Positions 1-41,798 of a stretch of DNA of 41,798 nt are shown one piece after another (within the stretch, counting starts at the first letter, position 1; each line of letters starts with the position of its first letter). The translations under genes and the position numbers were made by a program. Below the pieces are notes generated by a model, which was not told where the DNA came from, did not search any database, and saw nothing but the letters and a program-made list of their open reading frames with translations. The stretch is from Elusimicrobia bacterium RIFOXYA2_FULL_39_19 (GTDB taxonomy: Bacteria > Elusimicrobiota > Endomicrobiia > CG1-02-37-114 > XYA2-FULL-39-19). The stretch covers positions 1 through 41,798 of the forward strand of contig MGVC01000046.1 of NCBI GenBank assembly GCA_001800285.1, read 5' to 3'.

Positions 1-87
1 TCTTGGCTGAATGATAGGCCCAGAAAATGTCTGGATTTTAATACTCCGGCTGAGTCTTTTAATTCATGTGTTGCACTTACTCCTTGA
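1..87 (+). CDS. IS30-family transposase, C-terminal end (partial)
   Basis: The first 28 codons read, in frame to a TGA stop, as a C-terminal tail containing LNDRPRKCLDFNTPAE and ending SCVALTP. The motif LN-x-RPRK-x-L-x2-xTPAE is the well-known C-terminal signature of IS30-family DDE transposases, lying just after the catalytic glutamate. The rest of the gene lies outside the window, so I cannot tell whether the element is intact. The 3' end of the insertion sequence, including its terminal inverted repeat, probably falls within about 88-110. I cannot define that repeat without the other end. Confidence 0.75.
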   Translation, partial: SWLNDRPRKCLDFNTPAESFNSCVALTP

Positions 88-163
88 ATTCACCTCAATT
101 TAGTGGCTATTGCTATAGAGTAAATTATTTAGTATCATATTTGCAATTGTCACTTAAAAAAAT

Positions 164-196
164 AAAAAAGTGGCTGTTTTTTACGCCACTTTTTTT
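164..196 (+). terminator. Intrinsic-terminator-like hairpin before rimP (rimP-leader-like)
   Basis: An 11-bp perfect stem pairs 164-174 (A-tract plus GTGGC) with 185-195 (GCCAC plus T-tract). It encloses a 10-base loop and ends in a run of T. The structure lies 20 bases before the rimP start codon. This is the shape of a Rho-independent terminator. Similar hairpins just upstream of rimP are known in other bacteria as rimP-leader attenuators. It could end transcription from the upstream insertion sequence, attenuate the operon, or do both. Confidence 0.6.
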
Positions 197-216
197 ACGT
201 AGGAAGAGAGAAACTG

Positions 217-693
217 ATGAGTTTTTCTGAAAAACTCCAGAAATTGCTTGAACCGGTAGTGGAAAATGCCGGTTTTGACTTGGTGGATGTAGAGTACCGC
301 AATGAGGGTTATGGTATGGTTCTGAGAGCTTTTATTGACAAAATAGATGCTCCTGAAAACACCAGGGTTACGTTGGATGATTGTTCGGCAGTAAGTAGAA
401 AAATAAGCGAGTTTCTTGATAAAGAAAACGTAATAGATAACAGTTATGCCCTTGAAGTTTCATCACCGGGGCTTTATAGAAGAATTAAAAAAGAAAAAGA
501 TTTCATAAAGTATACAGGATCAAAAGTAACTATAAAGCTGTATCAGACAAAAGATGGACAGAAGAATTTTATAGGAAGAATTCAAAAATATGAAAATAAT
601 AGACTTTTTCTGGAAATTGCAGAAAACAAAGTAATAGAAGTCGGATTGTGTGAGATAACAACAGTAAATCTGGATCCTGACTTGAAAATCTAA
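217..693 (+). CDS. rimP: Ribosome maturation factor RimP
   Basis: The 158-residue product has the usual RimP length. RimP binds the 30S ribosomal subunit and helps its late maturation. The N-terminal alpha/beta domain begins with EKLQKLLEPVVENAGFDLVD, and the family signature YALEVSSPGLYRRIKK sits near residues 77-92. A small SH3-like C-terminal domain follows. The ATG at 217 has an AGGAAGAGAG ribosome-binding site about 10 bases upstream. It is the first gene of a classical rimP-nusA-infB order, with nusA 25 bases downstream. The terminator-like hairpin at 164-196 lies directly in its leader. Confidence 0.95.
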   Translation: MSFSEKLQKLLEPVVENAGFDLVDVEYRNEGYGMVLRAFIDKIDAPENTRVTLDDCSAVSRKISEFLDKENVIDNSYALEVSSPGLYRRIKKEKDFIKYTGSKVTIKLYQTKDGQKNFIGRIQKYENNRLFLEIAENKVIEVGLCEITTVNLDPDLKI

Positions 694-718
694 GAATAAA
701 TAAAGAATAGGAGTAGAT

Positions 719-2071
719 ATGTTAGAGCAGAAAAGCGAATTGATTCCGGTATTAGAGCAGATAGAAAAAGAAAAAGGCATAAAAAAAGAGGAGATCCTTA
801 AAGTTATAGAAGGGGCTCTTGTTTCTGCATATAAAAAACATGTTGGACGTGACGTTAATGTAGAAGCCAGCGTCGACCTCGTGTCAGCTCAGGTACAGGC
901 GTTTGTTATAAAAAAAGTTGTTGAAAATGTTACCAACCCGAATCAAGAATTATCCCTTAAAGATGCGAAAGCCCTGGTTGCGGAAGCAAAAATGGACGAT
1001 GAAATAAGAATACCGCTTGATACGCAGGAATTTTCAAGAATCGCCGCGCAAACTGCCAAACAGGTTATAATCCAGAAAATACGCGAATCTGAAAGGCTCA
1101 GCCTTTATGAAGAATTTAAACTTAAGGAAGGTTCCATAATCAGTGGTGTGGTATATAAATTTGTAGAAGGCAATGTTATCATAGAAATAGGTAAATCGGA
1201 AGGTATACTGCCGGTAAAAGAACAGGTTTTTTCAGAAAAGTTCAGAGTGGGTGAAAGGCTGAAAGTCCTTATTGCTGCTGTAGAGAAGAGCCCCAGGGGG
1301 CCCAGAATACTGCTTTCAAGAAACAGGCCGGAACTGGTAAAAAGACTATTTGAAATGGAAGTTCCTGAAATATATGAAAAAATTGTAGAAATTGTAGCTG
1401 TAGTAAGAGAGCCGGGCATAAGGTCAAAAATTGTTGTCCGTTCAAATAATTTAAAAGTTGACCCGGTAGGCGCTTGTGTAGGCATAAAAGGTTCAAGAGT
1501 AAAACCAATTATTGATGAATTAAGGGGAGAAAGAATAGATTTAGTGCTTTATTCAAATGACCCTATAACTTATATTTCTTCAGCTTTTTCACCAGCAAAA
1601 GTGCTTTATGTGAATGTTGTAGACAAGGAACACAAAAGAGCGGAAGTTATAGTAAAAGATGATATGCTCTCACTTGCTATAGGAAAAAGAGGCGCAAATG
1701 TAAACTTGGTATGCAAATTAACCGGATGGAAAATAGATGTCCGTTCAGAAACACAGAAAAAAGAAACTACTGCAGTACTAAAGGAAATGACCGTAGAAGA
1801 ACTAAGCAAACTTCCTGGCGTAGGTAAAAAAATAGCAGAAGTGCTGGTAAAAACCGGCTGGAAAGACATAGGAAAAATATCTAAAGCAAAACCGGAAGAC
1901 TTTACCGTTCTTCAAGGTGTAGGCGAAAAAACTGCACAGAAGATAATTGCTTCCGCAGTAGAATATATTGAAAATCAAGGTAAAATAACTGAAGAATCCC
2001 AACCTAAGGTTGAAAGTTCAGTTGAAGAGAAGGAAAATGCCACCAGCAAAGAAGAAAGTAAACCTGAATAA
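719..2071 (+). CDS. nusA: Transcription termination/antitermination protein NusA
   Basis: The product is 450 residues. NusA binds RNA polymerase and nascent RNA and modulates pausing, termination and antitermination. The N-terminal polymerase-binding domain covers about residues 1-125. An S1 domain follows at about 135-200 (GSIISGVVYKFVEGNVIIEI). Two KH domains span about 205-345, with GACVGIKGSRVKPIIDEL in the first and AIGKRGANVNLVCKLTGWKI in the second. Two helix-hairpin-helix units follow near 360-420 (LPGVGKKIAEVL and LQGVGEKTAQKI), then a short charged tail. The start has an AGGAG ribosome-binding site. Its last 35 bases overlap infB. Confidence 0.95.
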   Translation: MLEQKSELIPVLEQIEKEKGIKKEEILKVIEGALVSAYKKHVGRDVNVEASVDLVSAQVQAFVIKKVVENVTNPNQELSLKDAKALVAEAKMDDEIRIPLDTQEFSRIAAQTAKQVIIQKIRESERLSLYEEFKLKEGSIISGVVYKFVEGNVIIEIGKSEGILPVKEQVFSEKFRVGERLKVLIAAVEKSPRGPRILLSRNRPELVKRLFEMEVPEIYEKIVEIVAVVREPGIRSKIVVRSNNLKVDPVGACVGIKGSRVKPIIDELRGERIDLVLYSNDPITYISSAFSPAKVLYVNVVDKEHKRAEVIVKDDMLSLAIGKRGANVNLVCKLTGWKIDVRSETQKKETTAVLKEMTVEELSKLPGVGKKIAEVLVKTGWKDIGKISKAKPEDFTVLQGVGEKTAQKIIASAVEYIENQGKITEESQPKVESSVEEKENATSKEESKPE

Positions 2072-4421
2072 AGAGTCTGCTAAGGAAAAAGTTAAGGATA
2101 CCGAAAAAAAAGCTTCGACTAAGCCGAAGAAAAAAGCGGTTTCTGGCGCAGATAAAAAAGAACACGTCTCTTCGGCGCTTAAAAGTGCGGCAGAAGAAAC
2201 AAAGAAAAAAGTAAAATCCAAAAAAGCTCCAGTTTGGGAACCGGAAGATGTTGAGCCTCCGGTAGTAAAAAAAGAAGGTCCCAGGGCTTCTATAGTACAG
2301 AAAAAACCAGAAGTACCTGTGGTAATTGAAGTAAAGCCGGAAATACAACCAGAAGCAACGCCAGTTACAAAAACTGAAATACTTAAACCCGCAGAAAAAG
2401 CTCCTCACAAAGAACCAGAAGTCAAGCCAGTTTCAAAACCAGTTTCAGTTCCGCCGGCAGTACATCCTAAATCTGTTCCGGTTACTCCTGCAAAACCTAT
2501 TGTAGAAAAACATGAAAAGAAAATTCCTGTAAAACAGGATGTTAAACATACAAAACCAGTTGTTAAAGAAACACCTGCTCCTGCGCCAGCTCCGGCAACA
2601 GTTGTAGTAAAACCAGAGGAAATTAAACCTGTAGAAATAACCCCAGTGCCAGCTCCGATCTCTGTAATTGAAAAGAAAGCACCTCTTATAAAAATAAAAA
2701 TCAACGAACTTACTACGGTAAGAGAATTATCCGAAAAAATGACAAAGCCGGTATCTGAAGTTATGAAGAAACTGCTTTCTATGAAAATACTTGCCACCAT
2801 AAACCAGCGTCTTGATTCGGACATTGCTGCTATTCTTGCCAGTGAATTTGGTTATGAAACGCAATACGCTCCTTTATATTCCGAAGAAGCCGACACTACC
2901 GAAGAAGACAAATCAAAACTTCAACACAGAGCCCCAATTGTTACGGTGATGGGCCACGTAGACCACGGAAAAACCACTCTTCTTGATACAATCCGCGAAA
3001 CCAAGGTAACGGAGAAAGAACACGGTGGCATAACCCAGCACATTGGTGCCTACAGAGTAAAAACTCCCAAAGGCGATATTGTATTTTTAGATACTCCGGG
3101 CCATGAAGCTTTTACCGCAATGAGAGCTCATGGAACAAAAGTAACGGACATTGTAGTTCTTGTTGTAGCGGCAGATGACGGCATAATGCCTCAGACCATT
3201 GAAGCTATTGATCATGCCCGTTCTGCCAACGTGCCAATAATAGTAGCTGTAAATAAAATTGACATTGCAAAAGCCAATCCGCAGAACGTAAAACAGCAGT
3301 TATCATCAAATGGCCTGCTTTCAGATGACTGGGGCGGAGATACATTAACCGTTGAGATATCCGCAAGAAACAATATAAACATTGATAAATTAATTGAAAC
3401 AATTCTTTTTAAGGCAGAACTTCTTGACCTTAAAGCTAACCCGGACAAGCCGGCCCAGGGAATAATAATTGAAGCACAGATGCATTCCCAAAGGGGCCCC
3501 GTGGCCACGGTATTGGTACAGACAGGTACTATGAGCGTGGGTGATGCTTTTGTTACGGGTGTTACTTCAGGTAAAATCAGAGCCATGATTGATGAATATG
3601 GTGAAAGAGTAACCACAGTAGGGCCAAGTACTCCTATTGAAATCCTCGGTTTTAACTCTTTACCACAGCTTGGTGACAGGTTTGTAATTGTAAAAGATGA
3701 AAGAATTGCCAGAGAAATCATGGAAAAAAGACAGAATAATGTGCTCCGTGATAAAAATGTGATAAGAAAAAAAGTATCCCTGGAAGATTTGGGCACAAAA
3801 ATAAAGAAGTTAAACATAATACTTAAAACCGATGTGCAGGGATCATCTGAAGCTATCCGTGATGCGTTGTCAAGAATATCCCATGAAAATGTGGAGATAA
3901 ATATTCTTCATATGGGTGTAGGCGCCATAAACGAATCTGATATTAACCTGGCGGTAGCTTCTGAAGCCGTAATTATTGCCTTTAATATAAGGCCTGACCC
4001 GAAAGCCGAAGCCCTGGCAGAACGAGAAGGTATAGATATAAGGATATACAGAATCATTTACGAGCTTATAAGTGATATTAATAAAGCTCTTCAGGGTATG
4101 CTTGAAGCAAAGATGAAAGAAGTTATTTATGGCCATGTAGAAGTAAAGAAAACCTACCTGGTTAGCAAAGTGGGTACCATTGCCGGATGCCAGGTTACCA
4201 ATGGTAAAGCCAAAAGACTTGCAAAAATCAGGCTCTTGCGCGATAATATAATAGTATTTGACGGGAACATTGCTTCACTAAAAAGATTTAAAGACGACGT
4301 GAAAGAAGTTGATAAAGGTTACGAATGCGGTATATTGCTTGAAAACTTCAACGATATAAAAACCGGCGACATCCTGGAATTCTACGGCCAGGAAAAGGTT
4401 AACTTGGGATCCCTCTTATAA
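2037..4421 (+). CDS. infB: Translation initiation factor IF-2
   Basis: The product is 794 residues from the ATG at 2037, which follows a GAGAAGGA ribosome-binding site. A TTG start at 2010 would be longer but has no such site. IF-2 is the GTPase that brings initiator tRNA to the 30S subunit. A long Lys/Pro/Val-rich linker fills about residues 1-215. The IF2_N domain follows near 218-270. The G domain has G1 GHVDHGKT at about 305-312, G3 DTPGH at about 352-356 and G4 NKID at about 406-409. The beta-barrel, IF2 domain 3 and C-terminal tRNA-binding domains follow. It starts inside the nusA 3' end, so the two are likely translationally coupled. Confidence 0.96.
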
Positions 4422-4480
4422 TTTCTGGGTTACACCTTAATAATTTACATTAACCTATAAGCCGGTAATTACATTAAAAC

Positions 4481-4509
4481 TTGTCAAACATTCAAATGTT
4501 AAATTTAAC
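4481..4509 (+). promoter_or_regulatory. Weak candidate promoter upstream of rbfA
   Basis: The 141-base gap between infB and rbfA is the longest in this part of the operon and is very AT-rich. It holds TTGTCA (4481-4486), then 17 bases, then TTTAAC (4504-4509), a fair -35 with a mediocre -10. An internal promoter is plausible but unproven. Distant complementary hexamers AGCCGG (4460-4465) and CCGGCT (4531-4536) could fold the region. Confidence 0.25.
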
Positions 4510-4562
4510 AAAATTAATTTGTTAATAGACCCGGCTACAAGTCTATATTGCAGGTAAAAGTT

Positions 4563-4961
4563 ATGAGACAGTTTAAACGTTCGGAAAGAGTGGCAAAACT
4601 TTTGCAGAAGGAAGTTTGCAAAGTTATATTGGAAGAGTTAAGAGATCCCCGTCTTGGATTTGTTACCATAACAGGACTTGAGTTAACTGATGATATGTCT
4701 ATAGCGAAGGTGTATTTTTCGGTTTTGGGTGATGAAAAACAGGTAAAAACAACACACACTATACTCAACGGCGCAAAAAGCTATATTAAAAAATTTGTAG
4801 GAGATGCAGTTTATTTAAGGAAAGTACCGGAAATATTGTTTTTTTATGACGATACAGCGGTAAAAGCAACTAACGTATTTAATATACTGGAAAAAATAAA
4901 AAACGAAACGGAAGCAACAGCACTAACAGCGGATAATGACAAAGATAAAGACAATAAATAA
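4563..4961 (+). CDS. rbfA: 30S ribosome-binding factor RbfA
   Basis: The product is 132 residues from the ATG at 4563. RbfA binds the 30S subunit and acts in 16S rRNA 5'-end maturation and cold adaptation. The opening FKRSERVAKLLQKEVCKVIL and the stretch DPRLGFVTITGLELTDDMS are characteristic, as is the KH-like fold implied by the length. A TTG codon at 4548 would add five residues. The ATG fits the family start better, although its upstream site (AGGT) is weak. The 3' end overlaps nrnA by 26 bases. Confidence 0.93.
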   Translation: MRQFKRSERVAKLLQKEVCKVILEELRDPRLGFVTITGLELTDDMSIAKVYFSVLGDEKQVKTTHTILNGAKSYIKKFVGDAVYLRKVPEILFFYDDTAVKATNVFNILEKIKNETEATALTADNDKDKDNK

Positions 4962-5925
4962 GCTTTTAAGTATTTTTAAGAAAGAATCATCATTTCTCAT
5001 TACAGGGCATATCAATCCTGACGGTGATACTGTAGGTTCAGCGCTGGCCTTGGCGTCATGGCTGAAAAAGCTAAAAAAAGACGTCATCATAGTCATCTCA
5101 GATCCCGTTCCTGACAATCTGCAGTTTTTACCGGGAATCAATCTAATAAAAAATGAAGTTCCAGAAAATAAGCACTACGACACCGGCATTATGCTTGAAT
5201 GCCCGGATATAACGCGTATAAGTCCGATTATTAAGTTGGCAGCTTTCAAGAAAACAGTAAACATAGACCATCATATTGAGTCAGCAGAACGTAAATATAA
5301 AACTGACTGTGAGCTGATAGATTCAAAAGCATCTTCATGCTGTGAAATGATATTTGAAATATTACAGGAAGCAAAACATAAGATTACTTCAAAAGAAGCA
5401 GAATGTCTTTACACCGGCATTTTAACCGATACCGGCAGATTTCAGTATTCAAATACAACGCCGAAAACAATGTCGATAGTTTCCAGGCTGCTTGAAAGAA
5501 ATATTGATACTATAAAAGTTTTCAGAAATATTTATGCAACAAAATCATTAAAGAGCATTCTTCTGCTGGGCAGGATACTTAATACTCTTGAAACGAATTC
5601 AGGAGTATCTTATATGAAAATAACAAATGAAATGTTCAAACACACGGGTACAACACAGAAGGATTCGGAAGAAGCTGTAAATTATGCAGGTATGGTCCCC
5701 GGAACAAAAATCTATGCTCTTTTCAGGGAAATGGACGGCAATAAAAAGGAGAGAGTAAAAGTAAGCCTCAGGTCATATGAAAAAATAAATGTATTTAAAA
5801 TAGCCGGAAAATACGGCGGCGGCGGACATTTCCATGCATCCGGTTTTGAGCTTCCTGGCAGTATTCAGGAAGTCACAGACAAAATTATACCGGTTCTTAT
5901 TGCCGAAGCGCAAAAAGCAGAATAA
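4936..5925 (+). CDS. nrnA: DHH-family phosphoesterase, NrnA type
   Basis: The product is 329 residues, typical for bifunctional oligoribonuclease/pAp phosphatase NrnA. This enzyme degrades short RNA oligonucleotides and dephosphorylates 3'-phosphoadenosine 5'-phosphate. The DHH domain shows TGHINPDGDTVGSALAL near residues 22-38 and the NIDHH metal motif near 112-116. The DHHA1 substrate domain ends with YGGGGHFHASGFELPG near 297-312. The start overlaps rbfA by 26 bases. This gene commonly sits between rbfA and truB, but here ribF follows after only 4 bases and no truB is present. Confidence 0.9.
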   Translation: MTKIKTINKLLSIFKKESSFLITGHINPDGDTVGSALALASWLKKLKKDVIIVISDPVPDNLQFLPGINLIKNEVPENKHYDTGIMLECPDITRISPIIKLAAFKKTVNIDHHIESAERKYKTDCELIDSKASSCCEMIFEILQEAKHKITSKEAECLYTGILTDTGRFQYSNTTPKTMSIVSRLLERNIDTIKVFRNIYATKSLKSILLLGRILNTLETNSGVSYMKITNEMFKHTGTTQKDSEEAVNYAGMVPGTKIYALFREMDGNKKERVKVSLRSYEKINVFKIAGKYGGGGHFHASGFELPGSIQEVTDKIIPVLIAEAQKAE

Positions 5926-5929
5926 AAAT

Positions 5930-6805
5930 ATGAAAAAGTCGATTGTAACAATCGGTTTTTTTGATGGAATACACATAGGGCACGCAAAGCTCATTGAAAC
6001 AACAGTAAATACTGCCAAGAAAGAAGGCTTAAGGTCAGTTCTTATTACATTTGATAAAAAAGCTAATAAAAACAAGCTTCTTATGACTTTAGCAGAAAAA
6101 ATTGAGTACCTTAAAACTTTCGGTCTGGATAAAATTGAAATGATACCTTTTACCGAAGTGTTTGCTTCCATTGCCCCGGTGGTATTTTACAGGAAATTTC
6201 TTTTAAACAGGTTTAATATGAAGAAAGTAGTAATAGGGTATGATTTCATGTTTGGAAGAAATCGCAGCGGAAACAGTCTTTTGCTTGAAAAGTTCTGTAA
6301 GCCGGACAACTGCAGGGTGATAGAAATACATCCTATGAAGCTTGATTCAAAAGTTGTTTCATCTTCTGCCATAAAAAACTGTCTGCTTAATGGTGAAATA
6401 ATAAAAGTAAGCAGAATGCTGGGCAGAAATTACTCAGTATACGGAGAAGTGAAAAAAGGCCAGGGGTTAGGAAAAACGCTGGGTTTTCCAACAGCAAACC
6501 TTAAAATTGACCCATTAAAAATACTTCCGGAAGGTGTTTTCAGCGGTTTTGTAAAGTTTGGCAGGGCTTATTACCCGGCGGTAGCAAATATAGGTAGCAA
6601 CCCTACGGTATCTCATGATAAAAGCCTGAAATTTGAGGTACATGTAATAAACTGTAAGAAAAATGCAATAATCAAAGAACTGAGATTTTTCTTTGTTAAT
6701 AAAATACGAACTGAAAAGAAATTCAGAAATTTAGCGGAATTAAGAAAGCAGATAGCCAGAGATGTAAGCTTTGTGCTAAGTTCAGTAAAACTGCCTTCAA
6801 GCTAG
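5930..6805 (+). CDS. ribF: Bifunctional riboflavin kinase/FAD synthetase RibF
   Basis: The product is 291 residues from the ATG at 5930. RibF phosphorylates riboflavin to FMN and adenylylates FMN to FAD. The FAD synthetase domain begins with the nucleotidyltransferase motif TIGFFDGIHIGHAKLI near residues 7-22. The C-terminal flavokinase domain has GKTLGFPTANLKI and GVFSGFVKFG, followed by ANIGSNPTV. The reading frame is open upstream to 5834, but that extension lies inside nrnA and the ATG at 5930 matches the family start. nrnA ends 4 bases earlier, so the pair is coupled. Confidence 0.93.
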   Translation: MKKSIVTIGFFDGIHIGHAKLIETTVNTAKKEGLRSVLITFDKKANKNKLLMTLAEKIEYLKTFGLDKIEMIPFTEVFASIAPVVFYRKFLLNRFNMKKVVIGYDFMFGRNRSGNSLLLEKFCKPDNCRVIEIHPMKLDSKVVSSSAIKNCLLNGEIIKVSRMLGRNYSVYGEVKKGQGLGKTLGFPTANLKIDPLKILPEGVFSGFVKFGRAYYPAVANIGSNPTVSHDKSLKFEVHVINCKKNAIIKELRFFFVNKIRTEKKFRNLAELRKQIARDVSFVLSSVKLPSS

Positions 6806-6828
6806 TATACTGTTTGAAAAAAATTCAG

Positions 6829-6971
6829 TATAATATAGACTAATTGATAAAAGAGGTGATAAAATAAGAGTAAAGCGTCCGGAAGAAATACGGCTGTTTA
6901 CGAAATGATGGGTAAAAGGCCCATGAAAGTTATAAACAAAAAACAAAAAATTCTAAGGAGGAAAGAGTAAA
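6829..6971 (+). promoter_or_regulatory. Promoter and structured leader of rpsO
   Basis: The 166-base gap before rpsO contains a perfect TATAAT at 6829-6834. TTGAAA at 6814-6819 is too close to be its -35, so the -35 partner is unclear. The leader can form two hairpins. One pairs 6870-6874 with 6897-6901, reinforced by CCG/CGG at 6879-6881 and 6891-6893. The other pairs ATGGG at 6908-6912 with CCCAT at 6920-6924. A strong AAGGAGG-type ribosome-binding site follows at about 6955-6962. Ribosomal protein S15 represses its own mRNA through diverse leader structures in several bacteria, so autoregulation is a reasonable inference. Confidence 0.45.
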
Positions 6972-7235
6972 ATGTTGAAGAAAGATGTGAAAAAGCAAAT
7001 TATTGAGAGTTTCAAGTCGCATAAAGCTGACACCGGGTCTACTTCGGTGCAAATTGCGATATTGACAGAACAAATAACTCAGCTTAACGCGCATTTCAAG
7101 GCCAGTCCGAAGGATTATACATCCAGAAGAGGCTTCTTGAAGATGATAGGCCGCAGGCGCAGGCTTCTTGCTTATTTAAAGAGGTCAAACCCGGCAGAAT
7201 TTAAACAGATAACTACTAAATTGGGGATTGGATAA
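6972..7235 (+). CDS. rpsO: 30S ribosomal protein S15
   Basis: The product is 87 residues, the normal length of S15, a primary 16S rRNA-binding protein of the central domain of the small subunit. Characteristic stretches are DTGSTSVQIAILTEQITQL, HFKASPKDYTSRRGFLKMIG and RRRRLLAYLKRSNPAEF. The start codon has a near-perfect AAGGAGG site about 10 bases upstream. pnp begins 2 bases after the stop, the conserved rpsO-pnp pair. The 5' leader is probably regulatory (see the leader entry). Confidence 0.97.
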   Translation: MLKKDVKKQIIESFKSHKADTGSTSVQIAILTEQITQLNAHFKASPKDYTSRRGFLKMIGRRRRLLAYLKRSNPAEFKQITTKLGIG

Positions 7236-7237
7236 AA

Positions 7238-9313
7238 ATGATAAATAAAGCGATAGAAATTAACGGTAAAAAAATAGTTATTGAATCCGGCAACATAGCA
7301 AAACAGGCTAACGGCACGGTAACAATAAAAATCGGTGAAACAGCAGTTCTTGTAACAGCTGTAATAAGTAAAAAACAGCAGCCTTTTGAAAGACAGGGCG
7401 ATTTTGTACCCCTAACGGTAGATTACCGTGAAAGGACTTATGCTGCAGGCAAGATTCCAGGAGGCTTTTTCAAGAGAGAAGGCCGCCCGCGTGAAAAAGA
7501 AACCCTTACATCACGCTTGATAGACAGGTCTATACGTTCAGTATTTCCTATGGGATTTCAAAATGAACTTATGGTATCTGCTGTAGTTCTTGCCAGTGAT
7601 ACTGTCAATGATTCGGACTGCATAGCAGTAACCGGTGCTTCAGCGGCGCTTATGCTTTCTGATATTCCGTTTGAGGGCCCGGTATCTTGCGTAAAAGTAG
7701 GAAGAATCGACGATCAGTTTATTTTAAATCCTACTTTTGAAGAACAGTTAAAAAGCACCATGGACCTAGTTGTATCAGGCACGGATGATAAAGTTCTGAT
7801 GATAGAGATGGGTGCTAAAGAAATTCCGGAAAATGTAGTCCTGGAAGCTTTTGAATTTGCAAAACCTTTCATAAGACAGCTTTGCGATTTTCAGAGAGAT
7901 TTGCAGAAAGAATTTGGCAAGAAAAAAATAACCATCAAACAGAGTGAAACACCTGCTGAAATGAACGGCGATATCCTAAATTGTATAAAGGATAAAATCA
8001 AAAACTTTGCTGGTTTCGGTGAAATGTATGACAGTTCGCTGGAAGGCTTAAAAAAGAAATACGGCGATAAACCTGAAACATTAGCACAGATAAAAGTAAC
8101 CTTTGAAAGAATCTTCCGCGATGAAATGCGCAAATTTATTATTGAAAATAATAAGAGGCCTGACGGCAGGACAATAGACCAGATAAGGGATATTTCCTGC
8201 AGTGTGGGTTATTTATCACGGCTGCATGGTTCAGCACTTTTTACCAGAGGACAGACTCAGGCATTAGTTGCTGTAACTCTAGGCACGCCGGAAGATATGC
8301 AAATTATGGAAGAACTTGAAGGCGAGTTCAAGGAACGCTTTTTACTTCACTATAACTTTCCGGGTTTTGCCACAGGCGAAGTGAAAATGGATCGCGGACC
8401 GTCAAGAAGAGAAATTGGACACGGAGCACTTGCAAAAAGAGCCCTGTATCCGGTACTTCCTTCAGATTCGGACTTTCCTTATACCATCCGGCTTGTTTCT
8501 GATATATTGGAATCAAACGGATCTTCATCAATGGCTTCGGTATGTGGCGGTTCTCTGGCTTTATTTGATGCCGGCGTACCTGTAAAAACAGCTGTTGCTG
8601 GTGTGTCCATTGGCTTGATTAAAGAAGCCAGTGGAACTCTGCTTCTTACTGATATACAGGGACTAGAAGACCACATTGGAGATATGGATTTTAAAGTAGC
8701 AGGAACAGTAAACGGTATTACGGCTATCCAGCTTGACCTGAAACTTGCCGGTATAGAAATGGATATTGTCAGACAGGCCATAAGTCTTTCAGGCAAAGCC
8801 AGGACAAAAATCCTGGATATCATGAATGCTACTATCAATACACCGAGAAAATCATTATCTGCTTATGCACCTAAAATGATAATTCTTCAGATTCCGCAGT
8901 CAAAAATCGGCGGAGTAATTGGGCCGGGTGGTAAAAATATACGCCTGCTTATTGAAGAAACAGGGACAAAAATTGATATTGAAGACGACGGCAGAGTGTT
9001 TATTTCAGGCACAGACGAAGCTGGTATGCAGCTTGCAAAACAGAGAATTGAAATGCAGACTGCAGAAGCAGAAATAGGCAAAATCTATCGTTCAAAAGTA
9101 ATAAAAATTATGGAGTTTGGAGCTTTTGTAGAAATTTTTCCGGGTAAAGAAGGCCTTGTGCACATCTCCCAGCTTGCTGAACAAAGAGTCAAGCAGGTAA
9201 CTGACGTAGTCAATGAAGGCGATGAAGTCTTAGTAAAATTACTTGAGATAGACAATCAGGGAAGATTGGTCTTATCAAGAAAGGCGGCGCTTAAAAACGA
9301 TGAAAACAAATAA
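7238..9313 (+). CDS. pnp: Polyribonucleotide nucleotidyltransferase (PNPase)
   Basis: The 691-residue product matches the usual length of PNPase, the phosphorolytic 3'-5' exoribonuclease of RNA decay. Two RNase PH domains flank a helical linker. The first has TVDYRERTYAAGKIPGGFFK near residues 62-81. The second has the conserved run near 430-446 containing CGGSLALFDAGVP. A KH domain follows (KIGGVIGPGGKNIRLLIEET), then an S1 domain with FGAFVEIFPGKEGLVHISQL. All expected domains are present. It follows rpsO by 2 bases, and accB starts inside its last 14 bases. Confidence 0.96.
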   Translation: MINKAIEINGKKIVIESGNIAKQANGTVTIKIGETAVLVTAVISKKQQPFERQGDFVPLTVDYRERTYAAGKIPGGFFKREGRPREKETLTSRLIDRSIRSVFPMGFQNELMVSAVVLASDTVNDSDCIAVTGASAALMLSDIPFEGPVSCVKVGRIDDQFILNPTFEEQLKSTMDLVVSGTDDKVLMIEMGAKEIPENVVLEAFEFAKPFIRQLCDFQRDLQKEFGKKKITIKQSETPAEMNGDILNCIKDKIKNFAGFGEMYDSSLEGLKKKYGDKPETLAQIKVTFERIFRDEMRKFIIENNKRPDGRTIDQIRDISCSVGYLSRLHGSALFTRGQTQALVAVTLGTPEDMQIMEELEGEFKERFLLHYNFPGFATGEVKMDRGPSRREIGHGALAKRALYPVLPSDSDFPYTIRLVSDILESNGSSSMASVCGGSLALFDAGVPVKTAVAGVSIGLIKEASGTLLLTDIQGLEDHIGDMDFKVAGTVNGITAIQLDLKLAGIEMDIVRQAISLSGKARTKILDIMNATINTPRKSLSAYAPKMIILQIPQSKIGGVIGPGGKNIRLLIEETGTKIDIEDDGRVFISGTDEAGMQLAKQRIEMQTAEAEIGKIYRSKVIKIMEFGAFVEIFPGKEGLVHISQLAEQRVKQVTDVVNEGDEVLVKLLEIDNQGRLVLSRKAALKNDENK

Positions 9314-9776
9314 CGAAAAAGATCAGAAGCAAGAAATGATTGAAAATCTTTATAAGATGGCTGTTGCAGAGCGCTTGGAAGAAATTGAATATAAAGATAA
9401 TGATTTTTACGTGAAAATTAGGCGTCCTGGCAGTAAAGTTAAGTACGTTCCCAGAGCAGAGTACCAGCAGGCAGAGCCTGTTCGTCAGGAAGCTACTGAA
9501 CAGACCCCTACAGCGGCAGAAGCGCCGGTGGCTGATTTTAAAACAATAAAATCTCCTATAAACGGAATGTTTTACCGGTCCCCGTCACCAACCTCTGCCC
9601 CTTATGTAAAGGAAGGCGATACAGTTGATGCTAACGCAACCATGTGCATAATTGAAGCTATGAAAGTTATGAACGAAATTAAAGCGGAAAAAAGAGTAAA
9701 AATAGTACGCATTATGGTTGAAAACGGTAAGCCTGTAAATGCAAATCAGGACATTTTCGCCATACAAGATGCCTAA
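9300..9776 (+). CDS. accB: Biotin carboxyl carrier protein of acetyl-CoA carboxylase
   Basis: The product is 158 residues. BCCP carries the biotin that is carboxylated by AccC and passed to the carboxyltransferase in fatty-acid synthesis. The N-terminal part is a short helical region and a variable Pro/Ala/Gln-rich linker. The biotinyl domain covers about residues 82-158. It includes IKSPINGMFYRSPSPTSAPY and the biotinylation motif EAMKVMNEI, whose lysine accepts biotin. The usual partner accC is not next door. It overlaps pnp by 14 bases. A second ATG at 9339 (MIENLYKMAV) is an alternative start. Confidence 0.92.
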   Translation: MKTNNEKDQKQEMIENLYKMAVAERLEEIEYKDNDFYVKIRRPGSKVKYVPRAEYQQAEPVRQEATEQTPTAAEAPVADFKTIKSPINGMFYRSPSPTSAPYVKEGDTVDANATMCIIEAMKVMNEIKAEKRVKIVRIMVENGKPVNANQDIFAIQDA

Positions 9777-9981
9777 TACCATGGAAACCACAATCGGTTT
9801 ATATGCCGGTAAAATTTGGGAATATCTTACACGTCACCCGAAAGTTGATGTAATGAAACTTAAATTTGAACTGAATATTACCAGTTCTGTTTTATTTATG
9901 GCTGTAGGGTGGCTTGCAAGAGAAGATAAAATATCTTTAACCCAGGACAAAAATACATTGTTTATAGGCTTGAAAAAATAA
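9769..9981 (+). CDS. Small winged helix-turn-helix protein (DUF2582-like)
   Basis: The product is about 70 residues. The core GLYAGKIWEYLTRHPKVDV, then LKFELNITSSVLFMAVGWLA and REDKI, matches the small winged-helix family also called DUF2582. Its members have a DNA-binding fold but largely unknown targets. Starts are possible at 9769, overlapping the accB stop, and at 9781, which gives METTIGLYAG and best matches the family start. Neither has a clear ribosome-binding site, which fits coupling to accB. ftsK begins 18 bases downstream. Confidence 0.75.
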   Translation: MPNTMETTIGLYAGKIWEYLTRHPKVDVMKLKFELNITSSVLFMAVGWLAREDKISLTQDKNTLFIGLKK

Positions 9982-9999
9982 TCCTGAAGAACAATTAAA

Positions 10000-12219
10000 A
10001 TGAATGATAAAAGATTTTTTGTAAGAACCAGAGCCAGGGCAAAAAATACGGGTGCTTCACCAGTTCTAAAAGCAACTGTTCTGTTTATAACGGGATTCTT
10101 GATTCTTTACTGTGTAACAATGCCGGATAAGTCAGGAATTATCGGAAGATGGTTTGCAAAAGAATTGGGCATGATTTTGGGAAAGGGTGCGTTTTTTCTG
10201 CCGCTATTTATGATTTATTTTGCTGTTGAATTGTTGAAGGAAAAAACAATCAAAGCACTCCGGATTATATTAGGTTTTTCAATATTTGTTGGTTTTTGCG
10301 CATTGCTTACCTTGTGGGGTGATTTTTATAAGGTAAATCATGGCGGTTGGACAGGTTATTTATTAAGAACCTTTTTTGTCCGTCTTTTTGGTCAGATAGG
10401 TGCATTCATTGCGGTTTTAATTGCCCTTATTTATGCTGTTTCGGTTTTCCTTAACATTTCCTTGAAAGACTTGTTTGTAAAATTTATGCTCAGCCTGAAA
10501 AATGATATTAGAGAATGGCAAAGCACAAAAGAAATGGCAAAAAGAATCAGGCCTGAAAAACAAAAAAGAGCCCCTCAGATTACTCAGCAGGCAGTACCTC
10601 CCCGCATAGTAGAACCAAGAATAATTGAGCCAAAAATTGCTGCTCCAAAAATACAGGAAAACAAACCACAGCAAGAAGCAAAACAAAAACCTTCAAAAGT
10701 AAAAGAATCCAAAATAGCAGCAACTGCCTCAGAAAAAACGGAAGTATCCGTAGACCAGTATGACGGTTACAGAATTCCTCCATTAGATATTCTTTCCATG
10801 TCTGATTCAAGCGATTTGGAAATAAACAAACACGAAGTGCTTATACAGAAAGCCGCACATCTGGAACAGGTGCTTGCCAGTTTTGGCGTTTTAGCAAAGG
10901 TAACTGACATTATTCCAGGCCCTACGGTAACCAGGTTTGACATCACTCCGGATTCAGGAGTAAAAATACAACAAATAACTATTCTCAGCAATGATGTGGC
11001 TCTTGCTATGAAAGCGCCCAGTGTAAGAATGGTTGCTCCCATACCTGGCAAGGGTGCGGTAGGCGTAGAAATCCCTAATCTTAAAGGAAGAGTTGTAGGC
11101 ATAAGAGAAATATTCGCTTCGGCAGAATTTCAGGATGCAAAGTCCAAACTCAGCCTGGGTCTTGGTAAAACCACGGATGGGAGGCCTGTAGTAGCTGATT
11201 TGGTGCCCATGCCGCATGTGCTTGTGGCGGGTGCAACAGGTTCAGGAAAAAGTATCTGCATTCATTCTATTCTTACTTCTATCCTCTATAAAGCCCGTCC
11301 GGATGAAGTGAGATTTATGCTTATTGACCCGAAACGCCTGGAATTGCCAGCTTATAACGGTTTACCTCACCTTTATGACCCGTTGATGCCCCCGGAAAAA
11401 GTTCAGGTAATTACCAATTCTAAACATGCGGCAAAATCTTTGGAAGCGCTGGTACGGGTAATGGAGCAGAGATATGAAAAATTTGCCAAAGCAAATGTAA
11501 GAAACATTGACGGATATAACGATTATGCAAAGAAAAATAATCTTGTAAATGAATTTTATATAGTAGTTATCATAGATGAACTGGCAGACCTGATGTTAGT
11601 AACAGCCAACGAGGTAGAAGATTGCATACAGCGCCTTGCACAGATGGCTCGTGCGGTAGGCATACATTTAATTCTTGCCACACAGAGGCCTTCGGTAGAT
11701 GTTATTACCGGTGTTATTAAGGCAAACCTGTCATCAAGAATATCTTTTCAGGTATTATCAAAAGTAGATTCACGGGTAATTTTAGACAGTATCGGAGCTG
11801 AAGATCTTATAGGAAGGGGAGATATGCTGTTTCTTCCTACAGGTGCTCCTAAACCGGAGCGTTTGCAGGGTTCTTTCGTTTCAGAAAAAGAACTAGAAAC
11901 AATTGTTTCCTTCATAAAAGAACAGAAATTCAAACCTGCCTATGATGAATATATAAAGAAAGCCGAAATTGTGGACAATAACGATAAGGATGAAAAAACT
12001 GCCGAAAATCTTAAAGAAGCCCTGAAACTTGTAGTGGAAAGAAAAAGAGTTTCCCAGGACTTACTGAAAGCCCATTTCGGTTCATCAGCAAAAGCAACAG
12101 ATATACTAAGCCGGCTGGAAATGAGCGGTTTCATATTCAAGCCGGAAGGAACAAACAAGTGGCATATAAATTACGATAAAATAGATGAATATTTAAACGG
12201 TCAGGAAAGTTCATCATAA
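10000..12219 (+). CDS. ftsK: DNA translocase FtsK/SpoIIIE
   Basis: The product is 739 residues. FtsK is a septum-anchored, ATP-driven DNA pump that clears the chromosome terminus and assists Xer recombination at division. About four transmembrane helices lie in residues 25-155. A short Lys/Pro/Gln-rich linker to about 245 precedes the alpha/beta motor. Walker A is GATGSGKS near residues 410-417 and Walker B is VVIIDELADLM near 520-530. The conserved LATQRPSVDVITGVIKANL follows. The C-terminal winged-helix gamma domain (VSQDLLKAHFGSSAKATDIL) is recognisable but divergent. xerD, its usual functional partner, lies 3.5 kb downstream. Confidence 0.93.
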   Translation: MNDKRFFVRTRARAKNTGASPVLKATVLFITGFLILYCVTMPDKSGIIGRWFAKELGMILGKGAFFLPLFMIYFAVELLKEKTIKALRIILGFSIFVGFCALLTLWGDFYKVNHGGWTGYLLRTFFVRLFGQIGAFIAVLIALIYAVSVFLNISLKDLFVKFMLSLKNDIREWQSTKEMAKRIRPEKQKRAPQITQQAVPPRIVEPRIIEPKIAAPKIQENKPQQEAKQKPSKVKESKIAATASEKTEVSVDQYDGYRIPPLDILSMSDSSDLEINKHEVLIQKAAHLEQVLASFGVLAKVTDIIPGPTVTRFDITPDSGVKIQQITILSNDVALAMKAPSVRMVAPIPGKGAVGVEIPNLKGRVVGIREIFASAEFQDAKSKLSLGLGKTTDGRPVVADLVPMPHVLVAGATGSGKSICIHSILTSILYKARPDEVRFMLIDPKRLELPAYNGLPHLYDPLMPPEKVQVITNSKHAAKSLEALVRVMEQRYEKFAKANVRNIDGYNDYAKKNNLVNEFYIVVIIDELADLMLVTANEVEDCIQRLAQMARAVGIHLILATQRPSVDVITGVIKANLSSRISFQVLSKVDSRVILDSIGAEDLIGRGDMLFLPTGAPKPERLQGSFVSEKELETIVSFIKEQKFKPAYDEYIKKAEIVDNNDKDEKTAENLKEALKLVVERKRVSQDLLKAHFGSSAKATDILSRLEMSGFIFKPEGTNKWHINYDKIDEYLNGQESSS

Positions 12220-12224
12220 AATAT

Positions 12225-12926
12225 ATGAATAGAAAAATACCCGTCATAGCATTGCTGGTTTTATTAAACACAGCATTTGTAATAGCTCAGGAAAAAATAA
12301 CGGTTGATAGTATCCTTGAGCAGATGACGCAGAAAGAAAAAAACACTGAAACGATAGAACTTGAGTTTATCCAGTCCGTATATTTTCTAGTAATTAAAGA
12401 AACAAACGCCATGTCAGGGAAAATAATATTTAAAAGGCCCGGAAAAATAAATTTTCAGGTTTTTGCATCAACAGCAGTAAATGAAGTAAAGCAGACCATA
12501 GTTTCAAATGGTGATATGTTGTGGATTTTCAATGTTCAGGCCAATCAGGTATATGTGGATAAATGGAAAAACTGGAAGGGTATAGGTTATTTCATGCCGG
12601 GTATGTATAATCCGAAAGGAAAAACATCCGATTTAAAAAAATATTTTAATTTTACCCTTATAGAAGAAACAGCGGAAAGCTATAAGCTATTGTTGAAACT
12701 GAAAAAAAACATAGACATGGGGCCTCAATTGCCAATAAAGGGTGCCTTTGATTTTAATTTATGGATTTCAAAAAAAGATTTAAACCTGATTAAAAGTGAG
12801 TTAATAAACGAAAATGTAACCGTAGTTACTGGAATAAAGTCATATAAAATTAATGAAAAGTACGCAGACGATGTGTTTAATTTCAAAATTCCGCAAGACG
12901 CGGAAGTATTAAGGCTGTTTAAATAA
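12225..12926 (+). CDS. lolA: Outer-membrane lipoprotein carrier protein, LolA family
   Basis: The product is 233 residues. It starts with a cleavable signal peptide (residues 1-21, hydrophobic core VIALLVLLNTAFVIA). LolA shuttles lipoproteins across the periplasm to the outer membrane. The fold signature is visible in SGKIIFKRPGKINFQVF, SNGDMLWIFNVQANQVYVDK and the final strands around FKIPQDAEVLRLFK. Overall identity to classical LolA looks low, so the family call is firmer than the exact function. Its presence supports a diderm envelope. It starts 5 bases after ftsK. Confidence 0.8.
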   Translation: MNRKIPVIALLVLLNTAFVIAQEKITVDSILEQMTQKEKNTETIELEFIQSVYFLVIKETNAMSGKIIFKRPGKINFQVFASTAVNEVKQTIVSNGDMLWIFNVQANQVYVDKWKNWKGIGYFMPGMYNPKGKTSDLKKYFNFTLIEETAESYKLLLKLKKNIDMGPQLPIKGAFDFNLWISKKDLNLIKSELINENVTVVTGIKSYKINEKYADDVFNFKIPQDAEVLRLFK

Positions 12927-12942
12927 TACGATAGGATGATAA

Positions 12943-13545
12943 ATGAAAAAGATTAATTTAGCCATGAAGTTGACGCTCACGAGAATATTCCTTATTCCGT
13001 TTTTTATGGTATTTATGTTTGTAGATAATGTATGGACACGAATATTTGCTCTTATCATATTCATATTAGCTGGTTTAACGGATGCTTTTGATGGTTTTTT
13101 TGCCCGTAAGCTTAATGTAATTACAAAGTTCGGAGTGTTTTTAGATCCCTTGGCTGACAAATTAATAATTTCTGCTGCATTCATTTCCTTTGTAAGCCTT
13201 AAAGAACTGCATATTCCGGCATGGATGGTTGTCCTTATCATCTCCAGGGAATTCATTATAACTGGATTAAGGCTTTTGGCTATGTCTAACGGCAGAGTGA
13301 TAGCTGCAGATAAAACAGGCAAGTTTAAAACCACGTCTCAAATAATTGCCATTATAGCTATATTGCTTGTGCTGGTGCTTAATTCTTTCCGTAAAGACCT
13401 GGTGCCGACATATCCTTTTTTGCATGATATCCTTACACATGCCCCATACTGGATTATGATGTACGTAACAGTATTAACTGTTTATTCAGGCATAACATAC
13501 CTGCGAAAACACAAAGATATTCTTGCCTTAGACACAAATAAATGA
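12943..13545 (+). CDS. pgsA: CDP-diacylglycerol--glycerol-3-phosphate 3-phosphatidyltransferase
   Basis: The product is 200 residues with several membrane helices. PgsA forms phosphatidylglycerophosphate from CDP-diacylglycerol and glycerol 3-phosphate. The CDP-alcohol phosphatidyltransferase motif D-G-x2-A-R-x8-G-x3-D-x3-D is complete at about residues 49-71 (DGFFARKLNVITKFG then FLDPLADK). The start ATG follows an AGGATGAT ribosome-binding site. Its last four bases overlap pgpA, whose product performs the next step, so this is a two-gene phosphatidylglycerol unit. Confidence 0.92.
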   Translation: MKKINLAMKLTLTRIFLIPFFMVFMFVDNVWTRIFALIIFILAGLTDAFDGFFARKLNVITKFGVFLDPLADKLIISAAFISFVSLKELHIPAWMVVLIISREFIITGLRLLAMSNGRVIAADKTGKFKTTSQIIAIIAILLVLVLNSFRKDLVPTYPFLHDILTHAPYWIMMYVTVLTVYSGITYLRKHKDILALDTNK

Positions 13546-13997
13546 AAAGAAAAGCAATTCTTTTTCTGGCTACCGGATTCTATTCCGGGTTACTGCCAAA
13601 AGCTCCTGGAACTTTCGGTACCATTGTTGCGTCACTATTGTGGCTCTTTATAATGCCGCAAAACTTTATCATATATGTAATTGTTTGTTTAGTTGTTGTA
13701 ATTGCAGGCGTATTTATCTCTGCAAAAGCAGATGATTACTATGAAACAGAAGATAACCAGAAAATAGTGATAGATGAATTTGCCGGATACTGGATAACCA
13801 TGATGTTTATACCTAAATCATTTGTGTTTATGGCTGCCGGTTTTGTTCTTTTCAGGTTTTTTGATGTTGTTAAACCGTTATACATAAGGAAGATTCAGTG
13901 TTTAAACGACGGCTGGGGCATAATGGCGGATGATATTTTAGCCGGTATTTACAGTAACATTATATTGCAGTTTGCGTTGAATATGTTTTATAAATGA
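13542..13997 (+). CDS. pgpA: Phosphatidylglycerophosphatase A
   Basis: The product is 151 residues, the usual PgpA length. It removes the phosphate from phosphatidylglycerophosphate to give phosphatidylglycerol. The N-terminal motif SGLLPKAPGTFGTIVASLL and the acidic metal-binding motif VIDEFAGYWITMM are diagnostic, as is the later FRFFDVVKP. Membrane helices are predicted at about residues 25-60 and 95-115. It overlaps pgsA by four bases (ATGA) and lies 45 bases before recA. The cinA gene often found between pgpA and recA is absent. Confidence 0.92.
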   Translation: MKRKAILFLATGFYSGLLPKAPGTFGTIVASLLWLFIMPQNFIIYVIVCLVVVIAGVFISAKADDYYETEDNQKIVIDEFAGYWITMMFIPKSFVFMAAGFVLFRFFDVVKPLYIRKIQCLNDGWGIMADDILAGIYSNIILQFALNMFYK

Positions 13998-14042
13998 AAG
14001 ATTTAAAATCTAAGTTATGCCTTCATGGCAAAGGAGAAGCAA

Positions 14043-15110
14043 ATGGGAAAAGAAGAAAAGCTTAAAGCATTAGAATCAGCAATTACACAGATCGAGAAAG
14101 ATTTTGGGAAAGAATCAATAATGAAATTAGGTGAAAACTCACCAAAAATGCTTGTTGAAACCATTCCAACTGGTGCCCTCCCGCTGGATGTAGCATTGGG
14201 TGTAGGCGGGGTTCCAAGGGGGCGTATAGTAGAGATATTCGGTCCGGAAGCCGGCGGAAAATCTACTCTGGCCATGATTATAGCCGCGCAGGCACAGAAG
14301 CTTGGCGGTATTTCAGCTTATATAGATGCAGAACATGCTTTCGATCCAACTTATGCTAAAAACCTGGGGCTTGATGTAGCAAACCTGTATATCTCACAGC
14401 CTGATTCTGGAGAACAGGCGCTGGAAATAACGGAACGCCTGGTGCGTTCAGGGGCGATAGATGTTATAGTTATTGATTCTGTTGCGGCGCTGGTACCCAA
14501 AGCAGAAATTGAAGGTGAAATGGGTGAATCACAGATAGGTCTACAGGCACGCCTAATGTCTCACGCATTAAGAAAACTAACATCTTCAATATGCAAATCA
14601 AAAGCCGTAGTAGTGTTCATAAACCAGATAAGGCACAAAGTTGGCATAATGTTTGGTAACCCGGAAACCACACCTGGTGGCCTGGCATTAAAATTTTATT
14701 CGTCAGTACGCCTGGACATAAGGTCAATTGAAAAAATCAAAAAAGGCGACGTAATAGTAGGCAATCGCGTGCGTGTAAAAGTAGTAAAAAACAAAGTAGC
14801 TCCGCCGTTTAGACAGGCAGAGTTTGAAATAATATTTGGTGAAGGCATTCCAAGAGAAGGTTTCCTTATAGATATGGGTATTGATAGTCAGGTCCTTGAA
14901 AAAACCGGTTCATGGATAATATTTAAAGGTGAAAAAATTGCTCAAGGTTATGACCAGGCAAAAGTATTCCTGAAAGATAATCCGGTAATTGCCGATGAAA
15001 TAGAAAAACTCATAAAAGAAAAACTAATGCCTGTAAAGGTGCAGAAAGAAGAGAAAAAAGAAGAAAAACCCGAAACTCACAAAAAACATAAGCATAAAGA
15101 TGCGGATTAA
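14043..15110 (+). CDS. recA: Recombinase RecA
   Basis: The product is 355 residues from the ATG at 14043, which follows an AAGGAG site. An upstream ATG at 14025 is in frame but lacks such a site. RecA forms the filament for strand exchange and triggers the SOS response. All core motifs are present: Walker A GPEAGGKS at 67-74, [30 protein letters not shown] and [15 protein letters not shown]. Loop L2 reads [20 protein letters not shown]. Two features differ from typical RecA. Walker A lacks the usual SSGKT ending. The C-terminal tail is rich in Lys/His/Glu ([18 protein letters not shown]) rather than simply acidic. The MBL gene overlaps the last 11 bases. Confidence 0.96.
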
Positions 15111-15723
15111 AACCATAGTAGTAGGTCCCATACAGACAAATTGCTACTTGCTGGTATGCGAAAAGACCAAAAAGTGCCTTATAATAGACCCGGGTGATGA
15201 GCCGCGGTCAATAATAAATGAAATTACTAAAATAAATCTCCAGCCAGCAGGCATAATAAATACCCATGGCCACTATGACCATATAGGTGCAAACCAGCCC
15301 TTAAAAGATAAATACAAAATACCTGTTTCAATACATGAAAAAGACGCCTCTGCCCTGACCAATCCGGAAGAAAGCCTGTCATTTTTTACAGGCATCACTT
15401 CTATCGGTACCGCGCCGGAAAAAATATTACATGATGGGGATGAAATAGACTTTTGTTCAAATAAACTTAAGGTCATACATACGCCAGGGCACACGCCCGG
15501 TAGTATCTGTGTAGTCAGTGACGGTTTTATTTTTACGGGAGACACACTGTTTTGTCAGTCTATAGGTAGGGTAGATTTACCCGGAGGCTGTGAAGAGCAG
15601 ATAATGAATTCATTGGAAAAACTGAAAAAATTGCCTAAAGAGCTGATAATATATCCTGGTCATGAAAACGCCTGCACTTTAGCCGGTGAGTTTGCCCACA
15701 ACCCGTATTTAAATCAAAAATAA
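15100..15723 (+). CDS. MBL-fold metallo-hydrolase (glyoxalase II-like)
   Basis: The product is 207 residues. The metallo-beta-lactamase fold motif THGHYDHIG (residues 54-62) and later [16 protein letters not shown] and a terminal PGHE supply the expected two-metal ligands. Members of this subfamily act as hydroxyacylglutathione hydrolases or other thioesterases, so the substrate is unknown. It overlaps the recA 3' end by 11 bases, and xerD starts immediately after its stop codon. The overlap points to co-transcription, not a shared pathway. Confidence 0.88.
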
Positions 15724-16614
15724 ATGAACAATAACGAACTGCTGGAATCATTTCTGCAATACCTTAAGGTAGAAAGAAACCTTGCACATAACACCATTCT
15801 TTCTTACGGCAGTGATTTAAAACTCTATTTTCAATATCTGGAAAAACTAAAAAAAAGTGCTTATGAAGTTCATCAGGATGACCTGGTAAACTACATAATG
15901 GAACGCAAGTTTGAAAAGGGCAATCCGTTAAGGGAAAAATCAATTTTCAGGCTTATAGAATCCTTGAGACATTTCTATAAGTTTCTTATACTTGATGAGC
16001 ACCTGACTTATGACCCGACCTTGAACATAAGGTTGCCAAAAATACCTGCCCGCTTGCCGCAAGTATTAAGTATTGAAGAAATGAACAGGCTTTTAAATAC
16101 TATGCCTCAAAACAATGAACGTGATATAAGGTATAAAGCCATGTTTGAACTGCTTTACGCTTCCGGTTTGCGTGTATCAGAACTGGTAGGGCTGGAATTA
16201 AACAATATTGACCTTAAAGTTGGTTTTGTGAGGGTTATCGGCAAAGGCGGTAAAGAAAGGATTGTGCCGGTAAGTAAGCGGGCGATATTATCCATAGAAA
16301 AATATCTCGAATTAAGAAATAAGAAGTATCCTGATACTAAAGCGTTGTTTGTAAGTAAACTGGGAAAAAAGCTCAGCCGTAATGAGTTTTGGGTACAGCT
16401 AAAAAAATATGCGTTAAATGCAGGTATAAAAAGACCTATTTCACCGCATAGTGTAAGACATGCCTTTGCAACACATCTGTTATCAGGAGGGGCAGATTTG
16501 CGCTCGCTTCAGGAAATGCTAGGCCATTCAAGTATTTCAACCACGCAGATATATACACACGTAGACAGAGAACACCTTAAACAGCTCCATAAGAAGTTCC
16601 ATCCAAGAAGCTAA
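15724..16614 (+). CDS. xerD: Tyrosine recombinase XerD/XerC
   Basis: The product is 296 residues, the normal length of chromosomal Xer recombinases that resolve chromosome dimers at dif. The N-terminal SAM-like core-binding domain covers about residues 1-85 (SFLQYLKVERNLAHNTILSY). The catalytic set is complete: R150 in ASGLRVSELVGL, a Lys in the GKGGKER hairpin (about 173-179), H242 and R245 in HSVRHAFATHLL, H268 in GHSSIS, and the nucleophile Y277 in TTQIYTHV. The location in a core operon with ftsK suggests chromosome segregation rather than phage integration. XerC versus XerD cannot be fixed by eye. Confidence 0.9.
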   Translation: MNNNELLESFLQYLKVERNLAHNTILSYGSDLKLYFQYLEKLKKSAYEVHQDDLVNYIMERKFEKGNPLREKSIFRLIESLRHFYKFLILDEHLTYDPTLNIRLPKIPARLPQVLSIEEMNRLLNTMPQNNERDIRYKAMFELLYASGLRVSELVGLELNNIDLKVGFVRVIGKGGKERIVPVSKRAILSIEKYLELRNKKYPDTKALFVSKLGKKLSRNEFWVQLKKYALNAGIKRPISPHSVRHAFATHLLSGGADLRSLQEMLGHSSISTTQIYTHVDREHLKQLHKKFHPRS

Positions 16615-16683
16615 AATTCTTTTCTAATTCTCAAAATCCTGAAAACTATTTAACAAATCAATTTTTAGATTGATAATGTATTG

Positions 16684-16728
16684 TTATGCCTTTTGAGGAA
16701 ATGCTGTTTTATTATTTCCCCGGCATAA
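16684..16728 (+). terminator. Long imperfect hairpin after xerD
   Basis: TTATGCC (16684-16690) pairs with GGCATAA (16722-16728). Inside, GGAAAT pairs with ATTTCC, leaving an 11-base loop. The hairpin is followed by TATAAAAAAA rather than a T-run, so on the + strand it is not a canonical terminator. On the - strand the flanking bases give a T-rich tail. It may end the ftsK-xerD operon or be a repeat element. The rest of the 283-base gap (16615-16897) is AT-rich with no gene visible. Confidence 0.35.
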
Positions 16729-16830
16729 TATAAAAAAACGTATGTTTGTAAAAAACTCTGGAACTTTTTTAAAATAGAAGCGTCCATAAAGCAACGAAAT
16801 ATTAAAATGATCAAAGATAATTGAATTTTG

Positions 16831-16859
16831 TTGAAATTGAAAGAAAGAAAAAATATGAA
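16831..16859 (+). promoter_or_regulatory. Candidate promoter of the surface-protein cassette
   Basis: TTGAAA (16831-16836) is separated by 17 bases from TATGAA (16854-16859), about 40 bases before the ATG at 16898. A second TATAAT at 16872-16877 lacks a matching -35. The start codon has a GGGAGG ribosome-binding site near 16884-16890. Confidence 0.35.
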
Positions 16860-16897
16860 AATGTGCGAAAATATAATAATTTCCGGGAGGATTTAAA

Positions 16898-18229
16898 ATG
16901 AAGAAAGTTGTACTAATGATTGCTGTAATAATGAGTTTTGTACCTATCATCTTTGGTTTCAGCAACACAATTGAATACCAGGGCAGGCTGAGAGAACAGG
17001 AAATACCCGTGACCGGTACAAGAAACATGATATTTAAGGTTTATAACCAGTCAATAGGCAGTGTTCCTCTTTGGGCAAGCAGTGATTTAACAGTTAATAT
17101 AAGTACGGGGGTATTTTCCTGTAGCTTAACACCTGAAATAGACTGGAGGGCTGGCGACTATTGGATAGAAACATCCGTGGGTAATAAAACCTATTCTCCA
17201 AGGCAAAAAATATCGCCGCAAATATTTGCAATACACTCAAAAACATCAGAAGGTGTATCAAGGGAGTCGGGAGTTATAAATTTTAATATAGCTGATAGTA
17301 CGCGTGTTATTGTAAGTCAAACTGGGACTCAGATAAATGGAAATTTAACGATTGGCGGTAATTTGAGGTTAACTACCGGAAAAATCGTTTTTTCAGATTT
17401 ATCCGAAATGACGTCAGCAGGAATAAGCAGTACTGCACAATTGATCAATTCACAGGATTCGGTAATTAGATCAGATTCAGATAATGATGGTACAGGTGAT
17501 ATAGTATTCTCAAACGGAGTAAATGAAAGAATGAGAATTAAAAACACAGGTTTTGTAGGAATTGGTACGAGTTTACCTGGAGAAAAATTAACAGTTTGGG
17601 GAGGAATTGGCAGTTTTGGCAGTGCTTCTGCAGAAGGCAGAGTATGTATTGGGGCAGATGATGGTACTGATGTAGGAATATATACAGATGGCAACAGAAA
17701 TCTAAAGTTGGATGCCGGAAATAATATTTGGTTTAACAAAAAAGTAGGTATTGGTACAGCAAATCCTGAAACAATTTTAGATGTAGTGGGAAACATTAAA
17801 ACAACAGGAAATATAACGGTTGGAGGAACAGTTGATGGAAGAGATTTGTCTGCAGATGGTATAAAAATAGATGAATTAAAGGAAATGTCAAAAAGGGATA
17901 GCATTTCAGGTGGTACCGGAGGGGATATAAGTGATGGAACAATAACAAATGCTGATATATCAGCTGCTGCAAACATTCTATTGTCAAAAATTAAGTTTGA
18001 TCCAAATGCTATGGCAAGTTGGACTTTTTCTGAATATCAAGAAATTATTCCAGATCCAGGGGTTTATTACTTGCTTGGAGAGGAAGAATCGAGTAAATTT
18101 AGAATTGTAATAGATAACGTTAATTATCATATGTGTTATGGGGTATTTGTTACGATGGGCAATATGAAAATAAAGGCAATGGATTGGGGTGGCGGGATTC
18201 GTCATATCTACTACTACAAATACAAATAA
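16898..18229 (+). CDS. Secreted tail-fibre-like surface protein
   Basis: The 443-residue product has a signal peptide at residues 1-22 (KKVVLMIAVIMSFVPIIFGF). The N-terminal domain (about 24-125) reads YQGRL, then IPVTGTRNMIFKVYNQ, PLWASSDLTVNISTGVFSCS and YSPRQKISPQIFAIHS. This pattern is common in exported proteins of uncultured bacteria. Phage-tail-fibre-like beta repeats follow, including GFVGIGTSLPGEKLTVWGGI and KVGIGTANPETILDVVGNIK. The last 55 residues are aromatic-rich (GGGIRHIYYYKYK). No enzyme motif is visible, and an adhesin or surface fibre is the best guess. The stop overlaps the next start by one base, giving a coupled operon. Confidence 0.75.
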   Translation: MKKVVLMIAVIMSFVPIIFGFSNTIEYQGRLREQEIPVTGTRNMIFKVYNQSIGSVPLWASSDLTVNISTGVFSCSLTPEIDWRAGDYWIETSVGNKTYSPRQKISPQIFAIHSKTSEGVSRESGVINFNIADSTRVIVSQTGTQINGNLTIGGNLRLTTGKIVFSDLSEMTSAGISSTAQLINSQDSVIRSDSDNDGTGDIVFSNGVNERMRIKNTGFVGIGTSLPGEKLTVWGGIGSFGSASAEGRVCIGADDGTDVGIYTDGNRNLKLDAGNNIWFNKKVGIGTANPETILDVVGNIKTTGNITVGGTVDGRDLSADGIKIDELKEMSKRDSISGGTGGDISDGTITNADISAAANILLSKIKFDPNAMASWTFSEYQEIIPDPGVYYLLGEEESSKFRIVIDNVNYHMCYGVFVTMGNMKIKAMDWGGGIRHIYYYKYK

Positions 18230-19476
18230 TGAAAAAAATACTAATACTAATAATTATTTTGCTTTTAACTGATAAATCGTATACAACTGTATCCTATACG
18301 AATGATTTTACAAGCAGTCTGCAAATTATGTCTGTTCCGGAGCAAATATATCAGGAAAACGACCAGCAGGATAGAGTAGATGCAGTTATTCAATCTTTTT
18401 CTCCGGAAAATTGTTTGTTTAATAGTATTTCCGGTGAAGATATATCATTTATAACCTTTTCATCTCTGGATTATTTAATTAATTCCGGAGATTCAGTGCT
18501 AACACCACCGCTAATAAGTACTGTTAATGTTGTTTCCGCTCTTGTTTTGCATAGGACTCTACCAAGATATACCACACCAGGTGCCCCGTTTAAAATTTAC
18601 GCAAATTACTCGGAAAGTATAGTTTTAGATACCACAAAACATTTTAAGTTAAACCTATACATGGATAACCAGCTGATATTTACAGATACAATGACATATG
18701 TCGATAAATATTCTACAGGAACGATATTTTCATACACTATTTCGTTAAATACAATTTCATCCAAATATAAAGTTCAATTTGAATTAGAAGATTGTACGGT
18801 TAATCAACCGACTATAATTTCATCATTTTATCCTTTTATTGTTTCCAATCCGCCCGGCATACCAATGATTGCAGGAAATGCCTTAAAAAATGGAAATATT
18901 GTTAGTCCGAGAAATGTTGTTTTTAACTGGAGTTGTGCGTCAAATAATACAAGTGAACAGTTGAAATACTATTTATACCTAACGAATCCGATAAATGTGC
19001 AGTCTGATTCGGATTATAATGCGCCATCAAGTACAGAAACAATGAGTTTAATATATGCCGGACATGATACTTCTTACATAATATCCAGGCTTAATGACAA
19101 TACAAAATATTACTGGTGTATAATATCCGAAGACTGCTGTGGAATACTTACACAAAGCCCCATATATTCATTTCGTACTTTTAAAAACATTACTGAAAAT
19201 AGTGTTGCGTGTTGCCCGAATCCATTTAATCCAAACAATGAAGATCAGAATATTGTTTTTAATGCAGAACATGAAGGCAGGTCAGAAATCAGGATTTATA
19301 CTTACTTTGGAGAAGTTGTATTCACAGATTCAATAAATTCTATTGAAGGCATAAACACATACATTTATAATGGGAAAAATAAACAAGGAGAAGTATTGAC
19401 CAATGGAAGTTATATTCTTTCGGTACGATCTGATGGTATAGAAAAGAAATCAACAATACTTATATTAAAGAGATGA
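18229..19476 (+). CDS. Secreted protein with fibronectin-like and FlgD/T9SS-sorting-like domains
   Basis: The product is 415 residues from the ATG at 18229, which overlaps the previous stop (TAATG). The reading frame is open upstream, but a signal peptide begins exactly here (KKILILIIILLLTDKSY). The middle is beta-rich without a recognised family. A fibronectin-III-like stretch covers about 215-325 (FNWSCASNNTSEQLKYYLYL, DNTKYYWCIISED). The C-terminus (about 330-415) has CCPNPFNPNNEDQNIVF, EIRIYTYFGEVVF and NKQGEVLTNGSYILSV. This is the layout of FlgD Ig-like and type IX secretion sorting domains. Surface export is inferred. The 3' end overlaps the PorV-like gene by four bases. Confidence 0.7.
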   Translation: MKKILILIIILLLTDKSYTTVSYTNDFTSSLQIMSVPEQIYQENDQQDRVDAVIQSFSPENCLFNSISGEDISFITFSSLDYLINSGDSVLTPPLISTVNVVSALVLHRTLPRYTTPGAPFKIYANYSESIVLDTTKHFKLNLYMDNQLIFTDTMTYVDKYSTGTIFSYTISLNTISSKYKVQFELEDCTVNQPTIISSFYPFIVSNPPGIPMIAGNALKNGNIVSPRNVVFNWSCASNNTSEQLKYYLYLTNPINVQSDSDYNAPSSTETMSLIYAGHDTSYIISRLNDNTKYYWCIISEDCCGILTQSPIYSFRTFKNITENSVACCPNPFNPNNEDQNIVFNAEHEGRSEIRIYTYFGEVVFTDSINSIEGINTYIYNGKNKQGEVLTNGSYILSVRSDGIEKKSTILILKR

Positions 19477-21278
19477 AAACGAGAATACTGCATATTTTAA
19501 CAATTTTACTTATAACAGCCGGTTTGAATGCTGACCTGCTTGAAAATTCAAGTGTAATTTCCCGTAGTATGGGAGGATGCGCCTGCCCAGGAGATATTTC
19601 GTCCGTTGCACTAAATCCTGCAATGTCCTTGCAGTCTTATCAGTGTACTTTTTCTGGTTCTAACTATCTTTTATATGACAATGCCCGCTTTAATATGCTT
19701 TGCTATCAGCAAAGATTTCCAGAATCATCATTAAGCATTCTTTTTGCCAGATTCCAAAAAGACAATATAGAAATAAGGCAGAATTTAGCAGATGAACCAA
19801 AATATACCTATGATTCAGAAATGGCTGCAATACTTAATTATTCTTTAATGCTTCCGTTAAATATAGCCGCAGGCATAAATTTTAAAACTTACAGCATTGA
19901 TATCTACAATTATAAATCAAATAATCCCCTGGGTTTAGATATAGGTATTTATAGAAATATATTTCAATCAGGAGAGGAATCAAAAAACAGGTTTTCAATA
20001 GGGGCAGGTGTTGCTGTCAGCAATTTTATAACGCCTAAACTAATTATGTGTGAACAATCAGAAACCTATAAAACTAAATCAAGGATAAGTACAGAATTTA
20101 AAATGACTCTATCTCCGCATTTCAATCAAAATAAAGCATCGATAGATTATGACACTCTAATTCTAAATATTGATTATATTAAAAACATAATGTGCGGATT
20201 GGAATATAAAAAAGGTAATTATGCCTGTAGAATAGGATATAATCCTGATCTAGCCTATAAAGTATCTGGAGGAATGGGAATGTACATAGGCGATATTGCC
20301 ATTAATTATTCTTTTACACCATTTATTGATTACGGGTTGCATTACCTGGAAATGGTCTATAAATTCGGTGAAAAAGTAGAATCAGAAATACAATCTGAAG
20401 ATATCGATGAACAAAGGATATTAATAAATAATACAAGAAGCCTGTATAGTAAATGCTATCAGGAAGCCTTGTCTATGATAGATGAAGGAAAATATGAAGA
20501 ATCAGTAATATTACTCGAAAGAATTATGCCTTTAGAAAAGGAAAACCCCAAAGCGAAGGAATTAATAAAAATATGTAATACAAAGATATCATACGGCAAA
20601 ATTAAAGCGATAAACACTGATTTTTCAAATGCTTTAAACACAAATGATATAAAATCAGCTTATCATCAATATTTTATGGTACTGGATATTGATCCCTTTT
20701 CGGTTGTTTCGACTGACATGAATGAAAAGCTTAGGGGTCCAGAAATAGAGTCAAAAATAACTAGAGATACAAAAGATTTTTATGAACAGTATGTAGAAAC
20801 AATAGTCAAAAATATTGATAAATATCTTTCAAAAAATAACTTTGACAAAGCAGAAAATGAGATTATAAAACTAAATCTCCTTGAACCAAGAAATAAAAAC
20901 ACAGCTTTATACATATTTAATTTAAATGAACAAAAAGCAAGATACATCAATTCGTTAATGGACGACGGATTGAAATATTGCGAGTATAATGAATATGAAA
21001 AGGCTTACTTATGTTATAAAGCTGCGTATAAGATTTCCGGAGAAAAAGAATTACAGGATAAAATTCGATATGTAAGGGTAAAGTATTCTACACAAAATGA
21101 AATTGATACTTCGCAGATGTTGAACCATCAAAAACAATACTACCAGGCTGCTCTGGCATTCGCAAAGAATGAAAGTACAGCTACTGATTTATTTACAGAA
21201 TTAAAACGCGCGAATATCACTTATGACTTTGATTTGCTTGAAACAATGCTCATGAAACACGCTAAAATAAAACCATAA
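19473..21278 (+). CDS. PorV-like outer-membrane barrel fused to a TPR-like domain
   Basis: The product is 601 residues with a signal peptide at 1-20. The mature start, SSVISRSMGGCACPGDISSV followed by ALNPAMSL, matches the entry signature of PorV/PorQ/UPF0164 beta-barrels (MGG...A..D..A..NPA). Alternating beta strands run to about residue 300. From about 325 the protein turns helical and repeat-like (CYQEALSMIDEGKYEESVIL, LSKNNFDKAENEIIKLNLLE, CEYNEYEKAYLCYKAAYKIS), consistent with tetratricopeptide-type repeats reaching the C-terminus. In type IX systems PorV receives cargo at the outer membrane. A role in handling the two upstream secreted proteins is an inference from the overlapping genes. 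Confidence 0.7.
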   Translation: MKTRILHILTILLITAGLNADLLENSSVISRSMGGCACPGDISSVALNPAMSLQSYQCTFSGSNYLLYDNARFNMLCYQQRFPESSLSILFARFQKDNIEIRQNLADEPKYTYDSEMAAILNYSLMLPLNIAAGINFKTYSIDIYNYKSNNPLGLDIGIYRNIFQSGEESKNRFSIGAGVAVSNFITPKLIMCEQSETYKTKSRISTEFKMTLSPHFNQNKASIDYDTLILNIDYIKNIMCGLEYKKGNYACRIGYNPDLAYKVSGGMGMYIGDIAINYSFTPFIDYGLHYLEMVYKFGEKVESEIQSEDIDEQRILINNTRSLYSKCYQEALSMIDEGKYEESVILLERIMPLEKENPKAKELIKICNTKISYGKIKAINTDFSNALNTNDIKSAYHQYFMVLDIDPFSVVSTDMNEKLRGPEIESKITRDTKDFYEQYVETIVKNIDKYLSKNNFDKAENEIIKLNLLEPRNKNTALYIFNLNEQKARYINSLMDDGLKYCEYNEYEKAYLCYKAAYKISGEKELQDKIRYVRVKYSTQNEIDTSQMLNHQKQYYQAALAFAKNESTATDLFTELKRANITYDFDLLETMLMKHAKIKP

Positions 21279-21376
21279 AATCAGGATTGTATTACTATTT
21301 AAGAACTCAAAAAAACAACGCGATTATAAATCAATCAAATATCTTCCATAAAACAACTGCAGAATGATATAATTTC

Positions 21377-21405
21377 TTGAAAAACACACCAAATTTAGGT
21401 AAAAT
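21377..21405 (+). promoter_or_regulatory. Sigma70-type promoter of the moxR operon
   Basis: TTGAAA (21377-21382), a 17-base spacer and TAAAAT (21400-21405) form a good promoter. The expected start of transcription is near 21411, about 27 bases before the moxR ATG. A CCGGAG ribosome-binding site follows near 21427-21432. It marks a new transcription unit after the surface cassette. Confidence 0.6.
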
Positions 21406-21437
21406 ACCACATCAAAAGAAACACACCGGAGAAAATA

Positions 21438-22436
21438 ATGCCTTCAGCAAAAACAGATACAGAACTTGTAGAAAAACTTGTTTCCGGACATAAACTAATA
21501 GTAGAACAGTTGAAAAAAGTTATCATAGGGCAGGATCAGGTAATAGATGAACTTCTCATAGCTCTTTTTTCCAAGGGCCACTGTATTATTGTTGGTGTTC
21601 CGGGACTGGCAAAAACACTTCTTATCTCAACACTATCAGAAATATTAGACCTGCAGTTTAAAAGAATACAGTTTACTCCAGACCTTATGCCTTCTGATAT
21701 CACAGGCACGGAAGTTATAGAACAGGATGCGTCTACCGGCAAAAGAGATTACCGGTTCATACCCGGGCCCATATTTTCAAACATATTACTGGCTGATGAA
21801 ATTAATAGAACTCCGCCAAAAACACAGAGTGCTTTACTGCAGGCTATGCAGGAGTTTAAGGTAACATCTGCGGGAAAAACCTATCCCGTCCCGCTGCCGT
21901 TTTATGTTCTTGCTACACAAAATCCCATTGAGCAGGAAGGTACTTATCCTCTACCAGAAGCACAGTTAGACCGTTTCTTTTTTCAAATAAACATAGATTA
22001 TCCAAACGAAACAGATGAAAGACAGATAGTTTTTCAAACTACCGGCTCGGCAATACCAAAACTTAATAAAGTGCTTGATGCAAAAGAAATTAATCAACTT
22101 CAGGAAATTGTAAGAAAAGTCCCGGCAAGCGATAATGTGATAGATTATACGGTAAAATTCACCCGCGCCACAAGGCCAAAAGATGCCAGTGCCCCGGATT
22201 TTGTAAAACAATGGGTTAACTGGGGTGCGGGCCCACGCGCCGGCCAGACTCTTATACTCGGTGCAAAAGCACGGGCAGTACTTAACGGTAGGTATGCCGT
22301 TTCTATTGAAGATATACAGGCGCTGGTCTATCCTGCTTTAAGGCACAGAATAATTCTTAACTTTCAGGCAGAAGCGGAAGGAATAACTGTAAATGAAGTT
22401 ATAAGACGTCTGCTGGAACATTTAAAGGTTGCTTAA
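21438..22436 (+). CDS. MoxR-type AAA+ ATPase
   Basis: The product is 332 residues. MoxR ATPases act as chaperone-like factors that activate or insert metal ions into VWA-domain partner proteins. Walker A is GVPGLAKT (about residues 53-60). Walker B is LLADEINRTPPKTQSALLQA (about 117-136). The sensor region ATQNPIEQEGTYPLPEAQLD is highly diagnostic. A C-terminal lid domain is present (about 250-332). Genes for a DUF58 protein and two VWA membrane proteins follow, the classical MoxR gene neighbourhood. Confidence 0.92.
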   Translation: MPSAKTDTELVEKLVSGHKLIVEQLKKVIIGQDQVIDELLIALFSKGHCIIVGVPGLAKTLLISTLSEILDLQFKRIQFTPDLMPSDITGTEVIEQDASTGKRDYRFIPGPIFSNILLADEINRTPPKTQSALLQAMQEFKVTSAGKTYPVPLPFYVLATQNPIEQEGTYPLPEAQLDRFFFQINIDYPNETDERQIVFQTTGSAIPKLNKVLDAKEINQLQEIVRKVPASDNVIDYTVKFTRATRPKDASAPDFVKQWVNWGAGPRAGQTLILGAKARAVLNGRYAVSIEDIQALVYPALRHRIILNFQAEAEGITVNEVIRRLLEHLKVA

Positions 22437-22518
22437 AACATATATATTTGTATAGAATTAGTTGTCATAATCTGTTTTTATTGTCGGCGCAATAAACGAG
22501 GTTTTTAGAAAAATAATC

Positions 22519-23412
22519 ATGGCAACAAAAATAAAATATTTAGATCCTGCCACACTTATCAAGCTGGGCAAACTGCAGTTAAGAGCTAAATATGTTGTTG
22601 ACGGATTTATAAGCGGGTTGCACCAGAGCCCCAATAAAGGCCATGCCTTGGAATTTGTACAGCACAGGGAATATACTCAGGGTGATGAATTGCGCCATAT
22701 TGACTGGAAAGTGTTCGGCAGAAAGGACAAGTTTTTTGTTAAACAGTACGAAGAAGAAACAAACCTCAAAGCCAATATTCTGCTTGATACATCAAATTCT
22801 ATGTCTTTCCGTTCAGAAGGCAATATAGACAAATTCACTTATGGCGTAAATTTATCAGCATGTCTTGCTTATCTCTTATTGAAACAGGAAGATTCCGTAG
22901 GGCTTACCATATTTGATGACAAAATAGGAAAATTTATTTCACCAAGAGCTCAGTTTGAACAATTTACGAATATAACAAGCCTGCTTGAATCAATTACACC
23001 AAGTTCGAAAACCTGCATATCAAAAGTACTTAATGAATTCAGTCAGTATGTTAAAAAAAGAGGGCTGATAATCATTGTGTCAGATTTTTTTGATTCACCG
23101 CAGGAAATACTAAATTCCATAAAACAGTTGAAATATAAACATCATGATGTGGTAGTTTTTCAGGTTTTAGACCCCATAGAAAGAAATTTTGATTATTCAG
23201 GGCCGGTAGTTTTTAAATCACTTGAATCCTCAGAACTCGAAGTGCTTACCGAAACGGAAGAAATTCAGGAAGAATACCTGCAGTTAATGGGGGAGTTTAT
23301 TGATGATTATAAAGCAGGTTTTATGAATTCAGATATAGAGTATTATCTGGTTACTACTGATACGCCTATAGAATTATGTTTATGGTCCTTTCTGGCTGGC
23401 CGTAAAAAGTAA
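22519..23412 (+). CDS. DUF58 domain protein
   Basis: The product is 297 residues. The DUF58 signature is present near residues 46-80: EFVQHREYTQGDELRHIDWK, then KDKFFVKQYEEETNLKA. A VWA-like metal site DTSNS follows in NILLDTSNSMSFRS (about 90-103), with SDFFDS later. There are no membrane helices, so the protein is likely cytosolic and works with the MoxR ATPase. It begins 82 bases after moxR. No convincing promoter was seen in that gap. Confidence 0.88.
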   Translation: MATKIKYLDPATLIKLGKLQLRAKYVVDGFISGLHQSPNKGHALEFVQHREYTQGDELRHIDWKVFGRKDKFFVKQYEEETNLKANILLDTSNSMSFRSEGNIDKFTYGVNLSACLAYLLLKQEDSVGLTIFDDKIGKFISPRAQFEQFTNITSLLESITPSSKTCISKVLNEFSQYVKKRGLIIIVSDFFDSPQEILNSIKQLKYKHHDVVVFQVLDPIERNFDYSGPVVFKSLESSELEVLTETEEIQEEYLQLMGEFIDDYKAGFMNSDIEYYLVTTDTPIELCLWSFLAGRKK

Positions 23413-23482
23413 ACCCCATTCAATACATAAATCCAGCTATAATAACAGTCATAGATAAAAATTAGTTTCCGGAGCAAAAACG

Positions 23483-25576
23483 GTGAACCTTTCTTTTATA
23501 AATTCTGCGTTTTTATACCTGCTTCCGTTAACACTCCTGCCGGTTATTATCCATCTGTTTTTTCGTAAGAAAACCAAATACATATATTTCAGCGACCTCC
23601 GTTTTATAAATCTTGCCAACAAAAATGTAGCTCCCAAGAAAAAAATCCAGCAAATTCTGCTTTTAATTATCCGTTGCCTTATACTTTTGTTTTTAAACCT
23701 TGCTTTTGCTCGGCCTGTAGGTTATTTAGGCGGCATGAAACAGGCAGATAAAACCCGCCAAGTACTTTTTCTTTTAGATACTTCCTATTCCATGGGTTAT
23801 AATGCCGCAGGTGTACCCAAAATTGCCGAGGCCCGCTCAATTGCAGGAAAAATAATTGACCGGATGTTCCCTAAAGAAACCGGCACTCTTAATAAGCAGG
23901 CAGGTATAATACTGTTTTCAAGCTATGTTTCAGATTTCAGCAGATTTACCAATGATCCCCAATACCTTAATAAATTTATTTCCCAGGCAAAAACCGGCAG
24001 CAGCTCTACAGATCTGCTGCCCGCCTTTAAACATGCTTATGAAATGTTTTCACAATACCCGGATACCCAAAAAACAATTATTGTAATATCTGATATGCAA
24101 AGCAATATATTTAAAACAGCTACCCCGGAAACTGCCTCAAACCTGGAAAAGTTTAACCCATTAATACAGGTTATTTTTATTGATGTCGGAGCATCGGATG
24201 CACAAAATTCTGCCCTTGAAGCAGCAAAACTGCTTGAAGAGCCGCTTAGAATTTCCGCTCTTGCTGAAAACTTTTCTTCAAATGAAGTTTCCACGCCTCT
24301 ATTACTAAGCATAAAGGGCAAGACAGTATATGATAACACCGTCCGGTTGGAACCGGGCAAGGCTGTAAATTATGAGATAGGTTTATCAGTCCTGAATGAT
24401 TCAGAATTGTATGGTAATCTGAAAATTCAGGAAGATGCGTTAAGTATCGATGACATATATTATTTTTCGTACCCGCTTAAAACAAGAAAAAAAGTACTAA
24501 TAATTGACGGAGACCCAAAATTCGGTTCCGGTATAAACAGCGAATCATATTATCTGAATTACACTATAGCTTCACGGGATTCGGATCGTTATGATGTAAA
24601 GATATACAGCCCGGAAGAGCTGGAAAGAGAAAACAATATAGAAAAATACAGTGCAATATTTATTTGTAATGTGAGCGAACTTACAAATCTTCAGTTGGAC
24701 CGACTGGAAAGGTTTCTTACCACGTTTTCAAAAAAGAACCTTGCTGTTTTCTTGGGTGACAAGGTAAATCCGGAGAAATATCCTGCATGGCTGGCAGGTA
24801 ACATAGGCATAATTCAGGAACAAAACGCTTATGTAGCGCAACCGGTACAGCCAGCCAGTATGTTTAAAAACATAGAAAGTTTCGAGGTTTCAAAAATATT
24901 TGTCAGGAAATATTTTAAACTAAATACTATGAAAGCTGAAGTTGTGCTGGCTCTTGATAACGAAGACCCGCTGCTTATAGAGAAACAGATAGATAATTCA
25001 AAAATATTTATCTTTGCTTCTACGGCAGACCGGGAGTGGACAAATCTGCCTTCAAAACCGTTTTTCCCGTATTTTGTGCGTACATTGATTGATACTACGG
25101 AAATTGATACTGATGTAACTCAAAAACTGATTTATAGCGCCGGAGATGTAATAAGGTACAGCCCGGAAGAAGAATTTTCACAGGCCCGTATTGAGTTGCC
25201 TTCAGGTGAAAATGCAATTGTGCGGATAGTGCAGGGCAATAAAGGAAAAGAAGTCATTTTTACTGATACAGCTTTGCCCGGTATATATGAATTACAGCTC
25301 TACTCACAATCAAGGGTAATTACCAGGCATTTTGCGGTAAATCCTCAGGATATAGAACATGAAAGCAATCCTGCAAAAGCAGACCTTTCGGTAGTGAAAA
25401 ATAAACTACCCAAAGTAAGGCTGATATTTTTAAAAGAGGATAAAGAACTTTATACTAAAGTGTTTACTATTCTTGAAGGAAAAGAACTGTCAAAAGAATT
25501 TTTTGTTATAGTTTTGGTTCTGCTGGGATTGGAAGTGCTTCTGGCTAATATGAAATTTAGACGAAAGAAATTATGA
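23483..25576 (+). CDS. BatA-type membrane protein with VWA domain
   Basis: The 697-residue product starts with GTG at 23483, preceded by CCGGAG. The BatA N-terminal domain (residues 1-80) has two membrane helices and the family pattern LPVIIHLFFRKKT, then YFSDLRFI and the helix LLLIIRCLILLFLNLAFARP. A VWA domain at about 93-250 carries the MIDAS motif DTSYS in FLLDTSYSMGYN. A long periplasmic beta-rich region and a final helix (about 670-690) follow. Bat proteins were first linked to aerotolerance and stress tolerance in Bacteroides, but their biochemical role remains unclear. The stop overlaps the next gene by four bases. Confidence 0.85.
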   Translation: MNLSFINSAFLYLLPLTLLPVIIHLFFRKKTKYIYFSDLRFINLANKNVAPKKKIQQILLLIIRCLILLFLNLAFARPVGYLGGMKQADKTRQVLFLLDTSYSMGYNAAGVPKIAEARSIAGKIIDRMFPKETGTLNKQAGIILFSSYVSDFSRFTNDPQYLNKFISQAKTGSSSTDLLPAFKHAYEMFSQYPDTQKTIIVISDMQSNIFKTATPETASNLEKFNPLIQVIFIDVGASDAQNSALEAAKLLEEPLRISALAENFSSNEVSTPLLLSIKGKTVYDNTVRLEPGKAVNYEIGLSVLNDSELYGNLKIQEDALSIDDIYYFSYPLKTRKKVLIIDGDPKFGSGINSESYYLNYTIASRDSDRYDVKIYSPEELERENNIEKYSAIFICNVSELTNLQLDRLERFLTTFSKKNLAVFLGDKVNPEKYPAWLAGNIGIIQEQNAYVAQPVQPASMFKNIESFEVSKIFVRKYFKLNTMKAEVVLALDNEDPLLIEKQIDNSKIFIFASTADREWTNLPSKPFFPYFVRTLIDTTEIDTDVTQKLIYSAGDVIRYSPEEEFSQARIELPSGENAIVRIVQGNKGKEVIFTDTALPGIYELQLYSQSRVITRHFAVNPQDIEHESNPAKADLSVVKNKLPKVRLIFLKEDKELYTKVFTILEGKELSKEFFVIVLVLLGLEVLLANMKFRRKKL

Positions 25577-26316
25577 AAATGTTAAGAATAATATTATTAT
25601 TGTTTCTGTTATCCACTGTGGTAACAGCCGGTGCAGCGGAACCGGTAGGCAACCGGCTGGCATTTACTCAACTGGATTATGACGGTGAATGGGACCCATA
25701 TCCCCAGATTTATCAGGATATATTTTCTTTCCTGACATATACCACCAGTATGGAGGTTTATCCGCAGCGACAGACTATAAAGATTACTGACGAAATGCTT
25801 TTTTACAGCCCGTTAGTGATAGTGCTAAACCGCGGCAGGTTTGCAGGATTTACACCAAATGAAAGAGATTTGCTTAAGAAGTATATTAATGGCGGCGGTA
25901 TTCTTTTTATAGAAGATTGTTCGGGAAACAAGTACAGCGATTTTGACAAAAAGATTCGCCGTGAACTGGAACTGATAATCCCGGAAAGAAGGCTTGCAAA
26001 AATACCCAAAGACCATGCGCTACTACGCTCATTTTATTTGTTACGAGGTATTGCTGGCAGGTATATTACCAATAACTACATTGAAGGAATAGATATTTCC
26101 GGAAGAACTGCAGTAATTTATTCACAAAATGATGTATTTGGCGCCTGGGTAAGAGACCGTTACGGTAATTATTTCCTTGAGTGTGTGCCCGGCGGGGAAA
26201 GTCAGCGTTTTGAAGCACAAAAACTGACTATAAATATTTTTCTTTACTCAGGTACAGGTACCTATAAAAACGATTTTATTCATAAAAAATTCATAGAAGA
26301 AAAACTTAAAAGATGA
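25573..26316 (+). CDS. DUF4159 domain exported protein
   Basis: The 247-residue product has a signal peptide (residues 1-22, IILLLFLLSTVVTAGA). The body matches DUF4159: LAFTQLDYDGEWDPYP, then LVIVLNRGRFAGFTPNERDL, KKYINGGGILFIEDCSG and DHALLRSFY. The later VFGAWVRDRYGNYFLECVPG is also typical. The fold resembles glutamine-amidotransferase-like or ThuA-like domains without an evident catalytic cysteine. It overlaps both neighbours by four bases, so it belongs to the MoxR/Bat operon. Function is unknown. Confidence 0.8.
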   Translation: MKMLRIILLLFLLSTVVTAGAAEPVGNRLAFTQLDYDGEWDPYPQIYQDIFSFLTYTTSMEVYPQRQTIKITDEMLFYSPLVIVLNRGRFAGFTPNERDLLKKYINGGGILFIEDCSGNKYSDFDKKIRRELELIIPERRLAKIPKDHALLRSFYLLRGIAGRYITNNYIEGIDISGRTAVIYSQNDVFGAWVRDRYGNYFLECVPGGESQRFEAQKLTINIFLYSGTGTYKNDFIHKKFIEEKLKR

Positions 26317-28484
26317 TTTTCAAAAATCCAGGCATAATTATTATATTTTTGTTTCTGGCAGTTTTAGGACTGACAGGCCTGCTGTACTACAAGAAAAAAC
26401 TGCCGTCAAAATATGTGCTGATTACACTGAGGCTGCTTTCTTTATGCGTATTATTATTGCTTATTTTGCAGCCGGTCTATGTGGTTTATGAAAAGAAATC
26501 AAGGCCGAAGCTGGCAGTGCTGGTTGATACATCAAAAAGCATAAACTATGCAGGCAGGCTTACAGCATTTAAAAAGTTCTTTTCCGCTAACACAGCAGAC
26601 ATTAATACTTATTTTAGTCCTGAATACTACCAGTTTTCAAATTCTCTAACTACGCTAAAAGAAAATGAAATAAAAAACCTTAAAGCCGAAGGTATGGCTA
26701 CGGCTATTATACCCGCACTTGAACAGTTAAGTGTTTCAAAAAATTACGATGCCGTACTGTTGGTTTCAGATGGAAATGATAATTCAAAGAAAACACTGGC
26801 CTCTATAGAAAGTATTATAGACATTCCTGTATTTGCCTGTTATCCTCTGGAAAAGACTGCCCCGCTGGATGCTTCTGTCATAGATATAAAATGCAGTGAT
26901 TTTGTATTTAAAAATGTACCTCTGGATATTACTGTAGGGTTTTACTGTACCGGTTATACAGGAAAGGAAGCTGTAATATATCTGAAAAAAGGAAAAGAAA
27001 TACTGGCTTCAAGGAAAAAGTACGTAGAAGGCAACTATCAGGAGGTAAGTTTTAACTTTACTTCTTCAAAAACAGGGATGGAAACCTATACAGTCGAAAT
27101 CGAACCGCTGCCCGGTGAAACAGTGCTTGCTAACAACACGCGGGATTTTAATATTGAAACCATCCGCGAAAAAATACGTGTGCTCTACATCAGCGGCAGG
27201 CCCAGCGCTGAATATTATTATTTAAGGCATCTTATAAAATCAAATCCGTCTTTTGAATTGGTATCTTTTGTGATTTTAAGAAATCCGGAAGATGTGGCCG
27301 TAGTTCCGGATGAACAGCTTTCCCTTATACCGTTTCCGGAAAGGGAAATCTTTACCCGGGACCTGTATGACTATGATATTCTGATAATGGAAAACTTTAA
27401 GGCATCAAAGTTTTATATCTATGATGAATATTTAAATAACGTGAAACGCTTTGTAAAAGAAAAAGCGGGTGCTTTTCTCATGATTGGCGGAGAAAATGCA
27501 TTCGGTCTGGGAGATTACCGTAGTTCAGTGTTGGCTGATATATTGCCAGTACAGATGGAAGGCCCTGAAGAACTTTATGAACAAGGCCGGTTTAAGCTAA
27601 AACTTGTAAATTACACGCATCCGATAGTCTTTCTGTCAGATGAACAAACAGAAACAGAAAAATTATGGCAGCGACTGCCCGAAGTAGACGGTTGCCAGAG
27701 ATTGCGGCCCAAACCCGGGGCCTTAGTACTGGCCGAAAACCCGTATTTAAAAATAAATGGTGTCAGCGTGCCGGTAATAGCTGTGCAGGAAGTTGGCAAA
27801 GGCCGTACTATGGCAGTAGGGATAAATACCTCATGGCGCTGGTTTCTTGGAATGGCAAAAGAACCCAGGACAGGCAGCGAATATGCAAAATTCTGGGAAA
27901 ACTCACTTTACTGGTTAAGCGGCAGTGAAAAAACCAAAGAATTCAGAGTATCAGTAATCCAGCAAAAGTATACGCAAAATGATGAAGTAAAATTTAAGGT
28001 GGTAGCCTTAAGCGATAAATTGAAAAAAATAAAACCGCTTGTTACCGTTACAGATCCGCTTTCAAAAATGATACAGATTGAAAACCTTACAGCAATTCCT
28101 GAAGGCTGGCTGGGTAAATTTAAAGGCGTTATAACGGGAAAATACGAAATAAAAGCGCAGATAAAAGAACCCGCAGCGGCAGCAGGAGGCAGTAAATATA
28201 TGCAGGATAACAGAAGCGTAGTAGTGGCCAATGAAAGCACTACTGAAGAATTTGACCTGCAAGTAAATGAAAAGTTTATGAACGACCTTGCTGCTTTTAC
28301 AAATGTCGACGCTCAATATATAGATAATTATTCCGCAAAAGCTATGAGGCTCAAACTTAAAAATGAAGCCAGGCCGGCAGTAAAAAAAGAGGTTTCTCTA
28401 TCTTTGTTCCCCGGATTTTATTTTGCTATATTTTTATTGCTGATGCTGGAGTGGATTATCAGAAGAATAAAAGGAATGATGTAA
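26313..28484 (+). CDS. VWA and glutamine-amidotransferase-like membrane protein
   Basis: The product is 723 residues. Two N-terminal helices (about 5-24 and 37-58) precede a VWA domain with the MIDAS motif DTSKS (LAVLVDTSKSINYAG, about 70-84) and a second metal-site stretch LLVSDGNDNSKK. A periplasmic class-I-amidotransferase-like region follows around 285-510, with GAFLMIGGENAFGLGDYRSS. A beta-rich domain and one C-terminal helix (about 698-717) complete it. This architecture recurs at the end of MoxR/DUF58/BatA/DUF4159 operons. It may be the membrane client of the MoxR ATPase. No catalytic triad is obvious. Confidence 0.82.
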   Translation: MIFKNPGIIIIFLFLAVLGLTGLLYYKKKLPSKYVLITLRLLSLCVLLLLILQPVYVVYEKKSRPKLAVLVDTSKSINYAGRLTAFKKFFSANTADINTYFSPEYYQFSNSLTTLKENEIKNLKAEGMATAIIPALEQLSVSKNYDAVLLVSDGNDNSKKTLASIESIIDIPVFACYPLEKTAPLDASVIDIKCSDFVFKNVPLDITVGFYCTGYTGKEAVIYLKKGKEILASRKKYVEGNYQEVSFNFTSSKTGMETYTVEIEPLPGETVLANNTRDFNIETIREKIRVLYISGRPSAEYYYLRHLIKSNPSFELVSFVILRNPEDVAVVPDEQLSLIPFPEREIFTRDLYDYDILIMENFKASKFYIYDEYLNNVKRFVKEKAGAFLMIGGENAFGLGDYRSSVLADILPVQMEGPEELYEQGRFKLKLVNYTHPIVFLSDEQTETEKLWQRLPEVDGCQRLRPKPGALVLAENPYLKINGVSVPVIAVQEVGKGRTMAVGINTSWRWFLGMAKEPRTGSEYAKFWENSLYWLSGSEKTKEFRVSVIQQKYTQNDEVKFKVVALSDKLKKIKPLVTVTDPLSKMIQIENLTAIPEGWLGKFKGVITGKYEIKAQIKEPAAAAGGSKYMQDNRSVVVANESTTEEFDLQVNEKFMNDLAAFTNVDAQYIDNYSAKAMRLKLKNEARPAVKKEVSLSLFPGFYFAIFLLLMLEWIIRRIKGMM

Positions 28485-28607
28485 TCCAGCGATTAAATTA
28501 AGTCCCGAATTCAGTCAAATAGCGATGAAGCGATAATGTAAAAACAATCTGAAACTCAAAAATAATAAAGCAGACCATTAAAATATAACAATTATAAAGT
28601 GAGTATT

Positions 28608-30608
28608 ATGCCTATTGTGGTTTTATTAATGTCTTTTGCGGTTTATCTGTTTACTCTAAGCCCTTCAATAGCTGTAGGAGACTCAGGAGAGTTTTGTGCC
28701 AGCGCGCAGATTTTAGGCCTGCCGCACAGTCCCGGGTATCCGCTTTACTGCCTGCTGGGAAAAATACTTATAAACATTGTTCCTTTAGGAAGCCTTGCCT
28801 TCCGTGTAAACCTGCAAAGCGCGTTTTTTAGCGCTTTAACGGTAATGCTGATGTATTTTCTGCTTTTAAAAATCACCCAAAATAAACCTGTTTCTGTCAT
28901 AACGGCCCTGCTTTTTGCTTTCAGTAAAGCATTCTGGCAAAGCGCAGTTCAAAGTGAAGTGTTTGCCCTTAATACTTTTTTTGTAATAATTCTGCTTTAT
29001 CTGCTTTACCTTTCAATTACAGATGACAAATATTTACTGCTTTCTGCGTTTTTGTTTGGACTGGGTATGGGAAATCATCATACTCTTATATTTATAACTC
29101 CCGTTTTCCTGCTGGTTTTATTTAAAAGATTCAAATTCAAAATATCTAAGTATCCTGTTATTCAAATCACACTTCTTTTCATTCTTGGATTTACCATTTA
29201 TGCTTATTTGCCCATACGTACTCTTAAAAACCCGTCGTTTGACTGGGGAAACCCGGAAAATATTAATAATTTTTTACGAGTAATATCCAGAAAAGATTAC
29301 GGCAGTTTTTCTTTGACAGTCGGGGAAAAACAGGGGTTGGATTTTATTACCGCACTAAAACAGGTAAAAAGATATGCTCTTACGCTTTCCGGCCAATTAG
29401 GCATTCTAACAGTATTTGCCGGGTTTGCCGGCTGGCTGATGTTTATAAAAAAAGAAAAGTATTACGGTTTTGCAAACCTTATAGTTTTTCTTGGTGCGGG
29501 GATAGGGTTTATTCTGCTTGCAAATCTGCCTTTTGATGCGCTTTCCGAAGGAATATTTGAACGTTTCTATGTTTTGCCTGCTGTGCCGTTTATATTATCC
29601 GTAGGTTTTCTGGCTGATTATGTTTATAAAAAGAATAAAATATTTATTTTGTTTTTTGCCGTAATTGCGGTATTTGTGTTTGTAAGCAACATAACACGTT
29701 GTAACTGGCGAAACTACTATTTAGAACATGATTATGCAAAAAATATATTAAAGACACTTAAGCCAAACAGTGTATTTTTCATGGATGGCGGTGATGATAC
29801 TTTCTATGGAATGGGTTATATGTGCTTTGCTTTAAATAAGAGGCCGGATATAGAGCTGCATGACAGGGGTGGGGTGGTTTTCAAAAGCGCTTACGGCGCT
29901 GATTTTAGAAGTTTGAGTTCTCAGGAAAAAGAAACAAGAAGAAACCGTGCTGAATATATCTTATCTGAAACCAGGCCCCTGACCTACTCTACCTTTAATA
30001 AGGAAGTACTGCCAGGAAAAAAACTCTATTTAAACGGAATTTTATATGATACACAAAAACCGCTATTTGATTCATGGGCTTTATACTCTCTGCGAAGCGC
30101 CTATGTAACCTATCCGGATTACAGGTCCAGAGCGCTTGCGCCGGTTTATACCTTTGTTCACAGCGAGGCAGAATCTGACCCTTATATATGGCTTGATTAT
30201 TCCGTAGCGCGCTTTAATGACTGCCTGTGGTTAAAATCCAACGTGTTAATGGTTTATATTTTTAAGGCTTATGATTATTTAGTAAAAAAAGATTATGATA
30301 AAGCAGAGCTTTACTATACCAAATCCCTTACTATAAACAGCAAGGATACAAATGCCCTGATAGGGTTAGGTGTAGTAGCGGAAAAGAAGAATGATAATCA
30401 AAAAGCCATACAGTGTTATCTGAAAGCCATAGCAATAAATCTCCGGTCAGTTGATGCCTATTATAACCTCGGCGCTGTTTATTGGAAAGAGGGAAACTGG
30501 GAAAAAGTGGCAGAGTATTTCAGTAAAACCCTTGAAATAAATCCGGACCATGCTCAGGCAAGGGCTTATCTGCCTAAAGTGCTGGAAAAGCTTAAACAAA
30601 ACCAATAG
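28608..30608 (+). CDS. DUF2723 multi-pass membrane protein with C-terminal TPRs (copy 1)
   Basis: The product is 666 residues from the ATG at 28608. A GTG at 28599 is also in frame but has a poorer upstream site. The DUF2723 signature is complete near residues 20-48 (AVGDSGEFCASAQILG, LPHSPGYPLY). About ten membrane helices span residues 1-350. A soluble domain and tetratricopeptide repeats (about 555-666, for example KAIQCYLKAIAINLRSVDAY and YFSKTLEINPDHAQARAYL) follow. The domain resembles GT-C glycosyltransferases. The eukaryotic member TMEM260 is a protein O-mannosyltransferase, so protein or surface glycosylation is plausible here but unproven. Confidence 0.8.
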   Translation: MPIVVLLMSFAVYLFTLSPSIAVGDSGEFCASAQILGLPHSPGYPLYCLLGKILINIVPLGSLAFRVNLQSAFFSALTVMLMYFLLLKITQNKPVSVITALLFAFSKAFWQSAVQSEVFALNTFFVIILLYLLYLSITDDKYLLLSAFLFGLGMGNHHTLIFITPVFLLVLFKRFKFKISKYPVIQITLLFILGFTIYAYLPIRTLKNPSFDWGNPENINNFLRVISRKDYGSFSLTVGEKQGLDFITALKQVKRYALTLSGQLGILTVFAGFAGWLMFIKKEKYYGFANLIVFLGAGIGFILLANLPFDALSEGIFERFYVLPAVPFILSVGFLADYVYKKNKIFILFFAVIAVFVFVSNITRCNWRNYYLEHDYAKNILKTLKPNSVFFMDGGDDTFYGMGYMCFALNKRPDIELHDRGGVVFKSAYGADFRSLSSQEKETRRNRAEYILSETRPLTYSTFNKEVLPGKKLYLNGILYDTQKPLFDSWALYSLRSAYVTYPDYRSRALAPVYTFVHSEAESDPYIWLDYSVARFNDCLWLKSNVLMVYIFKAYDYLVKKDYDKAELYYTKSLTINSKDTNALIGLGVVAEKKNDNQKAIQCYLKAIAINLRSVDAYYNLGAVYWKEGNWEKVAEYFSKTLEINPDHAQARAYLPKVLEKLKQNQ

Positions 30609-30671
30609 ATAAGATGGAAGTACTGATAAAAAATATTCTTATCAACCTATAAACTAAATGTTTTTAATAAA

Positions 30672-32726
30672 ATGAAAAAAATCGTATATGCTTGCCTGAT
30701 GTTTTTAATGGTTTTTGGGATTTATTTATATACCGTGTCTCCTGCCGTTACCAGCGATGATTCCGGCGAGCTTTCCGGTGTTTGCGCCACCTTGGGTATA
30801 GCCCATCCTTCCGGTTATCCAGTCTATTCACTTTTTGGAAAAATAATAAATGATGTTTTACCATTTGCAAACCATGCCTACCGCACAAACCTGGTAGCTG
30901 TACTTTTTGGCGCCTTAACTATAACCCTGGTTTTTCTTTTCATAATAGCTCTGGTACAAAACCCCACAACAATACAATTCTGTTTTGCGGCTATATTTTC
31001 TTTTATGCTGGCATTTTCCAGCCACTTTTGGTCCATGGCGGTAGTAACGGAAGTTTATACAATAAATTCATTCTTTGCCGTTTTGCTGATAATAATACTT
31101 TTGAATAAATCTTTAAAACCATTGATAAGAATGTATCTTGTTTCGTTTGTTTTTAGTTTTGCAATGGGAGACCATTATACATTAATACTATTCCTGCCGG
31201 GAATCTTGTGGTGGGCCTGGATAAACAGAAGAGAAATACCGTTTAATTATAAAACTTGCCTTGGCATAGCGGGTTTTATTCTACTTGGCGTATCAGTATA
31301 TTTATTTATGCTTGTTCGCGCACAGCAAAACCCGGTATTTAGCTGGGAAGACCCCAAAACATTGGAAAGATTTTTGGGGCTTATTAAAAGGTCCAGATAT
31401 AGCGGGCTTCTGATGATGACAAAACCTGTACCCGTTACGCTTTCATACCTGATAGGCCATGTAAAGCTTTTCATTTCAATTCTAAGAAGTGCTTTATCAG
31501 TATTCGGCCTATTGGCAGTTATGGTTTTTTGCTGTCTTGCTTTAATTTATAGGTTTAATGTATCTCTTGTTTTGTTTTTATTCGTTTTGTTTTCCGGTTA
31601 CGGATTTTTTGCCTTAACCCGTGTAAACATAACACCTGAGATGAGAGACCTGCTTGAACGGTTTGTTTATCTGCCACTGGTGCCGTTATGTGTTTTAGCG
31701 GGGAATGGAATAATAGACTTTTCACAAAAAAACAAAAATCTTTCAAAAATATTACTGATACTTATTATTCTGCCTTTAATCCTGCTTGTAAAAAATTTCA
31801 ATACCTTAAACCGAAGGAATGACTTTATTTTTTACGATTTCAGCCGGAATATCCTGAAAACCCTGCCAAAAGATTCAATTATGTTTACAGACCGGGCAGA
31901 TGAAACGGATTTTATAATAGCCTACCTGACGCGCATTCACAAATTAAGAAGCGATATTGCCTATATAGATTGCAATGCGGGTGTATCAAAAAGCATCTAT
32001 GGAGATAATTATTACACCATTTGGGGCCGGCCCCGCCTGGAAATCCGTTACAATGCAGAAACAAACATCATTGCAAACACAGACAGGCAGGTGTTTTACT
32101 CTACCGTGCTGCCAAATCAGGATTATGTAATAAACATACCGCGTTTCAGGTACGGCCTGCTGTATAAAGTAAGAAAAAGCCCGAATGATAACCTTTCATA
32201 TTTCCCGTGGCAGGAACTTTATGCTTTACGCCTGCCGTTAAAACAGGACATGAGAAGCAATTTCCTTTTTTACAGCCATTTTGAAACATTGGGGGATTAC
32301 TTTCTTGATGCAAACAGGGTAATTGAGGCACGGAAGCAGTTTGAGCTGTTAGGCCTAATCACACATAACAACATAAAACTTTCCACTATACCCTGGTGGT
32401 ACTTTAACAAAGGAAACTATGCCAAGGCTTTGGAAGAATACCTGAAACTTCTGGAACTAAAACCGGACTGGCCGGAAGTTATGGTAAATTTAGGCGTGGT
32501 TTATGAAAAAGTAAACAAAATTGAACAGGCAGAAAAAATGTACCTGAGGGCTGTGGAAAAAGACCCGCAGTATTCGCAGGCTTATTATGACCTGGCGGTT
32601 TTATACTGGCGCAAAAATGACTGGAAAAAAGTAACCTATTACTTTACAAAAGTCCTTGAACTAAACCCGAACCATTCTGACGCCAAAAAGTTTCTTGCCA
32701 TGGCGCAGGCAAACACCCAACGCTAA
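30672..32726 (+). CDS. DUF2723 multi-pass membrane protein with C-terminal TPRs (copy 2)
   Basis: This 684-residue paralogue of the preceding protein shares its layout. It has an N-terminal helix, DUF2723 motifs TSDDSGELSGVCATLGIA and HPSGYPVYSLFG, about ten membrane helices, a conserved HFWSMAVVTEVYTINSFFAV, and C-terminal TPRs (KALEEYLKLLELKPDWPEVM, YYFTKVLELNPNHSDAKKFL). The two copies clearly differ along their length, so the duplication is old. The start ATG at 30672 opens directly into the first hydrophobic helix. No recognised partner follows, and the restriction island begins 280 bases downstream. Confidence 0.8.
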   Translation: MKKIVYACLMFLMVFGIYLYTVSPAVTSDDSGELSGVCATLGIAHPSGYPVYSLFGKIINDVLPFANHAYRTNLVAVLFGALTITLVFLFIIALVQNPTTIQFCFAAIFSFMLAFSSHFWSMAVVTEVYTINSFFAVLLIIILLNKSLKPLIRMYLVSFVFSFAMGDHYTLILFLPGILWWAWINRREIPFNYKTCLGIAGFILLGVSVYLFMLVRAQQNPVFSWEDPKTLERFLGLIKRSRYSGLLMMTKPVPVTLSYLIGHVKLFISILRSALSVFGLLAVMVFCCLALIYRFNVSLVLFLFVLFSGYGFFALTRVNITPEMRDLLERFVYLPLVPLCVLAGNGIIDFSQKNKNLSKILLILIILPLILLVKNFNTLNRRNDFIFYDFSRNILKTLPKDSIMFTDRADETDFIIAYLTRIHKLRSDIAYIDCNAGVSKSIYGDNYYTIWGRPRLEIRYNAETNIIANTDRQVFYSTVLPNQDYVINIPRFRYGLLYKVRKSPNDNLSYFPWQELYALRLPLKQDMRSNFLFYSHFETLGDYFLDANRVIEARKQFELLGLITHNNIKLSTIPWWYFNKGNYAKALEEYLKLLELKPDWPEVMVNLGVVYEKVNKIEQAEKMYLRAVEKDPQYSQAYYDLAVLYWRKNDWKKVTYYFTKVLELNPNHSDAKKFLAMAQANTQR

Positions 32727-32874
32727 AATGCTGAGCTCTAACCACAAGGGGCCAAACAAAAAATCCCGTAAGTCGTAAGTAGTTATTAACAATGGTATCG
32801 GAATAAAACCACAAAAACTCTCTAAAAAGATATAAATAAATTAGAACGGTTTGCTATGATAGAAAAAACAGCCC

Positions 32875-32911
32875 AGGGCTATCGGGCCAAAACCAAAAAG
32901 ATGTTAGCCCT
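32875..32911. repeat. Short inverted repeat in the gap before hsdR
   Basis: AGGGCTA (32875-32881) and TAGCCCT (32905-32911) are exact reverse complements 23 bases apart. There is no T-run, so it is not a standard terminator. The rest of the 282-base gap (32727-33008) contains no gene that I can support, only the promoter region described separately. Confidence 0.35.
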
Positions 32912-32919
32912 GTTTCCTA

Positions 32920-32968
32920 AAGTGATTAAGTGATACCATTTGCCCCGCCCATCCCAAAGAGGTATAAT
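32920..32968 (+). promoter_or_regulatory. Promoter of the restriction operon with adjoining direct repeat
   Basis: TTGCCC (32940-32945), a 17-base spacer and a perfect TATAAT (32963-32968) form a convincing sigma70-type promoter. Transcription should begin near 32975. Two tandem 8-base units, AAGTGATT and AAGTGATA (32920-32935), lie directly upstream of the -35 box and could be a regulator site. An AAGGATG ribosome-binding site at 32991-32997 precedes the hsdR ATG at 33009. Confidence 0.6.
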
Positions 32969-33008
32969 TTACTTAAAGAATTAATGAATAAGGATGTGAA
33001 ATAAAACT

Positions 33009-35378
33009 ATGACAAATAAAAAACAATTATCAGAAAGAGACATTTGTACAAAGTTTATCCTTCCTGCCCTTGTTAAGGCCGGTTGGGATGTGGAAAAACA
33101 AATCAGAGAAGAAGTTTTCTTCACTGATGGCCGTATTTTTGTTAAAGGCAATAAGACTGCCCGCGGAGAACGTAAACGTGCAGATTTTATTCTCTATTTA
33201 AAGCCCAATATCCCTATTGCCATCATTGAAGCCAAAGATAATAATCATTCCATAGGTGCAGGTATGCAGCAGGCATTAGCTTATGCGGAAATACTTGATA
33301 TACCTGTTGCTTTCAGCTCAAATGGCGACGGTTTTGTAATGCATGACCAATCAGGTTTTTCGCAGCAAACGGAACAAAATCTTTCCTTAAAAAACTTTCC
33401 TTCACCTGCAAAACTCTGGCAAATTTACAAAAAATACAAGAAAATTGATACCCCTAAGCAGGAAGAAATCGCTTCTTTTGATTATTTCTTTGACGGCTCA
33501 GGCCGCGCGCCCAGATATTACCAACAGATTGCAATCAATCGTACAGTTGAAGCTATAGGTAAAGGCCAAAATAGGGTACTTCTTGTAATGGCTACTGGTA
33601 CCGGAAAAACCTATACTGCTTTTCAGATTATCTACCGCCTTTGGAAAAACGGAATAAAGAAACGAATTCTCTTCTTAGCTGACCGTAATATATTGATTGA
33701 CCAAACAAAACGTAACGATTTCAAGCACTTCAAAGATAAAATGACAATTATAAAAAAGAAAATCATTGATAAGGCTTTTGAAGTTTATCTGGCGCTTTAC
33801 CAGGGCCTGACAAACTATAATGAAGACAAAGATGCTTATAAACAATTCAGCCGTGATTTCTTTGATCTTGTAATAATAGATGAGTGCCACAGGGGCAGCG
33901 CTCCAGCCGATAGCGCCTGGAGGGAAATACTTGAATACTTTAGCTCAGCCACGCAAATTGGTTTGACTGCAACGCCCAGGGAAACTGAAGAAATATCAAA
34001 TACGGATTATTTTGGAAAACCCATCTACACTTACTCACTAAAACAAGGTATTGAAGACGGCTTTTTAGCACCTTATCAGGTTATTCGTATTGGCATAGAT
34101 GTTGACTTGGAAGGCTGGCGCCCGGAAGCCGGGAAAACAGATAAATACGGTAAAGATGTTGATGATAGAATTTATAATGGCAAAGATTTTGACAAAAACC
34201 TGGTTATTGATGAACGAACAAAGCTTGTAGCAAAAAGAGTTTCAGAATATTTGAAGAAAACAAACCGTTTTGATAAAACAATAATTTTTTGCGTAGACAT
34301 TGAACATGCAGAGCGTATGAGGCAGGCAATTGTTAATGAAAATACTGATTTAGTAGCGCAAAACAGAAAATATGTTATGCGTATTACTGGCGATGATGAT
34401 GAAGGCAAAAGGGAAGTGGATAATTTTATTAATCCCGAAGAAAAATATCCGGTTATTGCCACAACTTCAAAGCTTATGACTACCGGTGTTGATGCACAAA
34501 CCTGCAAACTAATTGTCCTGGATTCAAACATTAACTCTCCTACCGAATTTAAACAGATTATTGGGCGCGGCACCCGGATTAATGAAGAATATGGAAAAAC
34601 ATTTTTTACTATCATAGATTTTCGCAAAGTTACCAATCTTTTTGCAGACCCTGCTTTTGATGGCCCACCGCTAATGATAAAAGAAATTGGCATAACCGAA
34701 CCCATAGATGATATTATTGACGATGAAGAAACACCTGTAGATGATTTACCAGAAGAAGTAGGTGAGCTGCCTCCTCCAACGCTGATTGATGGCGGCCCTA
34801 TTACTGAAAATCATAAAGAAAAGATTTTCGTAAATGGCATAGATGTTTCAATATTGCACGAGCGGGTTCAGCATTTAGACGCCAATGGAAAACTTATTAC
34901 TGAAAGGTTAATAGATTACACAAAAAAACAAATTCTCAAAGAATACAGGTCCCTTGGTGACTTCCTTGAAAAGTGGAATAGTGCAGAAAAAAAGAAAGCA
35001 ATTATAAGTGAATTAGAAAATAATGGCGTTGTTCTTAAAAATCTGGTAGCCGATACTAAAATTGGCTTGGATGTTTTTGACCTGGTTTGCCATATTGCAT
35101 GGGACATGCCATTATTATCAAGGAAAGAAAGAGCGGATAATGTTAAGAAACGCAATTATTTTACGAAATACGGCGAAAAAGCCCGTAAGGTTATTGAAGC
35201 TCTATTAGATAAATACTCTGATGACGGTATAGAAAACATTGAAAATTTATCAGTTTTAAGAATAAACCCATTCAAAAAATTGGGCACACCATCGGAAATA
35301 TTAGAAATATTTGGCGGGAAAGAGGCATATTTGAATGTTATTAAAGAAATGGAAACCGCAATTTACAAGGTGGCTTAA
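33009..35378 (+). CDS. hsdR: Type I restriction enzyme, R subunit
   Basis: The product is 789 residues. HsdR translocates and cuts DNA once the M2S core meets an unmodified site. The N-terminal PD-(D/E)xK nuclease has D59 and E74-x-K76 (ADFILYLKP, AIIEAKD), followed by MQQALAYAEIL. The superfamily 2 helicase has Walker A ATGTGKT near 195-201, DECH at 291-294 and TATP at about 320-323. The QIIGRGTRI motif VI lies near residues 515-525. The C-terminal part resembles the EcoEI-type R subunit that binds the methylase core. hsdM starts on the base after its stop. Confidence 0.94.
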   Translation: MTNKKQLSERDICTKFILPALVKAGWDVEKQIREEVFFTDGRIFVKGNKTARGERKRADFILYLKPNIPIAIIEAKDNNHSIGAGMQQALAYAEILDIPVAFSSNGDGFVMHDQSGFSQQTEQNLSLKNFPSPAKLWQIYKKYKKIDTPKQEEIASFDYFFDGSGRAPRYYQQIAINRTVEAIGKGQNRVLLVMATGTGKTYTAFQIIYRLWKNGIKKRILFLADRNILIDQTKRNDFKHFKDKMTIIKKKIIDKAFEVYLALYQGLTNYNEDKDAYKQFSRDFFDLVIIDECHRGSAPADSAWREILEYFSSATQIGLTATPRETEEISNTDYFGKPIYTYSLKQGIEDGFLAPYQVIRIGIDVDLEGWRPEAGKTDKYGKDVDDRIYNGKDFDKNLVIDERTKLVAKRVSEYLKKTNRFDKTIIFCVDIEHAERMRQAIVNENTDLVAQNRKYVMRITGDDDEGKREVDNFINPEEKYPVIATTSKLMTTGVDAQTCKLIVLDSNINSPTEFKQIIGRGTRINEEYGKTFFTIIDFRKVTNLFADPAFDGPPLMIKEIGITEPIDDIIDDEETPVDDLPEEVGELPPPTLIDGGPITENHKEKIFVNGIDVSILHERVQHLDANGKLITERLIDYTKKQILKEYRSLGDFLEKWNSAEKKKAIISELENNGVVLKNLVADTKIGLDVFDLVCHIAWDMPLLSRKERADNVKKRNYFTKYGEKARKVIEALLDKYSDDGIENIENLSVLRINPFKKLGTPSEILEIFGGKEAYLNVIKEMETAIYKVA

Positions 35379-36803
35379 ATGAAAAATATCGGAAACATTA
35401 TTAAAACTTTGCAGAACATTATGCGCAAAGATCCAGGCGTGTCCGGTGATGCCCAAAGGATAGAACAGTTAGGGTGGATGCTAAGCCTAAAAATTCTTGA
35501 TGATAAAGATAAAGAGCTTGAGCTAATCAGCGATAAATATGTTTCCCCGATGCCAAAGAAATTACAGTGGCGCAACTGGGCTGGTGATGACGAAGGCACC
35601 ACCGGAGATGCGCTTAAGAGTTTTGTTGATGACACATTGATTCCAAAACTGAGAGACCTTGATGTCAGCTCCGGTAATAAGCGTGTCCTTATTATTCGCG
35701 AGATATTTGACGGCACAAATAACTATATGAAGAACGGTACTATTATCCGCCAAGTTATTAATGAATTAAACCAGATTGATTTTAATAAGGCCGAAGACCG
35801 GCATTTGTTTGGTGATATTTATGAAACTATTCTTAGAGATTTGCAAAATGCCGGAAATTATGGAGAATTTTATACGCCCAGGGCGCTTACAGAATTTGTT
35901 ACAGAGATGATTAACCCGCGCCTTGGGGAAAAGGTTTTGGACCCTGCCTGCGGCACAGGCGGTTTTTTAACCAGTGCCATAGAAAATATCCGCAAACAAG
36001 TAAAAGGCGTGGCTGACTTAAAAGAATTAGAAAAAACCATTCACGGGATGGAATTTAAGCCCCTGCCGTTTATGTTATGTGTTACGAATCTGATTTTACA
36101 CGATATTGAAGTGCCCAATGTGGATTATACTGACAGTTTAAACCGCGAATATACTTCTATAGGGCAGAAAGACCGGGTAGATGTGATTCTTGCTAATCCG
36201 CCGTTTGGCGCTTCTGTTACTGATGGTGTTGAAACCAATTTTCCGCAGAATTATCGGACCACTGAAAGCGCTGACCTTTTCTTGATGCTTATGGTCCGCT
36301 ATCTTAAAGATGATGGCAGGGCAGGGATTGTTCTGCCGGATGGTTCTCTTACCGGAGATGGGGTGAAACAGCGGGTCCGCCAGCATTTATTAGAGAATTG
36401 TAATCTCCACACCATCGTCCGCTTGCCAAATTCGGTGTTTCAGCCCTATGCCAGTGTTGCGACCAATCTGCTTTTCTTTGATAAAGGCAAACCTACTAAA
36501 GAAATTTGGTATTGGGAGCATAAACTGCCAGAAGGCGCAAAAGCTTACAACAAAACCAAACCAATTCAGAAAAGTGAATTTGACACTCTTAAAAAGTGGT
36601 GGAAGAAACGCAAAGAAAATGAGCAGGCCTGGAAAGTTTCAATTGATACGATTATTTCAAACGGCTACAACCTTGATATAAAAAACCCGCATACTCCTGA
36701 AGCAGAAAAGACCCATTCAAGCAAAGAACTGGTAAATATGCTTCATGATTCCTTCCGCAAAAGCGATGAACTACTTGAGAAACTAAAAGAGGAGATTAAT
36801 TAA
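35379..36803 (+). CDS. hsdM: Type I restriction-modification N6-adenine methyltransferase, M subunit
   Basis: The product is 474 residues. HsdM methylates adenine in the recognition site and forms the enzyme core with HsdS. A helical N-terminal domain (about 1-140) precedes GEFYTPRALTEFVTEM. The AdoMet motif I DPACGTGGFL is at about 188-197. The catalytic motif IV NPPF (LANPPFGASV) is near 272-275. The C-terminal part carries the expected RLPNSVFQPYASVATNLLFF. The stop codon overlaps the next start by one base. All motifs look intact. Confidence 0.95.
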   Translation: MKNIGNIIKTLQNIMRKDPGVSGDAQRIEQLGWMLSLKILDDKDKELELISDKYVSPMPKKLQWRNWAGDDEGTTGDALKSFVDDTLIPKLRDLDVSSGNKRVLIIREIFDGTNNYMKNGTIIRQVINELNQIDFNKAEDRHLFGDIYETILRDLQNAGNYGEFYTPRALTEFVTEMINPRLGEKVLDPACGTGGFLTSAIENIRKQVKGVADLKELEKTIHGMEFKPLPFMLCVTNLILHDIEVPNVDYTDSLNREYTSIGQKDRVDVILANPPFGASVTDGVETNFPQNYRTTESADLFLMLMVRYLKDDGRAGIVLPDGSLTGDGVKQRVRQHLLENCNLHTIVRLPNSVFQPYASVATNLLFFDKGKPTKEIWYWEHKLPEGAKAYNKTKPIQKSEFDTLKKWWKKRKENEQAWKVSIDTIISNGYNLDIKNPHTPEAEKTHSSKELVNMLHDSFRKSDELLEKLKEEIN

Positions 36804-37987
36804 TGAGTAAATTGAATAAAAATATAACAGGCAAAAATAGACTCAAGGACAATCACCTCTTTGACAGAGTGGTTTCCATTCTGGAAGAGGCGCGGTCAAA
36901 TGTTGTCCGTTCCGTAAATAACAATATGGTCATGGCCTATTGGCTTATTGGACGGGAGATTGTGCGGGAAATCCAGGGCGGAGAAGAGAGGGCAAAATAC
37001 GGGGAAAAGGTTATTGAACAATTATCCGCTCAACTGAAAGGAAAATATGGGCGGGGTTTTTCAATAAGCAATATTCGGTATTTCAGAACATTTTACACCG
37101 TCTATTCGGACAGAAAACCTGAAATTCACCAGATCGGATCTGGCGAATTGGCTAAATCAAATAAGGGTAAAATCCAAAATGCAGTTTTAAAAGATATGTC
37201 ATTAGCAGTTATGACACCAAACGGTATTCGTGGTTTCTCGCCAAAATTAGGCTGGTCACATTATCAGGCGCTTATGACTGTTGAAAATCCTAATGAACGG
37301 TTGTTTTATGAAATTGAGGCAGAAAAGGAAAATTGGGATGTTGAACATTTAAAACATCAAATCTATACTTTTCTTTTTGCAAGGCTTTTAAAAAGTAAAA
37401 ATAAGGACGGTGTGATGACATTATCCCGGGAAGGTCAAATAGTCAGAACTCCGGCAGATCTTATGAAAAATCCTTATATCCTTGATTTTCTGGATATTCC
37501 TGATTCAGATTGCCTGCATGAAACAAAGTTTGAAGAGGCTATAATATCTAATCTTCAATCTTTTCTTTTAGAATTGGGTAAAGGGTTCGCGTTTATAGGC
37601 CGGCAAAAACGTTTGCAGTATGACGAAGACTTTTATTATGTGGATTTGGTTTTCTATAACTGTATTCTTAAATGTTATTTATTGATTGACCTGAAGAGTG
37701 GCGAATTGACTCATCAGGATGTAGGACAGATGGATGGTTATGTGCGTATGTTTGACGGTAAATACATTACAGAAGGCGACAATCCAACAATTGGACTAAT
37801 CCTTTGTGCGAAAAAAAGTGAGACTATTGCAAGATATTCAGTGCTTAAAGGAAGTAAACAAATATTCGCATCAAAATATATGTTGTATCTGCCTACGGAA
37901 GAAGAATTACAGCGTGAAATAGAGCGTGAAAGGCGGTTGGTTGAAGAAAGATTGTCAGATGGAAATAGAAAAGCCAGTAAGACTTGA
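36803..37987 (+). CDS. DUF1016/YhcG-family PD-(D/E)xK nuclease, copy 1
   Basis: The product is 394 residues and lies inside the restriction operon between hsdM and hsdS. The N-terminal DUF1016 helical domain shows VMAYWLIGREIVREIQGGEE, RAKYGEKVIEQLSAQLKGKY and FSISNIRYFRTFY. The C-terminal nuclease domain has D281 (VDLVFYN) and D296-L-K298 in LLIDLKSGELTHQDVGQMDG, followed by YVRMFD. The usual glutamate is an aspartate here. An insertion of about 40 residues after FRTFY is longer than in copy 2. YhcG proteins are often restriction-linked accessories of unknown role. Confidence 0.88.
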   Translation: MSKLNKNITGKNRLKDNHLFDRVVSILEEARSNVVRSVNNNMVMAYWLIGREIVREIQGGEERAKYGEKVIEQLSAQLKGKYGRGFSISNIRYFRTFYTVYSDRKPEIHQIGSGELAKSNKGKIQNAVLKDMSLAVMTPNGIRGFSPKLGWSHYQALMTVENPNERLFYEIEAEKENWDVEHLKHQIYTFLFARLLKSKNKDGVMTLSREGQIVRTPADLMKNPYILDFLDIPDSDCLHETKFEEAIISNLQSFLLELGKGFAFIGRQKRLQYDEDFYYVDLVFYNCILKCYLLIDLKSGELTHQDVGQMDGYVRMFDGKYITEGDNPTIGLILCAKKSETIARYSVLKGSKQIFASKYMLYLPTEEELQREIERERRLVEERLSDGNRKASKT

Positions 37988-38028
37988 AAAATAGGTTATT
38001 AGTGAAAAACTAAAGGCAGAATTGAAAA

Positions 38029-39378
38029 ATGGTTGAATGGAAGAGAGTTAATATAACCTTTCCGACAGTTAAATTAGACCAGTTTATTGAACCGGTTAAG
38101 AAAACTATTGCTGAGACAAAGGGCGATGATTATTCTACTGTCTATGGTGTCACAAATACAGAAGGTATTACTGTAACTGGTAAAAAGACAAGCAAAGATA
38201 TTAGTAAGTATATTGTAATTGATGAAGGGTGTTTTGCCTATAACCCCTATAGAATTAATGTTGGCTCGATTGGGTTTAATGATAAAGGACTAAAAGGTTG
38301 TGTTAGTTCGGCTTATGTCGTTTTTAAAACTCGAGCCGGTTTTAATCCAGAGTTTCTTTTTTTATATTTGAAAAGTGACTTTGGCAATCATTTGATCAAC
38401 TGGTATGGAAATCGTGGAGGAGTTAGGAATGCACTTAGATATGATGACCTTTGCAAAATAGATGTCCCCAAAATAGATATTAATGAGCAAAGTATATTAC
38501 TAAAGAAAATCAAACGAATAGAATCATCGGTTATAGAATTTAACTCTGGGATTGATTCGCAACTTGCCATATTGAAACAACTTCGTCAAGCGGTATTACA
38601 AGAAGCCATTGAAGGCAAGCTTACTTCCGATTGGCGAAAAGAACATTCTGAACTTATCAGCGGTGAAAACCATGCCTCAAAATTACTTGAAAAAATCAAA
38701 TCTGAAAAAGAGAAATTGATCAAGGAAGGTAAAATCAGAAAAGATAAGCTCCTTTCGCCAATTGCCGATAACGAAAAGCCCTTTGATTTACCTAATGGGT
38801 GGGTGTGGGCAAGATTGGGGGATTTGGTTTCAATTCTAGGCGATGGGTTACATGGAACACCAAATTATACAAATAATGGAGAATACTTTTTTATAAATGG
38901 TAATAATCTAAACGAAGGCGAAATATTAATAAAAGATCACACTAAAAGAGTATCTTTAGATGAATATAATAGACACAAGAAAGAGTTAACAGATAAAACT
39001 GTTTTAGTTTCAATAAATGGAACATTAGGTAATGTTGCATTCTATAACAATGAAAAAATTATTTTAGGTAAAAGCGCTTGTTACTTTAATCTGTTGACGG
39101 GCACAAGTAAGCATTACATAAAGCAGATAATAAAAACAAAATACTTTATTATTTATGCTTCTGATAAAGCTAGCGAAACTACTATAAAAAATCTTTCGTT
39201 AAAAGGCATGAGAATGTTTTTGGTTCCTTTACCATCGATTGTTGAACAACAAATCATTATTGAGCGAGTAGATAAACTAATGGCTATGATAGACGAACTT
39301 GAAAAACAAGTCACTGACCGCAAATCTCGATCTGAAATGTTGATGCAGTCGGTTCTGCGAGAGGTATTTAGCAGATGA
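38029..39378 (+). CDS. hsdS: Type I restriction enzyme specificity subunit
   Basis: The product is 449 residues with the two-half HsdS layout. The first target recognition domain covers about residues 1-165. The first conserved helical spacer is at about 170-245 (LAILKQLRQAVLQEAIEGKL, TSDWRKEH). The second recognition domain runs from about 255 to 405, starting LPNGWVWARLGDLVSILGDG. A second helix covers 410-449 (DKLMAMIDELEKQVTDRKSR). The two domains differ in sequence, implying a bipartite asymmetric target. It follows the DUF1016 gene by 41 bases, and the AAA gene overlaps its last four bases (ATGA). Confidence 0.92.
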   Translation: MVEWKRVNITFPTVKLDQFIEPVKKTIAETKGDDYSTVYGVTNTEGITVTGKKTSKDISKYIVIDEGCFAYNPYRINVGSIGFNDKGLKGCVSSAYVVFKTRAGFNPEFLFLYLKSDFGNHLINWYGNRGGVRNALRYDDLCKIDVPKIDINEQSILLKKIKRIESSVIEFNSGIDSQLAILKQLRQAVLQEAIEGKLTSDWRKEHSELISGENHASKLLEKIKSEKEKLIKEGKIRKDKLLSPIADNEKPFDLPNGWVWARLGDLVSILGDGLHGTPNYTNNGEYFFINGNNLNEGEILIKDHTKRVSLDEYNRHKKELTDKTVLVSINGTLGNVAFYNNEKIILGKSACYFNLLTGTSKHYIKQIIKTKYFIIYASDKASETTIKNLSLKGMRMFLVPLPSIVEQQIIIERVDKLMAMIDELEKQVTDRKSRSEMLMQSVLREVFSR

Positions 39379-40112
39379 AAATAGAATCTGTAAGAATTGA
39401 AAATTTTAGATGTTTTAAGGATGAAACAATAATATTTAATGACTATACATGTTTAATAGGGACTAATGGCTCAGGAAAATCAACGGTTCTGAACGCATTA
39501 AATATATTCTTTAAGAATAATAAGGATAGCCAAACAGACCTAAATGTTTTATCTGCAGATGATTTTCATCATAAAAATGTAAAAGAACCTATAAAAATCA
39601 CAATTACCTTCATTGATTTATCAGTTAAGGCAAAAGAAGAACTTTCTGATTATGTAAGAGACAATAAGTTAGTTGTTTCGGCTATTGCAGAATACGACCT
39701 TAAAAATGAAAAAGCAGAAGTTATACATTATGGAAGCAGGCTTGGTTTTGATGAATTTAGGAGATATTTTGCAATTGCTAAGAATGGAACAAAAGATGAA
39801 TTAACAAAGATTTACAAAGAATTGAAAGACACATATCCTGATTTACCTAATGCCAAGACAAAAGATGCTATGGAAGAAGGACTAAGGGAATATGAAGCAT
39901 TATACAAAGATAAATGTGTTCAAATTCTAAGCAGTGATCATTTCTATGGAATAAATAGTACAGGCAAATTGGCACATTTCATTCAATGGGTATGGGGCAT
40001 CAGTTTCTGGATAGAGAAAAGATGGATTTCTTACTGCCAAAAGATAATCTTGAAAAAATCCGACCTTGGGTTTATAAAGCAAAATACTATATTGAATACA
40101 ATAGATTACTAA
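39375..40112 (+). CDS. Truncated OLD-like AAA ATPase
   Basis: The product is 245 residues and starts at the ATG overlapping the hsdS stop. The N-terminus matches OLD/RecF-type ATPases: ESVRIENFRCFKDETIIFND, then the Walker A GTNGSGKST at residues 29-37. The region up to STGKLAHFIQWVW fits the family, in which a longer ATPase core and a TOPRIM nuclease follow. After FIQWVW the sequence stops resembling the family and ends at 40112. The missing Walker B, ABC signature and TOPRIM mean it is probably inactive or a relic. Such ATPases are common accessories of type I systems. Confidence 0.7.
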   Translation: MKIESVRIENFRCFKDETIIFNDYTCLIGTNGSGKSTVLNALNIFFKNNKDSQTDLNVLSADDFHHKNVKEPIKITITFIDLSVKAKEELSDYVRDNKLVVSAIAEYDLKNEKAEVIHYGSRLGFDEFRRYFAIAKNGTKDELTKIYKELKDTYPDLPNAKTKDAMEEGLREYEALYKDKCVQILSSDHFYGINSTGKLAHFIQWVWGISFWIEKRWISYCQKIILKKSDLGFIKQNTILNTIDY

Positions 40113-40355
40113 TAGGTACAAAGGAAATGCTGGAATACTATAAACCATGGGCAGAGGATATTTGTTCTAATTTCAAGGATAGCTTTGACATAGAGCTTAT
40201 TTTAAAAAAGAAGAAAGAATTAGTTTATCAAAATAATTTACATTCTGAATTAAAAAAGCAAATTGAGACCAACAAGAACAATTAGGTGAGTTAAGGCAAA
40301 TAATATTTCTGAAGTTGAGATGCTATCTGCAATATTTATGGCAGCCGAGGGGTAG
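39959..40355 (+). pseudogene. Decayed gene fragment after the AAA gene
   Basis: A second frame is open from 39959 to a stop at 40285 and reads as protein-like sequence (FLDREKMDFLLPKDNLEKIR, PWVYKAKYYIEYNRLLIGTK, EMLEYYKPWAEDICSNFK). A related-looking stretch continues after frame changes. One frame gives QLGELRQIIF from about 40279. Another gives NNISEVEMLSAIFMAAEG up to a TAG at 40353-40355. I do not recognise the family. The simplest reading is a gene that lost its 5' part by deletion into the AAA gene and then gained frameshifts. Confidence 0.5.
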
Positions 40356-40462
40356 CAGTTTTTAAGAGACCTTTGGGAAAGAAACAATAAGGGAGTGGGG
40401 GGTGGGGCGTAGTTGTTTAACTTGTTTAGAAATTATGAATTATATTAGCGAGGTATGTTGAA
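40356..40462. other. Gap before the second DUF1016 gene, with a G-rich tract
   Basis: No gene is visible here. Bases 40391-40408 form a G-rich tract (runs of 3, 6 and 4 G) in an otherwise AT-rich area. TTGTTT repeats at about 40414-40428 followed by AT-rich hexamers could be a weak promoter. A GAGGT ribosome-binding site near 40450 precedes the ATG at 40463. Confidence 0.3.
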
Positions 40463-41485
40463 ATGACAAAAGAGATTAAAAATATTCGCGCAGATTTTTT
40501 GAACCAGATAAAGACTATTATCTCCGAAGCGCAGCAAAATGCTTTACGGGCAGTTGATTTTCAGCGGGTCACAATGTACTGGAGCATTGGCAAAACCATC
40601 TTTGAAGAAGAACAGCAGGGCAAAGAGCGGGCTGAGTATGGCACCTATTTGATACAAGGTCTCTCAAAAGAGTTGGAACCGGAATACGGTACAAGCTTTT
40701 CGTCAAGACAGTTATATTTGAGTCTCCAATTTTTCAGGACTTATCCAATTGTGAACGCGCTGCGTTCACAATTGAACTGGACTCAATATCGCATGCTAAT
40801 CAGAATTGAAGATGAGAGTAAAAGAGAATACTATATAGCCGAAGCAATCAAGAACAACTGGACAGCCCGTCAATTGGAACGGCAGATAAACAGCCAGTTG
40901 TATGAAAGGTTGTTATTAAGCAGCGATAAAGAACGGGTTTTAGCAGTGGCTCGCGGTGAACAACAGCCGGAAAAGCCGGCAGACATTATCAAAGATCCTA
41001 TGTATTTGGAATTTTTAGGGCTCAAACGGGAAGCTGCCTACTACGAAAAAGATTTGGAACAGGCAATAATTACCCACTTACAAGAGTTTTTACTGGAGGC
41101 AGGCAACGGGTTTGCCTTTGTAGCCCGTCAGCAGAGAATTCATCTTGATGGCGACGATTTTTTTGCAGATCTGGTGTTTTATAACAGGCTTCTGCGTTGT
41201 TTTATAATTATTGAACTAAAAACCCATAAATTAACCCATCAGGATTTGGGACAGCTGCAAATGTATGTTAATTATTATGACCGCACCCAAAAACTGGAGG
41301 ATGAAAATCCGACTATAGGCATTCTGCTTTCTGCCGATAAAAACAAAGCAGTAGTTAAATTTACCCTGCCTGTAGATAATAAAACAATTCTGGCAAGCCA
41401 ATATAAGCTTTATCTCCCAAGTGAAGAGGTTCTTAAACAGGAGCTGGTTAAGGAATTGCATGAATATGAACAGAAGCCGGAATGA
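40463..41485 (+). CDS. DUF1016/YhcG-family PD-(D/E)xK nuclease, copy 2
   Basis: The product is 340 residues. The DUF1016 N-terminal domain shows RVTMYWSIGKTIFEEEQQGK, ERAEYGTYLIQGLSKELEPE and FSSRQLYLSLQFFRTYP. The nuclease domain has D236 (FFADLVFYN) and E251-L-K253 in FIIIELKTHKLTHQDLGQLQ, followed by MYVNYYD. This copy keeps the canonical glutamate, unlike copy 1. The two proteins share layout but differ through most positions, so they are not a recent tandem duplication. A good ribosome-binding site and its own gap suggest separate transcription. Confidence 0.87.
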   Translation: MTKEIKNIRADFLNQIKTIISEAQQNALRAVDFQRVTMYWSIGKTIFEEEQQGKERAEYGTYLIQGLSKELEPEYGTSFSSRQLYLSLQFFRTYPIVNALRSQLNWTQYRMLIRIEDESKREYYIAEAIKNNWTARQLERQINSQLYERLLLSSDKERVLAVARGEQQPEKPADIIKDPMYLEFLGLKREAAYYEKDLEQAIITHLQEFLLEAGNGFAFVARQQRIHLDGDDFFADLVFYNRLLRCFIIIELKTHKLTHQDLGQLQMYVNYYDRTQKLEDENPTIGILLSADKNKAVVKFTLPVDNKTILASQYKLYLPSEEVLKQELVKELHEYEQKPE

Positions 41486-41630
41486 ATCATTAGTTATAAA
41501 GTGCACGATTAGTTTTAAAGCAAAAAAATGGTTATATATAACTCAGATGGAACTTTCTAAATTGATTTGTAATTAGTAGAGATTTCAGGGACAACTGGGG
41601 CAATTTGAAAAAGGGGAAGGATACAAGCAG

Positions 41631-41798
41631 ATGCCAGAAAACAATCAAAGTAATCAATTAAACACTAAAAAACCGGTGACAGCTGGGCAGGTGCGTGAGA
41701 AGTGTTCGGAATGGGCAGTCTTACCGGTTGCTGAGCAAGCTGGAAAAGCAGGGTGTTTTGAAACCTGTAGGCGCCGGCAGAAGCCGGATGTATGTGGA
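41631..41798 (+). pseudogene. Probable frameshifted winged-helix protein fragment (partial)
   Basis: An ATG at 41631 follows a GGGGAAGG ribosome-binding site and reads MPENNQSNQLNTKKPVTAGQ, then VREKC. That frame then becomes Cys-rich and unlike protein. A neighbouring frame from about 41711 reads NGQSYRLLSKLEKQGVLKPV, then GAGRSRMYV, a typical helix-turn-helix recognition helix and wing. One extra base near 41700-41712 would join the two parts. The gene runs off the window edge. The 145-base gap before it (41486-41630) holds nothing I recognise. Confidence 0.4.

Follow-up and report, generated by a model that had tools for sequence, protein, structure and literature searches.

A phage-like fibre gene followed by a type-IX-like cargo gene and a PorV-family barrel gene in an Elusimicrobiota genome

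In Elusimicrobia bacterium RIFOXYA2_FULL_39_19, a gene encoding a phage-like fibre (P0001) stands immediately ahead of the genes encoding a secreted protein with a type-IX-like C-terminal domain (CTD; P0002) and a PorV-family barrel (P0003). This arrangement raises the question of whether the three proteins could form a surface display unit, and which part each of them would play in it. A first-pass annotation of the window (i.e., the whole stretch of 41,798 nucleotides that was analyzed) had described two signal-peptide proteins followed by a PorV-like barrel and had proposed that these make up a self-contained unit in which the barrel handles both upstream proteins.

The cassette and its three proteins

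The coordinates, overlaps and order of the three genes were all confirmed; P0001 and P0002 overlap by 1 base (TAATG), and P0002 and P0003 overlap by 4 bases (ATGA). The N-termini of all three proteins, as judged by eye, resemble Sec signal peptides. The features of the cassette are as follows.

16898..18229, + strand: P0001, fibre gene, 443 aa
16958..17287, + strand: conserved N-terminal domain of P0001, common to homologues in 32 of the 60 searched genomes
18229..19476, + strand: P0002, gene for a secreted protein with a fibronectin-type domain and a type-IX-like CTD, 415 aa
18907..19143, + strand: fibronectin type III-like (FN3-like) domain of P0002, residues 227-305
19216..19473, + strand: CTD of P0002, CHU_C/FlgD_ig/TIGR04183-like, residues 330-415
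19473..21278, + strand: P0003, gene for a PorV-family barrel fused to a TPR-like tail, 601 aa
19530..20402, + strand: PorV-like barrel region of P0003, residues ~20-310, assigned by homology, not by a model
20415..21275, + strand: TPR-like helical tail of P0003, residues ~315-601

P0001 consists of a signal peptide, the conserved N-terminal domain (~21-130), a phage-type fibre (~111-338) that carries two VGIGT..P repeats, and a unique C-terminal tip. Its middle region matches PHROG tail-fibre families (E 1e-7 and 8e-6), consistent with the tail-fibre-like character first ascribed to this protein, and further matches were found to the tail fibre of phage S-CREM2 (E 4e-3) and, weakly, to the fibres of two Bdellovibrio structures in the PDB (8ol4 and 8ond, E 0.01-0.02). 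The N-terminal domain is absent from the PDB matches obtained; several of its homologues in other genomes end in phage tail-collar domains. P0001 has no export-type CTD. A phage origin of the cassette was considered and rejected, as P0003 has no phage match and the phage-like portion is confined to the fibre part of P0001. Relatives of P0003 were not found in the searched genome contigs and viral contigs, relatives of P0001 were not found in viral contigs, and no copy of the cassette was found near the RecA loci of named Elusimicrobia. Among the RecA loci obtained, that of Candidatus Endomicrobium macrotermitis is closest to the RecA of the window (68% identity), which fits a probable placement in the class Endomicrobiia.

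In P0002, residues ~330-415 match CHU_C, FlgD_ig, Por_Secre_tail and TIGR04183 just under the curated cut-offs; in the whole-genome run, the TIGR04183 match reached 24.3 bits, above the cut-off of 23. This CTD is common to seven P0002 orthologues, which, together with the CHU_C, FlgD_ig and TIGR04183 matches, bears out the initial description of the middle protein as ending in a FlgD/type IX-sorting-like domain. Across the P0002 family, the CTD also matches FlgD models, and for five of the eight family members there is a match to the last 100-140 residues of PorU, confined to the CTD. Apart from the CTD, P0002 is small and has an FN3-like domain but no enzyme domain; domain scans found no peptidase or sugar-binding domain. 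Structure prediction for the FN3-CTD fragment gave a pLDDT of 31.

P0003 matches PorV_fam (NF033709) over residues 35-295 with 48.6 bits, below the curated cut-off of 90, and by profile it is a relative of the PorV/PorQ family rather than a curated NF033709 member. PorV_fam is matched by all eight members of the P0003 family (best E 2.8e-31), and the family profile matches the solved PorV structure 6h3i (E 1.2e-11), in agreement with the PorV-like barrel recognized at first. Toluene_X is weakly matched by two P0003 orthologues. The C-terminal part of the family profile matches TPR proteins (E 1.3e-17), and five family members match Pfam TPR_2. A single-sequence model of P0003 resolved the helical tail as hairpins at 322-538, with a pLDDT of 70-88 over most of this stretch; a fold search with this poor model yielded weak TPR resemblance. 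The structure prediction that the first-pass annotation had suggested was thus informative for the tail but not for the barrel region (pLDDT ~22), and assignment of the barrel therefore rests on homology.

Two further observations concern the surroundings of the cassette. At 28599-32726, the window contains two adjoining TMEM260-like O-mannosyltransferase genes with TPR tails, which may glycosylate secreted proteins. The trio itself lies directly upstream of moxR and DUF58 genes (16898-23412), as does a non-orthologous fibre-CTD-PorV trio in genome G038 (L122, 6485-12651), in which the PorV protein has an OmpA and TPR tail.

Conservation and linkage of the CTD/barrel pair

Homologues of P0003 with both barrel and tail were found across the class. 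In a tree of barrels, P0003 falls among 24 PorV-TPR orthologues (local support 0.98), separated from every other PorV-family protein of the own genome that was included. In a barrel-only HMM search, two paralogues from the same genome score slightly above P0003 (121 and 112 vs 106 bits), so that its orthology is supported by the tree and by the CTD partner. Within its genome, P0002 is the best match to the orthologous CTD proteins (118.8 vs 79.0 bits), as is its CTD alone to the orthologous CTDs (64.7 vs 49.7 bits). By these comparisons, P0003 is a divergent orthologue of the class-wide PorV-TPR protein. Most of the genomes examined have the orthologous CTD gene directly upstream of the barrel gene, the two overlapping by 4 or 25 bases; in G026, G029 and G031, no CTD was detected beside the orthologous barrel.

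A single SprA homologue, a 1757-aa open reading frame on contig C81, was found in the own genome (3.09 Mb in 86 contigs); it matches TIGR04189 with an E of 5.4e-25 and 86.9 bits, below the cut-off of 200. SprA homologues are present in 46 of the 60 searched genomes. In five of these genomes (G008, G022, G028, G032 and G040), the CTD gene is followed by the PorV-TPR gene with a 25-base overlap and then, after a 6-base gap, by SprA. Across the 60 genomes, as counted by hand, 31 carry both the barrel orthologue and SprA, 15 carry SprA alone, one carries the orthologue alone and 13 carry neither (Fisher p = 1e-4), an association that is confounded by genome reduction, since several of the genomes without both are small. 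P0002 and P0003 are a genuine, class-wide, co-inherited cargo/shuttle pair.

The fibre gene is linked to this pair less regularly. It is directly upstream of the CTD/barrel pair in G000 and G010 and is found in the same gene cluster, before or after the pair in varying order, in G013, G019, G020 and G045; in most relatives that have both, fibre and pair are unlinked. By a rough Poisson estimate, linkage in six of ~24 genomes has a chance probability of <=1.6e-7, a value that overstates independence because several of the six genomes represent one family. All three genes do co-occur in relatives; their failure to do so would, according to the first-pass annotation, have refuted its proposal.

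Several loci encountered in these comparisons had additional features. In the own genome, a TraF_2/PorV2-like barrel gene (L071, 5380-7014) lies 2.3 kb from the SprA homologue. G041 carries a second PorV-TPR/CTD copy (L003, 766-1415 and L112, 4117-8995) beside VirB2/VirB3/VirB4-like genes, suggesting an integrative element, while in G024 (L113, 3366-5567) a small lipoprotein-like gene, together with secretin-like and CpaF-like ATPase genes, comes after the CTD/PorV-TPR pair. G019 contains two fibre genes in opposite orientation (L252, 7355-8368 and 10469-11464), on either side of two glycosyltransferase-like genes; they share a long stretch that is identical up to the C-terminal end, possibly reflecting an inversion or duplication.

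Further analysis of the own genome identified 49 PorV_fam matches, with 32 barrels above the NF033709 cut-off, and, up to an E of 1, 81 TIGR04183 matches, of which most exceed the cut-off. For 29 of the 42 full-length barrels, a CTD gene on that strand lies directly upstream, at a distance of -19 to +565 bases, compared to 0.4 pairs expected under uniform placement. For the 131 barrels listed from 11 relatives, a CTD lies no more than 700 bases upstream in 65 cases, with none downstream and none on the opposite strand; the 65 are a lower bound, as P0002 orthologues mostly escape TIGR04183. The order of CTD gene, then barrel gene is not absolute, since profiles built on the own genome also revealed, at L115, L119, L120 and L123 (genera g5 and g13), ~720-aa PorV-TPR-like barrels with a small CTD gene (113-162 aa) just downstream. 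The fibre cassette is therefore one of ~30 cargo-plus-own-barrel pairs in this genome and is not unique. Among the barrel tails, OmpA domains were found in two and, partly recognized by eye, LysM-like sequences in two and TPR-like repeats in several. On contig C75, near 36478, a 12270-aa open frame surrounds a weak CTD match and may represent a giant cargo.

Barrel and CTD divergence are correlated in the 29 own-genome pairs (Mantel r 0.70) and in the 23 non-redundant pairs (r 0.50), with p at or below 5e-5. The correlation persisted (r 0.39, p = 5e-5) for the 313 locus pairs whose cargos, apart from the CTD, are not detectably similar. This correlated divergence is not proof of binding; it argues for barrel/CTD pairs that were inherited together and are perhaps matched. 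Duplication of pairs as units could also give correlated distances, without binding specificity.

A proposed type-IX-like display model and its alternatives

The system has an SprA/Sov translocon homologue, PorV-like shuttles and cargos with a C-terminal sorting domain, all of which are features of type IX secretion (T9SS). GldM had no match in the own genome at E up to 1, in a search whose control genomes gave no over-cut-off positive, and the C25 sortase PorU (PF01364) had no match either, with the positive control also silent. Filing the system as a T9SS was rejected, as motor and sortase were not found in these searches, which had no sound positive control; by analogy, we would liken its working to that of the outer-membrane portion of a T9SS. 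The initial suggestion to look for PorU and SprA elsewhere in the genome thus led to one SprA homologue, on C81, and to no C25 PorU match in the search just described.

These results also changed the proposed interpretation of the cassette. While its core, a cargo/PorV pair, was retained as P0002/P0003, the unit cannot be regarded as self-contained, given that the SprA homologue is on another contig and, in five relatives, is clustered with the pair, and given the ~30 such pairs of the genome, which had been missed. Nor is the barrel expected to handle both upstream proteins, as P0002 but not P0001 has an export-type CTD.

As a whole, the data seem best explained by type-IX-like display in which PorV-family barrels are cargo-specific shuttles and anchors, a reading that we consider somewhat more probable than not. 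It draws on gene order and overlaps, homologies, class-wide conservation, SprA linkage in relatives, genome-wide pairing and correlated divergence. P0001, P0002 and P0003, presumably co-transcribed, would reach the periplasm by Sec. The SprA-like translocon, whose gene is located elsewhere in the genome, would then let P0002 pass the outer membrane, and the P0003 barrel would take up the CTD of P0002 and retain it. P0003, of the PorV family, would thereby be both shuttle and anchor in the outer membrane, with P0002 as its dedicated CTD-bearing surface protein. The TPR tail would be periplasmic if the barrel is PorV-like, and could tie the complex to periplasmic or cell-wall partners, so that a single chain would do the job of PorP plus PorE in Bacteroidota. 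P0001 would be a MAT-like fibre encoded by that transcript as well, with P0002/P0003 or their immediate vicinity as the probable site of display. Across the genome, many PorV-family barrels would each be responsible for the CTD protein whose gene immediately precedes their own, and the cassette would be the copy of this scheme that is locally linked to a fibre.

The role of P0002 could differ from that of a cargo. As a resident translocon accessory similar to PorU or PorZ, it would remain on the core PorV and assist with other cargos or the fibre, either in their processing or in holding them. This account, which is compatible with most of the display model and differs in the job assigned to P0002, is possible though doubtful. 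It fits a class-wide pair that is clustered with SprA in genus g5, the PorU matches of five of the eight family members, and the small size of P0002 with its FN3-like and no enzyme domain; however, the scans found no peptidase or sugar-binding domain, and the PorU match covers the CTD only, which is what any cargo would share.

The barrels may also be static anchors, with CTD proteins crossing by another route and being bound afterwards, and with SprA serving few substrates. Although the OmpA, LysM or TPR tails of many barrels would be suitable for anchoring, and motor components were not found (again in the GldM search whose control gave no over-cut-off positive), we regard this as unlikely in view of the CTD-barrel-SprA clusters in five genomes, the retention of SprA in 46 of 60 genomes and the resemblance of the CTDs to type IX sorting domains. 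PorV belongs to the FadL fold, and with the weak Toluene_X matches of two orthologues and the FlgD matches of the CTD this would allow for a FadL-like importer of hydrophobic compounds, incidentally paired with a protein whose FlgD-like domain is a generic Ig fold and not a sorting signal. Such an importer is very improbable, since it leaves the 29 of 42 pairs (against 0.4 expected), their strict order and strand, the correlated barrel/CTD divergence and the SprA linkage without a reason.

Relation to known systems and significance

In Flavobacterium johnsoniae, type A CTDs use PorV and type B CTDs use a cognate PorP/SprF encoded directly downstream (PMC12618676). In Porphyromonas gingivalis, the TPR/OmpA protein PorE binds both peptidoglycan and PorP, the latter holding a type B CTD protein (PMC9143113), and PorE-PorP-CTD anchoring is established in Bacteroidota (PMC9143113; PMC12618676). 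The Elusimicrobiota pairs resemble this arrangement in that a CTD gene is directly followed by its own barrel gene, in that many pairs occur per genome, and in that a TPR/OmpA wall anchor is associated with the barrel. Unlike in the type B arrangement, the pairs have a barrel from the PorV/PorQ family, and their CTD is nearest to TIGR04183, FlgD_ig and CHU_C rather than TIGR04131; NCBIfam scans of P0001-P0003 and their orthologues found neither a PorP/SprF barrel nor a TIGR04131 CTD. In addition, the anchor domains are fused to the barrel, which by analogy suggests PorE-like anchoring in one chain, no GldM is recognizable, and the organism is outside the FCB phyla.

With PorV, type A CTDs and SprA of the T9SS, the system shares a PorV-family barrel (6h3i match), a CTD with an Ig-like motif and an SprA homologue. 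Whereas the Bacteroidota PorV shuttle recognizes all type A CTDs, here there are 42 barrels, 29 of them with their own adjacent CTD, and PorU and motor were not found in the PF01364 and GldM searches, which lacked sound controls. In the PorU-PorV-PorQ-PorZ attachment complex, too, a CTD protein resides with PorV at the translocon, and P0002 orthologues match the C-terminus of PorU, but P0002 has no C25 peptidase or PorZ-like domains. In the literature searched, CTD/cognate-barrel pairing was found for type B CTDs with PorP/SprF and not for PorV. As judged from profile matches, a type-B-style logic of cognate pairing is built here on PorV-family barrels and TIGR04183/FlgD_ig/CHU_C-nearest CTDs.

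The architecture of P0001 (signal peptide, conserved N-terminal domain, phage-like fibre and variable or swappable tips) is similar to that of the Bdellovibrio mosaic adhesive trimer (MAT) proteins, in which a conserved beta-rich domain follows the signal peptide and the surface partner of that domain is unknown (PMC10769870); the weak fibre matches to Bdellovibrio structures are in line with this. P0001 differs in being shorter, in having no S74 domain and in being encoded beside a CTD/PorV pair. We hypothesize that the P0002/P0003 pair is the surface partner of the MAT-like fibre. A farther-reaching but doubtful reading is that Endomicrobiia (Elusimicrobiota) have a type-IX-like export without the Bacteroidota motor and sortase, with one SprA and dozens of CTD-specific PorV-family shuttles, many with their own periplasmic wall anchor, and that the pair in the window is the membrane mount of a MAT-like fibre.

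T9SS genes were stated to be absent outside the FCB phyla in a 2024 paper (PMC11285876), and no description of a T9SS in Elusimicrobiota was found in the literature searched. With an SprA homologue and PorV/CTD pairs by the dozen, Elusimicrobiota would be added to the groups that have this type of outer-membrane export, and PorV, regarded as one promiscuous shuttle, would have diversified into dedicated cargo partners. The natural barrel/CTD pairs make the specificity between CTD and shuttle directly testable, and the CTD/PorV pair is a candidate mount for phage-like bacterial surface fibres.
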